NCBI RefSeq assembly: GCF_004795855.1
Contig: NZ_CP039252.1
Span: 620,001-684,000 of the forward strand
Origin: Hydrogenophaga sp. PAMC20947
GTDB taxonomy: Bacteria; Pseudomonadota; Gammaproteobacteria; Burkholderiales; Burkholderiaceae_C
Reading direction: 5' to 3'
Length of the DNA stretch: 64,000 bases
The position numbers and the translations under genes were made by a program. The notes under the pieces were generated by a model. That model searched no databases. It was not told the origin of the DNA and worked only from the letters and a program-made list of their open reading frames with translations. Below are positions 1 through 64,000 of the stretch, piece by piece (position 1 is the first letter of the stretch; the number at the start of each line of letters is the position of its first letter).

Positions 1-437
1 AGCACTTCCGCCATGTCCGCAAACGCTGACCCGGGCGGCAGCACAAACACGTTGTATTCGTTGGTCAGTCGGGCGATGGGGCGCACCTGGGCCAGCCTCA
101 CAGGCGGGGCGCCGGTGATGATGCCGCCGAGCATGACCGATCCCATGACCATCAAGGCATGGGCATCGCCTCTGTAGCCGTTGGCGAACTGGGCCAGGCC
201 GATGGTGCCCGCCGCGCCACCGCGGTTTTCAAAGCTCACCTCTGATGCCTGCCCGCTGGCGATCAGCGCCTGGCCCAAGGCCCTGCCTGTGAGGTCCCAG
301 CCTCCCCCTGCATTGGCGGGGATGAGAATGCGAAACCGGGGGGGCGTTGGCTGGCCCGACTGGGCGTACGCCGCAGTCGATGCCAGGGCCACACCGGCGC
401 CCAGGGCTTTCAGAAAAGCGTTGCGGTTCAGCCTCAT
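1..437 (-). CDS. Bug-family (TctC-like) tripartite tricarboxylate transporter binding protein, 5' part
   Basis: Periplasmic solute-binding protein of the Bug/TctC family, cut by the window edge so that only about 145 N-terminal residues are seen. The start ATG (435-437) overlaps the stop of the upstream S4 gene as ATGA. The N-terminus has a positively charged stretch, a hydrophobic core and an AYAQ signal-peptidase-like end near residue 25. It continues into a lobe with the ILIPANAGGGWD stretch and the ENRGGAAGTIG stretch, both typical of Bug proteins. Members bind small carboxylates for TctAB or act as orphan sensors. The ligand cannot be read from this fragment. Confidence 0.85.
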   Translation of the reverse strand, partial: MRLNRNAFLKALGAGVALASTAAYAQSGQPTPPRFRILIPANAGGGWDLTGRALGQALIASGQASEVSFENRGGAAGTIGLAQFANGYRGDAHALMVMGSVMLGGIITGAPPVRLAQVRPIARLTNEYNVFVLPPGSAFADMAEV

Positions 438-886
438 TGATCGTCGAGCGAGGCGCTCCAGCGCGCATCCCAGTCGGGCAACCGGGGTTCATCGCGCAGG
501 GTGTTCATGTCGCGCCGGTCGCGCTTGGTGGGTCGACCCTGTGTCATGGAGAGGGCGGGCTCCGGCGCGAGCCGACGGGATTCGGCCGCAACCTGGCGCA
601 GCTTCACCGACTGTGCCGTTTCTTCATAGAGCAGGGCCGCAACAGGAGCAGGGCCGCGGACACCCGACAGCGCCTTGACGATCACGGTGCGCAGGATGGG
701 ACCCTGGCGGAGCTCCAGGGTGTCTCCGACCTTCACCTCTTTGGCGGGCTTGGCGTGCTGACTGTTGACCAGCACCCGGCCTTTGTCGATCTCTTCGCTG
801 GACAGCCCGCGCGTCTTGTAGAAACGGGCAGCCCACAGCCATTTGTCCAGACGAACCTTGCCTTGGGAGTCATTTGGAGTGGCCAT
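434..886 (-). CDS. S4-domain RNA-binding protein, Hsp15 type
   Basis: A 150-residue protein with an N-terminal S4 RNA-binding domain (RLDKWLWAARFYKTR at about residues 12-26, then a DKGRVLVN stretch) and a basic C-terminal tail. This is the architecture of Hsp15/HslR, which binds stalled 50S subunits carrying nascent chains. ATG at 884-886 was chosen because the S4 motif begins 11 residues later, as in the family. Upstream in-frame sequence lies in the divergent intergenic region. It is translationally coupled to the Bug gene by a 4-base overlap, although no functional link is obvious. Confidence 0.85.
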   Translation of the reverse strand: MATPNDSQGKVRLDKWLWAARFYKTRGLSSEEIDKGRVLVNSQHAKPAKEVKVGDTLELRQGPILRTVIVKALSGVRGPAPVAALLYEETAQSVKLRQVAAESRRLAPEPALSMTQGRPTKRDRRDMNTLRDEPRLPDWDARWSASLDDQ

Positions 887-988
887 GAGAGGGGTTGCGC
901 GGGGGCTTTCGATGGAAGTTGGGAGAATAGGCATTGTGCCTCGCCTGAAATTGTGCGAGTGGCTTCGTTGCGCGGTTACCATGCCGAC

Positions 989-2482
989 ATGATTCCGGAC
1001 GACCGCCTGCCGCGCGACGCACAAAGCATTCTCGAACTCGCTGCGAGATCGATGTTCGACCTGTTTGCCAACGCCAGCGAGGGCATGATGCTGGTCGATC
1101 GCCATGCGCGGGTGGTCTGGATCAACGACCTGTACCGCCGTTACCTGCCAGCGCTGGGCTTTGACCGCGAAGAAGATTTCGTGGGCCATCCGGTGTCCAA
1201 CGTGGTGCAGAACACGCAGATGCACCAGGTGCTGGCCACCGGCAAACCCATTCTGATCGACCTGCTGACCAACAGGGCTGGTACGTTCGTGGTGAGCCGC
1301 ATTCCTTTGCGCGATGACGCTGGTGAAGTGATCGGTGTGTTGGGCATTGTGCTGTTTGACCACCCTGAAACCACGCTGCAACCCCTGATTGCCAAATTCG
1401 CGCGGCTGGAGCAAGACCTGAACGATGCGCGCCGGGAGCTGGCCAGCCAGCGGCGCAGCAAATACACCTTCGCCAGTTTTGTCGGAACGTCGGCAGGCGC
1501 GATGGAAGTGAAACGCCAGGCGCGGCGCGCGGCGTTGTCGTCGAGTCCGGTGCTGCTGCTGGGCGAAACCGGTACCGGCAAGGAGTTGCTGGCCCATGCC
1601 ATCCACGCCGCGTCGCCCCGGGCCGGACGGCCCTTTGTGAGCGTCAACATGGCGGCGGTGCCCGAGTCGTTGCTGGAAGCCGAGTTTTTCGGCGTGGCGC
1701 CGGGCGCCTACACCGGAGCAGAGAAAAAGGGACGCGACGGCAAATTCAAGCTGGCCGACGGAGGCACGCTCTTTCTGGATGAGTTGGGCGATATGCCGCC
1801 TTCGGTGCAAGTTAAATTGTTGCGCGCGTTGCAGGAAGGTGAGGTTGAGCCGCTGGGGTCCAACAAGCTGGTGCAGTTTGATGTGCGGGTGGTGGCAGCG
1901 ACCTCGCGCGATCTGCGCCAGATGGTGCGCGACGGCAGCTTTCGCGAAGACCTTTTTTACCGGCTCAATGTGTTGCCGATTCGCGTCTCGCCTTTGCGTG
2001 AGCGGTGCAGCGATATCCCTTTGCTGACCGAGACGCTGTGCGAAGACATCGCCGTGCGCAGCGGCGGCCACCACATGGAACTGAGCGTCGAGGCCCAAGC
2101 CCTGCTGGCTGCACAGCCCTGGAGAGGCAACATCCGTGAGCTGCGCAACGTGCTGGAGCAGCTGGCTTTGCGTTGTGATGCGCCGTTGATTGATGTGGCC
2201 GATCTTCACAGTGTGCTGGAGGCCGGTGGGCAGGCGCCTCAACCCGTGAAAATTGGGCCACCCGGTGGCGGGGACCGGCCCGCATCAAGTTTGAGTGGGC
2301 GAGAGATACGGCCACTGGCTGAGCGCATCGCCGAGCTGGAGCACGCGGCCATTGCCGAGGCGCTGCTCCACACGGGGGGCAACCGGACTGCGGCGGCGAA
2401 AGCGCTGGGCATCTCCCGCGCCTGCTTGTACGACCGGCTGGAAGCCATGGGCGATTTGTCTGAAAAAAACACAACCGTCTGA
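989..2482 (+). CDS. Sigma54-dependent transcriptional activator (PAS-AAA+-Fis)
   Basis: A 497-residue enhancer-binding protein for sigma54-RNA polymerase. Residues about 15-125 form a PAS-like sensor, not a response-regulator receiver, so it probably senses a cytoplasmic ligand. The AAA+ domain follows, with Walker A GETGTGKE (about 192-199), the sigma54-contact loop GAYTGA (about 239-244; Phe of the usual GAFTGA is Tyr) and Walker B LFLDEL. The C-terminus carries a Fis-type helix-turn-helix (GNRTAAAKALGIS). Longer in-frame extension runs over the divergent promoter and was rejected; ATG 989 sits just before the PAS region. It directly precedes a transport/PHB-depolymerase operon with a -24/-12 promoter, so it is probably the local activator. 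The arrangement resembles 3-hydroxybutyrate regulators such as Pseudomonas HbcR, from memory. Confidence 0.9.
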   Translation: MIPDDRLPRDAQSILELAARSMFDLFANASEGMMLVDRHARVVWINDLYRRYLPALGFDREEDFVGHPVSNVVQNTQMHQVLATGKPILIDLLTNRAGTFVVSRIPLRDDAGEVIGVLGIVLFDHPETTLQPLIAKFARLEQDLNDARRELASQRRSKYTFASFVGTSAGAMEVKRQARRAALSSSPVLLLGETGTGKELLAHAIHAASPRAGRPFVSVNMAAVPESLLEAEFFGVAPGAYTGAEKKGRDGKFKLADGGTLFLDELGDMPPSVQVKLLRALQEGEVEPLGSNKLVQFDVRVVAATSRDLRQMVRDGSFREDLFYRLNVLPIRVSPLRERCSDIPLLTETLCEDIAVRSGGHHMELSVEAQALLAAQPWRGNIRELRNVLEQLALRCDAPLIDVADLHSVLEAGGQAPQPVKIGPPGGGDRPASSLSGREIRPLAERIAELEHAAIAEALLHTGGNRTAAAKALGISRACLYDRLEAMGDLSEKNTTV

Positions 2483-2566
2483 TAATTGGGCGCATTAAAG
2501 TGACTGAAAAACAGGCGGCTCGAATGGATTGTCAAAAAAACCCTTTTGAATCAACGTGATTTGAGG

Positions 2567-2582
2567 TGGCATGAATTCTGCG
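2567..2582 (+). promoter_or_regulatory. Candidate sigma54 (-24/-12) promoter
   Basis: TGGCAT-GAATT-CTGCG places GG and GC with exactly the 10-base gap of the consensus TGGCAC-N5-TTGCW. Five of six bases of the -24 element match and the invariant GG and GC are both present. Transcription would start near 2593, about 40 bases before the binding-protein ATG. Two CTGAAAAA(AA)ACA stretches (2460-2471 and 2504-2513) about 55-120 bases upstream are possible activator sites, but this is weak. Confidence 0.6.
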
Positions 2583-2633
2583 TAGTGTTGGCGCGGCGCT
2601 CAGCGCTGTGATTATTCCAACAGGAGACAAGAC

Positions 2634-3833
2634 ATGACCCTCACCAACCGCCGCCTCGCGGTGATCGCACTCGCCTGCTCGGCATCGTTTTTTTCCACCG
2701 CCGTACTGGCGCAATCGGGCGGTGAAATCCGCATTGCCCACGTGCACAGCCTGACGGGCCCACTGGAAGCCTACGGCAAGCAGACCACCACGGGTTTCCA
2801 GATGGGCCTGGAATACGCCACCGGCGGCACCATGATGGTGGCCGGCAAAAAGCTGGTCGTGATCGAGAAAGACGACCAGGGCAAGCCTGATCTGGGTCGC
2901 AGCCTGCTGGCCACGGCCTATGCGGATGACAAGGCCGACATTGCCGTGGGCCCAACGTCTTCCGGCGTCGCGCTGGCCATGCTGCCGGTGGCCGAGGAAT
3001 ACAAGAAAATTCTCGTGGTTGAACCCGCTGTTGCCGACTCGATCACCGGAGAGAAGTGGAACAAGTACATCTTCCGCACCGGTCGCAACAGCTCACAAGA
3101 TGCGATTTCCAATGCCGTCGCCCTGGACAAGGCCGGCGTGAGCGTGGCCACGCTGGCGCAGGACTACGCGTTCGGGCGTGATGGCGTCTCTGCTTTCAAA
3201 TCGGCGCTGAAAAATGCCAAGCTGGTCCATGAGGAATACCTGCCCACCGGCACGACCGACTTCACGGCAGGTGCCCAGCGCCTGATTGACAAGCTCAAGG
3301 ACCTCCCCGGGCGCAAGGTGATCTTCATCATCTGGGCCGGCGCAGGCAACCCGTTCAAGATCGCCGATCTGGACCTGAAGCGCTACAACATCGAAATCGC
3401 CACCGGCGGCAACATCTTGCCCGCCATGGCCAGCTACAAGAACTTCCCTGGCATGGAAGGCGCGACCTACTATTACTTTGGCATCCCGAAAAATCCGGTG
3501 AATGAGGCCTTGGTAGCGGCGCACTACAAGCAGTTCAAGAGCCCGCCCGATTTCTTCACCGCCGGTGGGTTCGCGTCTGCGATGGCCGTTGTGACTGCAC
3601 TCAAGAAGACCAACGGTGACACCAGCACCAACAAGCTCATCAAGACCATGGAGGGCATGAGTTTCGAGACGCCCAAAGGCACCATGACCTTCCGCAAGGA
3701 AGACCACCAAGCCATGCAGAGCATGTACCACTTCAAGATCAAGGTCGATCCGGCCTTTGCCTGGGGTGTGCCAGAACTGGTGCGCGAGATCAAGCCGTCT
3801 GAAATGAACGTGCCGATCCGCAACCAGCGATAA
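2634..3833 (+). CDS. ABC transporter substrate-binding protein, branched-chain (LivK/HAAT) type
   Basis: A 399-residue periplasmic binding protein with signal peptide (basic start, hydrophobic core, VLAQSGG cleavage region near residue 26) followed by a Peripla_BP_6 fold (EIRIAHVHSLTGPLEAYG, later GPTSSGVALAM). The start follows a strong AGGAG 8 bases upstream. The family feeds LivHMGF-like permeases, and its ATPase and permease genes follow at 5684-9582. Members bind amino acids, amides, urea or short organic acids. Because a secreted PHB depolymerase gene comes next, I infer a 3-hydroxybutyrate-type ligand here; the sequence alone does not prove it. A stem-loop array separates it from the rest of the operon. 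Confidence 0.9.
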   Translation: MTLTNRRLAVIALACSASFFSTAVLAQSGGEIRIAHVHSLTGPLEAYGKQTTTGFQMGLEYATGGTMMVAGKKLVVIEKDDQGKPDLGRSLLATAYADDKADIAVGPTSSGVALAMLPVAEEYKKILVVEPAVADSITGEKWNKYIFRTGRNSSQDAISNAVALDKAGVSVATLAQDYAFGRDGVSAFKSALKNAKLVHEEYLPTGTTDFTAGAQRLIDKLKDLPGRKVIFIIWAGAGNPFKIADLDLKRYNIEIATGGNILPAMASYKNFPGMEGATYYYFGIPKNPVNEALVAAHYKQFKSPPDFFTAGGFASAMAVVTALKKTNGDTSTNKLIKTMEGMSFETPKGTMTFRKEDHQAMQSMYHFKIKVDPAFAWGVPELVREIKPSEMNVPIRNQR

Positions 3834-3842
3834 AGCGGCACG

Positions 3843-3966
3843 AGCAGGCCCACCGGCGCAGGCCTGCTCTCTCCCTAACGAAGACCCGGTTTGCGTGGCC
3901 CGGTGTGCAGGACTTTGATCCTGCACCGCCGGGTTCTTTAGCGCGCGGGGCGGCCGCCCCTTTTTT
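3843..3966 (+). terminator. Intercistronic stem-loop array ending in a GC hairpin with T-tract
   Basis: Three inverted repeats lie in the 209-base gap after the binding-protein gene: AGCAGGCC/GGCCTGCT (3843-3868), an imperfect CCCGG-TGTGCAGGA/TCCTGCAC-CCGGG hairpin (about 3900-3933), and the palindrome GGGGCGGCCGCCCC (3947-3960) followed by six Ts. The last resembles an intrinsic terminator, though its loop is tight. It may lower expression of downstream genes relative to the binding protein. Confidence 0.6.
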
Positions 3967-4042
3967 CCAGTGACCAGACGAATGAACCCCCGGGCACATG
4001 GGGGTGGGTAAGTGCTTTCCCAACTATTCCAGGAGACAAGAC

Positions 4043-5581
4043 ATGACCTTCCCTCGGTTTTCACGGGTATTTATAGCGGCGGCCGCCACAGCGTTGACAT
4101 CGGGCGTGGCGCTGGCCGCCATCACGCTGCCTCAGTACAACATCGACACCAGCAAGATCAGCGTGTCGGGCCTGTCTTCGGGTGGGTTCATGGCCAACCA
4201 GCTGGGTGTGGCGTACTCCACCACCTTCATGGGCGTGGGCATTTTTGCCGCCGGCCCTTACATGTGTGCCGGCCACAACAATTACACGGCCTGCATGTAC
4301 AACGCCAGCATCAGCGCGAGCCAGCAGACCACGTTGCAAAACAGCCTCAACAGCTTCAGCAGTGCAGGCACCATCGACAACAAATCGAACATTGCCAGCC
4401 AGAAGATTTACATCTTCACCGGCACGAGCGACACCACAGTGGGCCCCAACCAGACCACTGCGCTGCAGACCCAGTACCTCAACAATGGCGTGCCCGCAGC
4501 CAACATTTCGTATGTGCAGCGCGCCAGCACGGCGCATGTGTTCCCGACGGACTTTGACAGCACCGGCAACAACAGCTGCAGCAGCGCCCTGTCACCCTTC
4601 ATCAGCAACTGTGGCTACGACGGCGCCAAGGCCGCACTCACGCACTTTTATGGCGCACTCAACCCGCGCAATGACACACCCGCGGCGGGCAATTACATCG
4701 AGTTCAATCAGAGCACGTACACCGCCAGCAATCCCGGCATGGCGGCCAACGGTTGGCTGTATGTGCCCTCCAGTTGCGCCACTGGCAGCACCCAGTGCAA
4801 GCTGCATGTGGTGCTGCACGGCTGCCAGCAAAGCACCGACAAAATCGGCGACAAATATGTGAAGAACACGGGCTATAGCCGTTGGGCCGACACCAACAAC
4901 CTGATCGTGCTGTTCCCTCAGACCAAGGTGGACAACACCAGCCGCAGCACCGCAGCCAGCGGGTCGCTTGCCAACCCCAACGCCTGCTGGGACTGGATCG
5001 GCTGGTATGGCAGCAACTTCGCCAAAAAAGCCGGTCCGCAGATGGCCGCCATCAAGGCCATGGTGGACCGCATTGCGTCGGGCCCAGGCTCGGGCAACGG
5101 TGGGGGTGGCACCAACCCCCCTGCGGCCTTGCCTGCGCCCACGGGCGTCAGCACTTCGGGCGCCACGGCCAACAGCATGGTCATCGGCTGGAACGCCGTG
5201 ACCGGTGCCGCCAGTTACAACGTGTACCGCAGCGCCAACAAGGTCAACGCACTGCCGGTGTATGGCGCCAGCTACAGCGACACCGGACTGGCGGCATCCA
5301 CCGCGTACAGCTGGACGGTTCGCGCCGCTGACGCCGAAGGCGCCGAAGGCGCCACGTCCTCTGCGGCATCGGGCACCACGCTGGCAGGCTCAGGCGGTGG
5401 CACGGGCGCCTGCACGACGGCGAGCAACTATGTCCATGTCCAGGCAGGCCGGGCCTACCAGCAGGGCGGCTATGCATACGCCAAAGGGTCGGCGCAGAAC
5501 ATGGGCTTGTGGAACCTGTATGTGACCAAAACCCTGAAGAACACGGGGCCGAACTATTACGTGATCGGTACCTGCCCGTAA
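4043..5581 (+). CDS. phaZ: Extracellular poly(3-hydroxybutyrate) depolymerase
   Basis: A 512-residue secreted enzyme that cleaves PHB outside the cell to 3-hydroxybutyrate monomers and oligomers. A signal peptide ends near residue 26. The catalytic domain has lipase box G43-L-S45-S-G47 near the N-terminus, a likely Asp130 (GTSD) and His165 (TAHVF), then the oxyanion motif LHGC (258-261). This order, nucleophile before oxyanion hole, is that of the type 2 catalytic domain. A Gly-rich hinge (about 348-356) leads to a fibronectin type III linker (about 362-448) and a C-terminal substrate-binding domain bounded by Cys457 and Cys511. ATG 4043 was chosen because it carries the same AGGAGACAAGAC leader as the preceding gene and starts the signal peptide. 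Its place inside an ABC-transporter operon is unusual. Confidence 0.92.
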   Translation: MTFPRFSRVFIAAAATALTSGVALAAITLPQYNIDTSKISVSGLSSGGFMANQLGVAYSTTFMGVGIFAAGPYMCAGHNNYTACMYNASISASQQTTLQNSLNSFSSAGTIDNKSNIASQKIYIFTGTSDTTVGPNQTTALQTQYLNNGVPAANISYVQRASTAHVFPTDFDSTGNNSCSSALSPFISNCGYDGAKAALTHFYGALNPRNDTPAAGNYIEFNQSTYTASNPGMAANGWLYVPSSCATGSTQCKLHVVLHGCQQSTDKIGDKYVKNTGYSRWADTNNLIVLFPQTKVDNTSRSTAASGSLANPNACWDWIGWYGSNFAKKAGPQMAAIKAMVDRIASGPGSGNGGGGTNPPAALPAPTGVSTSGATANSMVIGWNAVTGAASYNVYRSANKVNALPVYGASYSDTGLAASTAYSWTVRAADAEGAEGATSSAASGTTLAGSGGGTGACTTASNYVHVQAGRAYQQGGYAYAKGSAQNMGLWNLYVTKTLKNTGPNYYVIGTCP

Positions 5582-5683
5582 TCTCGCAGGGGCGTGTGGC
5601 GGTGGCCCCATGGGCCTTGGACGCACGTCCCCCTTCAACCCTCATTTCTGATTGATGGCGACCGTGAAAGTGAACATCCACCC

Positions 5684-6451
5684 ATGAGCACCTTGGCCAC
5701 CAAGGACTTGACCATCCGCTTCGGCGGCCATGTGGCAGTCAATGGCGTGACCTGCTCGTTTGAGCCGGGCACGCTGACCGCCATCGTTGGCCCCAATGGT
5801 GCGGGCAAGACCACTTATTTCAATCTCATTTCGGGCCAGCTCAAGGCTTCGGCCGGGGGGGTGAAACTCAATGGCGTCGACATCTCTTCGTTGGGCGCCC
5901 CAGCGCGTGCCCGAGCTGGCCTCGGCCGGGCCTTTCAGTTGACCAATCTGTTTCCCAATCTCACGGTGCGTGAAAACGTGCGGCTGGCTGTGCAGGCGAA
6001 AGCGGGCGCCGGGCTGAACCTCTGGCGCATCTGGAGCGACCGGCGCGATCTCGTTTTGAGGGCCGACGAGGTGCTGGAAGCCGTGGCTTTGGCCGACAAA
6101 GGCGACCAGCTCGCGTGCAGTCTGCCGCACGGCGACCAGCGCAAGCTGGAGGTGGGCATCTTGATGGCACTCGAGCCACAGGTGTTCATGTTCGACGAAC
6201 CGACGGCAGGCATGAGCGTGGACGAGGCGCCAGTGATCCTGAACCTGATCCGCAACCTCAAGGCCGACAAAACCAAAACCATTTTGCTGGTGGAGCACAA
6301 GATGGATGTGGTGCGTGAGCTGTCGGATCGCATCATCGTCTTGCACAACGGCGAACTCGTGGCCGATGGCGAGCCTGCGGCCGTGATTGCTTCACCGGTG
6401 GTGCAGCAGGCCTATCTGGGCATCAACCCGGAAGAAGAGGAGTTGGCATGA
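5684..6451 (+). CDS. ABC transporter ATPase, LivG type
   Basis: A 255-residue cytoplasmic ATPase of the branched-chain-type importer. Walker A GPNGAGKTT lies near residue 34. The signature is LPHGDQRKLE, the form usual in LivG rather than LSGGQ. Walker B is VFMFDEPTAG and the H-loop is LLVEHKMD. ATG 5684 gives the normal family N-terminus; the reading frame extends 30 codons upstream without family-like sequence. It follows the depolymerase gene by 102 bases, and its stop overlaps an ATG (ATGA at 6448-6451) that would normally start the partner ATPase. Confidence 0.92.
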   Translation: MSTLATKDLTIRFGGHVAVNGVTCSFEPGTLTAIVGPNGAGKTTYFNLISGQLKASAGGVKLNGVDISSLGAPARARAGLGRAFQLTNLFPNLTVRENVRLAVQAKAGAGLNLWRIWSDRRDLVLRADEVLEAVALADKGDQLACSLPHGDQRKLEVGILMALEPQVFMFDEPTAGMSVDEAPVILNLIRNLKADKTKTILLVEHKMDVVRELSDRIIVLHNGELVADGEPAAVIASPVVQQAYLGINPEEEELA

Positions 6452-6540
6452 ACCACCAAGGCCAGCGCGGAACCGGGATTGCCGGGCCGCAGATGGCGCC
6501 CCCCGGGGGGGTGACGCCGAAGGCGGCGCGGGGGGGCTTC
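6452..6540 (-). repeat. GC-rich intergenic repeat element, copy 1 (reverse orientation)
   Basis: Read on the minus strand this segment aligns over about 85 bases with 8339-8424. Shared blocks in order are a C-run followed by GCG-CGCC-TCCGGCGTCACC, then a G-rich block, then TGTGGCCCGGCAA-like and CCGGCTCC-like blocks, with a few substitutions and indels. It sits exactly between the ATGA junction and the first family-like residue of the second ATPase. Confidence 0.6.
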
Positions 6541-6554
6541 TTGTCCTGACCGAT

Positions 6555-7262
6555 GTGCATACGCACATCGGCGCGTACCACATCCTGCATGGTGTGAACC
6601 TCACCGTGCCCAAGGGTGAGCTCACCATGCTGCTGGGCCGCAACGGCGCCGGCAAAACCACCACGCTGCGCACCGTCATGGGCCTGTGGCATGCCAGCCA
6701 GGGCCGTGTGATGCTCGACGGGCAAGACATCACGCAACGCCCCACACCCGACATCGCGCAAGGGGGGGTGGCTTATGTGCCCGAGAGCATGGGCATCTTT
6801 TCTGACCTGTCGGTGAAAGAAAACATGCTGCTGGCCGCGCGCGGGGCGAGAACGATTGACGACATCGACACCACGCGCCTGGAATGGATCTTTGGCCTCT
6901 TTCCAGCCATGAAGAAATTCTGGAACCACCCCGCCGGCAAACTCAGCGGCGGGCAGAAACAGATGCTTGCGGTCTCGCGCGCCATCGTTGAGCCTCGCCA
7001 GTTGCTGCTGATCGATGAGCCCAGCAAGGGCCTGGCACCCGCCATCATCCAGAACATGATCGAGGCCTTCCGCCAGCTCAAGGCGGCACAAACCACGATC
7101 TTGCTCGTTGAGCAGAACTTCAATTTTGCGAAGCAGCTGGGTGACAGCGTGGCCGTGATGGACGATGGCCGCGTGGTGCACAGCGGCTCCATGGCTGAAC
7201 TGGCCGCTGACGAAAATTTGCAGTCCAAATTGCTTGGCCTGTCGCTTGGAGCGCATCAATGA
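6555..7262 (+). CDS. ABC transporter ATPase, LivF type; start disturbed
   Basis: Second ATPase of the importer, with Walker A GRNGAGKTT, signature LSGGQKQM and Walker B LLLIDEPSKG. Family-like sequence begins at about 6534 (LLVLTDVHTHIG), but no ATG, GTG or TTG is in frame there. The only nearby in-frame start is GTG 6555, which would drop about seven residues of the first strand; the next is ATG 6387, deep inside the previous gene. The ATGA-coupled ATG at 6448 is one base out of frame and stops at 6547. One extra base in either G-run (6505-6511 or 6530-6536) would join it to this frame. Either the sequence has a homopolymer error or a repeat insertion has altered the start. The enzyme body itself is intact. 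Confidence 0.8.
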   Translation: MHTHIGAYHILHGVNLTVPKGELTMLLGRNGAGKTTTLRTVMGLWHASQGRVMLDGQDITQRPTPDIAQGGVAYVPESMGIFSDLSVKENMLLAARGARTIDDIDTTRLEWIFGLFPAMKKFWNHPAGKLSGGQKQMLAVSRAIVEPRQLLLIDEPSKGLAPAIIQNMIEAFRQLKAAQTTILLVEQNFNFAKQLGDSVAVMDDGRVVHSGSMAELAADENLQSKLLGLSLGAHQ

Positions 7263-7289
7263 GCCCCCACGTTCATCACTTCGTGTATT

Positions 7290-7340
7290 CACTGCCCCCC
7301 ATGGGGGTGCGCGTCACCCTTGGGGCGGCCCTGCGGGAGA
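7290..7340 (+). repeat. GC-rich intergenic repeat, possible second family
   Basis: The 85-base gap between the LivF-like and LivH-like genes contains an inverted CCCCC-AT-GGGGG core (about 7298-7309) followed by CTTGGGGCGGCCCTGCGGG. From memory it resembles repeats common between genes in Comamonadaceae. It does not align well with the 6452 and 8339 copies. Confidence 0.4.
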
Positions 7341-7347
7341 CGCATCC

Positions 7348-8334
7348 ATGATCACCCTGAAAGAACTCGACTGGAAGCCGATGGCGTTGGTCCCGGTGCT
7401 GGCGTTGATGGCCTTGCCCCTCACGGGCAGCGCTTCGACCTGGCTCACGCTGACTGTGGCGGGCCTGGCCATGGGCATGATCATCTTCATCATCGCCTCA
7501 GGCCTGACGCTGGTGTTCGGACTGATGGATGTGCTCAACTTTGGGCACGGGGTGTTCATCGCGCTGGGCGCCTTTGTCGCCACCACCGTGTTGGCCAGCA
7601 TGCAGACCTACACCACGGCCGACAGCCTGTGGCTCAACCTCCTGGCGCTGTTTCCAGCCATGCTGGCCGCGATGGCGGTGGCGGGTGCCCTGGGCCTGGT
7701 GTTCGAGCGCCTGATCATTCGCCCCGTCTACGGCATGCACTTGAAGCAGATCCTGATCACCATGGGCGGCATGATCATTGGCGAGGAGCTGATCAAGGTG
7801 ATCTGGGGCCCCGCGCAGATTCCGCTGCCTTTGCCCGAAGCCCTGCGCGGCTCGCTCATCTTTGGCGATGCCGCGGTCGAGAAATACCGCATCCTGGCCG
7901 TGCTGGTGGGCACGGCGGTGTTCGCCGCCATGGTCTGGACGCTGAACCGCACCAAGGTTGGCCTGCTGATCCGGGCCGGCGTGCAAGACCGCGAGATGGT
8001 CGAGTCGCTGGGTTACCGCATCAGGCGGTTGTTTGTGGGCGTGTTTGTGGCGGGCAGTGCGTTGGCCGGCCTCGGCGGCGTGATGTGGGGCCTGTACCAG
8101 CAAAGCGTGATCCCGCAGATGGGTGCACAGGTCAACGTGCTGATCTTCATCGTCATCATCATCGGCGGCCTGGGCTCAACCCTGGGTGCCTTGATCGGTG
8201 CTTTGCTGGTGGGGCTGATGGCGAACTACACCGGTTTTCTGGTGCCCAAGGTGGCGATGTTTTCGAACATCGCGCTGATGGTGGTCATCTTGCTGTGGCG
8301 GCCGCAGGGTGTTTACCCGGTCACGAACCGGTAA
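7348..8334 (+). CDS. ABC transporter permease, LivH type
   Basis: A 328-residue inner-membrane permease with about eight hydrophobic segments. It has the LivH-like early motif ASGLTLVFGLMDVLNFGHG and the internal EAA-like loop GVQDREMVESLGYR that contacts the ATPase. ATG 7348 was chosen because the hydrophobic N-terminal segment starts about 10 residues later; the upstream in-frame sequence overlaps the preceding gene. It pairs with the LivM-like permease downstream. Substrate specificity is set by the binding protein. Confidence 0.9.
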   Translation: MITLKELDWKPMALVPVLALMALPLTGSASTWLTLTVAGLAMGMIIFIIASGLTLVFGLMDVLNFGHGVFIALGAFVATTVLASMQTYTTADSLWLNLLALFPAMLAAMAVAGALGLVFERLIIRPVYGMHLKQILITMGGMIIGEELIKVIWGPAQIPLPLPEALRGSLIFGDAAVEKYRILAVLVGTAVFAAMVWTLNRTKVGLLIRAGVQDREMVESLGYRIRRLFVGVFVAGSALAGLGGVMWGLYQQSVIPQMGAQVNVLIFIVIIIGGLGSTLGALIGALLVGLMANYTGFLVPKVAMFSNIALMVVILLWRPQGVYPVTNR

Positions 8335-8338
8335 TGGG

Positions 8339-8424
8339 CTCCCCCCCGCGTCGCCTCCGGCGTCACCCCAAGGGAGCGCAGCCTGTGGCCCGGCAAAGCC
8401 GGCTCCACGGCTGCTGCTGGGGGA
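8339..8424 (+). repeat. GC-rich intergenic repeat element, copy 2
   Basis: This copy fills most of the 138-base gap between the two permease genes. It aligns with the reverse complement of 6452-6540: C-run, CGCCTCCGGCGTCACC block, G-rich block, TGTGGCCCGGCAAAGCCGG block. No coding potential is apparent. Confidence 0.6.
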
Positions 8425-8472
8425 CGGCACGCCTTGTCCAACACCCGTCATTCAATTTGAGAGAACTTGCGC

Positions 8473-9582
8473 ATGATTCGACGACTCCTCTCTGACGACA
8501 TGCCGCGCAGCCGCTGGCTCGCCGCCTTGTTGATCATCCTGTTCCTCGGGCTGGCATTGGCGCCGTTCCTGTTCCCGGGTGTCAAGGCCCTCAACGTCGC
8601 AGCCAAGGTGCTGATTTTTGTGGCGTTGGTGGCGAGCTTCGACTTGCTGCTTGGCTATACCGGCATTGTGAGCTTTGCGCACACCATGTTTTTTGGCATC
8701 GGTGCCTATGGGGTGGCGATCTCCATGTCATCGGTGGAAGAACCCACCTGGGGTGCTCTGGCGCTGGGCGTGGGTGCGGCCTTGCTGGTGTCCTTGTTGC
8801 TTTCGTTGTTGATCGGCTTGTTTTCGCTGCGGGTGCGGGCCATCTTCTTCGCCATGATCACGCTGGCGGTGGCCTCGGCGTTTCTCACGCTGGCCTCGCA
8901 GCTCTCGCAATTCACGGGTGGCGAAGACGGCCTGAGCTTCTCGGTGCCTGAGCTGTTATCCCCTTCGTTTGAACTGATGGAGGATCCCATCACCACCCCA
9001 CTGGGTGAGGTGTACCTGGATGGCAAGCTGATCAGCTACTACCTGTTGTTCTTGGTGGTGACCGCGATTTTCCTGACCATTCTGCGCATCGTGAACTCGC
9101 CATTTGGGCGGGTGCTGCAAGCGATTCGAGAAAACGATTTCCGCGCCGAAGCGCTGGGCTACCAAACGGTCATTTACCGCACGCTGTCGAACGTGCTCTC
9201 CGCGTTGTTCGCCACACTGGCCGGTTGTTTGCTCGCACTCTGGATCCGCTACAACGGCCCCGACACCTCCCTTTCGTTTGAAATCATGATCGATGTGTTG
9301 CTCATCGTGGTGATCGGCGGCATGGGCACGGTGTACGGCGCCTTGATCGGCAGCGTGTTGTTTGTGCTGGCGCAAAGCTACTTGCAAGAGTTGTTGCGCG
9401 CGGCCGGTGAGGCTGCAGAAGGCATACCGCTGTTGCCTGCTTTGCTCACGCCCGATCGATGGCTGCTCTGGCTGGGCGTGCTGTTTGTCTTGTCGGTGTA
9501 CTACTTCCCGACGGGGTTGGTCGGCAGGTTGCGAGAGCGCGCTGTGCTGGCCCAGCTCAAGCGCATGAAGGAGTCACCATGA
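8473..9582 (+). CDS. ABC transporter permease, LivM type
   Basis: A 369-residue permease of the LivM family with about ten hydrophobic segments. It has the family motif DLLLGYTGIVSFAHTMFFGIGAYG near residue 60 and the ATPase-contact loop IRENDFRAEALGY. An in-frame TTG lies two codons upstream, but ATG 8473 is the simpler choice. Its stop overlaps the start of the hydrolase gene as ATGA (9579-9582), which puts the hydrolase in the same translational unit. Confidence 0.9.
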   Translation: MIRRLLSDDMPRSRWLAALLIILFLGLALAPFLFPGVKALNVAAKVLIFVALVASFDLLLGYTGIVSFAHTMFFGIGAYGVAISMSSVEEPTWGALALGVGAALLVSLLLSLLIGLFSLRVRAIFFAMITLAVASAFLTLASQLSQFTGGEDGLSFSVPELLSPSFELMEDPITTPLGEVYLDGKLISYYLLFLVVTAIFLTILRIVNSPFGRVLQAIRENDFRAEALGYQTVIYRTLSNVLSALFATLAGCLLALWIRYNGPDTSLSFEIMIDVLLIVVIGGMGTVYGALIGSVLFVLAQSYLQELLRAAGEAAEGIPLLPALLTPDRWLLWLGVLFVLSVYYFPTGLVGRLRERAVLAQLKRMKESP

Positions 9583-10466
9583 ACACCTCGCCCCTGGCCC
9601 TTGCCCGTTCGCGCTACCTCCAGTGCGCGGGCCGCGAAACCCACTTCATGGACTGGTCGCCTGCCACTGGCATGCCCGACCAAGGCGCCGTGATCGCGTG
9701 GCACGGGCTGGCTCGCACCGGCCGCGATATGGACCCCTTGGCGGTCCACCTGAGCGCCTTGGGCTATCGGGTGATTTGCCCCGACACCATCGGGCGCGGC
9801 CTGTCGCAATGGAGCCCGGAACCCGAAGTCGAGTATTGCCTGGATTTTTACGCCCGCATCGCCACCGATCTGGTCGAACAGCTCGGTCTTGAACGTTTCC
9901 ATTGGGTGGGCACCTCCATGGGGGGCGCCATCGGCTTGGTCTGTGCCGCCGGGACGCTTCGTGACCGGATCACGCGGCTGGTGCTCAACGACATCGGCCC
10001 GGAGCTCGCTGCGCCGGCCATTGAACGCATCCGTTCCTACGCGGGCAGCCCGGCTTCGTTTGCCACGGTGAGCGAACTCGAGCAGTATTTCCGCACGGTC
10101 TACAAGCCCTATGGCTTTCTGACTGACGCGCAATGGACACTGCTCACCGAGAGCTCCACGCGCCGCCTGCCCAATGGGTGGGTCACACCGCACTACGACC
10201 CGGCCATGGTGATGCAGTTCACCCACCATCCCGACGACTATGGGCTGTGGGACGCTTACGACCGCATCGGTGTGCCGGTGTTGTGTTTGCGGGGCGCTGA
10301 TTCGGATCTGCTGCTGGCCGAGACCGCCGAGGCCATGCGCGAGCGCGGTCCGTGCGCACAGCTGGTGACCATTGAAGGGTGTGGCCACGCGCCGGCGCTC
10401 AATGTGCCGGATCAGCTGGGGCTGGTGCAGCACTTCCTTGCTACTCCCCGTTGTTCAGCGCCCTGA
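9579..10466 (+). CDS. Alpha/beta-hydrolase (putative esterase/oligomer hydrolase)
   Basis: A 295-residue alpha/beta-hydrolase without a signal peptide, so probably cytoplasmic. The nucleophile elbow is GTSMGG, with acid candidate GADSDLL and catalytic His in EGCGHAPAL; HGLARTGRD near residue 42 fits the oxyanion region. It is coupled to the LivM-like gene by a 4-base overlap and ends the transporter operon. In that position an intracellular hydrolase of imported ester oligomers, for example 3-hydroxybutyrate dimers, is a sensible inference. The family is too broad to name a substrate from sequence. Confidence 0.8.
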   Translation: MNTSPLALARSRYLQCAGRETHFMDWSPATGMPDQGAVIAWHGLARTGRDMDPLAVHLSALGYRVICPDTIGRGLSQWSPEPEVEYCLDFYARIATDLVEQLGLERFHWVGTSMGGAIGLVCAAGTLRDRITRLVLNDIGPELAAPAIERIRSYAGSPASFATVSELEQYFRTVYKPYGFLTDAQWTLLTESSTRRLPNGWVTPHYDPAMVMQFTHHPDDYGLWDAYDRIGVPVLCLRGADSDLLLAETAEAMRERGPCAQLVTIEGCGHAPALNVPDQLGLVQHFLATPRCSAP

Positions 10467-10480
10467 AGCCACTGCGCGGC

Positions 10481-10681
10481 TTACTGACCCTGTTTGATGA
10501 CGCCAGAGTCCTTCTTGTACTGGTCGTATGACTTGTCAGCTTCTCGCATGCACTTCAGCCGTTCCTGAGCATCGATGATCTTGATGCACTGGTTGCGTTG
10601 CCAGTTCTGGACGCTGGCATAGCCCTGGCGCGCGCTGCATGCAGCCAGCCCGCTGAGCAGCACCAAGACGATGGCGGGCAT
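10481..10681 (-). CDS. Small putative lipoprotein
   Basis: A 66-residue protein with a short hydrophobic N-terminus and a lipobox LAAC (lipidated Cys15). The mature part is charged and has two further cysteines (Cys32 and Cys44 in QCIKIIDAQERLKC) that could form a disulfide. It lies 41 bases downstream of hemH on the same strand and may share its transcript. I do not recognise a named family; short lipoproteins like this are seen in Burkholderiales. In-frame codons continue upstream, but ATG 10681 gives the best lipoprotein signal. Confidence 0.6.
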   Translation of the reverse strand: MPAIVLVLLSGLAACSARQGYASVQNWQRNQCIKIIDAQERLKCMREADKSYDQYKKDSGVIKQGQ

Positions 10682-10722
10682 CAGGTAGCGGGTGTGTGTG
10701 GACGGGGGCGTGGGCCTGACGA

Positions 10723-11814
10723 TCAATCTTTGGATCCCAGCTCCAAGGCGCGCTCGCGGCTGGCTTTCAATGCCATCGGGTCGTCGGCCTGAAGCGTCGG
10801 CCAGCCTTGCAGATGGCGCTCGGCCAAATCGGCGAGCGCCCGGATCCAGTCGGGGCTGTCGTTCACGCACTCGATGTAATTGAAGGTTTGGCCACCGGCG
10901 TGCAGAAAGGCTTCGCGCGCCTCCATGTTGATTTCTTCCAGCGTTTCCAGGCAGTCGCTGGTGAAGCCGGGGCAGATCAGGTCCACGCTCTGCAAGCCTC
11001 CCTTGGCCAGTGCCTTCAGCGTTGGCTCGGTATAGGGCTCCAGCCATTTCGCCTTGCCAAAGCGCGACTGGAAGGTGACCAGGTAGCGGTCTTTGGACAG
11101 GCCCAGCCGCTCGGCCAGCAAACGCGCGGTCTTGTGGCATTCGCAGTGGTAGGGGTCACCGAGTTGCAGGGTGCGCTCGGGCACGCCGTGAAAGCTCATC
11201 ACCAGTTTGTCGGCCTGGCCGTTGTGCATCCAGTGTTGGCGAACTTTCTTGGCCAATGCCTCGATGTAGCCGGCGTCGTCGTGGTAGCGGTTGATGAACC
11301 GAATTTCGGGCAAGTTGCGGATGTTCAGCCCCCAGGTGGCCACGGCGTCGAACACGCTGGCGGTCGTCGTGCCGCTGTATTGCGGGTAGGCTGGTACGAA
11401 GAGCACACGCGTCATGCCCTGGGCTTTGAGCTCATCCAGCACAGCGGGAATCGACGGGTTGCCGTAGCGCATGGCGTAGCGCACGGTGACCTGGTGGCCG
11501 CGCTCGCCCAGGTAGCCGCGCAGCAGCGTGGCCTGCTTTTCGGTCCAGACCTTGAGCGGCGAGCCTTCCGGCATCCAGACGCTGGCGTACTTGGCCGCCG
11601 ATTTCTTGGGGCGCAAGCGCAGAATGATCCCGTGCAGGATCAGCCACCAGACAGGTTTGGGAATCTCCACGACCCGGTGGTCGCTCAGGAACTCTGCCAG
11701 ATACCGGCGCAAAGCGGGTGCCGTGGGCGCGTCGGGCGTGCCGAGGTTGCACAGCACAACAGCCGTGCGCTGCGACTGGCCATGGGAGAAGGGGGGTTCT
11801 TTTTGGAAGCTCAT
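10723..11814 (-). CDS. hemH: Ferrochelatase
   Basis: A 363-residue ferrochelatase that inserts ferrous iron into protoporphyrin IX in the last step of heme synthesis. The N-terminal VVLCNLGTPDAPT stretch, the catalytic-His motif MSFHGVPER and the acidic PGFTSDCLETLEEI motif are all present. The length is normal for the family. No [2Fe-2S] C-terminal extension of the animal type is present. The start faces the HAD gene start only 19 bases away, so promoters of both must overlap or lie inside coding sequence. Heme supply fits the cytochrome-rich far end of this window, though no direct link is visible. Confidence 0.97.
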   Translation of the reverse strand: MSFQKEPPFSHGQSQRTAVVLCNLGTPDAPTAPALRRYLAEFLSDHRVVEIPKPVWWLILHGIILRLRPKKSAAKYASVWMPEGSPLKVWTEKQATLLRGYLGERGHQVTVRYAMRYGNPSIPAVLDELKAQGMTRVLFVPAYPQYSGTTTASVFDAVATWGLNIRNLPEIRFINRYHDDAGYIEALAKKVRQHWMHNGQADKLVMSFHGVPERTLQLGDPYHCECHKTARLLAERLGLSKDRYLVTFQSRFGKAKWLEPYTEPTLKALAKGGLQSVDLICPGFTSDCLETLEEINMEAREAFLHAGGQTFNYIECVNDSPDWIRALADLAERHLQGWPTLQADDPMALKASRERALELGSKD

Positions 11815-11833
11815 GCGCTATTCTCCCGCAGAC

Positions 11834-12583
11834 ATGAAGACCTTTGAAACTGCCAACATGGCCTTTCCCCCTGCCCACACGGATCAGGGACTCGATGTGG
11901 GGCGCATCCGCGCCATCACCATCGATCTGGACGACACCTTGTGGCCGATCTGGCCCACGATTGCCCGCGCCGAATCGGTCCTTCAGGCCTGGATGGACGA
12001 GCGCGCGCCGGCAACGGCCGCGCTGGGGCGTGACAAAAACACCTTGCGTGAAGTGCGCAACCAGATGGCCACGCTCCGGCCCGATATCGCGCACGACATG
12101 AGTGCCTTGCGTCGGGAGTCGATCCGTTTGCTGCTGAACCGTGCGGGCGAAGACCCGGCGCTGGCCGAGCCCGCTTTCGAGATTTTCTTCGCCGAGCGGC
12201 ACCGCGTGGACCTGTTTGAAGACGCTTTGCCCGCGCTGGAGTTCCTGTCCAGCCGCTTTCCGGTGGTGGCTTTGTCCAACGGCAATGCCGATGTGCACCG
12301 GGTGGGGCTGGGTGAGCATTTCCACGCTGCCTTGAGTGCACAGAGCTTTGGTGTGGGCAAACCCGACGCCCGGATATTCCACGCGGGCGCTGCAGCCGCG
12401 GGCGTGGCGCCACATGAGGTCTTGCACATCGGCGATGACGCCCACCTCGATGGGCTGGGCGCGATCCAGGCCGGCATGCAATTCGCCTGGATCCGCCGGG
12501 AAGGCCAGGCTTGGGAACACGCGCCGCTCACGCCCCATCTGACGATAACGGACCTGTTGGTCCTGTGTCGCGCAATGAGCTGA
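11834..12583 (+). CDS. HAD-superfamily hydrolase
   Basis: A 249-residue HAD phosphatase. Motif I is DLDDTLW (nucleophile and acid Asp), motif II is SNGN, the motif III Lys is in KPDARIF, and motif IV is IGDDAHLD. An all-helical cap (about residues 50-130) follows motif I, as in subclass I enzymes acting on small phosphate esters. ATG 11834 is the longest plausible start; ATG 11858 (MAFPPAH) would leave more room for a promoter against divergent hemH. The substrate is not predictable. Confidence 0.85.
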   Translation: MKTFETANMAFPPAHTDQGLDVGRIRAITIDLDDTLWPIWPTIARAESVLQAWMDERAPATAALGRDKNTLREVRNQMATLRPDIAHDMSALRRESIRLLLNRAGEDPALAEPAFEIFFAERHRVDLFEDALPALEFLSSRFPVVALSNGNADVHRVGLGEHFHAALSAQSFGVGKPDARIFHAGAAAAGVAPHEVLHIGDDAHLDGLGAIQAGMQFAWIRREGQAWEHAPLTPHLTITDLLVLCRAMS

Positions 12584-12599
12584 TACCAAGGAACACTCA

Positions 12600-13160
12600 G
12601 TGCTGTTTCTGGCGTTGTCTGGCAGCCTGCGGCGCGCATCGATCCACAGTGCGGTGTTGCGAGCCGCCGCGCGATTGGCGCCCCCATCCATCGAGGTACA
12701 CCTGTGCGCGGTGCTGGGGGACTTGCCGCTGTTCAATCCGGATGATCTGGATGCGCCGGGTGACGCAGTGCAACGGTTGTGGCGAGCTGTCGCTCAGGCC
12801 GACGCCCTGATTTTCGCAAGCCCGGAATACGCGCACGGGGTCTCTGGCACGATCAAGAACGCGCTGGACTGGCTGGTCAGTTTTGGGCCATTTGCCCTCC
12901 AGCCGGTGGCGGTGATCAACACGTCGCCGAGGGCACATCACGCTGACGCAGCGTTGCGAGAAACCCTCACGACCATGGCTGCACGCCTGGTTGAGCCCGC
13001 TTCGGTCTCGCTGTCTGTTTTGGGCGCCCACCTGGACGAAGACGGCTTGGTTGATTCGCCGGAGCTGGCGCCCGCGATCCGCGCTTTGTTGCTGGCGCTG
13101 GCTGATGGCGTCGAGCGGGCGCGGGGCCTGGACGCAGCGCTCCCGCGTCACGCACTATGA
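12600..13160 (+). CDS. NADPH-dependent FMN reductase
   Basis: A 186-residue flavodoxin-fold reductase. The FMN phosphate loop is SGSLRRASIH near residue 7, and the SPEYAHGVSGTIKNALDWL motif (about residues 74-92) is diagnostic of the FMN_red/chromate-quinone reductase family. The start is GTG 12600, 16 bases after the HAD stop, preceded by AAGGA; it begins directly with the first beta-strand. It probably belongs to one transcript with the HAD and GST genes. Its electron acceptor is not evident. Confidence 0.85.
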   Translation: MLFLALSGSLRRASIHSAVLRAAARLAPPSIEVHLCAVLGDLPLFNPDDLDAPGDAVQRLWRAVAQADALIFASPEYAHGVSGTIKNALDWLVSFGPFALQPVAVINTSPRAHHADAALRETLTTMAARLVEPASVSLSVLGAHLDEDGLVDSPELAPAIRALLLALADGVERARGLDAALPRHAL

Positions 13161-13185
13161 ACCCTGAACAATGGAGTGTTTCCCC

Positions 13186-13854
13186 ATGAGCCTCACGATA
13201 TACGGCATCCCCGCCTCTCGGGCCATACGCCCATTGTGGGCTGCCACCGAACTGGAACTGGACTTTACCCACATCAACCTGGACTACCAGGGCGGAGGTA
13301 CGCGCACCCCGGCGTTTCTGGCGATCAACCCCAATGGTCACGTCCCAGTGGTGGTTGACCAGCGGCCAGCCGATCAAGGGGGCGAAGTTGTGGTGTGGGA
13401 AAGCATGGCTTGTGCCCTCTACCTGGCGCGCCACCATGGCGCTGCCGATGGGCAGGGCATCACGCCCGCCAACCCGGCAGAAGACGCCGAGGCCTTGCGG
13501 TGGAGTTTTTGGGCCGTGAACGAGGTCGAGCGCGATGCGTTGACGGTCTTGATGCACCGCATGGTCATGCCGGTTGGGCGCCGCAAGGCTGAGCTGGCGC
13601 AAGCGGCCGAGCGCCGGCTCGTCGCGCCGTTGGGGGTGATCGAGCAGCAGCTTGAACGGCAACAGGCCACGGGGGCCCAATTCCTGGCAGCCCAGCGCTT
13701 CACGGTGGCCGATTTGTGTGCTGCCAGTGTGCTCAATTGGGCTCGCCCGGCAGGGCAATTGATGTCCCAACACCCGTTGACGCATGAGTGGATCATCCGT
13801 TGCATCGGGCGTCCAGCCTACGTGCACGCGAAAAACAGGGGTGTTTTACCCTGA
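13186..13854 (+). CDS. Glutathione S-transferase family protein
   Basis: A 222-residue GST. The N-terminal thioredoxin-like domain contains IYGIPASRAIRPLW, where Ser is the likely glutathione-activating residue, then NPNGHVPVVVD and ESMACALYLA, the glutathione-binding ES motif. The all-helical C-terminal domain has the RFTVADLCAASVLN N-capping motif. ATG 13186 was chosen over ATG 13171 because a GGAG sits 9 bases upstream and the first strand starts at once. The electrophilic substrate is unknown. Confidence 0.88.
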   Translation: MSLTIYGIPASRAIRPLWAATELELDFTHINLDYQGGGTRTPAFLAINPNGHVPVVVDQRPADQGGEVVVWESMACALYLARHHGAADGQGITPANPAEDAEALRWSFWAVNEVERDALTVLMHRMVMPVGRRKAELAQAAERRLVAPLGVIEQQLERQQATGAQFLAAQRFTVADLCAASVLNWARPAGQLMSQHPLTHEWIIRCIGRPAYVHAKNRGVLP

Positions 13855-13903
13855 TCAAATTCGGTATGTTGGCGGGTTGCGGTATATGAAATTTCACAGG
13901 TTG

Positions 13904-13933
13904 TTGCCTTCTATCTAAATAAAACCGTATAAT
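13904..13933 (+). promoter_or_regulatory. Sigma70-type promoter of proX
   Basis: TTGCCT (13904-13909), an 18-base AT-rich spacer and a perfect TATAAT (13928-13933). Predicted start near 13940 gives a leader of roughly 155 bases before proX. Confidence 0.65.
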
Positions 13934-13978
13934 CAAAGGCTGATGCTGAACAACGCCCCCTGGCTTCGATTGCGAAAC

Positions 13979-14066
13979 CGCATCCTTTCCGGATGCGCCT
14001 TCGGATCCCGGCACCCGGGGTAAACAGAACAGCTGTTCACTTTTGCTGACACGACGCCAGTCGTGT
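13979..14066 (+). promoter_or_regulatory. Structured 5' leader of proX
   Basis: Three inverted repeats fall in the leader: CGCATCC/GGATGCG (13979-13997, 5-base loop), the 12-base palindrome GAACAGCTGTTC (14027-14038), and ACACGAC/GTCGTGT around loop GCCA (14049-14066). It may be an RNA regulatory element or, for the palindrome, an operator. I do not match it to a known riboswitch class. Confidence 0.4.
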
Positions 14067-14095
14067 GGAGCCCAACCTTAGAAGTCGGAGAAATC

Positions 14096-15142
14096 ATGAA
14101 AAAGTCCCCTCAAATTGCCTTGGCACTGATCGCTGCAGCCACTTTGCTGGCCGCCTGTGGCAAGAAAGAAGAAGCACCTGTTGCCGCCGAGCCTGCGGCA
14201 ACAGAAGTTGCGCAAGCTTGCGGCAAGGTCACCGTGGCCAACATGAATTGGCAGTCGGCCGAAGTGCTGGCCAACATTGACGACATCATCCTGACCAAAG
14301 GCTACGGCTGTGAAGTCGAGCTGGTGCCTGGTGACACCATGCCAACGCTCACCGCCATGATGGAAAAAGGCCAGCCCGATGTGGCGCCTGAAGCGTGGGT
14401 GAACGCGGTGCGTGAGCCGCTGGACGCCGCTGTGAAAGAAGGCAAGCTGCATTACGGCGCGCTGTCGTTGACCGATGGTGGCGTTGAGGGTTTCTGGATT
14501 CCCAAGTACGTGGCGGACGCCAACCCAACCATCAAAACCATCGAAGATGCCTTGAAGCACCCAGAGCTGTTCCCGTCCTCGGAAAACAAGGGCAAGGGCG
14601 CTGTTCACAACTGCCCATCCGGCTGGAACTGCCAATTGAGCACAGACAATGCGTTCAAGGCTTGGGAAGGCGAGAAGAATGGCTTCGTGCTGCTTGATAC
14701 GGGTTCCGCTGCCGGCCTCGACGGCTCGATCGCCAAGGCTTATGAGCGCAAAGAAGGCTGGCTCGGCTATTACTGGGCCCCAACCTCCATCCTCGGCAAA
14801 TACGAGATGGTCAAGCTCGATGCCGGTGTGCCACACGACCCTGAGGCATGGAAGAACTGCAACTCGATAGCCGAATGCGACAAGCCGGTCAAGAACGACT
14901 GGGCGAAGTCCGAGGTTTACACCGTGGTGACCGACCGCTTCGAAAAAGCCGGCGGCCCTGCGGTTGCTTACCTGAAGACCCGCGCTTGGGGTAACGACAC
15001 GGTCAATGGTTTGCTGTCGTGGATGAGCGACAACCAGGCGACCGGTGAAGGTGGTGCCATGCATTTCCTGAAAACCCAGCCAGAAGTCTGGTCTGCGTGG
15101 GTGCCTGCCGATGTGGCCGAGAAAATCAAGGCTGGCCTCTGA
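14096..15142 (+). CDS. proX: Glycine betaine/proline-type ABC transporter binding lipoprotein
   Basis: A 348-residue lipoprotein with lipobox LAAC near residue 20, a short acidic/Ala linker and an OpuAC-type substrate-binding domain. The VTVANMNWQSAEVLANIDDIIL start and the VAPEAWVN segment are typical of choline/betaine-type binding proteins. The proW and proV genes follow, so this is a ProU/OpuA-type osmoprotectant or quaternary-amine importer. Being lipid-anchored is unusual for classic Gram-negative ProX, which is free in the periplasm. The RBS GGAG lies 7 bases before ATG 14096. Confidence 0.88.
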   Translation: MKKSPQIALALIAAATLLAACGKKEEAPVAAEPAATEVAQACGKVTVANMNWQSAEVLANIDDIILTKGYGCEVELVPGDTMPTLTAMMEKGQPDVAPEAWVNAVREPLDAAVKEGKLHYGALSLTDGGVEGFWIPKYVADANPTIKTIEDALKHPELFPSSENKGKGAVHNCPSGWNCQLSTDNAFKAWEGEKNGFVLLDTGSAAGLDGSIAKAYERKEGWLGYYWAPTSILGKYEMVKLDAGVPHDPEAWKNCNSIAECDKPVKNDWAKSEVYTVVTDRFEKAGGPAVAYLKTRAWGNDTVNGLLSWMSDNQATGEGGAMHFLKTQPEVWSAWVPADVAEKIKAGL

Positions 15143-15196
15143 ACCCGTCGATTTTCTGGCTACGATCTGCTTGCGCCTTGATGGCGTAGGCGCCGT

Positions 15197-15240
15197 ATGG
15201 CGACAGAAACCTCTTTGGGGTTTCGGGTCGCCATTTTTTT
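15197..15240 (+). terminator. Hairpin with T-tract between proX and proW
   Basis: Outer stem ATGGCGAC (15197-15204)/GTCGCCAT (15227-15234), inner stem GAAACC/GGTTTC, then an uninterrupted T-run to 15240. It has the form of an intrinsic terminator inside an operon and would favour proX over proWV. Confidence 0.8.
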
Positions 15241-15259
15241 CCCCACAACAAGGTTCCCT

Positions 15260-16147
15260 ATGTCTTGGCTAAGTGAATTTCCCTCTTTGGGCTCGGAGCA
15301 GTTGAGTGCGATGCGTCGCACCATCGACGGCGTCTTCCGTGGATTTACCCGCGAATACGGCGAGATGATCGAACGCCTGTTTGACCCGCTGCGCGACTTC
15401 CTGCTTTTCTCTGAGCGTTTGCTCACCCAGTCGCCTTGGCCTTTGGTGATTGCTGCCATTGCGCTGATCGCCTGGCTGGGTTCCCGCTCCATGAAGATCG
15501 TGGTGGGCACGATTTTGACCCTGCTTGCCATCGGCTACTTTGGCATGTGGGACGACACCATGAAGACCGTTTCGATGATTTTCGTGTGCACGGTGGTCGC
15601 TCTGACGATCGGCCTGCCCATCGGCATCGCGATGAGCCGCTGGGACCGCTTGCAGAGGGTCGTGCTTCCCTCGCTGGACGTGATGCAGACCATGCCCAGT
15701 TTCGTGTACCTGATTCCGGTGGTGATGCTGCTGGGCATCGGTCGCGTGCCCGGTTTGCTTGCCGTGGTGATCTACGCGATCCCACCGGTGATCCGTTTCA
15801 CCAACCTGGGCATCCGGCTGGTTGATACCGACTTGCTGGAGGCCGCAGATGCCTTTGGCGCCTCTACGTGGCAAAAAATGAGCAAGGTGCAGTTGCCGTT
15901 GGCATTGCCGACCATCATGGCCGGTGTGAACCAGACCATCATGCTGTCGCTGGCCATGGTGGTGGTTGCTTCGATGATCGGTGTGCAAGGCCTGGGCCAA
16001 CCGGTATTGAAAGCGATTTCCAACCAGTACTTCACCATGGGTGTGTTCAATGGCTTGGCCATCGTGGGCATTGCCATCATCTTTGACCGCGTGTCGCAGG
16101 CCTATGGCAAGCGCTTGCAAAAACACTTGGAGGTGGTCCATGGTTGA
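15260..16147 (+). CDS. proW: Glycine betaine/proline-type ABC transporter permease
   Basis: A 295-residue inner-membrane permease with about six or seven hydrophobic segments. A soluble N-terminal stretch is followed by the ProW core (DVMQTMPSFVYLIPVVMLLGIG) and the ATPase-contact motif DTDLLEAADAFGAS. ATG 15260 was chosen because the in-frame sequence upstream is the terminator hairpin. The stop lies inside the first codons of proV (8-base overlap), indicating translational coupling. Confidence 0.93.
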   Translation: MSWLSEFPSLGSEQLSAMRRTIDGVFRGFTREYGEMIERLFDPLRDFLLFSERLLTQSPWPLVIAAIALIAWLGSRSMKIVVGTILTLLAIGYFGMWDDTMKTVSMIFVCTVVALTIGLPIGIAMSRWDRLQRVVLPSLDVMQTMPSFVYLIPVVMLLGIGRVPGLLAVVIYAIPPVIRFTNLGIRLVDTDLLEAADAFGASTWQKMSKVQLPLALPTIMAGVNQTIMLSLAMVVVASMIGVQGLGQPVLKAISNQYFTMGVFNGLAIVGIAIIFDRVSQAYGKRLQKHLEVVHG

Positions 16148-17258
16148 TCAAAATACCGCAACAACGCCAACGACGGCGACCGCAGAAACGCCAGCCAACA
16201 GCTTTGGCATTTCGATTCGCAAGCTCTACAAAATCTTTGGTCCTGCGCCACAGCTGTTTCTGGAGCGCGTTCAAAACGGCATGACCAAGCAGGAGCTGCG
16301 CGATGACCACGGTCACGTTCTGGGCCTGAAAGACATCAATATCGACATGCCCGCAGGTGGCATTCAGGTGGTGATGGGTTTGTCGGGTTCGGGCAAAAGC
16401 ACGCTGATTCGCCACATCAACCGCTTGATCGAGCCCACTTCGGGTGAGGTGATTGCGGGCACCGAAGATGTGGTGAAGATGAACCACAGCGAGCTGCTGC
16501 AATTCCGCCGCGAGAAAACCGCCATGGTGTTCCAGAAGTTCGCGCTGTTCCCCCACTACACGGTGCTGGAAAACGCCGAATACGGACTGGAAGTGCAGGG
16601 TCTGTCGAGCAAGAAACGCCGTGAGCGCTCGATGCGGTGGATCGAACGCGTGGGCCTCAAGGGCTATGAAGACAACTACCCGAACCAGCTCTCCGGCGGC
16701 ATGCAGCAGCGCGTGGGCCTGGCCCGGGCGTTGTCCAACGATGCGCCCATCTTGCTGATGGACGAAGCGTTTTCCGCGCTGGATCCGCTGATCCGCAGCG
16801 ACATGCAAAGCGTGTTGCTCGATCTGCAGCAAGAGATCGGCAAGACCATCGTGTTCATCACCCACGATCTCGACGAGGCATTGCGCTTGGGCGACAAGAT
16901 TGCCGTGCTTCGCGATGGTGAAGTGGTGCAGCAGGGCACGGGTCAAGATATTGTCTTGAAGCCGGCCGACGATTACATCGAGAGCTTTGTGCAGCATGTG
17001 AACCGCGGCCGTGTGATCCGTTGCCGCACGCTGATGCAGCCGGGCGCTCGGGTGAATGGTCCGGATGTGGATCCCAGCCTGGTGATCGAAGAGGCCGCAC
17101 GTTTGCTCACCGTTGACAACATTGAAGCCGCGAACGTGGTGACCGCCAGGGGCAAGCACCTGGGTGTGATCACGATGAACGACATCATCGGCGCCATTGT
17201 GCCGCCCAAGCCTGAAGTGGCCGAGGGTGCAGAAGCCGCGACGGCCGCGAACTACTGA
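16140..17258 (+). CDS. proV: Glycine betaine/proline-type ABC transporter ATPase
   Basis: A 372-residue ATPase with a ProV-type N-terminal extension (KLYKIFGPAPQLFLERVQNGMTKQEL). It has Walker A GLSGSGKST, signature LSGGMQQR, Walker B ILLMDEAFSALD and H-loop FITHDLDEA. The C-terminal about 90 residues form a short CBS-like region, as in osmotically gated ProV/OpuAA, but only about one CBS repeat is clear. A Thr/Ala-rich segment (residues 4-20) precedes the family sequence. It ends the operon before a strong terminator. Confidence 0.93.
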   Translation: MVDQNTATTPTTATAETPANSFGISIRKLYKIFGPAPQLFLERVQNGMTKQELRDDHGHVLGLKDINIDMPAGGIQVVMGLSGSGKSTLIRHINRLIEPTSGEVIAGTEDVVKMNHSELLQFRREKTAMVFQKFALFPHYTVLENAEYGLEVQGLSSKKRRERSMRWIERVGLKGYEDNYPNQLSGGMQQRVGLARALSNDAPILLMDEAFSALDPLIRSDMQSVLLDLQQEIGKTIVFITHDLDEALRLGDKIAVLRDGEVVQQGTGQDIVLKPADDYIESFVQHVNRGRVIRCRTLMQPGARVNGPDVDPSLVIEEAARLLTVDNIEAANVVTARGKHLGVITMNDIIGAIVPPKPEVAEGAEAATAANY

Positions 17259-17279
17259 TCACTGTTGTTGATCGCGCAC

Positions 17280-17312
17280 AAAAAAAGCAGGCCATTGGCC
17301 TGCTTTTTTTTT
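17280..17312. terminator. Bidirectional intrinsic terminator
   Basis: GCAGGCC/GGCCTGC around a 3-base loop (17287-17303), flanked by an A-run on the left and nine Ts on the right. It serves both proV and the convergent SH3b gene. Confidence 0.9.
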
Positions 17313-17336
17313 CGTGCTTTATGGCAATGGGGTGCT

Positions 17337-17792
17337 TCAGAAGCCCCAGAGCAGCTTTTGAGAAATCCAGCCCCGCTTGCCGTCGGAGCGAACCACTTGC
17401 GCCCAGCCACCGCGCTTGGTGCGGGTGCGCAGCAGTTCGCCATATTCGGCCTTGCCCACGATGGCGTGGTTGGTGCCGGGGCCTTTGCGCATGTTGGCCG
17501 TTTTGGACTTCACCACGAAATGTGGTGTAACGCCGGTGAGGGAGCGAGCTACCCAACCGCGATCGCCTTCAAAATCCACCACTTTGATCCAGCGGCCTTT
17601 GCGTTGCAGCACTTTGAGTGGATAGCCTCGCTTGAGCTCCCACATGATTTCGGTCTTGGTGTCGGGACCTGTGCGCATATTGACGGTGCTGCCTTTGATG
17701 CTGATCATGCTTTGCGCATGGGCGGTGGTCAGCGTGGCAAGGCAAAGACCGACAGCGATCAAAAACGGGCGAACAGTGGTGGTTCCAAACAT
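17337..17792 (-). CDS. Exported protein with two bacterial SH3 domains
   Basis: A 151-residue protein with a signal peptide (TAHAQ cleavage region near residue 26) and two tandem SH3b repeats. The first is VNMRTGPDTKTEIMWELKRGYPLKVL and the second is ANMRKGPGTNHAIVGKAEYGELL; each ends in a GW(V/I) strand. SH3b proteins are periplasmic and often bind peptidoglycan or targets near it. No catalytic domain is present. It is monocistronic between a terminator and a 131-base upstream gap. Confidence 0.88.
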   Translation of the reverse strand: MFGTTTVRPFLIAVGLCLATLTTAHAQSMISIKGSTVNMRTGPDTKTEIMWELKRGYPLKVLQRKGRWIKVVDFEGDRGWVARSLTGVTPHFVVKSKTANMRKGPGTNHAIVGKAEYGELLRTRTKRGGWAQVVRSDGKRGWISQKLLWGF

Positions 17793-17923
17793 GCGGCGGG
17801 GCTCCTTTTCTCAGGGATTTAAATGAATATGTGCAGTGGGAAGTCTAAAGGCTGAAAAAATTCCCGCCAAATTTCATTCATTTCAACTTTTTTTCAGAAG
17901 GCTGTAGCCGAGATCAGCCCTGC

Positions 17924-20359
17924 TCACACGGATGAAGATGGCCGTCCGCCCAGCGGCCCATAGGGCCTTGCCTCCTGGCAGGCGCGACGGTAGCCGTTCA
18001 GGGTGTGCTCGGCACGGGTCAGCACGGTCTCTGGTGGGGTGCTGGACTGGGCGCAGGCCGGATCGCCCGAGGCTGTGTGGGCGGTCAGCAGCGCCAGTCC
18101 TTCGAGCACATGCTCGGCTGCATGGATGTGAAACTGACCGGCCTCGACGGCACTCACCACTTCGGGGTCCAGCATCAAGTGATTCACATTGCGCGCCGGT
18201 ATCAACACGCCTTGCCGGCCATTGAGGCCCGCCGACAGGCAAACGCGGTACCAGCCTTCGATTTTTTCGTTGATGCCGCCGACCGGCAGCACCTCTCCGT
18301 GCTGGTTGAGGGCACCGGTCACGGCAATGCCCTGATCCAGAGGCGCGTCGGCGAGCGACGACAACAGGGCAAACAGTTCGGCGCAGGAGGCCGAGTCGCC
18401 TTCGACGCCGCTGTATTCCTGTTCGAAAACCACGGAGGCATTCATGGCCAACGGAGCCAGGTGCCCAAACAGAGCGCTCAGGTAGCTGTGCAAGATCAGC
18501 ACGCCCTTGTCGTGGATGGGGCCAGACATTTCAACTTCTCGAGCGATGTTGAGCAGGCCTTGGTCGCCCGCGTGCGTTCGGGCTGTGATCCGGATGGGCA
18601 GGCCAAACCGCCAGTCGCCCAAATCGATTTGTGTGAGGCCATTGAGCTGACCCACCCGCTCGCCCTGCGTTGAAATCAGGCGAATGCCTTCCTGGATCGA
18701 TTCGAGCAACCTTTGCTCAGGGTAGTCGTGTCGCATGCGCCGCGCGGCCAGGGCAGCGTCGACATCGCTGCGCTCGACCAGTTTGGCGCCGCGCTGGCGG
18801 CACAGCGTGGCGCTTTCGGCGAGCAGGTTTTCCGTGCGCGCGAAGATGGCGCTCTGCCGGGTCTGGTCTTCGACCTCGCGGTGGGTGGTTTCCAGCAGTC
18901 GGGCCACAGCACCCGCCGTGAATTGGGGCAAGCCCAGCTTGTGGCAGCTGCGCGCAATGAACACGGCTGTGGCTTTGCGAGTGCTGGCGTTGGCGGTGAA
19001 GCTTTCGGCGAAATCCACCTTGACGCAAAAACGCCGACCGACTTCCGGATCGGCTTCCATCAAGGTGTAGTAGAGCTCGTCGGAGCCGATGAGGATGATC
19101 TTGACTTCGGCGTCCACGGCCTCGGGCCGCATCGAGACGGCGGCCATGGGCATGAGCGAGCTGCCAGGCTCTTCGATATTCGCCTGCCCGGTGCGCAGGT
19201 AACGCCGCATGCGGGCCCAGGCGCCCTCATCGCCGGCGAGATCGGCGAGCTGAACGATCAAGTAGCCGCCATGGGCTTTCAGCAGACTTCCGGCGCGCAC
19301 GCGCATGAAGTCGGTCATGAGCATGTCTTCTTCGGCCTGGTATTCAATGCTGCCAAACAGCGCATGTGTGCTGGGGTTGTCTTCAACGATCACCGGGGCG
19401 CCCGAGAGGGCGGCGTTGTCGACCACCACATTGACGCGGTAGCGCGCGAGCAACTCCACCAACGCAGCCTGGCGCACCTCGTCTTCGCTGTCCAGCGCGA
19501 GAAAGAGCTCCAGGTTTTCCAGCACGTCCTTGTCCACTTGATCGAGGTACGAGCCGAGCTTGACCGAGTCTTTGATTTGCTTTTTCAGGTTGGAGCGGAT
19601 GGCTTGCAGCTCGTGGTCCAGGAGCGGCTTGACCATTTGGCGCCGCAAGGCGGCAAGCCCCTCATTCATGACGCGCAACATGGGGCGGGTTTTATCGAGG
19701 AATTGGGCAATGGCTTCGCGCAGCGCTTGCTCGGCGAGATCGATTTCAGCCCTGCGCTCCTTGGGCAGCGCGTGGGCTTCGGCTTCGGTGAGCGAGTTGC
19801 CGTTGTCGCCCAGCAAGGTGAAGACCAGGTGCCCCGCATCTCGGTAGAGATTGAAATGGCGCGCTTCGGCAAAAGCATCCAGCTCGGCGTAGGCTTGGGC
19901 TTCTGCGGCTTTGTACGTGTCCTGAATGCGTTCGCTCTCGGCCTTGAAGGCTTCGCTGCCCAGTCGCTCGGGAATCTCTGTTTGCAAGGTGCGGCAGAGA
20001 TCGGTCATGAGCTGGCGAAGCTGTCGGCCTTGACCCGTGGGCATGCGCAAGGCCCGCGGCTGTTCTGGTGCATCGAAGTTGTGCAGGTAGCACAGGTCCG
20101 GCGGTACCGGGCGCTCGGCAGCCACCGATTGGGTCAGCTCGCGCAACAAGGTCGATCGCCCGCTGCCCACCTCGCCCAGTACAAACAGGTTGTAGCCGGG
20201 GAGCTCCATGGAAAGGCCAAATTGGGCGGCTTTTTGCGCCCGTTCCTGTCCGATCCAGGGCAGGGGCTGGGATTTCAGCTCGGTGGTGTCGGCAAAGCCC
20301 AGCGAGTCTGGGTCAATCGTGAGGCGCAGTTGCTGTGGCAAGAGCGTTTGAATGGGCAT
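17924..20359 (-). CDS. Lon-related AAA_32-type ATP-dependent protease
   Basis: An 811-residue protein with an N-terminal AAA-like half and a C-terminal Lon protease domain. The proteolytic Ser is in EGDSASCAELFALLSS and the Lys in GGINEKIEGW, the Lon Ser-Lys dyad. The nucleotide loop reads GEVGSGRS, with Arg where Walker A has Lys; from memory this is common in this Lon-like subfamily and may reflect altered ATP dependence. A long helical insertion (about 150-290) separates the AAA parts. ATG 20359 begins the family sequence; 20 upstream in-frame residues look non-coding. It is distinct from canonical lon at 40320. Confidence 0.9.
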   Translation of the reverse strand: MPIQTLLPQQLRLTIDPDSLGFADTTELKSQPLPWIGQERAQKAAQFGLSMELPGYNLFVLGEVGSGRSTLLRELTQSVAAERPVPPDLCYLHNFDAPEQPRALRMPTGQGRQLRQLMTDLCRTLQTEIPERLGSEAFKAESERIQDTYKAAEAQAYAELDAFAEARHFNLYRDAGHLVFTLLGDNGNSLTEAEAHALPKERRAEIDLAEQALREAIAQFLDKTRPMLRVMNEGLAALRRQMVKPLLDHELQAIRSNLKKQIKDSVKLGSYLDQVDKDVLENLELFLALDSEDEVRQAALVELLARYRVNVVVDNAALSGAPVIVEDNPSTHALFGSIEYQAEEDMLMTDFMRVRAGSLLKAHGGYLIVQLADLAGDEGAWARMRRYLRTGQANIEEPGSSLMPMAAVSMRPEAVDAEVKIILIGSDELYYTLMEADPEVGRRFCVKVDFAESFTANASTRKATAVFIARSCHKLGLPQFTAGAVARLLETTHREVEDQTRQSAIFARTENLLAESATLCRQRGAKLVERSDVDAALAARRMRHDYPEQRLLESIQEGIRLISTQGERVGQLNGLTQIDLGDWRFGLPIRITARTHAGDQGLLNIAREVEMSGPIHDKGVLILHSYLSALFGHLAPLAMNASVVFEQEYSGVEGDSASCAELFALLSSLADAPLDQGIAVTGALNQHGEVLPVGGINEKIEGWYRVCLSAGLNGRQGVLIPARNVNHLMLDPEVVSAVEAGQFHIHAAEHVLEGLALLTAHTASGDPACAQSSTPPETVLTRAEHTLNGYRRACQEARPYGPLGGRPSSSV

Positions 20360-20479
20360 GGTTTGATCAGAGGTGGTGCGGTTCTGATCATGATGCGCGG
20401 GTTGCCCCGGGTGACGCAAGTGCCTGGATCAAATAGCCAGGCGAAACCGGCGCTGAAGAACGTTCATGGGGTCATCCGT

Positions 20480-21862
20480 TCAACCAAGGTGCCTGGTCTG
20501 CCCTTGGCAGGCGGCCTGGGCCGCTGCCACGCCGCTGCGCACGGCGCCTTCCAGCGTGGCCGGGTAGGGGCCCTCCACAAAATCCCCTGCGGCCCACAAA
20601 GCCGGGGCGATGGCCATGCCCGGTCGGCGCAAGCCGGGTGTGCAGGCAAACGTGGCCCGTTTCTCCACCACGGTTTGCAGCACACGCAAGGTTTGCAGTC
20701 CCAACTGGTCGCAGGCCTGTTGCAGTACGCGGCGCTGGAGATCCGCCCGATCACCCTCGCTGGCACTGACCACAAAAGCGAGCATGCCATGTTGCGTGGG
20801 GTCGCCCGGGCTCAGCAGGCCCCGGTCGAACACAAACTGGGCGGGCGCCGCATGGGCATCGGGCTGTGCCCGCAGCGCCATCATGGGCCGTTGGAGCCGC
20901 GCGCCGGGTGCATGGGCATAAACGGTCGTGATGGCAGCGTGAGGCAGTGCGCTGGCCGTCCGTGACCAGTCCAGCAGGGAATCTCGGGTCTGCTCGGGTT
21001 GGCCGTCTTGCTCGGCCGTGTTGGCCATGGCCTGGGCAGCGGGAACGGCGCCTGTTGCCCATATCACCTGATCAAAACAGGTGGACCCCGCGCCTTCGAG
21101 CTGCCAGCCAGAGGGGGTCGAGCGCAGGCCATGGACACGGGTGCTCAAATGGATTTCGACGTGGTCGCCGTGGCGCGACGCCAGCCACTCGGTCGCCGCT
21201 TGCGGGAAAAGCTGCGACAAGTCGGTGCGCGGCATCAGCAGGTCGGACGCGCCGAACCCGGGGTGGCCCCGGCCAAACAGGGCGTCCTGCATCACCCGCA
21301 GGAACACGGCTGCGCTGGCTTCTGCGCCCGGCGTGTTCAGCGCCGACACGCACAGCGGTTCGATCAGCTCATCGATCACGCGCGGAGGCAAAGCGACACA
21401 GAGTTGGGCCACGGTCAGCGTGGTCTCACACAGGAATCCCGCGCGTTGCCAGCCCAACGACGCCCGAACCAGGGCCAGTTTGTCGCGCCAGTGCCAGCCT
21501 TTGGCGGTGGCGATGGCAGCCACGGCGTTGAGGGGAGCTGGCCATTGTGCGGCCCATGCGGGTGTCTGCAAGCCTCGGCCATCCGGAAAAACCATGGCCA
21601 GGGGCTGACGCAGCAAGGCTGTCTGGGGGGCTACGCCCACCAGCTGCATCAGCCTCAAAGTTTCCGTATAGGCACCAATGAGGATGTGCTGGCCGTTGTC
21701 CACGGTGATGTCGGTGCCACCGGGCGTGGGCAGGCTGAGTGCACGTGCGCGCCCGCCCAGATTGCGGGATGCCTCGAAAATGGTGACCTGTGCTCCAGCC
21801 TGCGCGGCCGTGACCGCGGCGGCCATGCCGGCCCAGCCGGCCCCGACGATGGCAAGCTTCAC
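20480..21862 (-). CDS. hpnE: Hydroxysqualene dehydroxylase
   Basis: A 460-residue FAD-dependent amine-oxidase-fold protein that, in the HpnCDE route, reduces hydroxysqualene to squalene. The dinucleotide motif VGAGWAGMAAA starts at about residue 6, followed by GGRARAL and the C-terminal FAD motif LWAAGDFVEGPYPATLEGAVRSG. GTG 21862 was chosen because the FAD motif begins four codons later and because a longer start would overlap hpnD. It lies 34 bases downstream of hpnD and 60 bases upstream of the Lon-like gene's ATG-side gap. No squalene-hopene cyclase gene is present in the window. Confidence 0.9.
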   Translation of the reverse strand: MKLAIVGAGWAGMAAAVTAAQAGAQVTIFEASRNLGGRARALSLPTPGGTDITVDNGQHILIGAYTETLRLMQLVGVAPQTALLRQPLAMVFPDGRGLQTPAWAAQWPAPLNAVAAIATAKGWHWRDKLALVRASLGWQRAGFLCETTLTVAQLCVALPPRVIDELIEPLCVSALNTPGAEASAAVFLRVMQDALFGRGHPGFGASDLLMPRTDLSQLFPQAATEWLASRHGDHVEIHLSTRVHGLRSTPSGWQLEGAGSTCFDQVIWATGAVPAAQAMANTAEQDGQPEQTRDSLLDWSRTASALPHAAITTVYAHAPGARLQRPMMALRAQPDAHAAPAQFVFDRGLLSPGDPTQHGMLAFVVSASEGDRADLQRRVLQQACDQLGLQTLRVLQTVVEKRATFACTPGLRRPGMAIAPALWAAGDFVEGPYPATLEGAVRSGVAAAQAACQGQTRHLG

Positions 21863-21896
21863 GGGGCGGGTTTTCCGTGGGAAAGGGGGGCCGGCA

Positions 21897-22763
21897 TCAC
21901 AGGCGGCCCAGGGCCTGGACTTTCCAGGCCAGCCAGAGCTTGCGCAGCGGCGTGAGGCTGACCCGCTGTGTGAGCACCAGCACGGGTTCTGCCGCAATTT
22001 CATGCAGCAGGGTTCGGTAGATGCTGGCCATCATCAGGCCGGGTTTTTGCGAACGCCGGTCGGCCTCGGGCAGCATGACCAAGGCTTCATCGTAGGTTTG
22101 CAGCGCCCGCTGGCACTGGAATGCCATCAGGGCCTTGAATCGGCGTTCGAAATCCGCCGTGTCGCCCCCGGGGCCAGGACCGCGCTTGAGCAGTTCGTGG
22201 GCTTTGACATCGAAGCGCTGCAGGTCGTTGACCGGCAAATAGATGCGCCCACGCGCGGCATCTTCGCCAACGTCTCGCACGATGTTCGTGAGCTGAAAGG
22301 CCAGGCCGAGCCGGTGGGCGAAGTCGGTCGTGGCTGGCTGGGTTTGTCCGAAGATGCGTGCGGCGACCTCGCCGACGATGCCCGCGACAAGGTGGCAGTA
22401 CTGCTGCAGGTTGGCGAAGTCGAGGTAGCGGTTCTGGTCCAGATCCATCTGGCAGCCATCAATCACCGCGAGGAGATGCCGCGACTCGATGCCGAAGACC
22501 GGCGCGTGGGGCATCAATGCCTGCGTCACCGGATGGTTGGGCTGTCCTTCAAAGGCCTGACCCACTTCCTGGCGCCACCAGGCCAATTTGGTTTGCGCCA
22601 CACCCAGGTCCCGTGTTTCGTCGACGACGTCGTCTACCTCGCGACAAAACGCGTAAAAGGCGGTGATCGCTGCCCGGCGCTCAGGCGGCAGGAAGAGGAA
22701 GGCGTAGTAAAAGCTGCTGCCGGAAGCCGCTGCCTTTTGCTGTGCATAGTCTTGTGGGGTCAT
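21897..22763 (-). CDS. hpnD: Presqualene diphosphate synthase
   Basis: A 288-residue trans-isoprenyl diphosphate synthase of the squalene/phytoene family that condenses two farnesyl diphosphates to presqualene diphosphate. Two Asp-rich motifs are intact: REVDDVVDE (D44-D48) and NIVRDVGEDAARGRIYLP (D164-D168). ATG 22763 (MTPQDYAQQK) gives the usual HpnD N-terminus; the frame runs 39 codons further without similarity. It is transcribed with hpnE but separated from hpnC by two opposite-strand genes. Confidence 0.92.
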   Translation of the reverse strand: MTPQDYAQQKAAASGSSFYYAFLFLPPERRAAITAFYAFCREVDDVVDETRDLGVAQTKLAWWRQEVGQAFEGQPNHPVTQALMPHAPVFGIESRHLLAVIDGCQMDLDQNRYLDFANLQQYCHLVAGIVGEVAARIFGQTQPATTDFAHRLGLAFQLTNIVRDVGEDAARGRIYLPVNDLQRFDVKAHELLKRGPGPGGDTADFERRFKALMAFQCQRALQTYDEALVMLPEADRRSQKPGLMMASIYRTLLHEIAAEPVLVLTQRVSLTPLRKLWLAWKVQALGRL

Positions 22764-22894
22764 GGGTCGTTCGTGTTGCGCCAAGTTTAATGGCGCGCCG
22801 AGGCTTGCATGGCTGCGGTGCGTGTATGGGGTGTGTGAGGGATAAACTTTGCGGTGCAAGGCCTTGGTCGGGGTCGCCATTGAAAGGGATTGTG

Positions 22895-23302
22895 ATGATG
22901 CTTAGGCGAGCGTGGATGTTGCGCGTGGGTGGGGTGGGTTTGTGGGGCTGTGTTGCGGCGCTGGGCCGCAGCGCATGGGCCGAGGAGCAGAGGTTTCCAG
23001 ACGTGGTGGGCGTTCGCATTCGCGCGAAAGGCCCCAGCACATTTGATCTGGACGTGACTGTGTCGTCACCCTACGACACCCCTCAGCGCTATGCCGATGC
23101 CTTTCGGGCGACCAGTGAAGACGGGGCAGTGGAGTACGGCGTGCGCCCGCTGGCGCACGACCACGCGGGCGAGCAGCCGTTCACCCGCGATTTGCGTGGC
23201 CTTCAGATTCCGCTCGGCGTGAGGAAAATACGGGTTCAGGCGCGCGACCTGCAGCATGGCTGGGGTGGAGGCACCCGGGTGGTCGCGCTGCCTGGGCGCT
23301 GA
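22895..23302 (+). CDS. Exported conserved protein with HxH and EQPFTR motif
   Basis: A 135-residue protein with a signal peptide (hydrophobic 10-25, AWAEEQ cleavage region). The mature part is strand-rich and ends in LAHDHAGEQPFTRDLRGLQIPLG and RDLQHGWGG (about residues 87-124). I recall similar secreted proteins sharing the H-x-H, EQPFTR and HGWGG blocks in other proteobacteria, but know no function. His88, His90 and His121 could bind metal, and the next gene, 2 bases downstream, is a ZIP-family metal transporter. ATG 22895 is followed by a second ATG at 22898. Confidence 0.7.
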   Translation: MMLRRAWMLRVGGVGLWGCVAALGRSAWAEEQRFPDVVGVRIRAKGPSTFDLDVTVSSPYDTPQRYADAFRATSEDGAVEYGVRPLAHDHAGEQPFTRDLRGLQIPLGVRKIRVQARDLQHGWGGGTRVVALPGR

Positions 23303-23304
23303 GC

Positions 23305-24024
23305 ATGGGTGCGTTGGGCTGGATGTTGCTGTGGACCCTCGCGGCCGGCGCCTGCATTCCCCTGGGCGGCTGGTTGGCGAGCGTGGAGCGGATACGACCA
23401 AAATGGCTGGAACAGGAGCTGCGGCATTTTGTGATGGCTTTTGGCGGCGGCGTTTTGTTGGCCGCAGTGGCCCTGGTGTTGCTGCCCCAGGGCATCGGTG
23501 CCTTGGGGCAGCAGCCCTGGGCCGTGGTCGCTTGGATCATGGCCGGCGGCGTTGGCTTTTTTGCGCTGGAGCGCTGGCTGGGCATGCACCAGCAGGCAGC
23601 GCCTCAACTGCTCGCGATGCTGCTGGACTTTGTGCCTGAGGCCCTGGCCCTGGGCGGCATTTTCATTTCGGGGTCGCCAGCCGGTCCTTTGCTGGCGGTG
23701 TTGATCGGCTTGCAAAACCTTCCCGAAGGCTTCAATGCCTACCGCGAAATGGTCGCCAAAGGTCGCACATCCAGCGAAGTGCTCAAGCGGATGGTGCTGC
23801 TGGCCGGACTCGGGCCCCTGCTCGCCTGGGGCGGCTGGACTTTGCTGGCATCGGAGCCGCAGGTATTGGGCAGTCTGATGCTGTTTTCTTCGGGGGGGTT
23901 GCTTTACCTGGTTTTTCAGGATATTGCGCCCCAGGCGGTCTTGCGGCGCCATTGGTTCCCGTCGCTGGGGGCGGTCAGTGGCTTCAGTCTTGCCTTGCTG
24001 GGTCAACTGTTGTTCGCCGCCTGA
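23305..24024 (+). CDS. ZIP-family metal transporter (divergent)
   Basis: A 239-residue membrane protein with about seven hydrophobic segments in the ZIP arrangement. The binuclear metal site normally carries HN-x-x-DG and HE-x-PHE. Here the corresponding helices read LDFVPEALALGG (about 107-118) and LQNLPEGFNAY (about 136-146), so the leading histidines are replaced by Asp and Gln. It may move a different ion or a non-metal substrate. The start follows the preceding stop by two bases, so the pair is one operon. The stop is only 10 bases from the convergent hpnC stop. Confidence 0.8.
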   Translation: MGALGWMLLWTLAAGACIPLGGWLASVERIRPKWLEQELRHFVMAFGGGVLLAAVALVLLPQGIGALGQQPWAVVAWIMAGGVGFFALERWLGMHQQAAPQLLAMLLDFVPEALALGGIFISGSPAGPLLAVLIGLQNLPEGFNAYREMVAKGRTSSEVLKRMVLLAGLGPLLAWGGWTLLASEPQVLGSLMLFSSGGLLYLVFQDIAPQAVLRRHWFPSLGAVSGFSLALLGQLLFAA

Positions 24025-24034
24025 CTGGGCTGTC

Positions 24035-24943
24035 CTAACCCATCCAGAGCGAGCGCCACAGCAGGATCGGGACGTCCAGCTTGCCGACTTTGACCCGCTT
24101 CTCCCAGCTGCGGTGGCGTTGCCGGCTCACTTTGTCGAGGATGCGCAGGCCGCCCTGCACAACCAGTCTCAACTCCCAGCCCGCACGACCCGGCAAGCGC
24201 AGTGCCAACGGGGCTCCCTCGCTCATGCGCGCCCGGGCGTCGTCGCACAGGCGAGCCACCAGCTTTTGGCGGCGAACGTCCACGGCGGGTTCAACGACAG
24301 CGCCGGGCAAAAAATCCTGCCGTTGCAGGCCATGCCGGTCCAGCAGGTCGGCGGGCAGGTAATGGCGGCCTCGGGGCAGGTCTTCGCTGAGGTCTTGCCA
24401 GAAATTGATCAGTTGCAGCGCGCTGCAAATGCGATCGCTTTGGGTGAGCGAGACGCTGTCGTTGACGCCATACAGGTGCAGCATCAAGCGGCCCACCGGG
24501 TTGGCGGAAAGCTTGCAATACGCCAGCAGCTCGTCGAGATGCGCATATCCCTGTGCGCTGGCGGTGAAGCGGACGTCCTGTTCGAAGGCGCTGATCAGAT
24601 CGCGCAGCAACTCGGTGGGCAGGTCGTGGGTGCGCACGGCCAGAGCCAGGGGCTCGAAAACGGTGCGCCATCGGGGGGGCGCACCGTTTGTCGAGGGTGA
24701 CAGCGTCGCGGTGAGGCAGGCCCGGTATTCGGCGAGATCGGCCAGACGTTCTTCGGCGCTGGCAGGCCCTTCGTCGGCGATATCGTCCGCTGTCCTGGCG
24801 AAATGGTAGATCGCCGCCACCGCTGGGCGCAGCGCCGGCGGACACAGCCATGAAGCGACAGGGAAGTTCTCGTAGTGGCCCACTTGGCCCGACAGTGGCG
24901 CGGCTTCAGCGGGTGGGGTATGCGGCGGGAGGGCGTCTGGCAT
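24035..24943 (-). CDS. hpnC: Hydroxysqualene synthase
   Basis: A 302-residue squalene/phytoene-synthase-fold enzyme that converts presqualene diphosphate to hydroxysqualene. The Asp-rich motifs are TADDIADE (D53-D57) and NFWQDLSEDLPRGRHYLP. The N-terminal VGHYENFPVASWLCP stretch (about residues 21-35) is characteristic of HpnC as against HpnD. Gene order on the minus strand is hpnC, then two antisense genes, then hpnD and hpnE, so hpnC needs its own transcript or a read-through across the plus-strand pair. Confidence 0.92.
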   Translation of the reverse strand: MPDALPPHTPPAEAAPLSGQVGHYENFPVASWLCPPALRPAVAAIYHFARTADDIADEGPASAEERLADLAEYRACLTATLSPSTNGAPPRWRTVFEPLALAVRTHDLPTELLRDLISAFEQDVRFTASAQGYAHLDELLAYCKLSANPVGRLMLHLYGVNDSVSLTQSDRICSALQLINFWQDLSEDLPRGRHYLPADLLDRHGLQRQDFLPGAVVEPAVDVRRQKLVARLCDDARARMSEGAPLALRLPGRAGWELRLVVQGGLRILDKVSRQRHRSWEKRVKVGKLDVPILLWRSLWMG

Positions 24944-25091
24944 GGGGTTCGAGGGTGTCGGGTCTGGGGTTGGGGGAGGGTGGCGCAGCTGTCAGCTCTG
25001 TCAGGGTGCAGCGGTCCAGTGAGGGTGGACCGTGCAGAGTGTCTGGCGGTGGGTGTCGCCCGTTGGGTCTGATTGGACTACAATTTTGATT

Positions 25092-25105
25092 ACTAACCGG
25101 TCAGT
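25092..25105. promoter_or_regulatory. Candidate TetR-type operator
   Basis: ACTAACC-GGTCAGT is a 14-base inverted repeat with one mismatched pair, centred on CCGG. Such sites are typical of TetR-family repressors of RND pumps. It lies about 68 bases before the membrane fusion protein start. No TetR gene is present in the window. Confidence 0.45.
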
Positions 25106-25172
25106 CATTAATTTTCCGGCCTTCTGCAGTCCTCCTCCGGGCACTGCTGCACGCTCATTTACACGCCCTGGT

Positions 25173-26279
25173 ATGCATTTCACTCCTCTGGTCCTGTCTG
25201 CCGTTGTAGCGCTTTCGATGGCAGGGTGCTCCCGCCCCGAGGCACCTCCCGAGCCCATCCGATCGGTCAAACTGATCACGGTAACCGCCAGCGGCGTGAC
25301 CGCCCGCCAGGAGCTTTCCGGCGAAGTGCGTGCCCGTACCGAGTCGCGATTGGGCTTCCGGGTGGGTGGAAAACTCATTGAACGGCCAGCGGAAGTGGGG
25401 CAAATGGTGAAAGCGGGTCAGCTGCTCGCCCGCCTCGATGCCACCGACCTCAGGCTGGCCAGTCAGGCTGCTCAAGCCCAAGTGACTGCGGCCCAGTCGC
25501 AGCGCGACCTGGCTGCGGCCGACCTCAAGCGTTTCACGGATCTCAAGGCCCAGGGCTTTGTCAGTGGTGCCGAGATCGAGCGCCGCCAAGCCACATTGCA
25601 AGCCGCTGACGCGACATTGCAGCAGGCGCGGGCCCAAGGGTCTGTGCAGGGCCACCAGGCAGACTACACCCGTTTGCTGGCCGATGCCGCCGGGGTGGTG
25701 GTGTCGGTGGACGCTGAGGCGGGCCAAGTGGTGGCCGCTGGAAGTCCCGTGGTCCGGATCGCACGCGACGGTGCGCGCGATGTGGTGTTCTCAATACCGG
25801 AGAGCGATCTGGCGCTGATCAAGCCTGGGCTGCAAGCCCAGGTGCGCCTGTGGGCCAATACAGCTCAGGGGCTGGACACGCCGTTGCTCGGGGAGGTGCG
25901 GGAAGTTGCCGCCAGCGCGGATCCCGTCACCCGGACTTTCCAGGTCAAGCTGGCGCTGCCCGTGGATGCGGTCGCACCCTTGGGTGCCACAGCCTATGTG
26001 GTGTTGCCGCCCGCATCGGGTGACGCACCCGTGGTGATCAAGCTGCCCACCAGTGCCCTGATGTCCGCGAATGCGGTTGACAAGAAGAGCTCGGCGGTCT
26101 GGGTGTTTGATGTGGCCACCAGCACCGTACAGTCAAGACCGGTGCAAGTCGGCGGTGCCGATGGCAATCAGATGGTCATTCTCTCGGGCTTGAAGCCCGG
26201 TGACGAAGTGGTGGTGGCCGGGGTGCATGTGCTGTCCCCCGGTCAGCACGTGATCCGCTTCGCTGCCGCTGCGCGCTGA
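25173..26279 (+). CDS. RND efflux periplasmic adaptor (membrane fusion lipoprotein)
   Basis: A 368-residue MFP with lipobox MAGC (Cys18). A biotinyl-lipoyl-like barrel half is split around a helical hairpin (about residues 75-150, Ala/Gln-rich heptads). A beta-barrel and a membrane-proximal domain (VLSGLKPGDEVVVAGVHVLSPGQ) complete it. It links the inner-membrane pump to a TolC-type outer-membrane channel. ATG 25173 was chosen as it starts the lipoprotein signal; in-frame codons upstream overlap the putative operator. The pump gene follows 7 bases later and no outer-membrane gene follows. Confidence 0.9.
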   Translation: MHFTPLVLSAVVALSMAGCSRPEAPPEPIRSVKLITVTASGVTARQELSGEVRARTESRLGFRVGGKLIERPAEVGQMVKAGQLLARLDATDLRLASQAAQAQVTAAQSQRDLAAADLKRFTDLKAQGFVSGAEIERRQATLQAADATLQQARAQGSVQGHQADYTRLLADAAGVVVSVDAEAGQVVAAGSPVVRIARDGARDVVFSIPESDLALIKPGLQAQVRLWANTAQGLDTPLLGEVREVAASADPVTRTFQVKLALPVDAVAPLGATAYVVLPPASGDAPVVIKLPTSALMSANAVDKKSSAVWVFDVATSTVQSRPVQVGGADGNQMVILSGLKPGDEVVVAGVHVLSPGQHVIRFAAAAR

Positions 26280-26286
26280 GGTGGGC

Positions 26287-29200
26287 ATGAGCAAAACAAC
26301 GCCGCCGGCAGCAGAGTCGGCTTCCTGGGTTTCGCGTTTCAACCTGTCGCAATGGGCCCTGGACCATCAGGCCTTCACACGGTATCTGATGATCGTCCTG
26401 ATGTTGTTGGGCGTGGCCGCCTACTTCCAGTTGGGACAAGACGAAGACCCACCTTTCACCTTCCGGGCGATGGTGGTTCGCGCCTACTGGCCCGGGGCCA
26501 CCTCACAGCAGGTGGCCGAGCAGGTCGCTGACCGGCTGGAAAAGACCCTGCAGGAAGTGCCCTATGCCGACAAGATCCGAAGCTATTCCAAGCCGGGCGA
26601 AGCCCAGATCATTTTCCAGATCAAGGATTCGTCGCCACCTGGGGAGGTGAATCAGGTCTGGTATTCGGTGCGCAAGAAAATTGGGGACATGCGCTCCACG
26701 CTGCCGGCAGGGGTGATCGGGCCGTTCTTCAATGACGATTTTGGAGACGTTTACGGCGTGATCTACGCCTTGCAGGGCGATGGTTTTTCGCCAGCTGACA
26801 CCAAGCGGGTGGCCGACGAAGCGCGGCAGCGGTTGCTGCGTGTGAAGGACGTGAGCAAGGTCGCTCTGTTTGGTACGCAAGACGAGAAGCTTTATATCGA
26901 AATTTCCCAGAAACGCCTGGCGGTACTGGGGCTGGATGTTCAGCAAGTGCTGGCTGCGCTTGGGCAGCAGAACGCGGTGGAGTCGGCAGGGACCGTGCAG
27001 TCCCCTCTGGATGCCGTGCAGGTCCGGGTGGATGGTGCGTTCAATTCCGTCGATGACCTCAAGGCCATGCCCATCCGTGCGCCCAACGGCACGCAGATCC
27101 GGCTGGGTGACCTGGCCGAGGTGCGCCTGGGGTATGCCGATCCCATGCAGGTCATGGTTCGCCACAACGGCAAGGAGAGCATTGCGCTGGGCATTTCGAT
27201 GGCCAAAGGGGGCGACATCATCGCCTTGGGCGAGGCGCTCAAAGTGGCCGTTGCCGACATCCAGCGCAACCTGCCCGCGGGCATGGAGCTGCTGCAGGTG
27301 CAGGACCAGCCGGCTGCGGTGTCCCGCTCGGTCGGTGAGTTCGTCAAGGTGTTGATTGAAGCGGTGGTGATTGTGCTGGCCGTGAGCTTTCTGGCGTTGG
27401 GTCTGCACAAACGCGAAGGAGGAACCGGCTTTCGCCGCTATACACTGGACATCCGCCCCGGCCTGGTGGTGTTCATTACCATCCCGCTGGTGCTGGCGAT
27501 CACCTTCCTCGTGATGCGGTACTGGGGCATTGGTTTGCACAAGATATCGCTGGGTTCGCTGATCATTGCGCTGGGCCTGCTGGTTGACGACGCCATCATT
27601 GCGGTGGAAATGATGGTGCGCAAGCTGGAAGAAGGGTATTCCATGATGAGGGCAGCGACCTTCACCTGGGAAGCCACCGCCATGCCCATGCTCACCGGCA
27701 CGCTCATCACAGCCGCTGGCTTTTTGCCCATCGGCATGGCGAAGTCGACCGTGGGTGAATACACGTTTGCCATCTTTGGGGTGACGGCTGCGGCCCTGAT
27801 CATTTCCTGGGTGGTGGCGGTGATGTTTGTGCCTTACCTGGGTGTGCGCCTGCTCAAAGTCAAGGCCCACGTGGGCCCTGCCCAGGAAGTCTTCGACGGC
27901 CCGTTCAACGACCGATTCCGAGCGCTGGTGGACTGGTGTGTACAACACCGGTGGATCACCATCGGGCTGACCATCGGCACCTTTGTGCTGGGGGTCGTGG
28001 GCATGGGTCAGGTGCAGCAGCAGTTTTTCCCCGACTCGAACCGACCAGAAATCATCGTCGACGTGTGGCTGCCCGAGGGGACCAGCATGGCGGCCAATCT
28101 GGCGATCACCCGTCGCGTGGAAGCCCGCCTGGCCGAAGAGCCGGGCGTCAGCAGCGTCACCACCTGGGTGGGCTCTGGCGTGCCGCGTTTTTACCTGCCG
28201 CTGGACCAGGTATTCCCCCAGACCAACGTGTCGCAGATGATCGTTTTGCCACGGGACCTCGAGACACGTGAGCGATTGCGCAAGGCCTTGCCAGCTTTGC
28301 TGGCGGCCGAATTTCCTGAAGTGCGAGGCCGGGTGAAGTTGCTGCCCAACGGCCCGCCAGTGCCGTACCCGGTTCAGTTTCGTGTGGAGGGGCCGGATCC
28401 TGCCGTCTTGCGCGGGCTGGCGGACGAAGTGAAAGTGGCCGTGCGGAAAAACGACCACATGCGCGGTGTCAACGACAACTGGAACGAATCGGTCAAGGTC
28501 TTCCGCCTCGAGGTGGATCAGGTCAAAGCCCGTGCCCTGGGCGTGTCGAGCCAGTCCATTGCCCAGGCATCCCGTGCCATCGTGAGCGGCACCACCATTG
28601 GCCAATACCGCGATGGCGACAAGCTGATCGACATCGTGTTCCGCCAGCCCTTGTCGGAGCGCGACGCTATTTCCAGCCTGGCGAATGCGTATTTGCCTTC
28701 CGCATCGGGCAAGAGCATTCCCTTGCTGCAAATCGCCAAACCCGTGTTCGACTGGGAACCGGGGGTGATCTGGCGCCAAAACCGCGAGTACGCGATCACC
28801 GTGCAGGGCGACGTGGCCGAGGGCTTGCAGGGCGCTACCGTGACGGCAGAGTTGATGCCAGGCCTGAACAAGATCAGCACGGACTGGGCGGAGCGTGGCT
28901 TGCAGGGCTATCGTGTGGTGGTCGCTGGTGCGGTTGAAGAGAGCAGCAAAGGGTCGTCGTCGATTGCGGCGGGCGTGCCCATCATGTTGTTCCTCACGTT
29001 CACCTTGCTGATGCTGCAGTTGCAGAGCTTCAGCCGCTCCTTGCTGGTATTTTTGACGGGACCGCTTGGATTGGCCGGTGTTGCAGGCGCCTTGCTGTTG
29101 CTGAACAAGCCGTTTGGTTTCGTGGCGTTGCTGGGCGTGATCGCCTTGATGGGCATGATCCAGCGCAATTCCGTGATCCTGATTGATCAGATTGAGCAAG

Positions 29201-29448
29201 ACCGATCCCGGGGCGTGCCCGCCTGGGAAGCGATCGTGGAAGCGGCTGTGCGCCGCATGCGACCCATTGTGCTGACCGCTGCGGCGGCCGTTTTGGCCAT
29301 GATCCCGCTGTCTCGCAGCGTGTTCTGGGGCCCGATGGCCGTGGCCATCATGGGTGGGTTGATCGTGGCCACGGTGCTGACACTGTTGGCTCTGCCCGCC
29401 ATGTACGCCGCCTGGTTTAGGGTTCAACGGCCTGAAGCCGTGCACTGA
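26287..29448 (+). CDS. RND-family efflux transporter, HAE-like
   Basis: A 1053-residue inner-membrane proton antiporter with the expected N-terminal TM helix, large periplasmic loop, six-helix block, second loop and C-terminal block. The TM4 motif GLLVDDAIIAVE carries the two Asp residues of the proton relay, and GMIQRNSVILIDQIE is the matching later helix. The sequence looks like the smaller-molecule/HAE-related branch, not the heavy-metal CusA type. GTG 26281 is an alternative start two codons earlier. Drug specificity is not predictable. Confidence 0.92.
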   Translation: MSKTTPPAAESASWVSRFNLSQWALDHQAFTRYLMIVLMLLGVAAYFQLGQDEDPPFTFRAMVVRAYWPGATSQQVAEQVADRLEKTLQEVPYADKIRSYSKPGEAQIIFQIKDSSPPGEVNQVWYSVRKKIGDMRSTLPAGVIGPFFNDDFGDVYGVIYALQGDGFSPADTKRVADEARQRLLRVKDVSKVALFGTQDEKLYIEISQKRLAVLGLDVQQVLAALGQQNAVESAGTVQSPLDAVQVRVDGAFNSVDDLKAMPIRAPNGTQIRLGDLAEVRLGYADPMQVMVRHNGKESIALGISMAKGGDIIALGEALKVAVADIQRNLPAGMELLQVQDQPAAVSRSVGEFVKVLIEAVVIVLAVSFLALGLHKREGGTGFRRYTLDIRPGLVVFITIPLVLAITFLVMRYWGIGLHKISLGSLIIALGLLVDDAIIAVEMMVRKLEEGYSMMRAATFTWEATAMPMLTGTLITAAGFLPIGMAKSTVGEYTFAIFGVTAAALIISWVVAVMFVPYLGVRLLKVKAHVGPAQEVFDGPFNDRFRALVDWCVQHRWITIGLTIGTFVLGVVGMGQVQQQFFPDSNRPEIIVDVWLPEGTSMAANLAITRRVEARLAEEPGVSSVTTWVGSGVPRFYLPLDQVFPQTNVSQMIVLPRDLETRERLRKALPALLAAEFPEVRGRVKLLPNGPPVPYPVQFRVEGPDPAVLRGLADEVKVAVRKNDHMRGVNDNWNESVKVFRLEVDQVKARALGVSSQSIAQASRAIVSGTTIGQYRDGDKLIDIVFRQPLSERDAISSLANAYLPSASGKSIPLLQIAKPVFDWEPGVIWRQNREYAITVQGDVAEGLQGATVTAELMPGLNKISTDWAERGLQGYRVVVAGAVEESSKGSSSIAAGVPIMLFLTFTLLMLQLQSFSRSLLVFLTGPLGLAGVAGALLLLNKPFGFVALLGVIALMGMIQRNSVILIDQIEQDRSRGVPAWEAIVEAAVRRMRPIVLTAAAAVLAMIPLSRSVFWGPMAVAIMGGLIVATVLTLLALPAMYAAWFRVQRPEAVH

Positions 29449-29470
29449 AGCAGTTTGGGGTGGGGTGGAC

Positions 29471-29516
29471 TTGAAACGTCTGTTTCTTTATACTCATAAA
29501 GATCGAGATGTTTCAA
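29471..29516. promoter_or_regulatory. Candidate operator region of the RpiR regulator
   Basis: GAAAC-GTCT-GTTTC (29472-29485) is a perfect 5-base inverted repeat. TTGAAAC (29471-29477) also pairs at distance with GTTTCAA (29510-29516). This lies 10-56 bases before the regulator start and is suited to autoregulation. Confidence 0.45.
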
Positions 29517-29526
29517 TTCCATTGAT

Positions 29527-30426
29527 TTGCCCCTGCACCAACTCACCCAGCTGATCGACCGCCACTTTGAGGCCCTGAGCCCTGAGTTGCAGCGGGCGGC
29601 GCGCTGGGTGCGCGAACACCCCTCGGCTTTGGGCTTGCAGTCCATGCGCCATTCGGCGCAGGCAGCAGGGGTAGCGCCCGCCACCATGACGCGCCTGGCC
29701 CAGGCGCTGGGCGTGGGCGGTTTTGAAGGGTTGCGCGCGCCGGTGATTCAGCACCTGAGCGAAACCTCACGTCGCTCCAGTCCGATCAATGAACAGGCCA
29801 CGTCGGATGGCGCTCGCGGTTCGCTGGGTCATCTGGTGCGCACGCAAGTGGCCAACGTGCATTCCATCGAGAGCAATTCACCCGCCGCCTTCAGCGCCGC
29901 CGCCCAGGCCATCCTCGCCGCGAGGTCGGTGGGATTTCTGGGCTTGCGAGCCAGTTTCGGCATCGCCCACCACTTGCAATACACCTGCGACTGGCTCCGT
30001 CGGGACACCTGGCTCGTCGTAGAGCCTGTCCTCGGCGGCAGTGACCGACTGAGCGATCTGGGGGAGACCGATCTGCTGGTGGTGGTCAGCCAGGCGCCTT
30101 ACACCCGTCCGGTTGTCGAGGCGGCGCAAGAGCTCCATGCACGGGGTGTTCCTGTGTTGGCCCTCACCGACAGTCCGCTGTCCCCGCTGGCCGGGGCCGC
30201 CCGCTGGGTGCTGTTGTTCGATACCCATGCTTCGGGGTTCTTCCATTCCATGGCCGGTGCACAGGCGTTGGCTGAAGTGTTGATGAACGAAGTCGCCACC
30301 ATGGGAGGCGACGCCGTGGCGCTGCGCCTGGCTCAACGACAACAACGCCACCGCGATGCCCGCACCTATTGGGAGCGCGGTCCACGAACCCCTCGCATGG
30401 TCAAAACACCCACCACTGTGGCCTGA
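29527..30426 (+). CDS. RpiR/MurR-family transcriptional regulator
   Basis: A 299-residue regulator with an N-terminal HTH_6 domain (SMRHSAQAAGVAPATMTRLAQALG, about residues 38-62) and a SIS domain (about 120-260; VGFLGLRASFGIAH, VVVSQAPYTRPVVEAAQ, VLALTDSPLSPLA). SIS domains bind phosphosugars in classic members, but related regulators sense amino acids or amines. The start is TTG 29527, since an ATG just upstream is out of frame and stops. It precedes the aminotransferase and TAXI-TRAP genes and probably controls them. Confidence 0.85.
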   Translation: MPLHQLTQLIDRHFEALSPELQRAARWVREHPSALGLQSMRHSAQAAGVAPATMTRLAQALGVGGFEGLRAPVIQHLSETSRRSSPINEQATSDGARGSLGHLVRTQVANVHSIESNSPAAFSAAAQAILAARSVGFLGLRASFGIAHHLQYTCDWLRRDTWLVVEPVLGGSDRLSDLGETDLLVVVSQAPYTRPVVEAAQELHARGVPVLALTDSPLSPLAGAARWVLLFDTHASGFFHSMAGAQALAEVLMNEVATMGGDAVALRLAQRQQRHRDARTYWERGPRTPRMVKTPTTVA

Positions 30427-30487
30427 CCCTGAAAATCTCCTCGGCTGCCATTTCCAGTTCCAGTTCCCTTTTTCTTTAAGCACCACC

Positions 30488-31852
30488 ATGAACGCACGTC
30501 CGACATCCTTCAGTCCCCAGGACACCAAAGTCTTTCACCGCCAGTTGCGCAGCGGCCTTCCTGTGGCGGTTGCAGGGCAGGGCGTTGAGTTGGTCGATGC
30601 AACGGGCAAGCGCTATATCGACGCTTCGGGCGGTGCGGCCGTGTCATGCCTGGGCCATGGCCATCCCGATGTGATCGCGGCGATGCATGGGCAGATCGAC
30701 CGCCTGGCCTATGCCCACACCAGCTTCTTCACCACCGAAGTGGCTGAAGAACTCGCCACGCTGCTGATCGACAGCGCGCCGCAGGGCATGAGCCATGTCT
30801 ATTTTGTGAGCGGTGGCTCGGAGGCTGTGGAAGCCGCGCTCAAGATGGCCCGGCAGTATTTTGTGGAGCTGGGTCAGCCCCAGCGTGAGCATTTCATCGC
30901 CCGCCGCCAGAGTTACCACGGCAACACCCTCGGGGCGTTGGCCGTGGGGGGCAATGCCTGGCGCCGTGAGCAGTTCAAACCGTTGCTGATCGATGTCACC
31001 CATGTCTCGCCCTGCTATGAGTACCGCGACCGGCGGGCCGACGAAACCCCGGAGCAGTACGGGCAACGCCTGGTGGCCGAGTTGTCGGACGCGATTGATC
31101 GACTGGGTGGCCAGAATGTGATGGCCTTTGTGGCCGAAACCATTGGTGGCGCCACAGCCGGCGTGCTCACGCCGGTCCCTGGGTATTTCAAGGGCGTGCG
31201 CGAGCTCTGCGATCGGCACGGCATCTTGCTCATTTTGGACGAGGTGATGTGTGGGATGGGTCGCAGCGGCACGTTGCATGCGTGTGAACAAGAAGGCGTG
31301 GTGCCCGATCTGCTGACGATCGCCAAGGGCCTGGGCGGTGGATACCAGCCCATTGGCGCAGTGCTGGCGCAAGGCAAGCTGGTGGAGGCGTTTCGCCGGG
31401 GCAGTGGCCTGTTTCAGCACGGCCACACCTACCTCGGCCATGCGGTGGCTTGTGCGGCCGCACTGGCCGTGCAGCGCGTGATCATTCGCGATGGCTTGTT
31501 GTCTCAGGTCGTAGCGCGCGGCGCGACTTTGCAAGCCTTTCTGCAACAGCGATTCGGCGATCACCCGCATGTGGGCGATATCCGGGGTCGCGGACTGTTC
31601 TGGGGCGTCGAGTTGGTGGCGGACCGAGCGAGCAAACAGTGGTTTGATCCAGCCCGAAAGCTGCATGCCCGCATCAAGGTCGAAGCCATGACCGAAGGGC
31701 TGATGGTCTATCCCATGAGTGGGACGGTTGATGGGGTGCGGGGCGACCATATCCTGCTGGCGCCCCCGTTCATCACCAGTGAGGCCGAATTGGCACAGAT
31801 CGTGCATCGTCTGGGGGTGGCTGTGGATCGCGCCATTGCGGTCACCGCCTGA
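30488..31852 (+). CDS. Class III (PLP) aminotransferase
   Basis: A 454-residue fold-type I aminotransferase. The PLP Lys is Lys280 in TIAKGLGGGYQPIG, and Asp251 of LILDEVMCGMGRSG pairs with the pyridine nitrogen. The YFVSGGSEAVEAALKMARQY stretch (105-124) is the cofactor phosphate region. The subgroup uses omega-amino acids, amines or taurine-like donors; exact substrate is unclear. ATG 30488 starts the family sequence, 62 bases after the regulator stop. Its position before a TAXI-TRAP importer suggests it deaminates the imported compound. Confidence 0.88.
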   Translation: MNARPTSFSPQDTKVFHRQLRSGLPVAVAGQGVELVDATGKRYIDASGGAAVSCLGHGHPDVIAAMHGQIDRLAYAHTSFFTTEVAEELATLLIDSAPQGMSHVYFVSGGSEAVEAALKMARQYFVELGQPQREHFIARRQSYHGNTLGALAVGGNAWRREQFKPLLIDVTHVSPCYEYRDRRADETPEQYGQRLVAELSDAIDRLGGQNVMAFVAETIGGATAGVLTPVPGYFKGVRELCDRHGILLILDEVMCGMGRSGTLHACEQEGVVPDLLTIAKGLGGGYQPIGAVLAQGKLVEAFRRGSGLFQHGHTYLGHAVACAAALAVQRVIIRDGLLSQVVARGATLQAFLQQRFGDHPHVGDIRGRGLFWGVELVADRASKQWFDPARKLHARIKVEAMTEGLMVYPMSGTVDGVRGDHILLAPPFITSEAELAQIVHRLGVAVDRAIAVTA

Positions 31853-31874
31853 AACAACGGCATCTGACCTTGTA

Positions 31875-31886
31875 TAAGTTAACTTA
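31875..31886. promoter_or_regulatory. Perfect 12-base palindrome upstream of the TAXI gene
   Basis: TAAGTTAACTTA lies 23 bases after the aminotransferase stop and about 200 bases before the TAXI binding-protein gene. The 234-base gap holds no gene. It is a possible operator. Confidence 0.35.
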
Positions 31887-32031
31887 CTGGTGCATTACAG
31901 ATGCAAATCTCATGGTGAGACCCGAGAAGACAACGGCGAGAGTCGGGGTAGCATCGGGTCTTGCGTGCGGTCGTGGACCCGCCCAATGCGTTTGAATGTG
32001 AGCGCGCTGTTCAGGTCCACTTGACCAACGA

Positions 32032-32056
32032 AGAACCGCAGAATTCTGCTGGTTCT
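32032..32056. promoter_or_regulatory. Long inverted repeat before the TAXI gene
   Basis: AGAACC and GGTTCT flank the perfect palindrome GCAGAATTCTGC with one unpaired T, making an almost continuous 12-base-pair inverted repeat ending 30 bases before the start codon. It could be an operator or an RNA hairpin near the ribosome-binding site. Confidence 0.45.
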
Positions 32057-32086
32057 GTTTATTGAAATCTAGAACAAGGAGTCTGT

Positions 32087-33073
32087 ATGACCATTTCTCT
32101 GAAAGCCACTCTCTCCAGCATGTCGATTGCTGCCGCAGCGATCACCATGGGCCTGCCCATGGCCGCGCAAGCCCAGCAAAAATTCATGACCATCGGTACC
32201 GGTGGTGTGACAGGTGTGTACTACGCAGCGGGCGGCTCAATCTGCCGTTTGGTCAACAAAGACCGCAAGACACATGGTTTCCGCTGCACGGTGGAATCCA
32301 CCGGGGGCTCTGTGGCCAACATCAACACCATCAAAGGGGGTGACCTGGACTTCGGCGTTGCCCAGTCCGACTGGAACTTCCACGGCTACAAAGGCACCAA
32401 GGCCTTTGAGGCCAGCGGTCCATTCAACGACCTGCGTTCGGTGTTCTCGCTCCACCCCGAGCCGTTCACCGTGTTGGCCCGCGCCGATGCCAACATCAAG
32501 AACTTCTCTGACCTCAAGGGCAAGCGCGTGAACGTGGGCAACCCCGGTTCGGGCACCCGTGCGTCCATGGACGAGTTGCTGGCCGCCCAAGGCATGAAGC
32601 TGTCTGACTTCGGTCTGGCCGCAGAGCTCAAGGCCGACGAACATGGCGCCGCGCTGTGCGACAACAAGATCGACGCTTTCTTCTATGGCGTGGGTCACCC
32701 CAGTGCCAACATCCAGGATCCCGTGACCACCTGCGGCGCCAAGTTGGTGAACATCACTGGCCCTGGCATCGACAAGCTGGTGGCGGCCAACTCGTACTAC
32801 GCCAAAGCCACCATCCCAGGCGGCATGTACAAAGGCAACGACGCGCCGACCCAGACCTATGGTGTGTTGGCCACACTCGTGACCTCGGCCAAGCAGCCCG
32901 ATGACATGGTCTACACCTTGGTGAAGGCCGTGTTTGAGAACTTCGACGACTTCAAGAAGCTTCACCCTGCCTTTGCCAATCTGAAGCCTGAGAACATGGT
33001 CTCGGACGGCTTGTCGGCCCCGTTGCACCCCGGCGCTGCCAAGTACTACAAAGAAAAGGGCTGGATCAAGTAA
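32087..33073 (+). CDS. TAXI-family TRAP transporter binding protein
   Basis: A 328-residue periplasmic binding protein with signal peptide (AAQAQQ cleavage region near residue 28). It has the TAXI hallmark [24 protein letters not shown], then [23 protein letters not shown] and [20 protein letters not shown] stands 6 bases upstream of ATG. TAXI proteins deliver ligands, for example glutamate, 2-oxoglutarate or related compounds, to fused TRAP permeases. The permease gene follows after a terminator-like hairpin. The ligand here is unknown; neighbours suggest an amino compound. Confidence 0.92.
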
Positions 33074-33093
33074 TCCACTTCCGCCTCTGGTAG

Positions 33094-33135
33094 CCACCCC
33101 ATGCGCGGTACTCGCTCATGGGGTGGTTTGTTTTT
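33094..33135 (+). terminator. Hairpin with T-tract between TAXI and TRAP permease genes
   Basis: CCACCCCATG (33094-33103) pairs perfectly with CATGGGGTGG (33117-33126) across a 13-base loop, followed by TTTGTTTTT. It would reduce permease transcription relative to the binding protein. Confidence 0.8.
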
Positions 33136-33195
33136 GGGGTCGCGGACGCACGGCGAAACCCAGTCTCAGACCATGACCGGTCAAGGAGCTCTTGC

Positions 33196-35775
33196 ATGAA
33201 AAGTAAAGACACAAATCCACCTGAAGTCGATGTCAACCAGCTGGTTCAAGACAACGATTCTGGCGGGCGCCAACCGGGCCCGTTTATGCGCCGCCTGCTT
33301 CTGGTCGTCGCGGTGGCCTGGTCGCTGTTCCAGTTGTGGATCGCCTCGCCCTTGCCCTTCAATCTGGGCATTTTTGTGCTCAACGACACCGAAAGCCGCG
33401 CCATTCACCTGGCTTTCGCCGTATTTCTTTCCTTCATGGCCTATCCCGCCACGAAGCGGTCGCCGCGCGACCACGTGCCCATCCTGGATTGGGTGTTTGC
33501 CCTGGTGGGAACGTTTTGCGCCGCCTACCTGTTTATTTTTTACCGGGAGCTGGCAACGCGTCCCGGTCAACCGATCCCGTTTGACGTGTGGTCGGCCGTG
33601 GTGGGTATCGTGCTCCTGCTGGAAGCCACGCGCCGTGTGCTCGGCTTGCCGATGGTGATCGTAGCGTTGGTGTTCCTTGGCTACACCTTCGGTGGTCCCT
33701 ATATGCCCGATTTGCTGGCACACCGGGGCGCTTCGCTGGACCGTGCCATGACCCATCAGTGGTTGACCACGGAAGGCGTGTTTGGCGTGGCGCTGGGCGT
33801 TTCCAGCGGCTTCATCTTTCTGTTCGTGCTGTTCGGTTCGCTGCTCGACAAAGCGGGTGCCGGCAACTACTTCATCAAATCTGCGTTTGCGTTGCTGGGC
33901 CACATGCGTGGCGGCCCCGCCAAGGCGGCGGTGGTCGCCTCTGCGGCCACCGGGATCATCTCCGGCTCGTCGATTGCCAACGTGGTCACCACCGGTACCT
34001 TCACCATCCCGCTCATGAAGCGGGTGGGGTACCGGGGCGATCAAGCCGGCGCTGTTGAAGTGTCTTCTTCGGTCAATGGCCAACTGATGCCTCCGGTCAT
34101 GGGCGCAGCGGCGTTCCTGATGGTGGAGTACGTGGGCATTCCCTACATCGAGGTGATGAAACACGCCTTCTTGCCGGCCATCATTTCCTACATTGCCCTG
34201 TTCTATATCGTGCACCTGGAGGCGCTCAAGGCCGACATGCAAGGCTTGCCACGTCGCGTCCAGTCCACTGGCATGCAGCGTCTCGTGTCGTTTGTGACCA
34301 CGGTTGCGGGCTTCTTTGTGCTCGCTGGCGCCACTTACTACACCATCAGCTTCATCAAAGCTTCAATGGGTGCTGCGGCGATCCCGGCCATTGCCGTGTT
34401 GTTGATGGCGGCTTATCTGGGCTTGCTCTGGGTCAGCTCACGCCAGCCCGAGCTGCAATTGGACGATCCCAATGCGCCCGTGTTTGAGTTGCCAGAAACT
34501 GGTCCCACCGTGCGCTCGGGGCTGCATTACCTGCTGGCCGTTGTCGTGTTGGTGTGGTGTCTGATGGTGGAACAGCTGTCGCCAGCGTTGTCAGCGTTCT
34601 GGGCCACCATGTTCATGGTCTTCATCATCCTCACGCAAAAGCCGATCATCGGGGTCATGCGTGGTGCCCACAACATCGCGGGTGATTTCAAGAATGGGGT
34701 GGTTGATCTGATCGCAGGCCTGGAAACGGGTGCGCGCAACATGATCGGTATCGGCGTGGCCACCGCAGCCGCAGGCATCATTGTGGGCACCGTATCGCTC
34801 ACCGGCGTGGGCCTGGTGATGACCGAGCTGGTGGAGATTCTGTCCGGCGGCAACCTCATGCTGATGTTGGTGCTGGTGGCGGTGATCAGCCTGATTCTGG
34901 GCATGGGACTGCCCACGACAGCGAACTACATCGTGGTCTCGACCCTGATGGCCCCTGTGGTGGTCGAGCTGGGGGCGCAAAGCGGCCTCATCGTGCCACT
35001 GATCGCTGTGCACCTGTTCGTGTTCTATTTCGGTCTCATGGCCGACGTGACGCCGCCGGTGGGATTGGCTTCCTTTGCCGCTGCGGCCATCGCGCGCCAC
35101 GACCCGATTCAGACCGGTGTGACCGCGTTCTTCTACAGCATGCGCACGGCCATCTTGCCGTTCCTGTTCATCTTCAACACCCAGTTGCTGTTGATCGGAC
35201 TCGACGGGCCACTGCACCTGATCATGACGGTGGGCACGGCGGTGATTGCCATGCTGATATTCGCGGCGGCTACGCAAGGCTTCTTTATCGTGCGCAGCCG
35301 CTGGTACGAATCACTGGCCCTGCTGCTGGTGTGTTTCACACTGTTCCGCCCCGGTTTCTGGATGGACATGATTCATCCGGCGTTTGACGAGGTCAAAGGC
35401 GAGCAGATGACCCAGGTCATTTCGGACGCGCCAGCCAACACCAGCAAGCGGGCGTGGATTGAAGGCATGAACTTGAACGGCGATGAGATCCGAAAGGGCG
35501 TATTGCTGCCCCTGGGTGAGCCCGGTGATGTCAAGTCGCGCTTGGGTACTTCGGGCTTGTCGGTCATGGCCGATGGCGATGAGTTGATGGTGGTGGGCGT
35601 GAAGTTCGGCAGCCAGGCTGAAAAACTCGGCATCGAGCAAAGCTACCGCATCACCTCGATGGAAGTGGCCGCCGATCGTCCCGCCAAAGAGTGGCTCTAC
35701 CTGCCTGGATTTGCCGTGCTGGGCTTGGTGGTCTTCTTGCAGCGCCGCCGTCGCCCGGTGCCCAAGACTGCATGA
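33196..35775 (+). CDS. TRAP transporter fused permease (4TM/12TM)
   Basis: An 859-residue membrane protein fusing the small DctQ-like (about residues 35-180) and large DctM-like parts, the usual partner of TAXI proteins. The DctM core includes SGSSIANVVTTGTFTIPLMKR and GMGLPTTANYIVVSTLMAP, and a C-terminal DUF3394-like soluble domain (about 740-830) precedes a last hydrophobic segment. ATG 33196 has AAGGAG 7 bases upstream and starts a charged N-terminus. Transport is sodium-driven in the family. Its stop overlaps the next start as ATGA. Confidence 0.92.
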   Translation: MKSKDTNPPEVDVNQLVQDNDSGGRQPGPFMRRLLLVVAVAWSLFQLWIASPLPFNLGIFVLNDTESRAIHLAFAVFLSFMAYPATKRSPRDHVPILDWVFALVGTFCAAYLFIFYRELATRPGQPIPFDVWSAVVGIVLLLEATRRVLGLPMVIVALVFLGYTFGGPYMPDLLAHRGASLDRAMTHQWLTTEGVFGVALGVSSGFIFLFVLFGSLLDKAGAGNYFIKSAFALLGHMRGGPAKAAVVASAATGIISGSSIANVVTTGTFTIPLMKRVGYRGDQAGAVEVSSSVNGQLMPPVMGAAAFLMVEYVGIPYIEVMKHAFLPAIISYIALFYIVHLEALKADMQGLPRRVQSTGMQRLVSFVTTVAGFFVLAGATYYTISFIKASMGAAAIPAIAVLLMAAYLGLLWVSSRQPELQLDDPNAPVFELPETGPTVRSGLHYLLAVVVLVWCLMVEQLSPALSAFWATMFMVFIILTQKPIIGVMRGAHNIAGDFKNGVVDLIAGLETGARNMIGIGVATAAAGIIVGTVSLTGVGLVMTELVEILSGGNLMLMLVLVAVISLILGMGLPTTANYIVVSTLMAPVVVELGAQSGLIVPLIAVHLFVFYFGLMADVTPPVGLASFAAAAIARHDPIQTGVTAFFYSMRTAILPFLFIFNTQLLLIGLDGPLHLIMTVGTAVIAMLIFAAATQGFFIVRSRWYESLALLLVCFTLFRPGFWMDMIHPAFDEVKGEQMTQVISDAPANTSKRAWIEGMNLNGDEIRKGVLLPLGEPGDVKSRLGTSGLSVMADGDELMVVGVKFGSQAEKLGIEQSYRITSMEVAADRPAKEWLYLPGFAVLGLVVFLQRRRRPVPKTA

Positions 35776-36485
35776 GCGGGCATCTGAACGAACGCTTGGG
35801 CGCGCCGCGTGTGGCACTGATCCACGCGCTGGCGCATTCCGTGAACCCGATCAACGAGGCCATGCAGCGCACCTGGCCTGAAGCGGTGTGCATGAACTTG
35901 CTGGACGACAGCCTGTCGGCGGACCTGGCCCGCAACACCGCTGCAGGTGGGGTTGGACTGGACGACGCGATGCACCAGCGCTTTGAGGCGCTGGCGGCCT
36001 ATGCGGAGCGCACGGGTGCGCAAGCGCTTTTGTTCACCTGTTCCGCGTTTGGGTCGTGCATTGAAGCGGTCGCGGCCCGGCGGCCTTTCATGCCTGTGCT
36101 CAAGCCGAACGAGGCCATGGTGGACGAAGCCGTGGCGCTCGTTGCAGGTGGGCGCATTGGCTTGATCGCTTCATTTGCCCCGACCCTGGCCTCGATGCCG
36201 TCTGAGTTTCCATCCAGGGTCGATCTGGTCACGGCCTTGTCCGCTGAAGCCATGGACGCCTTGAATCGCGGGGAAGGCGATCTTCACGACGCGCTCGTGG
36301 TCAAAGCCGCCCAGACGCTGAAGGATCAGGGCTGTTCCGTGATCGCGCTGGCCCAGTTCAGCATGGCCCGTGCGCAGGCGGCTGTGGCGCAGGCGGTGGG
36401 CTTGCCGGTGCTCACCACGCCGGGTAGCGCGATCCGGGTGCTGCGCCAGCGGCTACAATCAAAGGTTGCCGTAAAGCAGGCTTGA
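35772..36485 (+). CDS. Asp/Glu/hydantoin racemase-superfamily protein with one catalytic Cys
   Basis: A 237-residue protein with the two-domain racemase fold. The first catalytic loop is LFTCSAFGSC (Cys90). The second loop, where racemases have a second Cys, reads ALAQFSMARA (about 193-202), with no Cys. One-Cys members include arylmalonate decarboxylase-like enzymes, so a lyase/decarboxylase or a non-racemising role is possible. It is coupled to the TRAP permease by ATGA and so belongs to the uptake island. No signal peptide is seen. Confidence 0.75.
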   Translation: MSGHLNERLGAPRVALIHALAHSVNPINEAMQRTWPEAVCMNLLDDSLSADLARNTAAGGVGLDDAMHQRFEALAAYAERTGAQALLFTCSAFGSCIEAVAARRPFMPVLKPNEAMVDEAVALVAGGRIGLIASFAPTLASMPSEFPSRVDLVTALSAEAMDALNRGEGDLHDALVVKAAQTLKDQGCSVIALAQFSMARAQAAVAQAVGLPVLTTPGSAIRVLRQRLQSKVAVKQA

Positions 36486-36532
36486 AGCCTAGGGGGTGCC
36501 ATGTGCACCTGATTCAAGCCTGAGATTCAGGA

Positions 36533-36619
36533 GCGCGGGTGGCGAAATTGGTAGACGCACCAGGTTTAGGTCCTGACGCCAGCAATGGTGTGGGGGTTCG
36601 AGTCCCCCCCCGCGCACCA
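36533..36619 (+). tRNA. tRNA-Leu (UAG)
   Basis: An 87-base cloverleaf with acceptor GCGCGGG/CCCGCGC, discriminator A and encoded CCA. The long variable arm and GGTTCGAGTCC T-loop fit a class II leucine tRNA. The anticodon loop TTTAGGT gives UAG, reading CUA and other CUN codons. Confidence 0.95.
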
Positions 36620-36686
36620 TCTCATTGACGAATACACATTCACCGGTTGGCACTGGCCGACCGACTTTTTTGCTTTGGAGAAACGC

Positions 36687-37997
36687 ATGACCGTGACCGT
36701 TGAAACCCTGGAGAAGCTCGAGCGCAAGATCACGCTCACGCTGCCCGCTGAAGTGATCCAGAACGAAGTGGCCAAGCGCCTCAAGAAGCTGGCTCGCGAT
36801 GTCAAGATGGACGGCTTCCGCCCAGGCAAAGTGCCCATGAACGTCGTGGCCCAGCGCTACGGCTATTCGGTGCACTACGAAGTCATGAACGACAAAGTGG
36901 GTGAAGCTTTCGCCACTGCCGCCGCAGAGGCGCAAGTCCGCGTGGCCGGGCAGCCCAAGATCACCGAAAAAGAAGAAGCGCCCGAAGGTCAGCTGGCTTT
37001 TGACGCGGTGTTTGAGGTGTATCCCGAAGTCACGATCGGCGATCTGTCGGCCGCTGAAGTCGAAAAAGTGAGCGCCGATGTCAGCGATGCTGCCATCGAC
37101 CGCACGCTTGAGATCCTGCGCAAGCAGCGCCGCACCTTTGCCCAGCGTGCCCAAGACCAGGCTGCAGCCGACGGTGACCGCGTCACCATCGACTTCGCTG
37201 GCAAAATCGATGGCGAAGCCTTTGACGGCGGTAAAGCCGAAGGCTTCCAGTTCATCGTGGGCGACGGCCAAATGCTCAAGGAGTTCGAAGACGCCGTGCG
37301 TGGCATGAAGTCTGGCGAATCCAAGACCTTCCCCCTGGCTTTCCCTGAGGATTACCACGGCAAGGACGTCGCCGGCAAGACCGCCGATTTCCTTGTGACG
37401 GTCAACAAGATTGAAGCGGCGCATCTGCCCGAGATCGATGAGGCGTTGGCCAAGTCGCTGGGTATCGCCGAAGGTACCGTTGACGGCTTGCGCGCCGATA
37501 TCCGCAAAAATCTTGAGCGCGAAGTGAAGTTCCGCGTGCTGGCCCGCAACAAGCAGGCCGCCATGGATGCCCTGGCTTCGAAGGCCGAACTCGATCTGCC
37601 CAATGCCGTGGTCCAGTCCGAGCTGGAGCGTCTGGTGGAAGGTGCGCGCGCCGATTTGAAGCAGCGTGGCGTGAAGGACGCTGAGAAGGCGCCGATCCCT
37701 GAAGATCTGTTCCGTCCCCAAGCCGAGCGCCGCGTGCGCCTGGGCCTGGTGGTCGCCGAGCTGGTGCGCACCAACGACCTGCAAGCCAAGCCTGAGCAAA
37801 TCAAGGCGCACATCGAAGAGCTGTCCGCCTCCTACGAAAAGCCCGCAGACGTGGTGCGCTGGTATACCAGTGACAACCGCCGCATGGCTGAAGTTGAGGC
37901 GATCGTGATCGAGAACAACGTCGCTGAGTTCGTCTTGGGCAAAGCCAAAGTGACCGACAAAAAGGTCGATTTCGACGAGCTGATGGGCCAAGCCTAA
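36687..37997 (+). CDS. tig: Trigger factor
   Basis: A 436-residue ribosome-bound chaperone and peptidyl-prolyl isomerase. The N-terminal ribosome-docking signature GFRPGKVP (about residues 43-50) is present. The FKBP domain (about 150-245) includes GDRVTIDFAGKIDGEAFDGG and the C-terminal helical arms complete the chaperone cradle. GGAG precedes ATG 36687 by 8 bases. It heads the tig-clpP-clpX-lon order widely conserved in proteobacteria. Confidence 0.97.
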   Translation: MTVTVETLEKLERKITLTLPAEVIQNEVAKRLKKLARDVKMDGFRPGKVPMNVVAQRYGYSVHYEVMNDKVGEAFATAAAEAQVRVAGQPKITEKEEAPEGQLAFDAVFEVYPEVTIGDLSAAEVEKVSADVSDAAIDRTLEILRKQRRTFAQRAQDQAAADGDRVTIDFAGKIDGEAFDGGKAEGFQFIVGDGQMLKEFEDAVRGMKSGESKTFPLAFPEDYHGKDVAGKTADFLVTVNKIEAAHLPEIDEALAKSLGIAEGTVDGLRADIRKNLEREVKFRVLARNKQAAMDALASKAELDLPNAVVQSELERLVEGARADLKQRGVKDAEKAPIPEDLFRPQAERRVRLGLVVAELVRTNDLQAKPEQIKAHIEELSASYEKPADVVRWYTSDNRRMAEVEAIVIENNVAEFVLGKAKVTDKKVDFDELMGQA

Positions 37998-38033
37998 GGG
38001 AAGGGCGGCTTTGGCCGCACAGCACCCAGCAAG

Positions 38034-38057
38034 GGGCGGAGTGATCCGCCCTTTTTT
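38034..38057 (+). terminator. Terminator between tig and clpP
   Basis: GGGCGGA/TCCGCCC around loop GTGA followed by six Ts. It separates tig from clpP, which has its own candidate promoter downstream. Confidence 0.85.
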
Positions 38058-38067
38058 GTCTGCGGTG

Positions 38068-38095
38068 CTTGTGAAACGCCTTTTGCCCGCCATAT
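38068..38095 (+). promoter_or_regulatory. Candidate sigma32 heat-shock promoter of clpP
   Basis: CTTGTGA (38068-38074) and CGCCATAT (38088-38095) with a 13-base spacer match CTTGAAA-N13-CCCCATNT with two mismatches in the first element and one in the second. It lies about 80 bases before clpP. Confidence 0.5.
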
Positions 38096-38185
38096 GGCAG
38101 GGACCAGATGCCCGTACCAGCGGATCGACCAAGACAGGTTGGTTACAGTACAGGCAGAGTATTCGATCAATTCATGGAGAAACGC

Positions 38186-38803
38186 ATGAGCGCAATGGAC
38201 ATTCAAGGCCTGGGCATGGTGCCCATGGTCATCGAGCAATCAGGTCGTGGCGAGCGCGCATACGACATCTATTCGCGCCTGCTCAAGGAGCGCGTGATTT
38301 TTCTGGTCGGCGAAGTCAACGACCATTCCGCCAACCTGCTGGTCGCGCAGTTGCTCTTTCTGGAGAGCGAGAACCCCGACAAGGACATTTCCTTCTACAT
38401 CAACTCGCCCGGTGGGTCCGTGACGGCTGGCATGGCAATTTTTGACACCATGAACTTCATCAAGCCCGATGTGTCCACGCTGTGCGTGGGCTTCGCCGCG
38501 AGCATGGGTGCGTTCTTGCTGGCAGCCGGCACCAAGGGCAAGCGCTTCTCGCTGCCCAACTCCAAGATCATGATTCACCAGCCCTCGGGTGGCAGCCGTG
38601 GTCAGGCCACCGAAATTGAGATTCAGGCGCGTGAGATCCTCAAGACCCGCGAACAGCTCAACAAGATCCTGGCCGAGCGCACCGGGCAGCCGCTGGAGCG
38701 CATCGCGCGCGACACCGAGCGCGACTACTACATGACGGCATCTGAGTCGGCCGAATACGGCCTGATCGACAAGGTGATCGACAAGCGCGCCAGCGCCGCT
38801 TGA
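38186..38803 (+). CDS. clpP: ATP-dependent Clp protease proteolytic subunit
   Basis: A 205-residue serine protease that forms the tetradecameric chamber fed by ClpX or ClpA. The triad is Ser106 (GFAASMGAF), His131 (IHQPSG) and Asp180 (RDTERD). A short propeptide precedes the mature sequence, which starts near [12 protein letters not shown] 38186 is chosen by analogy with family length; 26 upstream in-frame codons lie in the promoter region. clpX follows after a hairpin. Confidence 0.97.
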
Positions 38804-38823
38804 TGCCGTGCAGGCTTTTCAAA

Positions 38824-38873
38824 GCCACTTTTCGCGTCAATCCGCTTGAAATGGGTCAAAAGTGGCCCTTTTT
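38824..38873 (+). terminator. Terminator-like hairpin between clpP and clpX
   Basis: GCCACTTTT (38824-38832) pairs with AAAAGTGGC (38858-38866) over a 25-base loop, then a short T-tract. It probably attenuates read-through into clpX. Confidence 0.6.
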
Positions 38874-38953
38874 CCAGCCATTCATGGTTGGGCGGCTTGA
38901 ACTATCATTGTTCCCAGTGAAACACACAACGTCCTAGACGACCCAATCCCTCA

Positions 38954-40219
38954 ATGGTAGACAAAAAAGCCACCTCTGGTGAGAAAGCGCTCTATTGCTC
39001 CTTTTGTGGCAAGAGCCAGCACGAGGTCAAAAAACTGATCGCCGGCCCTTCGGTGTTCATTTGCGACGAGTGCATCGATCTGTGCAACGACATCATCCGT
39101 GACGAGTTGCCCGGACTTGAAGCGGTCAAAGCGGCTGGAGACGAAGTTCCGACGCCGGCTGAGCTCAAAGCCAATCTTGACGGCTACGTGATTGGCCAGG
39201 AGCCTGCCAAGCGCGCATTGGCGGTGGCGGTGTACAACCACTACAAGCGTTTGCGGCACAAGCAAACCGCCCGCAAGGACGAAGTGGAGCTCGCCAAGAG
39301 CAACATCTTGCTGCTCGGCCCCACGGGATCCGGCAAGACGCTGCTGGCGCAGACCATGGCACGCATGCTCAATGTGCCTTTTGTCATGGCCGACGCCACG
39401 ACGCTGACCGAAGCCGGTTACGTTGGTGAAGACGTGGAAAACATCGTCGCCAAGTTGCTGCAAAGCTGCAACTACGATGTGGAGCGGGCGCAGCAGGGCA
39501 TTGTCTACATCGATGAAATCGACAAAATCACCCGCAAGTCCGACAACCCATCGATCACCCGAGATGTGTCGGGCGAAGGGGTTCAGCAGGCCTTGCTCAA
39601 GCTGATTGAAGGCACGATGGCTTCGGTGCCGCCGCAAGGTGGGCGAAAGCATCCGAATCAGGATTTCCTGCAGGTCGATACAACCAACATTCTCTTCATC
39701 TGTGGTGGTGCGTTTGCTGGTCTGGAAAAGATCATCGAGAACCGCACGGAAGCGTCGGGCATCGGTTTTGGCGCTGTGGTCAAAAGCAAAAAACAGCGCA
39801 GCCTGACCGATGCCTTCAAAGAAATCGAGCCAGAGGACCTGATCAAGTTTGGTTTGATTCCCGAGCTGGTGGGGCGTGTCCCGGTCATCGCGGCCCTGTC
39901 CGAGCTGAGCGAAGACGCGCTGGTCCAGATCCTGACCGAGCCCAAAAACGCTGTCGTGAAGCAATTCACCCGTTTGCTCGCCATGGAGGGTGCCGAGCTG
40001 GAGGTGCGGCCTGGCGCGCTCAAAGCAATAGCCCGCAAGGCGCTGGTCCGCAAGACGGGGGCTCGTGGTCTGCGATCCATTCTGGAAAATGCGCTGATCG
40101 ACACCATGTTCGATTTGCCCAGTATGAGCAACGTGGAGAAGGTGGTGGTGGACGAGTCCACCATCGACGAAAACAAGCCGCCCCTGCTGGTGTACCGAGA
40201 AACGGCCAAGCAGGCCTGA
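38954..40219 (+). CDS. clpX: ClpX ATPase, unfoldase subunit of ClpXP
   Basis: A 421-residue AAA+ unfoldase. The N-terminal zinc-binding domain has Cys15, Cys18, Cys37 and Cys40 (CSFCGKS, CDEC). Walker A is GPTGSGKT (122-129), Walker B is [10 protein letters not shown], and the ClpP-contacting loop sequence appears near EASGIGFGA. It selects tagged substrates and passes them into ClpP. The upstream RBS is weak. Confidence 0.97.
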
Positions 40220-40222
40220 GAC

Positions 40223-40240
40223 GGGCGCCGCCCGGCGCCC
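40223..40240 (+). terminator. GC hairpin after clpX
   Basis: GGGCGCC/GGCGCCC around loop GCCC starts four bases after the clpX stop. There is no T-tract, so it may be an RNA-stabilising or weak termination structure. Confidence 0.4.
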
Positions 40241-40266
40241 GGTCCCTTCGCTTGACGATGTGTCCG

Positions 40267-40294
40267 GTTGATGTGAGTGTCATCAACCCCATCT
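40267..40294 (+). promoter_or_regulatory. Candidate sigma32 heat-shock promoter of lon
   Basis: GTTGATG (40267-40273), 13-base spacer, CCCCATCT (40287-40294), the second element a perfect CCCCATNT. Start predicted near 40301, 19 bases before lon. The promoter overlaps an inverted repeat GGTTGATG/CATCAACC (40266-40288), a possible operator. Confidence 0.6.
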
Positions 40295-40319
40295 GCTCTT
40301 TTTGTTGAGGTTGAAGAAA

Positions 40320-42752
40320 ATGTCCGGACAAACTCCCCTGCCCAGTTCACCGGTGGAATTGCCCCTGTTGCCGTTGCGCGATGTGGTGGTGTTCCCCCAC
40401 ATGGTGATCCCGCTCTTCGTTGGGCGCCCCAAGAGCATCAAAGCGCTGGAGGCCGCGATGGAGGCCGAGCGCCGCATCATGCTGGTTGCCCAGAAGGCCG
40501 CAGCCAAAGACGAGCCGTCTACCGATGACATGTTCGAGATGGGCTGCGTCGCAACCATTCTTCAGATGCTCAAGTTGCCCGATGGCACCGTCAAAGTGCT
40601 GGTCGAAGGCCTGCAGCGCGCCAAGGTGATGTCGATCACCGAAGGCGAGACCCATTTCCTGGCACAGGTAACGCCAGTGGATCCCGAAGGGGAGAGCTCT
40701 GGCGCTGCCGCGACCGAGCTCGAAGCCCTGCGGCGCGCCGTGATGCAGCAGTTTGACCAGTACGTCAAACTGAACAAAAAAATCCCTTCGGAAATCCTGA
40801 CCTCGATTTCCAGTATCGACGATCCCGGCCGACTGGCCGACACCATCGCAGCCCACCTGCCACTCAAGCTGGAAGCCAAGCAGGTGGTGCTCGATCTTGA
40901 TCCGGTGAACAAGCGCCTGGAGAATCTTTTCGAGCAACTCGAGCGCGAAGTCGACATCCTCAACGTCGACAAGAAAATCCGCGGGCGTGTGAAGCGCCAG
41001 ATGGAAAAGAACCAGCGCGATTTCTACCTCAATGAGCAGGTGAAAGCCATCCAGAAGGAGCTGGGCGAAGGTGAAGAGGGCGCCGACATTGAAGAGATCG
41101 AGAAAAAGATCAAGGCCGCTCGCATGCCGGCCGAAGCGCGCAAGAAAGCGGAAGCCGAGTTCAAGAAGCTGAAGTTGATGTCGCCCATGTCGGCTGAGGC
41201 CACCGTGGTGCGCAACTACATCGATGCCCTGGTGAGTTTGCCCTGGAGCAAAAAGACCAAGATCAAACACGATCTGGCTGCGGCGGAAGCCGTGCTGAAC
41301 GAAGACCATTACGGCCTGGAGAAAGTCAAAGACCGCATCCTTGAATACCTCGCTGTGCAGCAGCGTGTGGACAAGGTCAAAGCCCCTATCCTGTGTCTGG
41401 TGGGGCCACCCGGCGTGGGCAAAACCTCGCTTGGGCAGTCGGTGGCCAAGGCCACCGGGCGAAAATACGTCCGCATGGCATTGGGCGGCATGCGCGATGA
41501 AGCCGAAATCCGGGGTCATCGGCGCACCTACATTGGCGCGATGCCGGGCAAGGTGTTGCAGAGCCTGAGCAAGAGCGGCACCCGCAATCCGCTGTTCTTG
41601 CTCGATGAGATCGACAAGTTGGGCACCGATTTCCGCGGCGATCCCTCCAGTGCCTTGCTGGAAGTGCTGGACCCGGAGCAGAACCACACCTTTGGCGATC
41701 ACTACATCGAGGTCGACTTTGATTTGTCCGACGTGATGTTCGTCGCGACGTCCAACTCGATGAACATTCCGCCAGCCTTGCTGGACCGCATGGAAGTGAT
41801 CCGTTTGTCGGGTTACACGGAAGACGAAAAAACCAATATCGCGGTGCGGTATCTGTTGCCCAAGCAGCTGAAGAACAATGGTATCCGCGACGGTGAGGTG
41901 GAGATCAAGGAAGAGGCGGTTCGCGACATCGTGCGTTACTACACCCGCGAAGCGGGCGTGCGTTCGCTCGAGCGTGAACTGGGCAAGATTTGCCGCAAGG
42001 TGGTGAAGGGTGTGCTGCTCAAGAAGTACACATCCACCGTGGTCGTCGACAGCAGCAACCTCAGCGATTTCCTCGGCGTGCGCAAGTACTCCTATGGCCG
42101 CGCCGAAGCCCAAAACCAGGTGGGTCAGGTGGTCGGTCTGGCATGGACCGAAGTGGGCGGCGATTTGCTCACGATCGAAGTGGCGACCATGCCCGGTAAA
42201 GGTGTGATCACCCGTACAGGTTCCCTGGGCGACGTGATGAAGGAATCGGTCGAAGCCGCGCGCACTGTGGTGCGCAGTCGCTCACGCACCTTGGGGATCA
42301 AAGATGAGCAGTTCGACAAGCGCGACATACACATCCACGTACCCGATGGCGCTACCCCCAAGGATGGTCCGAGCGCGGGCGCTGCGATGACCACGGCTCT
42401 GGTGTCGGCTTTGACCGGCATCCCGGTGCGGGCCGATGTGGCCATGACGGGTGAAATCACCCTGCGGGGCGAAGTGACGGCCATCGGCGGGTTGAAAGAG
42501 AAGCTGCTGGCCGCACTGCGTGGGGGCATCAAGACCGTGATCATTCCTGAAGAAAATGTCAAGGATCTTGCCGATATACCGGACAACGTCAAACTGGCGC
42601 TGGAAATTGTTCCTGTGAAATGGATCGACAAAGTGTTGGCCATTGCCCTGGAGCGCCTGCCCGTGCCGCTGACCGAAGAAGAGGTGGCAGCCCAGGTTGC
42701 AGCGGCTGCGGCTCGTCCCGCAGTGGCAGCCTCTGACACGGTGAAACATTGA
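40320..42752 (+). CDS. lon: ATP-dependent protease Lon
   Basis: An 810-residue soluble LonA. The N-terminal substrate-binding domain (LPLLPLRDVVVFPHMVIPLFVGR, residues about 13-35) leads through a coiled-coil linker to the AAA+ domain (Walker A GPPGVGKT, Walker B LFLLDEIDK). The proteolytic domain has dyad Ser685 (KDGPSAGAAM) and Lys728 (GGLKEKLL). ATG 40320 gives the standard N-terminus; a TTG six codons earlier is also in frame. It degrades misfolded and regulatory proteins and fits heat-shock control from the promoter just upstream. Confidence 0.97.
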   Translation: MSGQTPLPSSPVELPLLPLRDVVVFPHMVIPLFVGRPKSIKALEAAMEAERRIMLVAQKAAAKDEPSTDDMFEMGCVATILQMLKLPDGTVKVLVEGLQRAKVMSITEGETHFLAQVTPVDPEGESSGAAATELEALRRAVMQQFDQYVKLNKKIPSEILTSISSIDDPGRLADTIAAHLPLKLEAKQVVLDLDPVNKRLENLFEQLEREVDILNVDKKIRGRVKRQMEKNQRDFYLNEQVKAIQKELGEGEEGADIEEIEKKIKAARMPAEARKKAEAEFKKLKLMSPMSAEATVVRNYIDALVSLPWSKKTKIKHDLAAAEAVLNEDHYGLEKVKDRILEYLAVQQRVDKVKAPILCLVGPPGVGKTSLGQSVAKATGRKYVRMALGGMRDEAEIRGHRRTYIGAMPGKVLQSLSKSGTRNPLFLLDEIDKLGTDFRGDPSSALLEVLDPEQNHTFGDHYIEVDFDLSDVMFVATSNSMNIPPALLDRMEVIRLSGYTEDEKTNIAVRYLLPKQLKNNGIRDGEVEIKEEAVRDIVRYYTREAGVRSLERELGKICRKVVKGVLLKKYTSTVVVDSSNLSDFLGVRKYSYGRAEAQNQVGQVVGLAWTEVGGDLLTIEVATMPGKGVITRTGSLGDVMKESVEAARTVVRSRSRTLGIKDEQFDKRDIHIHVPDGATPKDGPSAGAAMTTALVSALTGIPVRADVAMTGEITLRGEVTAIGGLKEKLLAALRGGIKTVIIPEENVKDLADIPDNVKLALEIVPVKWIDKVLAIALERLPVPLTEEEVAAQVAAAAARPAVAASDTVKH

Positions 42753-42772
42753 TGAATAATTTTTCGGCTGGC

Positions 42773-42802
42773 TTGCAAGGTCGCAATTTTCCAAGCTATA
42801 AT
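42773..42802 (+). promoter_or_regulatory. Promoter of tRNA-Gly
   Basis: TTGCAA (42773-42778), 18-base spacer and perfect TATAAT (42797-42802), about 38 bases before the tRNA. Confidence 0.65.
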
Positions 42803-42840
42803 TTCAGCTTCTGACGAACACTCCAACACGTTAGAAATAA

Positions 42841-42916
42841 GCGGGATTAGCTCAGTTGGTAGAGCGATACCTTGCCAAGGTATAGGTCGAGAGTTCGAGT
42901 CTCTTATCCCGCTCCA
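42841..42916 (+). tRNA. tRNA-Gly (GCC)
   Basis: A 76-base cloverleaf. Acceptor GCGGGAT pairs with ATCCCGC, CCA is encoded, and the anticodon loop gives GCC. The D-loop AGCTCAGTTGGTAGAGC and T-loop GTTCGAGTC are standard. Confidence 0.95.
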
Positions 42917-42926
42917 CATTCAAAAA

Positions 42927-42950
42927 GGGAAGCCAGTGCTTCCCTTTTTT
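42927..42950 (+). terminator. Terminator after tRNA-Gly
   Basis: GGGAAGC/GCTTCCC around loop CAGT, with an A-run before and six Ts after, 10 bases past the tRNA. Confidence 0.85.
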
Positions 42951-42990
42951 GTCGGTAGAGCAGAGGTCGGTTGCATGCCGATTTCGACAT

Positions 42991-43064
42991 GGCGCGATAG
43001 CAAAGCGGTTATGCAACGGATTGCAAATCCGTCTAGCCCGGTTCGACTCCGGGTCGCGCCTCCA
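42991..43064 (+). tRNA. tRNA-Cys (GCA)
   Basis: A 74-base cloverleaf. Acceptor GGCGCGA pairs with TCGCGCC, CCA is encoded, and the anticodon loop TTGCAAA gives GCA. Confidence 0.95.
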
Positions 43065-43076
43065 GTCTTCCTCAAA

Positions 43077-43109
43077 CGCCCCGTTCAGTCACCTGTCCGG
43101 GGCGTTTTT
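43077..43109 (+). terminator. Terminator after tRNA-Cys
   Basis: CGCCCCG/CGGGGCG over a 14-base loop, followed by five Ts. Confidence 0.8.
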
Positions 43110-43153
43110 GTTGGGCTGTTGCCGCCGCTTGAACCTGCGACAATGACAAGCTT

Positions 43154-43241
43154 GCCTCGATGGTGAAATTGGTAGACACAGCGGACTTAAAATCCGCCGG
43201 CTGTAACGGCCATACCGGTTCGATTCCGGTTCGAGGCACCA
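43154..43241 (+). tRNA. tRNA-Leu (UAA)
   Basis: An 88-base class II cloverleaf. Acceptor GCCTCGA pairs with TCGAGGC, the variable arm is long, CCA is encoded, and the anticodon loop ACTTAAAAT contains UAA. Confidence 0.95.
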
Positions 43242-43332
43242 GCAGCAGGTTGGCATCGCTGGGTCGTCCGCCTCGCTGCGAGGCCTGGGCTACCCTTGGT
43301 TTTTCCCGGTTTCACCGGTACAGTGAGAGTTC

Positions 43333-43953
43333 ATGACCCGATACAACGCACCCTTCGAAATTCACGTGCACGGCGATGTGCTGTTGCGTGAGGATGTGGT
43401 CTTTGCCCAGATTCAGGATGCGCTCAAACCACTGTGGCAGTACGCGGGTGCGCGTTCGTTGGCGGCGGCTTCGGAGAGCGCGTACGAAGACGAGCCCGGT
43501 ATCCGCTTTGATGCCAATGCCCATCTGCTTCAGATTTGCTGGACCGTTCCAGGCGATGAAGACTTTCGCCAGGTGATGGAAGAGGCCTGCATGGGGCTCA
43601 ACGAAATCGCATCAACAGGCGCGCCACTGGAAGTGTCCTTCTACGACACCGAGTTCGACGAAGAAGAGGAAAGCACTGAGGCGGAAGCACGGGACGATTT
43701 CATGATGTGCTTTGTCGGCCCGACGCCTGCCGCCATCATGCAGGTTCAACGCGACTTGCTGGTGCAGGATGTCGTGCATGTGATGGAGCGGCACTTTGAT
43801 GCCGCCGAACTGGGCGAGGTGGTCGCATCGATCGACACCCTGTTCACCCAGCGCTTTGAGTCCTTGGTCAACTCCATGCAGCTGGGTCGTCCGCCCCGGG
43901 GGCATGGCGGCTCGGGACATGGCGGTGGGCGCAAGCCCCGCCACTTGCACTGA
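43333..43953 (+). CDS. Conserved hypothetical protein, possibly DUF6806
   Basis: A 206-residue soluble protein without signal or membrane segments. The first about 120 residues are a mixed alpha/beta region beginning RYNAPFEIHVHGDVLLREDV; a Glu-rich stretch (EFDEEEESTEAEARDD, about 108-123) and a Gly/His-rich tail (HGGSGHGGGRKPRHLH) follow. The tail could bind nickel or other metals. I recall similar proteins in Burkholderiales under a DUF name, without a known function. It follows three tRNA genes and is transcribed with or just before the MFS gene. Confidence 0.65.
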   Translation: MTRYNAPFEIHVHGDVLLREDVVFAQIQDALKPLWQYAGARSLAAASESAYEDEPGIRFDANAHLLQICWTVPGDEDFRQVMEEACMGLNEIASTGAPLEVSFYDTEFDEEEESTEAEARDDFMMCFVGPTPAAIMQVQRDLLVQDVVHVMERHFDAAELGEVVASIDTLFTQRFESLVNSMQLGRPPRGHGGSGHGGGRKPRHLH

Positions 43954-44025
43954 CCACTGCATGGGTTCGTTTGCTCTGGCACTGCTGGCCAGTGCCACGC
44001 CGGCCCTGCGTTTGGCGCCATTGCC

Positions 44026-45339
44026 ATGAAAGCCATGGTGGCTGATACCTTGCAACCCGGCGTGCGCAAGCGCGAGGTGTTTGGCTGGGCCATGTACGAC
44101 TTTGCCAACTCGGGCTACACCACGGTGGTGTTGACCGCGGTTTTTGCGGCCTATTTTGTGGGTGCTGTCGCAGACGGCGCGGTCTGGGCGACCTTTGCCT
44201 GGACGGCGGCATTGAGTGTGTCCCATGCGGTGGTCATGATCACCATGCCGTTGATGGGCGCCTGGGCCGATCAGCATGCGGCCAAGAAGCGGCTGTTGTT
44301 GTTCAGCACGATCGGATGTGTCCTGGCGACGGCTTCATTGGCCTGGGTGGGCCCAGGAGCGGTGGCGCTGGCTGTCGCGCTGATCATCGTCTCCAATGTG
44401 TGTTTTGCCTGGGGTGAGTCGTTGATTGCATCCTTCCTGCCTGAGCTGGCCCGACCCTCTGCGATGGGGCGCGTCAGTGGCTGGGGCTGGAGCCTGGGCT
44501 ATGTCGGCGGCATGCTTTCTTTGGGCTTGTGCCTGGCCTATGTGTTGTGGGCCCAGGGGCAGGGCCAGCCTGCCGGTGCCTTTGTGCCGGTGACCATGTT
44601 GATCACCGCAGTGGTGTTCGCGCTGGCCGCTTCGTTGACCCTGATGCTGCTCAAGGAGCGTGCTCGCCCGACGCATTCCTCGAGTGAACGCATGGGGTTT
44701 CGTGCTTCGCTGTCGCAGCTCCAGCGCACGTTTCGAGAGGCGAGCCAATACCGCGACTTCATGTGGCTGCTGGCGTGTGCAGTGGCCTACCAGGGTGGCG
44801 TAGCCGTCATCATCACGCTGGCCGCGATTTACGCTGAGCAGGTGATCGGGTTTGTGCAGCAGGAAACCATGGTGCTGATCTTTGTATTGAACATCGCCGC
44901 AGCGCTGGGGGCGTTCGTGTTCGGCTACGGGCAGGACCGCCTGGGGCACAAGAAAGCCCTGGCTCTCACCTTGGTGGGGTGGGTCATCACCTGTGTGGTG
45001 GCCGCGCTCACCACCACCAAAGGCGGTTTCTGGTACGCAGCGGCCATTGCTGGTGTGTGCATGGGGTCCAGCCAGTCATCGGGCCGGGCCATGGCCGGTT
45101 TGCTTGCGCCGCCTTCCCGCGCAGCCGAATTTTTTGGCCTGTGGACGTTTGCCACCCGCCTGGCCAGCATCATCGGGCCGTTGAGCTATGGCGCCATCAC
45201 CTGGATCACCGAAGGCAATCAACGCTTGGCGATCGCGTCCACCGGTTTCTTGTTTTTGCTGGGATTGCTGCTGTTGTTGCCGGTCAATATCGAGCGCGGC
45301 CGCGAACAGGCCATGCGAGGCGAAACGGGCAACGCCTGA
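44026..45339 (+). CDS. MFS transporter, UMF1/Atg22-like
   Basis: A 437-residue membrane protein with about 12 hydrophobic segments. The N-terminal WAMYDFANSGYTTVVLTAVFAAYF motif is diagnostic for the UMF1/Atg22-like MFS group, whose members are thought to export amino acids or small metabolites. ATG 44026 was chosen; the AT-poor gap of 72 bases after the preceding gene has no clear promoter. The substrate is unknown. Confidence 0.88.
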   Translation: MKAMVADTLQPGVRKREVFGWAMYDFANSGYTTVVLTAVFAAYFVGAVADGAVWATFAWTAALSVSHAVVMITMPLMGAWADQHAAKKRLLLFSTIGCVLATASLAWVGPGAVALAVALIIVSNVCFAWGESLIASFLPELARPSAMGRVSGWGWSLGYVGGMLSLGLCLAYVLWAQGQGQPAGAFVPVTMLITAVVFALAASLTLMLLKERARPTHSSSERMGFRASLSQLQRTFREASQYRDFMWLLACAVAYQGGVAVIITLAAIYAEQVIGFVQQETMVLIFVLNIAAALGAFVFGYGQDRLGHKKALALTLVGWVITCVVAALTTTKGGFWYAAAIAGVCMGSSQSSGRAMAGLLAPPSRAAEFFGLWTFATRLASIIGPLSYGAITWITEGNQRLAIASTGFLFLLGLLLLLPVNIERGREQAMRGETGNA

Positions 45340-45350
45340 TCAGGGGGCGT

Positions 45351-45376
45351 GACCTGGATCTGTGGCGATCCAGGTC
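45351..45376. terminator. Perfect 10-bp hairpin between convergent genes
   Basis: GACCTGGATC and GATCCAGGTC flank a 6-base loop, 11 bases after the MFS stop and before the convergent DUF4332 stop. No T-tract follows, so it may act as an RNA end-stabilising structure. Confidence 0.5.
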
Positions 45377-45392
45377 CCAGGAGTTCAGGCGC

Positions 45393-45803
45393 TCAGTAGG
45401 CGAGGGCGCGGGGCAGCTCTTTGGCCTGTGCCACCCACTTGGTGACTTCGGCCTCGGTGGGTGCGCGGCGAACGAGGCTCTTCTGGGCGTTGAGTTCCGC
45501 CATGGCCTTGCACAGGTTGTCAGGCCGCCTGCGCGCCAGTTCGGGCACCGTGTCCACACCCGCGGCTTCCAGCAGTTCCGCGTATTCCGAACCAATCCCG
45601 TTGACGCGGTAGAGGTCGACCATGTTGGCAAATTTCAGGATCTGTTTGCCGGTGAGACCCGTCTGACCAGCCAGCGATTTTCGCTGGGATGGGGTCTTGC
45701 ATTGGGTGAGCATGCTGTTGGTGTCTTTAACCCCGGCAGCGATCAACTTGTCGCTGATGATGGGGCCAATGCCTTCGACGTCGCTGATTTTTTTGTTCGC
45801 CAT
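45393..45803 (-). CDS. DUF4332 helix-hairpin-helix protein
   Basis: A 136-residue protein with two helix-hairpin-helix-like repeats: VEGIGPIISDKLIAAGVKDTNSML near residue 9 and VNGIGSEYAELLEAAGVDTVPELA near residue 67. This is the DUF4332 pattern. Such folds bind nucleic acid non-specifically or mediate protein contacts; the function is not established. It stands alone between the MFS terminator-like hairpin and murI. Confidence 0.8.
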   Translation of the reverse strand: MANKKISDVEGIGPIISDKLIAAGVKDTNSMLTQCKTPSQRKSLAGQTGLTGKQILKFANMVDLYRVNGIGSEYAELLEAAGVDTVPELARRRPDNLCKAMAELNAQKSLVRRAPTEAEVTKWVAQAKELPRALAY

Positions 45804-45950
45804 GCTGATTGCATCCTTCGAGTGGGGGTTGAGGGTGGCACCGGCGGTGCACGGATCAACTGTACTGAAAAGGTGTTGCCGATGCCAGTGTCTGATGCGG
45901 CAATGGCTGTCGAATGTGACTTTTTTGGGGTTGAACCCACCGATCGGACG

Positions 45951-46766
45951 TCAGATGCACGCTTGATGGGCGGATGCGTCCAGCGACAGCCAACGCAGCG
46001 CGGCCCGCTCCAGAGTGGCGATGTCGCCGGTGGTGATGAACTTGGGCGCCATCAGCGGGGCGGAACGCGCCAGGTCGTGGCCTGCTTGCGTGAGCAAATT
46101 GTGGGCTCGGCGCGATACGGGTCGCCCTGTGTCCAGCCAGTGGATGGCGGGCTCGCAACAGGCGCGCAATGTGTCCAGGGCAAACGGGTAATGGGTACAG
46201 CCCAGCACGATGGTATCGATGCGGTGTGCCTGAGGCGTGGCGCGCCACAGCGCTTCCAGATAACGTTGGCCCAGGGTTTTGATCGCTGCGCTATCGTGGC
46301 GTTCGATGGCGTCGGCCAAACCGTCGCAAGGCTGGCATACGAACCGCATCTCGGAGGGGCTTTGGTCTCTCACATGGGCCATGAGGCGCGCAAACCGATC
46401 GCTGTTGAGCGTGGCGCGGGTGGCCAATACGCCGATGCATCCGGTCTGGCTGAGCAGCGCGGCCGGCTTGAGCGCCGGCTCGACGCCGATGATGGGCAGG
46501 TCGGGATGCTCGGCGCGCAGAGCGTCAACGGCATGGGCCGTGGCCGTGTTGCAGGCGATGACCAGCGCGTCGATGTGATGTGTGGCGCGCAGGTAGCCCG
46601 CCATGCCTGACGAACGCTTCCGGATCGTCTCCACGTCGCGCTCGCCGTAGGGCGCAAAAGCGTTGTCGGCGAGGTAGACGCAGTGCACACCGGGCATCTG
46701 CTCGCGCAGATCCCGAAGCACACTCAAGCCACCGACGCCGCTGTCAAAAACGCCCAGGGTGGTCAA
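45951..46766 (-). CDS. murI: Glutamate racemase
   Basis: A 271-residue enzyme making D-glutamate for peptidoglycan. Both catalytic cysteines are present, in VIACNTATAHAVD and VLGCTHYPFALD. The GVFDSGVGGLSVL start is standard. The frame is open to ATG 46883, but those 39 residues overlap the 3' end of the fumarase gene and are low-complexity. TTG 46766, 17 bases after the fumarase stop, gives the normal length. The two-Cys active site contrasts with the single-Cys relative at 35772. Confidence 0.9.
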   Translation of the reverse strand: MTTLGVFDSGVGGLSVLRDLREQMPGVHCVYLADNAFAPYGERDVETIRKRSSGMAGYLRATHHIDALVIACNTATAHAVDALRAEHPDLPIIGVEPALKPAALLSQTGCIGVLATRATLNSDRFARLMAHVRDQSPSEMRFVCQPCDGLADAIERHDSAAIKTLGQRYLEALWRATPQAHRIDTIVLGCTHYPFALDTLRACCEPAIHWLDTGRPVSRRAHNLLTQAGHDLARSAPLMAPKFITTGDIATLERAALRWLSLDASAHQACI

Positions 46767-46782
46767 TCGGGCCTGTCTCGGT

Positions 46783-48336
46783 TCAGCCGCCGGCGACCGA
46801 GATGCCTTTGAACTCGCCGGTGGCGATGCGCTGGCTCCATTCAGCCGGGCCGGTGATATGGACGCTGGTGCCGCCCGCGTCAACGGCCACGGTGACGGGC
46901 ATGTCGGTCACATCGAATTCGTAGATGGCCTCCATGCCCAGGTCTTCGAAGCCCACCACTTTCGCGGTCTTGATGGCCTTGGACACCAGGTAGGCGGCTC
47001 CGCCCACGGCCATGAGGTAGGCGCTCTTGTGGTTCTTGATGGATTCGATCGCGACCGGGCCCCGCTCGGCCTTGCCGATCATCGCGATCAGTCCGGTTTT
47101 CTCCAGCATCATGTCGGTGAACTTGTCCATGCGGGTGGCGGTGGTCGGACCGGCGGGGCCTACGGCCTCATCGCCCACCGGATCGACCGGGCCGACGTAG
47201 TAAATCACGCGGTTGGTGAAATCCACAGGCAGGGGCTCGCCCTTGGCCAGCATGTCCTGGATGCGCTTGTGTGCGGCATCGCGCCCGGTGAGCATCTTGC
47301 CGTTGAGCAGCAGGGTCTGGCCTGGCTTCCAGCTCGCGACCTCGGCCTTGGAGAGTTTGTTGAGGTCCACGCGCTGGCTTTTCTCTGCGTCGGGGGCCCA
47401 GTTGACGTTGGGCCACAGATCCAGGCTGGGCGGATCGAGGTAAACGGGGCCGGAGCCGTCCATGACGAAATGGGCGTGGCGCGTGGCCGCGCAGTTGGGG
47501 ATCATGGCAATGGGTTTGCCTGCCGCGTGGGTGGGGTACATCTTGATCTTGATGTCGAGTACGGTGGTCAGGCCACCCAGGCCCTGTGCGCCAATACCCA
47601 GGGCATTGACTTTGTCGAGCAGCTCCAGTCGCAGCTCTTCCACCTGGGTGAGCTTTTCACCCTTGGTGGCTTTTGCTTGCAGTTCGTGCATGTCGATGTC
47701 TTCCATCAGACTCTGCTTGGCGAGCAGCACCGACTTTTCTGCCGTGCCGCCAATGCCGATACCGAGCATGCCCGGCGGGCACCAGCCCGCGCCCATGGTG
47801 GGCACCGTCTTGAGCACCCAGTCGACGATGCTGTCGCTGGGGTTGAGCATCATCATCTTGCTCTTGTTTTCGCTGCCACCACCCTTGGCTGCCACGGTCA
47901 CATCGATGGTGTTGCCGGGCACGATTTCCGTGTAGATCACCGCGGGCGTGTTGTCGCCGGTGTTCTTGCGGGCGAACAGGGGGTCGGCCACGACGCTGGC
48001 GCGCAGTTTGTTGTCCGCGTTGTTGTAGCCCTGGCGCACGCCTTCGTTGATGGCGTCTTCCAGACTGCCCGTGAAACCCTCCCAGCGCACGTCCATGCCC
48101 ACCTTGAGGAACACGTTCACGATGCCGGTGTCCTGGCAAATCGGGCGGTGGCCTGTCGCGCTCATCTTGCTGTTGGTGAGAATCTGCGCGATCGCATCTT
48201 TGGCCGCTGCGCTTTGCTCACGCTCATAGGCGCGAGCCAGATGGGCGATGTAGTCGGCGGGGTGGTAGTAGCTGATGTACTGCAGGGCAGCGGCGACGGA
48301 TTCGATCAGGTCGGCCTGGCGGATGGTGGTGGTCAT
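46783..48336 (-). CDS. Class I (iron-sulfur) fumarate hydratase
   Basis: A 517-residue fumarase of the oxygen-labile [4Fe-4S] class I (FumA/FumB-like) that interconverts fumarate and malate. The cluster cysteines are in RPICQDTGI, GAGWCPPGM and IPNCAATRH, and the C-terminal beta domain contains VGPAGPTTATRMDKF. ATG 48336 gives the family N-terminus MTTTIRQADLIESV. It probably shares a transcript with the upstream YqhA-like gene (41-base gap). Being oxygen-sensitive, it fits an organism that respires at low oxygen. Confidence 0.95.
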   Translation of the reverse strand: MTTTIRQADLIESVAAALQYISYYHPADYIAHLARAYEREQSAAAKDAIAQILTNSKMSATGHRPICQDTGIVNVFLKVGMDVRWEGFTGSLEDAINEGVRQGYNNADNKLRASVVADPLFARKNTGDNTPAVIYTEIVPGNTIDVTVAAKGGGSENKSKMMMLNPSDSIVDWVLKTVPTMGAGWCPPGMLGIGIGGTAEKSVLLAKQSLMEDIDMHELQAKATKGEKLTQVEELRLELLDKVNALGIGAQGLGGLTTVLDIKIKMYPTHAAGKPIAMIPNCAATRHAHFVMDGSGPVYLDPPSLDLWPNVNWAPDAEKSQRVDLNKLSKAEVASWKPGQTLLLNGKMLTGRDAAHKRIQDMLAKGEPLPVDFTNRVIYYVGPVDPVGDEAVGPAGPTTATRMDKFTDMMLEKTGLIAMIGKAERGPVAIESIKNHKSAYLMAVGGAAYLVSKAIKTAKVVGFEDLGMEAIYEFDVTDMPVTVAVDAGGTSVHITGPAEWSQRIATGEFKGISVAGG

Positions 48337-48377
48337 GGGGGCTCCTGTTGGACTTGGGTGGGCTGGTTGTGGGCGTT

Positions 48378-48980
48378 TCAGTGGCCCTTGCTGCCTTTGG
48401 GGCTGGACATCAGGCGATCGGTGAAGGCGATGGCCATGGCACTGAGCAGGAAGACCACGTGGATGATGGTCTGGTACATCAGCACTTTCTCTTCGTAGTT
48501 GGCGGCGTTGATGAAGGTCTTGAGCAGGTGGATCGACGAAATGCCGATGATGGCCGTGGCCAGCTTGACTTTGAGCACCGAGGCGTTTACGTGGCTGAGC
48601 CACTCGGGCTGATCAGGGTGGCTTTGCAGACCCATGCGGCTCACGAAGGTTTCGTATCCACCGATGATCACCATGATCAGCAGGTTGGAAATCATCACCA
48701 CGTCGATCAAGGCCAGCACGACCAGCATGATGATGGTTTCGTTGAGCGCGGTGACATCGATGGAGTCTTTGTAGCCCACACTCTTGACCAGCGCGGCGAG
48801 TGCGTTCTGGTTGCCAAACGCGGCCTCTACCAGGTGCACCAGTTCCACCCAGAAATGGAAGACGTAGATGGCTTGTGCAGCGATGAGTCCGATGTAGAGC
48901 GGCAACTGCAGCCAGCGGCTGGCAAAAATCAGCTTGGGCAAGGCACGGATGACAGGGGGATTCTGGATCGGATCGGACAT
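48378..48980 (-). CDS. YqhA/TIGR00645-family inner-membrane protein
   Basis: A 200-residue membrane protein of the UPF0114/YqhA family. Four hydrophobic segments are seen (about residues 25-45, 80-105, 135-155 and 165-185) with the [16 protein letters not shown] start and the [18 protein letters not shown] centre typical of the family. The function is unknown. ATG 48980 is chosen because the first helix follows 15 residues later. The gap to the divergent acs gene is 170 bases and holds both promoters; I see no clear consensus there. Confidence 0.88.
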
Positions 48981-49150
48981 ATGGGCATTCAGCGGGGAAG
49001 TGCCCCGATTGCGTGAAAAATGAGCAGGGGGTATTGTAGGGTGCAGGCGTGCCTGGCCGCGGCTCCGATCCACCCTGTAAGTGGCTCGTAAGAGCCCTTG
49101 CGCACAGTCGCCGGGTTCACTGTTGAGACAACACATAGAGGAGACCGCCC

Positions 49151-51145
49151 ATGTCCACACCGTCAAACGCCATCCAGTCCACGTTGGTTGAGAACCGCGT
49201 TTTTGAACCCTCTGACGCCATGCGCCAGTCGGCCCGCATCTCGGGCATGGCGAGCTATGAAGCCCTGTGTGCAGAAGCGGAAAACGATTTCGAAGGTTTC
49301 TGGGCCAAGCGAGCCCGTGAAACCCTGAGCTGGCACAAGCCGTTCACCAAAACGCTGGACGCCTCGGACGCGCCGTTCTACAAGTGGTTCGAAGACGGGG
49401 AACTGAACGCCTCGTACAACTGCCTGGATCGCCACATGGGCACGCCGGTCGAAAACAAGACGGCCATCATCTTTGAAGCCGATGGCGGTGAAGTCACCAA
49501 GGTCACCTACAAGGAGCTGCTCGCCAAGGTGTCGCAGTTCGCCAATGCGCTCAAGGCCAAGGGCGTGAAGAAAGGTGACCGTGTGGTCATCTACATGCCC
49601 ATGACCGTCGAAGGCGTGATCGCCATGCAGGCTTGCGCACGCATTGGCGCAACCCACAGCGTGGTATTCGGTGGCTTCTCAGCCAAGGCCGTGCAGGAGC
49701 GTATCCAGGGCGCCGGCGCGGTGGCGGTGATCACCGCCAATTACCAGCTGCGTGGAGGCAAGGAGCTCCCGCTCAAGTCCATTGTGGACGAAGGCATTGC
49801 CATGGGTGGCTGTGAGTCGGTCCAGAGCGTGATCGTTTTCCAGCGCACACCCACAGCGGTCAACATGGTCGCCGGTCGTGACAGCTTCATGCACGAGGTG
49901 ATGGCCAGTGAGTCCACCGACTGCCCGGTCGAGATGGTGGGCGCTGAGCACCCGCTGTTCGTGCTGTACACCTCGGGTTCCACCGGTAAACCCAAAGGCG
50001 TGGTGCACAGCACCGGCGGTTACCTGCTGTGGGCCAACCTCACCATGCAATGGACCTTCGACCTGAAGGACGACGACGTTTTCTGGTGCACCGCCGACAT
50101 CGGCTGGATCACCGGTCACACCTATGTGGCCTATGGACCACTGGCTGCGGGTGCCACGCAAATCGTTTTTGAGGGCGTGCCCACCTACCCGAATGCGGGA
50201 CGCTTCTGGCAGATGATCGAGCGCCACAAGTGCACCATCTTCTACACCGCGCCGACCGCAATCCGCTCGTTGATCAAGGCCGCCGAAGCCGACGAGAAGG
50301 TGCATCCCGCACGTTCCGATCTCACCAGTCTGCGCATCCTGGGTTCGGTGGGCGAGCCCATCAACCCGGAAGCCTGGATGTGGTACTACAAGCACGTGGG
50401 TGGCGAGCGCTGCCCTATCGTGGACACCTTCTGGCAGACCGAAACCGGTGGCCACATGATCACACCACTGCCGGGCGCCACGCCGCTGGTGCCGGGTTCG
50501 TGCACGCTGCCGCTGCCAGGCATTGCCGCGGCCATCGTTGACGAGACCGGCAACGATGTGCCCAATGGTTCGGGCGGCATCCTGGTGGTGAAAAAGCCCT
50601 GGCCTTCGATGATCCGTACCATTTGGGGTGAGCCTGAACGCTTCAAGAAGAGTTACTTTCCCGACGAGCTCAAAGGCTACTACCTCGCGGGCGACGGTGC
50701 CGTTCGCAGTGTCGACCGGGGCTATTTCCGCATCACGGGCCGCATCGACGACGTGCTCAACGTCTCAGGCCACCGCATGGGCACGATGGAGATCGAATCC
50801 GCGCTGGTGGGCAAGACCGATCTGGTGGCCGAGGCGGCCGTGGTGGGCCGGCCCGATGATGTGACGGGCGAAGCGATTGTGGCTTTCGTGGTACTCAAGC
50901 GTTCGCGTCCCACAGGCGACGAAGCCAAGGCCATTGCCAAGGAATTGCGCGACTGGGTGGGCAAGGAGATTGGTCCAATCGCCAAGCCCAAGGACATCCG
51001 CTTTGGTGACAACCTGCCCAAGACCCGCTCGGGCAAGATCATGCGCCGTTTGTTGCGCTCCATCGCCAAGGGCGAAGAGATCACCCAAGACACCTCGACG
51101 CTTGAGAACCCGGCCATTCTCGACCAGCTGTCCGAGCGCATGTAA
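49151..51145 (+). CDS. acs: Acetyl-CoA synthetase
   Basis: A 664-residue AMP-forming enzyme converting acetate, ATP and CoA to acetyl-CoA. The P-loop-like motif [11 protein letters not shown] (about 276-286), the acetate-pocket region and the [14 protein letters not shown] motif are present. The C-terminal acetylation site Lys lies in [12 protein letters not shown], the residue controlled by lysine acetylation in the family. GAGGAG precedes ATG 49151. It would also activate acetate made from 3-hydroxybutyrate breakdown, but no physical link exists. Confidence 0.96.
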
Positions 51146-51236
51146 ACCGTTAGCGGTCCGTGTCGCAGAGGTGAGGCACTTCGGAAGAGGCTGCCTTCAC
51201 CGTTCGGCGGTGTGAATCTCGTGCTGCCAAAAAAAA

Positions 51237-51263
51237 CCCGCTGAATTCAGCGGGTTTTTTTTT
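51237..51263. terminator. Bidirectional terminator after acs
   Basis: The palindrome CCCGCTGAATTCAGCGGG with an A-run before and nine Ts after. It serves acs and the convergent cytochrome gene. Confidence 0.9.
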
Positions 51264-51279
51264 GGCGTGGCGCCAGCGG

Positions 51280-51585
51280 TTAATTCAGGCTCAACACCCA
51301 AGCGGCCAGTTTCTTGGCGTCGGCTTCAGACACCTGGGTGTTGGCTGGCATGGGAATAGCACCCCACACGCCCGAACCACCCTTGACGATCTTTGTCGCC
51401 AGCATGTCGACCGCTTTGGCATCACCAGCATATTTCTTGGCCACTTCTTTGTAGGCAGGGCCGACCAGTTTTTTGTCCGTTGCGTGGCAAGCCATGCAGT
51501 TCTTGCTTTTGGCCAGCGCCTCATCAGCAAAAGCTGGGGCGGAAATCGCGGCCATCGCGGCCATAATCAAGAGAGTGCGTTTCAT
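51280..51585 (-). CDS. Class I periplasmic cytochrome c (c551/c552-like)
   Basis: A 101-residue cytochrome with a signal peptide (APAFADEA cleavage region near residue 20), a single heme motif CMACH and an axial Met candidate in AIPMPANTQ. It fits the small cytochrome c8/c551 group that carries electrons between periplasmic enzymes and terminal oxidases. ATG 51585 starts the signal peptide. It may donate to the cbb3 oxidase encoded at the end of the window, as inference. Confidence 0.93.
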   Translation of the reverse strand: MKRTLLIMAAMAAISAPAFADEALAKSKNCMACHATDKKLVGPAYKEVAKKYAGDAKAVDMLATKIVKGGSGVWGAIPMPANTQVSEADAKKLAAWVLSLN

Positions 51586-51708
51586 GGTGTTGTCCTCGTG
51601 GGTCATTGGAATGGGGTCACAGGGTTGAATTTTACCCACGTACACTGGCTAGAAACGATCGGTTACAGTTTCTTGCCCGGCTTTATCGGACCTTTACTGG
51701 AGGCTGTG

Positions 51709-51948
51709 ATGTATTTGCTGTTGTTGGGCATTGCCCTGATGCTTTTGAAGTATTTCGAGATAGGCTTTGTGGCCGATCTGTCGTGGTTGTGGGTGCTGTC
51801 ACCTTTTGCGCTGGCCGTCGCTTGGTGGGCATGGGCCGATGCGACGGGCTACACGAAACGCAAAGTCATGGAAAAAATGGATCAGAAAAAGAAGGATCGC
51901 ATCGAGAAGCAGCGCGAGTCGTTGGGCATCAAGCCCCGCCGGCGCTGA
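51709..51948 (+). CDS. Small Trp-rich protein (TIGR04438 type)
   Basis: A 79-residue protein with two hydrophobic segments (about 3-20 and 26-42), a Trp-rich second segment (LSWLWVLSPFALAVAWWAWAD) and a highly charged basic tail. This is the TIGR04438 small Trp-rich family of Burkholderiales, function unknown. ATG 51709 (MYLLLL) is chosen; the frame extends upstream through the cytochrome promoter region. Confidence 0.8.
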   Translation: MYLLLLGIALMLLKYFEIGFVADLSWLWVLSPFALAVAWWAWADATGYTKRKVMEKMDQKKKDRIEKQRESLGIKPRRR

Positions 51949-51990
51949 TGCCCGTGACCAGGTGACCGATCGGGTCGGCCACCTGGGCAT

Positions 51991-53703
51991 TCAGTTCCCA
52001 AAGTCGTCCAGGACCGCGCCCTTGCTGGCACTCGACGCATTGAACGCGAATTTGGCTTGTACGCCGCGGGTGTAGCGCGGCGCCGGTGCCTTCCAGGCCG
52101 AGCGCCGTGTGGCGATTTCTTCGTCGGTCACGTGCAGTTCCAGCTGCAGTTGGCGTGCGTCGATGGTGATGCTGTCACCTTCGTGCACAAAGGCAATGGT
52201 GCCGCCCACGGCCGCCTCGGGCGCCACGTGGCCAACCACCATGCCCCATGTACCACCCGAGAACCGGCCGTCGGTGATCAGGCCCACGCTCTCACCCAGC
52301 CCTGCGCCGATGAGCGCGCCGGTGGGTGCCAGCATTTCGGGCATGCCCGGGCCGCCCTTGGGGCCGAGGTAGCGCAACACCATCACGTCTCCGGCCACGA
52401 TTTTTCCGTCCAGAATCGCCTGTAGCGCCGTCTGTTCGTCGTCAAACACGCGGGCCGGGCCGGTGATCACCGGGTTCTTCAGGCCGGTGATCTTGGCCAC
52501 GCAGCCTTCCGGGCTCAGGTTGCCCTTGAGGATGGCCAGGTGGCCTTGGGCGTACATGGGCTTGTCGATGGGGCGAATCACCTGCTGGTCAGCGCTTGGC
52601 GCGTCAGGGACCTCCTTCAACACCTCGGCAATCGTCTGGCCGCTGATGGTGATGCAGTCGCCGTGCAGCAATCCGGCGTTGAGCAGCATCTTCATGACCT
52701 GCGGAATGCCTCCGGCGCGGTGCAGGTCGACTGCCAGGTACTGCCCGCTGGGCTTGAGGTCACACAGAACCGGGACCTTTTTGCGCATGCGCTCGAAGTC
52801 GTCGATGGTCCATTCCACTTCCGCCGCGTGAGCGATGGCCAGGAAGTGCAGCACTGCGTTGGTCGACCCACCGGTGGCCATGATCACGGCCACGGCGTTT
52901 TCGATCGCTTTGCGGGTGACGATGTCGCGTGGCTTGATGTCCTTTTTGATGGCTTCAATCAGCACCTTGGCCGACTCCTTGGCCGAGTTCATCTTTTCGT
53001 CGTGTGGATTGGCCATGGTGGAGGAGTAGGGCAACGAGATACCCAGGGCCTCGAAAGCCGAGCTCATGGTGTTGGCGGTGTACATGCCTCCGCAAGAGCC
53101 TGTGCCCGGGATGGCGCGCTTTTCGATCTCCAGCAGATCTTCGTCACTGAGCTTGCCCGCGGCGTTTTCGCCGACGGCTTCGAACACGCTGACGATGTTG
53201 AGGTCTTTGCCCTGGTAGCGCCCGGGCAGGATGGTTCCGCCGTATACATAAATGGCCGGAACGTTGGCACGCAACATGCCCATCAGGCCGCCGGGCATGT
53301 TCTTGTCGCAACCACCAACGACGACCACGCCGTCCATCCATTGGCCTTGAACGCAGGTTTCCACGCAGTCGCTGATGACTTCGCGGCTGACCAGCGAGTA
53401 CTTCATGCCCTCGGTGCCCATGGCCATGCCGTCGGAAATGGTGGGTGTGCCAAACACCTGGGCGTTGCCGCCGGCTTCTTCAATGCCGGCAATGGCGGCA
53501 TCGGCCAGTTTCTGCAGACCGGAGTTGCACGGGGTGATGGTGCTGTGGCCATTGGCCACACCCACCATGGGTTTCTTGAAATCGTCTGCCTCATAGCCCA
53601 TGGCGTAGTACATGGAGCGGTTGGGTGCGCGCGACTTGCCCTGGGTGATGTGGGCACTGCGCTCGTTGATGGCTCGGATGGTGACGGTCTTGCGTTCTGT
53701 CAT
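51991..53703 (-). CDS. ilvD: Dihydroxy-acid dehydratase, three-Cys ([2Fe-2S]-like) type
   Basis: A 570-residue dehydratase of valine, leucine and isoleucine synthesis. Three conserved Cys stand in [19 protein letters not shown] and [14 protein letters not shown]. This pattern matches plant and mycobacterial DHADs with a [2Fe-2S] cluster, as I recall. It differs strongly from the second copy at 53877, so the two are not a recent duplication. The start is 173 bases from the divergent copy. Confidence 0.93.
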
Positions 53704-53876
53704 GGGTGTGTCTCCTGTGTTGTAGGGGTGCTGAGGTGCATGGCTTCGTTTGCTGGTGCACGCAGGCCGTGTGTCGGCTCCCGTTATAGCGCAGAGGTCA
53801 AGGCCCTGACGAGGTGTGGGCGATAATGGAAAGAGGCGAAAGCCGCCCTATGTCCAACCCCTGAAACAGCACTGCC

Positions 53877-55736
53877 ATGCCCGCTTATCGCTCAAAAACC
53901 TCCACCGCCGGACGCAACATGGCCGGTGCCCGCTCACTCTGGCGAGCCACGGGCATGAAGGATGGGGATTTTGAAAAACCCATTATCGCGATAGCCAATT
54001 CGTTTACCCAGTTTGTGCCGGGTCATGTGCACCTGAAGGACATGGGCCAGTTGGTGGCCAGGGAAATTGAAAAAGCCGGTGGTGTGGCCAAGGAGTTCAA
54101 CACCATTGCAGTGGACGATGGCATCGCCATGGGTCACGATGGCATGTTGTATTCCCTGCCCAGTCGGGATCTCATTGCCGACTCTGTGGAGTTCATGGCC
54201 AACGCGCATTGTGCCGATGCCTTGGTGTGCATTTCCAACTGCGACAAAATCACGCCCGGCATGCTGATGGCCGCGATGCGACTGAACATCCCGGTGGTTT
54301 TTGTCTCGGGAGGGCCCATGGAGGCGGGCAAAGTACGCCTGGCGAATCCGGAGACGCAAGTCATGGAGTTCCGCAAGCTGGATCTGGTGGACGCCATGGT
54401 GATGGCGGTGGACGACAACGTGTCCGATGCCGATCTGGCGGAAGTGGAGCGCTCGGCGTGCCCGACCTGCGGATCTTGTTCGGGCATGTTCACGGCCAAT
54501 TCGATGAACTGTCTCGCCGAGGCGCTGGGCCTGGCGTTGCCAGGCAACGGCACGGTGGTGGCCACCCACGCGGATCGCGAGCAATTGTTCCTGGGTGCCG
54601 GTCGCTTGATCGTGGAGCTCTGCAAGCGCTATTACGAACAAGATGACGCTTCCGTGTTGCCACGCTCCATGGGATTCAAGGCCTTCGAGAATGCAATCAC
54701 GCTGGACATCGCCATGGGGGGCTCTACCAACACGATCCTGCATTTGCTGGCCATCGCCCAGGAAGCCGAGATTGACTTCACCATGGCCGATATCGACCGC
54801 GTATCGCGCGACGTGCCGCAGCTGTGCAAGGTGGCGCCCAACACCAACAAATACCATATCGAAGATGTGCACCGCGCTGGCGGCATCATGGCCATCCTGG
54901 GTGAGCTGGACCGCGCAGGCAAGCTGCACACCGATGTGCCCACGGTGCACGCGCCCACGATGAAGGACGCCCTCGACAAATGGGACATTGCCCGCGCGCC
55001 CAGCGAAGCTGTGAAAACCTTCTACATGGCCGGCCCGGCCGGTATTCCCACCCAGGTGGCTTTCAGCCAGGCCACACGCTGGCCCAGCCTGGATGTGGAC
55101 CGCGCAGAAGGCTGCATCCGATCCGGTGAACACGCTTTCTCGCAAGAGGGGGGCTTGGCGGTTTTGTTCGGCAACATCGCGCTGAACGGATGCGTGGTGA
55201 AGACCGCGGGTGTAGACGATTCGCTCCTGGTGTTTGAAGGCAATGTGCACGTCACCGAATCACAAGACGAAGCCGTGGCCAACATTCTGGATGACCAGGT
55301 CAAGGCGGGCGATATCGTGGTGGTTCGCTACGAAGGCCCCAAGGGAGGCCCAGGCATGCAGGAAATGCTCTACCCCACCTCATACATCAAGTCCAAAGGC
55401 CTGGGCAAGGCCTGCGCTTTGCTGACCGACGGCCGTTTCTCCGGCGGCACTTCGGGATTGTCGATTGGCCACGTATCGCCCGAAGCGGCGGCGGGTGGTG
55501 CCATTGGGCTGGTCCGCAACGGGGACAAGATTCGGATCGACATTCCCAACCGCAGCATTCATGTGCTGTTGTCAGACGAAGAGCTGGCCAAGCGCCGCGC
55601 CGAACAGGATGCGCTGGGCTGGAAGCCGGCTCGTCCGCGCCCGCGCAAGGTGTCGGCCGCGCTCAAAGCCTATGCGTTGCTGGCCATGTCGGCCGACAAA
55701 GGGGCTGTGCGCGATCTGTCCATGCTGGGTGGTTGA
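53877..55736 (+). CDS. ilvD: Dihydroxy-acid dehydratase, E. coli-type
   Basis: A 619-residue enzyme closely resembling E. coli IlvD from the first residues ([24 protein letters not shown]) to the end ([15 protein letters not shown]). The cluster region has [10 protein letters not shown] and [16 protein letters not shown], but the first position reads FVPGHVHL, lacking the Cys seen in the other copy. E. coli IlvD carries an oxygen-sensitive [4Fe-4S] cluster. ATG 53877 is the family start. Confidence 0.95.
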
Positions 55737-55820
55737 ACTGGCGTTGAACAAGCAGGTGCTCCAACGGGTTATGTTGTGTCGTGCTGAAGCAGGCATGGCT
55801 TGCGTGCACAATCACCAGCC

Positions 55821-56663
55821 ATGCTGATTCATCCCCAAATCGATCCTGTCGCCCTCCAACTGGGGCCACTGGCCATCCACTGGTATGGCCTGACCTACCT
55901 GGCCGCGTTCGGCTTGTTTCTGTGGCTGGCCAATGCCCGGCTGAAACACGAGCCGTTTGCTTCCGTTCGTGTGCCCCAGCCCTGGACCCGGCGCGACGTG
56001 GAGGACATTCTCTTTCTGGGTGTGATGGGGGTGGTGGTCGGCGGTCGGGTGGGGTATTGCCTTTTTTACAAACCCGCCTATTACCTCTCGCATCCGTTGG
56101 AAATTTTTGCGGTCTGGCAAGGTGGCATGAGCTTCCACGGCGGACTGCTCGGCGTGATGCTGGCCATGGTCTGGTATGCCCACAGCCGCCAGCGCGCATT
56201 TCTGGACGTGATGGACTTCGTGGCTCCTTGTGTGCCCACGGGCCTGGCCGCTGGCAGGGTGGGCAACTTCATCAACGGTGAGTTGTGGGGTCGTGTCGCT
56301 GATCCTTCATTGCCGTGGGGCATGGTTTTCCAGGGCGCAGGCGAGGCACCTCGACATCCCTCTCAGATCTACCAGTTTTTGCTGGAAGGGCTGTTGCTGT
56401 TTGTGTTGTTGTGGTTTTACGCACGCAAGCCTAGGGCCCGGGGCCGGGTCTCGGCGATGTTCCTGGTGGGCTATGGCTGCTTCCGGTTCATCGCTGAATT
56501 TTTCCGGGAGCCCGATGCGTACCTCGGTCTGTTGTCTCTGGGGATGAGCATGGGCCAATGGCTTTGCGTGCCGATGATCGTGGGCGGGGTGGGGTTGTGG
56601 TTGTGGTTTGGCCGGCAGGCGGCCAACCCGGCCACGCCTGTCGCGCGCAATTCAAAGGCTTGA
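55821..56663 (+). CDS. lgt: Prolipoprotein diacylglyceryl transferase
   Basis: A 280-residue inner-membrane enzyme that adds diacylglycerol to the lipobox Cys of lipoproteins, several of which are encoded in this window. Seven hydrophobic segments are seen, with the Lgt signature [14 protein letters not shown] (about 151-164) and HGGLLG near residue 104. ATG 55821 gives the family start ([11 protein letters not shown]). It follows ilvD by 84 bases. Confidence 0.96.
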
Positions 56664-56669
56664 TCGGAT

Positions 56670-57437
56670 ATGGCCGGACAGGTGTTGGTTCATCGTGACA
56701 GTGCCGTCTTGCGGGTCACCTTGAGCCATCCTGGCAAGTTCAACGCGATGTCCCGCGCCATGTGGCGCGAGCTGAAAAGCGTGTTCGATGCTGAAGCCCA
56801 TCGAGAAGACCTTCGGTGTGTGGTGATCGCCGGTGAAGCGGGCCATTTCTGCTCGGGCGGGGATATTTCGGAGTACCCCACCTTTCGTTTTGATGAAGCG
56901 GCCTTGCGCCAGTTTCATGAGGGCGAGGTGTGGGGCGGATTGCAAGCGGTGCTGGATTGCCCAGTGCCCGTGCTGGCGCACATTGAAGGCAACTGCATGG
57001 GTGCGGGTGTGGAAATCGCGAGCTGTTGTGATTTGCGCGTGGCGGGGCAGGGCGCGCGCTTTGGGGCTCCGATTGCCCGCCTCGGGTTTCCGATGGCGCC
57101 GCGCGAGGCTCAGCTGGTGGCCCGGGAAGCTGGCGCCGCGGTGGCTCGGTCCATGTTGCTGGAAGCCGCAGTATTCGATGCGGATCAGATGCTGACCCAC
57201 GGCTTTTTGAACACAGTTGTGCCTGACACGGATGTCGCGCCTGATGTGAACCGGCGCGCAGCGAACATCGCTCAGCTGGCTCCGCAAGCCGCGCGGATGA
57301 ACAAATCCACACTGCGTCTCCTGGCGTCGAGCGGGATTTCCGAAGCGTTGCTGAGCAGCGCCTATGCCTTCGCCGACAGCGCGGAGCACCGCGAAGGCAT
57401 TTCAGCCTTTCTCGCCAAGCGCCCGCCCGTCTTTTGA
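56670..57437 (+). CDS. Enoyl-CoA hydratase/isomerase (crotonase) family protein
   Basis: A 255-residue crotonase. The oxyanion-hole segments are HFCSGGDISEYP (about 59-70) and GNCMGAGVEIASCCDLRVA (about 109-127). The first catalytic Glu position (GVE) is present; the second region reads LGFPMAPREAQ in place of the usual PGxGGTQ, so the acid pair is not certain. It starts 6 bases after lgt. The acyl-CoA substrate is unknown. Confidence 0.85.
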   Translation: MAGQVLVHRDSAVLRVTLSHPGKFNAMSRAMWRELKSVFDAEAHREDLRCVVIAGEAGHFCSGGDISEYPTFRFDEAALRQFHEGEVWGGLQAVLDCPVPVLAHIEGNCMGAGVEIASCCDLRVAGQGARFGAPIARLGFPMAPREAQLVAREAGAAVARSMLLEAAVFDADQMLTHGFLNTVVPDTDVAPDVNRRAANIAQLAPQAARMNKSTLRLLASSGISEALLSSAYAFADSAEHREGISAFLAKRPPVF

Positions 57438-57504
57438 CACCGAGGTGCTCAGCCCTTTGAGCATCCCATGAGCACGGTTGGTGCGCGTGGGATGCGCGCG
57501 AGCC

Positions 57505-57948
57505 TTACCTCAACACCAAGACCGGAATATGGGAATGCGTCAGCACTTGCTGGGTCTCGCTGCCCAGCAGCAAGCGCTTGAGCCCTCGGCGGCCGTGAGA
57601 GGCCATCACGATCAGATCGCATTTGTTGCGCTTGGCCGCTGCAATCACCGCTTCCGAGATCAGATCAGACTTCACCGTAACGGGCTTGACCTTGACCTCT
57701 CGCAATTGCCCGGCCGATTTCACGGCGTTCACCACGGCCATGGCCTCGTCGTGCCATTGTTTTTCAATGCGCGCCACTTCCGAGGCTGCGAGTGCGACGC
57801 CCCCTTCAAAGTAGGTTTGCGGGTAGCGCGGCACCACTTTGAGAGCCACCACGTCTGCGCCCGTGATGTCGGCCAACTGGATGGCGTGTTCCACCGCTTT
57901 ATTGGACAGCTTGGAACCGTCGGTTGCCACGAGAATACGCTTGTACAT
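57505..57948 (-). CDS. Universal stress protein, UspA family
   Basis: A 147-residue UspA-fold protein. The N-terminal ILVATDGSKLSNKAVEHAI and the C-terminal ATP-binding GRRGLKRLLLGSETQQVL (G-x2-G-x9-G-S) are both intact. Start ATG 57948 is chosen; a further 14 codons upstream look non-family. The start is 74 bases from an FNR box shared with divergent ccoI, which suggests low-oxygen control. Confidence 0.92.
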   Translation of the reverse strand: MYKRILVATDGSKLSNKAVEHAIQLADITGADVVALKVVPRYPQTYFEGGVALAASEVARIEKQWHDEAMAVVNAVKSAGQLREVKVKPVTVKSDLISEAVIAAAKRNKCDLIVMASHGRRGLKRLLLGSETQQVLTHSHIPVLVLR

Positions 57949-58022
57949 GAAGATCTCCCCAAAGGATTGTGATGAATGAACCGTACCCAACCCTTAGGCT
58001 ACCAAAGCCGGCGCGGCAACGG

Positions 58023-58036
58023 TTGACTTAAATCAA
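58023..58036. promoter_or_regulatory. FNR/ANR box between uspA and ccoI
   Basis: TTGACTTAAATCAA matches TTGATNNNNATCAA in 9 of 10 positions. It is the exact reverse complement of the box at 60681. Centred at 58029.5 it would place a -41.5 start near 58071 on plus and near 57988 on minus. Confidence 0.8.
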
Positions 58037-58070
58037 GCGGATGAAACCTCTTCTGAATTATCCTGAGGAC

Positions 58071-60485
58071 ATGAACGAGGCCGTCGCTGCGCCCCCTGCC
58101 GGGCGTCACCTGGGAACAGATTTTCGCGATCCCGATGTTGGCGGGGGTCTTGCGCCCACCGAGGGTGTGTTTGGTGCGCACCGCGGACCGCTGACGGTGA
58201 CCGACAGTTTTGCGGTCCTTGATGACCCCGTGGAGCAGCGGGATTTCACCGAGTACGCCGAGGTGGACGGCCGGCCACTTGCCGAATCCGTGTTGATGGT
58301 GCAAGGCATGTACTGCGCGGCCTGCGCCGACACCGTGGAATGTGCCCTGCAAGATGTACCCGGCGTGGAAAAGGCGCAAGTCCACGCAGCGACCCGGCGG
58401 CTGACCGTGCGCTGGGACCCCGCTCAGGTGCCGATGTCCCGGTTGGCGCAATTGGTCGGTGAAACCGGCTATCGGCTGCTGCCCATGCACCAGGCCTTGT
58501 CCATCAGCGAACGTTTGCGGGAAACGCGCCACGCTTTGTGGCGCCTCTTCGTGGCTGGTTTCTGCGCGATGCAAGTGATGATGTATGCCTTGCCCGCCTA
58601 TGTCACCGTGCCGGGGGAGATTCCGGCCGATATCGGCCAGCTGTTGCGCTGGGCGAGCTGGCTGCTCAGTTTGCCCGTGGTGTTTTTTGCGTCGGGGCCT
58701 TTTTTCAGCAGCGCCTGGCGCGATCTCAAGCATGGCCGTGTCGGCATGGATACCCCGGTATCCATCGGAATTCTGGTGAGTTTCCTGGTGAGCTCAGCGG
58801 TGGTGTTTGACCCGGCTGGTCCCTGGGGGCACGAGGTCTGGTTTGACTCCCTCACCATGTTTGTTTTCTTTTTGCTGGGTGGCCGCTACCTGGAGCTCAA
58901 GGCGCGCGACCGCACCGCTGGCGCCCTGGACAGTTTGATGAACCGGCTGCCGGAAGTGTGTGACCGGCGCAAGGTCGACGGCAGCTTCGAGTCGGTGTCC
59001 GCTCGGCGTCTGGTGCTGGGCGATGAAGTTCGTGTTCAGGCCGGGCAGGCTTTTCCGGCAGATGGCACCGTTCTGAGCCACAGCGCTACCGTGGACGAAG
59101 CCTTGTTGACGGGAGAGTCACACCCTGTTGTCCGCCAGCAGGGTGAGTTGGTGGTGGCTGGGAGTTTCAATTTGGCTGGACCGGTGGAGCTTCGCGTCGA
59201 TCGGCTGGGACGGGACACGCGTTTCGCACAGATCGTGTCGCTGATGGAAAAAGCCAGTACCGAGAAACCACGTCTGGCCATTCTGGCCGACCGGATTGCA
59301 GCCCCTTTTCTGGTCCTGGTGCTGTTGGGAGCCGCCTTGGCCGGGTGGTATTGGTGGCAGATCGATCACACCAAGGCGCTGGCCGTGGCGGTTGCCGTGC
59401 TGATCGTCACATGCCCTTGCGCGCTTTCGCTCGCAACCCCTGCGGCCATGTTGACTTCTGCGGGGGCTCTGGCACGTCGCGGCATTCTGGTGCGCCGACT
59501 GCAGGCCCTGGAAACCTTGTCTCGCATCAATGCCGTCGTTTTCGACAAAACGGGGACGTTGACCCACGACCGCCTGGAACTCGACCGGGTGAAGACCCGT
59601 GAGGGCGTGCGATCCGAAGAGGGCCTGGCGCTCGCTGCCGCGCTGGCGCGTGGCTCGCTCCACCCGGTTTCCCGCGCTTTGGTGGCTGCCGACAGCGATG
59701 GCTCGCCCGACCGCGCTGGCGCTGCCGAGTTGACGCAAGTGGTGGAATTGGCAGGCCAGGGTATGCAGGGCGAGCGGGTCGACGGCCGTTGGATCAAGCT
59801 GGGATCGGCCGCATTCTGTGGGCTTCAGGGATCGGTGCTGGATGCTGACACCGAAGCCAGCGTGTACCTTGCGGATCAAGACGGCTGGCTGGCTTCATTT
59901 GAACTCCGGGAAAGTTTGCGGGAAGACGCTCAGCAGGCGGTCCAGGCGCTCAAGGCGTTGGGGCTTGAGACCTGGTTGCTCTCGGGGGACCGTGATGCCG
60001 CTGCCCAATGGGTGGGACAGGCGGTGGGCGTGGATCATGTGATCGCGGGAGCCTCGCCGGAGCAAAAGCTCGCCGAAGTGAGCGATTTGCAGGCGCGCGG
60101 CTGGCGCCTGGCGATGGTGGGCGATGGCTTGAACGATGGGCCTGTCCTGGCCCGCGCCGACACCTCGTTTGCCTTGGGCCATGGCGCACCTCTGGCACAG
60201 GCGCAGTCCGATTGCGTGATCCAGGGCGGGCGGTTGATGGATGTGGCCCTGACCGTGCAGCAGGCGAGGGCGACCTTGCGCATTGTCAAACAAAACCTGG
60301 CTTGGGCCGCGCTGTACAACGCTGTGAGCATCCCCATGGCCCTGGTGGGCTGGATGCCGCCCTGGCTGGCCGGCTTGGGCATGGCGGGCAGTTCATTGCT
60401 GGTGATCGCGAATGCCTTGCGACTGACGGCCTATGGCGGGGTGACTGGGTCGGATACCCCGGCGATCCAGGGCGCAGTCGCATAA
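58071..60485 (+). CDS. ccoI: Copper-transporting P-type ATPase for cbb3 oxidase assembly
   Basis: A heavy-metal P1B ATPase of 804 residues from ATG 58071. An N-terminal HMA-like domain has GMYCAAC; the membrane part has the ion-binding CPC (VTCPCALSLATP), the phosphorylation motif DKTGTLTHD and the hinge GDGLNDGPVL. CcoI-type pumps supply copper to the cbb3 active site. The frame is also open from ATG 58041, but the FNR box ends only 4 bases before that codon, so an FNR-induced transcript would begin after it. ATG 58071 itself lies close to the predicted transcript start, so the true start is uncertain. Confidence 0.9.
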   Translation: MNEAVAAPPAGRHLGTDFRDPDVGGGLAPTEGVFGAHRGPLTVTDSFAVLDDPVEQRDFTEYAEVDGRPLAESVLMVQGMYCAACADTVECALQDVPGVEKAQVHAATRRLTVRWDPAQVPMSRLAQLVGETGYRLLPMHQALSISERLRETRHALWRLFVAGFCAMQVMMYALPAYVTVPGEIPADIGQLLRWASWLLSLPVVFFASGPFFSSAWRDLKHGRVGMDTPVSIGILVSFLVSSAVVFDPAGPWGHEVWFDSLTMFVFFLLGGRYLELKARDRTAGALDSLMNRLPEVCDRRKVDGSFESVSARRLVLGDEVRVQAGQAFPADGTVLSHSATVDEALLTGESHPVVRQQGELVVAGSFNLAGPVELRVDRLGRDTRFAQIVSLMEKASTEKPRLAILADRIAAPFLVLVLLGAALAGWYWWQIDHTKALAVAVAVLIVTCPCALSLATPAAMLTSAGALARRGILVRRLQALETLSRINAVVFDKTGTLTHDRLELDRVKTREGVRSEEGLALAAALARGSLHPVSRALVAADSDGSPDRAGAAELTQVVELAGQGMQGERVDGRWIKLGSAAFCGLQGSVLDADTEASVYLADQDGWLASFELRESLREDAQQAVQALKALGLETWLLSGDRDAAAQWVGQAVGVDHVIAGASPEQKLAEVSDLQARGWRLAMVGDGLNDGPVLARADTSFALGHGAPLAQAQSDCVIQGGRLMDVALTVQQARATLRIVKQNLAWAALYNAVSIPMALVGWMPPWLAGLGMAGSSLLVIANALRLTAYGGVTGSDTPAIQGAVA

Positions 60486-60546
60486 TATCCGCCAGTGCTT
60501 ATTCATTGACAATACGTCCGTTTGCGGCCGTGCTTAGAGGTGCCTC

Positions 60547-60684
60547 ATGGATATCTTGTACTTGCTGATCCCTGTGTCGGTGTTGCTCGTGTTTTGCATC
60601 ATCGCTATGTTCTGGTGGGCCCTGCAGGCGGGTCAATTTGACAACATCGAGCGCGAAGGCGAGCGCATTCTTCGTGACGATTGA
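60547..60684 (+). CDS. ccoS: Cbb3 oxidase assembly protein CcoS
   Basis: A 45-residue protein with one N-terminal membrane helix (LIPVSVLLVFCIIAMFWWAL) and a charged tail (GQFDNIEREGERILRDD), the full CcoS pattern. It is needed for heme insertion into the oxidase in studied bacteria. It lies 61 bases after ccoI, and its stop codon is inside the second FNR box. Confidence 0.9.
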   Translation: MDILYLLIPVSVLLVFCIIAMFWWALQAGQFDNIEREGERILRDD

Positions 60685-60694
60685 TTTAAGTCAA
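60681..60694. promoter_or_regulatory. FNR/ANR box upstream of ccoN
   Basis: TTGATTTAAGTCAA matches the consensus in 9 of 10 positions. Centre 60687.5 predicts a start near 60729, giving a 24-base leader before ccoN. It overlaps the ccoS stop. Confidence 0.85.
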
Positions 60695-60752
60695 GGCGAT
60701 AGCGGTTGTCAATAATCACACTCTCAGTAGTGACATTTGTGAGGAGTTCTGT

Positions 60753-62198
60753 ATGTCCGTGACAGCAAAGACCAGCCAGGCGGCGGTCTATAACGATAAA
60801 GTGGTCAGGCAATTTGCCGTCACGACCATCATCTGGGGTGTGGTCGGCATGCTGGTGGGCGTGTTCATTGCCGCTCAACTGGCTTGGCCTGACATGACGC
60901 AGGGCATCGAGTGGTTGGCTTATGGTCGCATCCGCCCCTTGCACACCAGTGCGGTGATTTTTGCGTTCGGCGGGTCGGGTTTGATCGCGACCAGCTATTA
61001 CGTGGTTCAGCGCACCTGTCAAACACGTCTGATCTTTGACAAGCTGGCCGGGTTCACCTTTTGGGGCTGGCAGGCGATCATCATTTCGGTGGTGATCACG
61101 TACCCCCTGGGCCTGACGGAGAGCCGCGAATACGCCGAGATGATCTGGCCGATTGATGTCTTGATCGCCGTGGTCTGGATCGCCTATGCCATCGTGTTTT
61201 TTGGCACCATCAGCGCGCGCAAGGTTCGCCATATTTATGTGGCCAACTGGTTCTACGGTGCGTTCATCATTGCCATCGCGCTGTTGCACATTTTTAATAA
61301 CCTCCAGTGGCCAACCAGCTTGACCCACTCATACTCCATGTATGCCGGTGTGCAAGATGCGATGGTGCAATGGTGGTACGGCCACAACGCGGTGGGCTTC
61401 TTCCTGACCGCTGGCTTCCTGGGCATGATGTATTACTTCATCCCCAAGCAGGCCGAGCGTCCCGTTTATTCCTATCGCCTGTCGATCGTGCACTTTTGGG
61501 CGCTGATCTTCACCTACATGTGGGCAGGTCCTCACCATCTGCATTACACCGCTTTGCCCGACTGGACCCAGTCGGTTGGCATGGTCTTTTCGCTCATCTT
61601 GTTGGCTCCCAGCTGGGGCGGCATGATCAACGGCATCATGACCCTCTCGGGCGCCTGGCACAAACTGCGTGACGATCCCATCCTGCGCTTCCTGATCGTG
61701 TCGCTGTCGTTCTATGGCATGTCCACCTTCGAAGGCCCGATGATGTCGATCAAGACCGTCAACGCGCTGTCCCATTACACCGACTGGACCATTGGCCACG
61801 TGCATTCTGGTGCCCTGGGCTGGGTGGGTCTGGTGACCATGGGTTCCATGTACTACATGATTCCGCGCCTCTTTGGCCAGAAGAAGATGTATTCGGTCCC
61901 CGCCATCGAAATCCACTTCTGGGTGGCGACCATCGGTATCGTGCTCTACATTGCTTCGATGTGGATCGCGGGAGTGATGCAGGGTTTGATGTGGCGCTCG
62001 GTCAACCCCGACGGCAGTCTCACCTACACCTTCGTTGAATCCGTGAAGGCGACTTTCCCCTTCTATGTGATCCGTTTGTTGGGTGGTCTGCTGTTCCTGA
62101 GCGGCATGTGCATCATGTTGTGGAATGTGCTGAAAACAATCGGCCAGGGTCGGATTGAAGAAGTGCGCATCCCTGCTCTCAATCCTGCGCACGCTTGA
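60753..62198 (+). CDS. ccoN: Cbb3-type cytochrome c oxidase subunit I
   Basis: A 481-residue catalytic subunit of the high-affinity oxidase, with about 12 membrane helices. The heme ligand in [14 protein letters not shown] is conserved, and the CuB/heme histidines are in [22 protein letters not shown] and [12 protein letters not shown]. It uses cytochrome c electrons to reduce oxygen to water and pumps protons. It follows the FNR box and is coupled to ccoO by a 11-base gap. Confidence 0.97.
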
Positions 62199-62209
62199 GG
62201 ACAATAAAA

Positions 62210-62899
62210 ATGGCAAACCAAGCAAAACCCAAAGGTTTCACGCACGAGCGCATTGAAACCAACAACTTCCTGATGATCGTGCTGATCACCATCGTGGTCT
62301 CGATTGGTGGTCTGGTGGAAATTGTTCCCCTGTTCTTCCAGAAGTCCACGACCGAGCCGCTGCCAGGTGTGAAACCCTACACGGCGTTGCAGCTGGCTGG
62401 CCGGGATGTCTATGTGAGCGAAGGTTGCTACAACTGCCACTCGCAGATGATCCGCCCCTTCCAGGCCGAGACGCTGCGTTATGGCCCATATTCTGTGGCT
62501 GGTGAGTTCGTGTACGACCGACCATTCCAATGGGGTTCCAAGCGCACGGGACCTGACCTTGCCCGAGTGGGTGGCCGTTACAGCGATGAATGGCACCGCA
62601 TTCACCTGAACAACCCGCGTGATCTGGTGCCCGAGTCCAACATGCCGGCCTACAGCTGGCTGGACAAGAAAATGGTCAATGCGGAAGACTCTCCAGGCCG
62701 TATGGAGGTCTTGCGCAAGCTGGGCGCGCCCTACACCGACGAAGAAATCGCCAACGCGGTTGCTGAAGTCAAGGGCAAGACGGAGATGGACGCCGTGATC
62801 GCCTATCTCCAGATGCTCGGTACGGCTCGATCGGCTGCGTCTATGGCTGCGGCCACTGAGGCGGCGGCAACGCCTGCGGTTGAAGCCAAACCCCAATAA
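62210..62899 (+). CDS. ccoO: Cbb3-type oxidase subunit II, monoheme cytochrome c
   Basis: A 229-residue membrane-anchored cytochrome c. One N-terminal helix ([21 protein letters not shown]) is followed by heme motif CYNCHSQ and Met-ligand candidates including NMPAYSWL. It passes electrons from CcoP to CcoN. ATG 62210 (MANQAKPKG) is chosen; a GTG-like extension five codons earlier overlaps the ccoN stop region. The C-terminal tail is Ala-rich. Confidence 0.96.
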
Positions 62900-62910
62900 G
62901 GAGTTGCATC

Positions 62911-63048
62911 ATGGACATCAACGATCTGCGCAGCGCGATAACCGTCGTCAGTTTGCTGACCTTCGTGGGCATTGTTGCCTGGGCTTGGTCCCGTCGCAAC
63001 CAGGCGGATTTTGACGAGGCAGCGCAGCTGCCTTTCCAGGACGAATAA
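62911..63048 (+). CDS. ccoQ: Cbb3 oxidase subunit IV (CcoQ-like)
   Basis: A 45-residue single-helix protein (AITVVSLLTFVGIVAWAWSRRN) with an acidic tail (ADFDEAAQLPFQDE), between ccoO and ccoP. Position and sequence fit CcoQ, which stabilises the oxidase complex. AAGGAG precedes ATG by 8 bases. Confidence 0.92.
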   Translation: MDINDLRSAITVVSLLTFVGIVAWAWSRRNQADFDEAAQLPFQDE

Positions 63049-63074
63049 AACCCGCTACGAACAAGAGAAACATC

Positions 63075-63989
63075 ATGAGCGACTTTACGAGCGAATTCTG
63101 GAACTACTACGTGATCGGCTTGGTCACCCTGAGCATCATCGCTTGCGCGGTATTGCTGTGGATCAGTGGCACCACCAAGGTGGTTTCAGCGGCTGACAAC
63201 ACCACGGGCCACGTGTGGGATGGTGATTTGCGTGAAATGAACAACCCTCTGCCAAGGTGGTGGGTCTACTTGTTCATCATCACGGTGATTTTTGCCTTTG
63301 TGTATGGTGCCCTTTACCCCACGTTTGGGCGCTACCAGGGCTTGCTGGGCTGGTCTTCTGCCGGTCAACACGCGGCGGAAGTCAAGAAGGTTGAAGCTGC
63401 GATCGCACCGATCTATGCGAAGTTCGATGGCATGACCCCAGAACAAATGGCCGGGGATTCCCAGGCCATGGCTATCGGTGAGCGTTTGTTCATGAACTAT
63501 TGCGCGCAGTGCCACGGTTCTGATGCTCGCGGAGCCAAGGCTTTTCCTAACCTGACCGATGGCGACTGGCTCGGCGCTGGCGATCACGCGTACATCAAAA
63601 CCACCATCACCCAGGGCCGTACCGGCGTGATGCCTCCCATGGCCGCCGCTGTTGGTAACGCTGATGACGTCCGCAATGTGGCGAACTATGTGCTGAGCCT
63701 TTCAGGCAGCCCGCATGACAGCATTCGTGCCTCTCAGGGCAAGTTGAAATTCGCGGCTTGTGCCGCGTGTCATGGACAGGACGGCAAAGGTATGGCGGCC
63801 ATTGGTGCCCCCAACCTGAGCGATGGTGTCTGGTTGCATGGCTGGGGGGAAGAGGCCATTATTTCGGCGGTCAACAAAGGCTTCACCAATGCCATGCCTG
63901 CACAGGCGGCCTTGTTGAATGAAGAGCAGATCAATGTCCTGGCGTCCTACGTCTGGGGCATGTCCAACAAGTCTGTCGCTGCCAACTGA
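63075..63989 (+). CDS. ccoP: Cbb3-type oxidase subunit III, diheme cytochrome c
   Basis: A 304-residue diheme subunit. Two N-terminal helices (about 9-31 and 62-80) are followed by heme motifs CAQCHG and CAACHG, with Met-ligand candidates in GVMPPMA and NAMPAQAALL. It receives electrons from soluble cytochrome c or the bc1 complex. The gene is complete, 11 bases from the window end; the next cco assembly genes lie outside. Confidence 0.97.
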   Translation: MSDFTSEFWNYYVIGLVTLSIIACAVLLWISGTTKVVSAADNTTGHVWDGDLREMNNPLPRWWVYLFIITVIFAFVYGALYPTFGRYQGLLGWSSAGQHAAEVKKVEAAIAPIYAKFDGMTPEQMAGDSQAMAIGERLFMNYCAQCHGSDARGAKAFPNLTDGDWLGAGDHAYIKTTITQGRTGVMPPMAAAVGNADDVRNVANYVLSLSGSPHDSIRASQGKLKFAACAACHGQDGKGMAAIGAPNLSDGVWLHGWGEEAIISAVNKGFTNAMPAQAALLNEEQINVLASYVWGMSNKSVAAN

Positions 63990-64000
63990 GCGTTTTCTTG

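Follow-up and report, generated by a model that had tools for sequence, protein, structure and literature searches.

A set of genes in Hydrogenophaga sp. PAMC20947 is likely to be a regulated operon for the utilization of PHB, incorporating an importer for 3-hydroxybutyrate (3HB) and/or its short oligomers. The genes lie on one strand of the stretch of 64,000 nucleotides that was analysed (the window), with the gene for a sigma54 activator first, followed by those for a binding protein (SBP), a type 2 PHB depolymerase, a pair of ATPases, a pair of permeases and an alpha/beta hydrolase (Table 1). A preliminary description had listed these genes and proposed that they serve in PHB scavenging. 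Profile searches with Pfam and NCBIfam recovered all of them in that order, and the reading is supported by the linkage of depolymerase and SBP in the family (53 of 82 depolymerases), by a 3HB-oligomer hydrolase (3HBOH) in the cluster of relatives and by a conserved sigma54 promoter before the SBP gene.

Table 1. Features of the gene set, with positions counted from the first letter of the window.
Feature	Position	Strand	Evidence or remark
Whole gene set	989-10466	+	All genes on this strand
PAS-AAA+-Fis sigma54 activator	989..2482	+	Sigma54_activat 223 bits; PAS_4 at cut-off 23.1; Fis-type HTH
Predicted sigma54 (-24/-12) promoter	2567..2582	+	TGGCATG-N4-CTGCG; 51 nt 5' of SBP start; 9/12 consensus positions
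SBP	2634..3833	+	Peripla_BP_6 184.6 bits; nearest solved structures 3n0x/3nnd
Terminator-like hairpin	3947..3966	+	GGGGCGGCCGCCCC + T6; between SBP and depolymerase
Conserved leader hairpin	3986..4005	+	ACCCCCG(GGCACA)TGGGGGT; covariance model match; paired changes in relatives
Type 2 PHB depolymerase	4043..5581	+	NF050059 385 bits (385.4), cut-off 280; 2d80 E 4e-97
LivG-type ATPase	5684..6451	+	Pfam/NCBIfam
LivF-type ATPase	6387..7262	+	ORF; homology from ~6537, start uncertain; Pfam/NCBIfam
LivH-type permease	7345..8334	+	PF02653 128 bits
LivM-type permease	8467..9582	+	PF02653 124 bits
Alpha/beta hydrolase	9579..10466	+	Abhydrolase_1 70.6 bits

The Peripla_BP_6 SBP, the two ABC ATPases and the two PF02653 permeases belong to the families that make up ABC importers of the HAAT type, the type of the branched-chain amino acid importers. 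Unlike those importers, the Hydrogenophaga SBP lies outside the LivJ/K group, and the operon adds an ester hydrolase and polymer-degrading enzymes.

The depolymerase passes the curated cut-off of the type 2 extracellular scl-PHA depolymerase model NF050059, in agreement with the type 2 assignment of the preliminary description, and shares its catalytic domain with that class. Ser45, D130 and H165 are invariant in the nine rows of alignment A1 and align with those of 2d80, which we take to be the Penicillium funiculosum PHB depolymerase. In 2d81 the Ser (i.e. the nucleophile) is replaced by Ala; D130 and H165 presumably take part in catalysis as well. The N-terminus appears Sec-signal-like by eye, and the enzyme is probably exported. 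By comparison with 2d80 it has an additional FN3-like linker and C-terminal domain, and its gene is located inside an ABC operon. The proposed FN3 linker scores below the Pfam cut-off (21.0 against 25) but is matched by the FN3 structures 1k85 and 3mpc. No Pfam model matched the C-terminal region that had been called a substrate-binding domain, a role that is putative.

Linkage was surveyed in 399 genomes of the family to which Hydrogenophaga belongs, scoring three or four first-look candidates per genome, so that some may have been missed. At E <= 1e-40 there were 82 depolymerase homologues, of which 53 are encoded directly behind the SBP (the slot) and 29 elsewhere. The 53 include divergent short enzymes with 34-45% identity (L091, L095, L125 and L127). 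It had been supposed that depolymerase genes mostly stand alone; in this family, most of the homologues found at this threshold are encoded within the operon. Forty-two SBP-adjacent depolymerases were judged by coordinates; 20 of these were fetched, and livG was found just 3' of the depolymerase in all 20. Among 80 named loci (L148-L227), a sample biased by a query alignment made of slot depolymerases only, the order SBP-depolymerase-livG is present in 70, and 35 of those 70 have a 3HBOH match. The named loci overlap partly with the genome loci, so that counts over loci include copies and near-copies; identical sequences were dropped in the promoter and gap scans and kept in the leader search.

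By hand-reading, 151 of 213 SBP-bearing family genomes have no depolymerase at the cut-off. Twenty family loci without a depolymerase were read, chosen by rank in the SBP list and not at random; every one has the ABC genes and the hydrolase together, and six have 3HBOH. The depolymerase of the window has a history separate from that of the enzymes occupying the same slot in five other Hydrogenophaga (AU p = 2.7e-5, for a clade picked after inspection of the tree), and slot membership changes at least eight times on the depolymerase tree.

The protein encoded at 989-2482 is a candidate HbcR-type regulator by its layout of PAS, sigma54 AAA+ and Fis HTH, HbcR being a PAS-AAA+-HTH protein too; the presumed target differs, being an ABC operon in Hydrogenophaga. 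In Pseudomonas, HbcR (PA2005) is an activator of (R)-3-hydroxybutyrate catabolism that is activated by (R)-3HB, according to the available text of PMC10482368 and PMC8694187. Of 20 Hydrogenophaga loci, 19 carry the activator gene on the 5' side of the SBP gene; the twentieth, L005, stops within the SBP gene. A sigma54 site scoring at least 10 is present in 111 of 139 SBP upstream regions, compared with 0.6% of shuffles that preserve single-base content only. The site in relatives is positioned as in the window and is mostly a better match; the score of 9 for the window promoter is reached by 4.7% of such shuffles.

The depolymerase gene is preceded by a conserved non-coding leader and a terminator-like hairpin, and because of these its expression may be partly uncoupled from that of the SBP. 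The leader covariance model matches the window at 3974-4046 with E 6.4e-12, the window being itself a training row. The GGGGCGGCCGCCCC-type terminator pattern followed by T5 occurs once in the genome within two mismatches. One could suppose that the depolymerase is transcribed from its own leader as a unit separate from the SBP; this is compatible with a PHB operon, and we consider it rather unlikely. Terminator-like hairpins were found in 34 of 92 SBP-depolymerase gaps (1.7% of shuffles) and in three of 47 SBP-livG gaps (1.9% of shuffles), the shuffles preserving single-base content only; this, and the conservation of the leader, argues for separate transcription. On the other hand 58 of the 92 gaps lack such a hairpin in the scan, none of the 92 has a sigma54 site scoring at least 10, and there is no sigma70-like match in window positions 1-13000. 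Moreover, the median gap from depolymerase to livG is 42 bases, so that the importer genes would share the transcript of the depolymerase. The preliminary description held that separate transcription of the depolymerase and rare linkage to these genes would speak against its reading. Linkage is not rare in the family (53 of 82), while separate transcription is possible by virtue of the terminator-like hairpin.

A leader common to 3HBOH genes was considered and rejected; nine weak matches (E 0.005-0.19, in Acidovorax-type loci) share the ribosome-binding region and lack the hairpin. Three Rfam matches over 2400-5750 were all under the curated scores and were taken as chance, including one to RF01696 that overlaps the leader (16.5 bits, cut-off 50, E 0.52).

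The ATG of the alpha/beta hydrolase gene overlaps the livM stop, and no signal-like N-terminus was seen in the protein. It had been described as an intracellular-type hydrolase, but it scores only 45 bits on NF050089 (cut-off 300), and on this score the label of intracellular scl-PHA depolymerase was rejected for the last gene. Neither the solved relatives (3bwx, 4ose and others) nor the homologues listed, at least 120, pointed to a specific function. The 3HBOH (PF10605) in the clusters of relatives scored 982 bits for the one protein scanned, the other assignments being tblastn matches to that protein; no match was found in the genome of Hydrogenophaga sp. PAMC20947. This genome encodes two 3HB dehydrogenases above the family cut-off. 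Their genes are unlinked to the operon, and no clear sigma54 site precedes them (best scores 8 and 5 of 12).

We infer from the gene content that the importer probably takes up the fragments released from PHB, i.e. 3HB and/or short oligomers. It seems improbable that the ABC transporter serves a different small acid of the hydroxy or keto type, such as lactate, the PHB enzymes having been joined to it via a common starvation signal. The SBP is more widespread than its linkage to the depolymerase, which speaks for such a ligand. Fifteen genomes outside the family encode the SBP with no depolymerase linked to it; across 398 phylum-wide genomes, with three or four first-look candidates scored in each, no SBP-depolymerase linkage was seen outside the family, and no common PHB theme was apparent among ten scanned SBP neighbours there. 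Of the 16 loci read there, 15 match neither depolymerase nor 3HBOH, so that the ancestral ligand of the SBP may differ. A D-lactate importer of this class, attributed to Phaeobacter, would speak for a lactate-type substrate; it is not shown in the available portion of PMC9007349. Against such a substrate, the cluster holds two enzymes acting on 3HB esters, the depolymerase with its repeated entries to or exits from the slot and 3HBOH at many loci, and the core itself includes an ester hydrolase. In one order-level relative outside the family (L249), 3HBOH and an AMP-binding enzyme follow livM.

In leucine-type binding proteins an acidic residue contacts the amino group of the ligand. In the SBP alignment TGGN is found in place of GDG/GPEG, so that this E/D is G. 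The SBP scores 50 bits in the genome search (67 bits in the window scan) on the LivJ/LivK model NF011933, whose cut-off is 477; another SBP candidate in the same genome scores 241 bits, and none there reaches 477. By both measures, the SBP does not belong with the leucine-binding proteins. An ordinary importer of branched-chain amino acids or amides, with the depolymerase as a hitch-hiker, would fit the family-level annotation and several public names of near SBP relatives (branched-chain amino acid binding protein), but is unsupported by that score and by TGGN, has the 53 linked depolymerases against it, and is very improbable.

In the PHB operon that we propose, the PAS domain of the activator probably senses a PHB product, whereupon the activator would start transcription at the promoter 5' of the SBP gene. 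The depolymerase would be exported and cut PHB to soluble 3HB and oligomers. The SBP would bind 3HB, its dimers and trimers, or both, for transport inward by the ABC importer. Imported oligomers would be cleaved in the cytoplasm by the alpha/beta hydrolase, and 3HB converted to acetoacetate by the dehydrogenases encoded elsewhere. The ABC transporter and hydrolase would form a stable core, to which the depolymerase, and in relatives 3HBOH, are added as plug-in front ends; core-only strains would feed on fragments that others release. We count against this model the depolymerases off the slot (29/82), the SBP genomes without depolymerase (151/213), the lack of 3HBOH in the window's own genome, the terminator-like hairpin, and the unlinked dehydrogenase genes that lack a clear sigma54 site.

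A more extended proposal, to which we would give slightly less than an even chance, is that this is an unnamed locus found family-wide. It would comprise a dedicated, sigma54-controlled ABC system that takes up 3HB oligomers and has an oligomer hydrolase of its own, and a depolymerase cassette swapped between species into a fixed slot along with a structured RNA leader that separates its expression from that of the SBP; the core lacking the cassette would belong to consumers of the products of others' depolymerases.

Extracellular PHB depolymerases are well studied, while the uptake of their products into bacteria is little known. HbuT is a single-protein permease, not an ABC transporter; uptake of 3HB is proposed for it as for the Hydrogenophaga importer. 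In Bacillus subtilis HbuT is a presumed 3HB transporter (available text of PMC8000602). In the main text of a review from 2026 on how PHAs are degraded in soil (PMC13372988), a term search returned none of 'transporter', 'ABC' and 'operon'. No report of a depolymerase within an ABC operon was found in the accessible parts of the open-access literature, a scope that excludes older papers on Acidovorax and Delftia depolymerase loci; the operon is absent from the available text of PMC9007349, PMC10482368, PMC8694187, PMC13372988, PMC9603655, PMC12542648 and PMC8000602.

In polysaccharide-utilization operons a secreted depolymerase is combined with a binding-protein importer and an intracellular hydrolase. 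The Hydrogenophaga operon would have the same division of labour between outside, uptake and inside, but its substrate is a polyester and its importer is of the HAAT type. The candidate importer has a ready genomic signature, which opens the question of PHB-product uptake to binding assay and gene removal. The core with depolymerase may mark organisms that start PHB breakdown, and the core alone those that use only released fragments. Candidate importers of this kind occur in Acidovorax, Variovorax, Diaphorobacter, Caldimonas and Hydrogenophaga; locus L180 is that of Acidovorax sp. GW101-3H11.

The gene set is best explained as a PHB-utilisation operon. That a depolymerase gene lies inside the gene set of an ABC importer, as the preliminary description had proposed, is real, with all eight genes on the same strand (see table). 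The depolymerase scores 385 bits against the curated type 2 model (cut-off 280), and the solved PHB depolymerase 2d80 is a structural match. The genome is a single contig of 4.85 Mb with a single match to the depolymerase query; it also contains two 3-hydroxybutyrate (3HB) dehydrogenases above the family cut-off, neither of them at the locus. A query with 3HB-oligomer hydrolase (3HBOH) found no match in this genome, an empty search result that is weak by itself.

Features of the PHB locus in the window
Feature	Position	Strand	Description
Eight-gene set	989-10466	+	PAS-sigma54 activator, substrate-binding protein (SBP), type 2 depolymerase, two ATPases, two permeases, alpha/beta hydrolase
SBP gene	2634-3833	+	Peripla_BP_6
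Leader	3947-4005		spans both hairpins
Terminator-like hairpin	3947-3966		GGGGCGGCCGCCCC-T6, between SBP and depolymerase
Second hairpin			consensus CCCCCG(GNNACA)CGGGGG, loop GNNACA; nearer depolymerase start
Depolymerase gene	4043-5581	+	type 2 PHB depolymerase
Hydrolase gene	9579-10466	+	alpha/beta hydrolase

A survey of genomes for depolymerases beside transporter genes, suggested earlier as a check, reveals a linkage more widespread than the sequence alone could tell. Within the genus (60 genomes; SBP at E <= 1e-60, depolymerase closer than E 1e-50) the SBP occurs in 42 genomes and the depolymerase in nine. In seven of these nine (the window and six others, at least 71% identity) the depolymerase is 208-246 bases behind the SBP; the distant depolymerases of genomes G022 and G043 are not behind it. 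The gene order is common to all 20 genus loci read, within the fetched stretches, the slot between SBP and livG being filled in six and empty in 14. In the family (399 genomes; depolymerase E <= 1e-40, SBP E <= 1e-100) the queries match 82 and 213 genomes respectively, and 53 of the 82 depolymerases adjoin the SBP in this slot (42 seen beside it by coordinates and 11 found among the other 40, which were fetched and read). The other 29 lie elsewhere, nine in genomes with the SBP at another place and 20 in genomes without an SBP at the cut-off. Across the phylum (398 genomes; SBP E <= 1e-80, depolymerase E <= 1e-30) the SBP is found in 23 genomes and the depolymerase in 24; four family members carry the two genes, in each case linked. 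Fifteen SBP-bearing genomes outside the family have no linked depolymerase, their sole depolymerase match being weak (genome G740) and 4 Mb from the SBP. The phylum survey thus places the linkage in the family alone.

The slot holds short depolymerases at loci L091, L095, L125 and L127, and in the last two the match stops after the catalytic domain. At L070 and L071 (genomes G269 and G399, two of the nine above) the depolymerase directly adjoins a sigma54 activator gene outside the slot, with a more distant liv-type gene set close by; in G399 an SBP relative (67%) lies ~1.9 kb beyond this pair.

Many relatives have a gene of ~740 residues between livM and the hydrolase. The copy at L108 (Diaphorobacter nitroreducens), the sole one scanned, is 3HBOH (PF10605, 982 bits), and the remaining 3HBOH genes were identified by tblastn to this protein. 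A second, different Peripla_BP_6 protein (SBP2) sometimes follows 3HBOH (L108:14485-15747 and relatives), and is perhaps a separate receptor for oligomer or monomer. SBP-depolymerase-livG is found in 70 of 80 named loci. The sample is biased, since the depolymerase alignment used as query was made up of slot depolymerases only and, from at least 552 relatives, the 80 best were retained. The 70 include 35 with a 3HBOH match, 62 with the hydrolase, 54 with the activator and 20 with SBP2 (same strand), many contigs ending early. Among the ten others, L176 is cut by the contig end, six have the depolymerase alone, and L170 and L216 have depolymerase then 3HBOH without the importer. L208 (Chitinimonas taiwanensis) combines 3HBOH and depolymerase with an SBP2-like protein and has a distant liv-type set; it may be an independent version of the locus. 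Twenty family loci without a depolymerase all keep the ABC set and the hydrolase together, and six of the 20 have 3HBOH. Tandem SBP genes occur at L111, L112, L120, L183, L186 and L205, where the first copy directly follows the activator and the second precedes the depolymerase. L249, from another family of the same taxonomic order, has an AMP-binding enzyme (acyl-CoA synthetase type) and 3HBOH behind the importer set, and no depolymerase match at the locus.

The case for a PHB-derived ligand rests mainly on the finding of two different PHB-specific enzymes next to a single importer. The SBP scores 50 bits against the leucine-binding model, compared with 241 for a stronger candidate elsewhere in this genome that is also under the cut-off, and at the aligned place it lacks the acidic residue that serves the amino group in leucine-type proteins. 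The low score and absent residue argue against amino acids as ligand, as judged from sequence. This does not show that 3HB is bound, and 3HB is a putative ligand. The coupling of an ester hydrolase to the last permease favours import of oligomers over monomer. The structural matches of the SBP, 3n0x and 3nnd, carry only the generic name of a possible ABC-system substrate-binding protein.

Each component is of a known kind; searches of open-access literature showed neither the combination nor the importer belonging to it. A passage of a 2021 review gives the bacterial 3HB transporter as unknown except for a presumed one in Bacillus (PMC8000602). A term search in the main text of a 2026 review on how PHA is degraded in soils (PMC13372988) returned none of 'transporter', 'ABC' and 'operon'. 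Passages of PMC9603655 treat uptake in general terms, and those of PMC12542648 are concerned with intracellular PHB in Sinorhizobium.

A sigma54 -24/-12 site with at least 10 of 12 consensus bases is present in 111 of 139 regions upstream of the SBP gene, against 0.6% of shuffles; identical regions were dropped and near-copies kept, and loci outside the family, mostly without a site, are included. The window's site matches 9 of 12. A spacing of 51-57 bases between the end of the site and the SBP start is shared by the window and by 18 of 19 genus loci, L021-L039 (the exception is L025). Excerpts of two papers describe HbcR, a PAS-sigma54 activator of Pseudomonas, as activated by (R)-3-hydroxybutyrate (PMC10482368, PMC8694187).

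The transporter genes group the window with two depolymerase-less Hydrogenophaga, with 95% identity to the genus locus L026. The window depolymerase falls in a group with its L108 and L109 (a Comamonas MAG) counterparts, with support of 100/99, and a single clade with five other Hydrogenophaga depolymerases, a group picked after the first tree, is rejected (AU p = 2.7e-5). The gaps flanking the depolymerase on both sides are like those of Acidovorax delafieldii and unlike L026. We infer that depolymerase and leader probably came into the window lineage through recombination between SBP and livG. The protein is closest to Diaphorobacter and Comamonas whereas the gaps resemble A. delafieldii, so that each is at most a candidate donor. 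On a tree of 97 depolymerases, which has several long branches, the label for the slot changes 12 times; well supported branches force at least eight of these changes.

Of 92 gaps between SBP and depolymerase, 34 contain a terminator-like hairpin (1.7% of shuffles), compared with 3 of 47 SBP-livG gaps (1.9% of shuffles) and 2 of 88 depolymerase-livG gaps. A search of 3.56 Mb of loci for a degenerate form of the window's hairpin gave 30 matches (copies counted), none of them outside the SBP-depolymerase gap; the window's genome has the exact form once. For the second hairpin, 36 leaders picked by eye were aligned; both sides are changed in at least one row for four of five predicted pairs, although in this alignment one of the four is disrupted in 10 of the 36 rows. 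A simple script, which skips overlapping ACA, recovers the stem in 28 of the 36. A covariance model was run on the 80 named loci and the window, and on a set of 72 loci. It matches before the depolymerase in 43 of the 80 (E <= 1.3e-5), many of these being training rows or copies, and, at E <= 0.01, in none of 50 loci with SBP but without a depolymerase; in the loci searched, strong matches lie before depolymerase genes only. Our guess is that the leader acts in transcript stability or in uncoupling from SBP expression.
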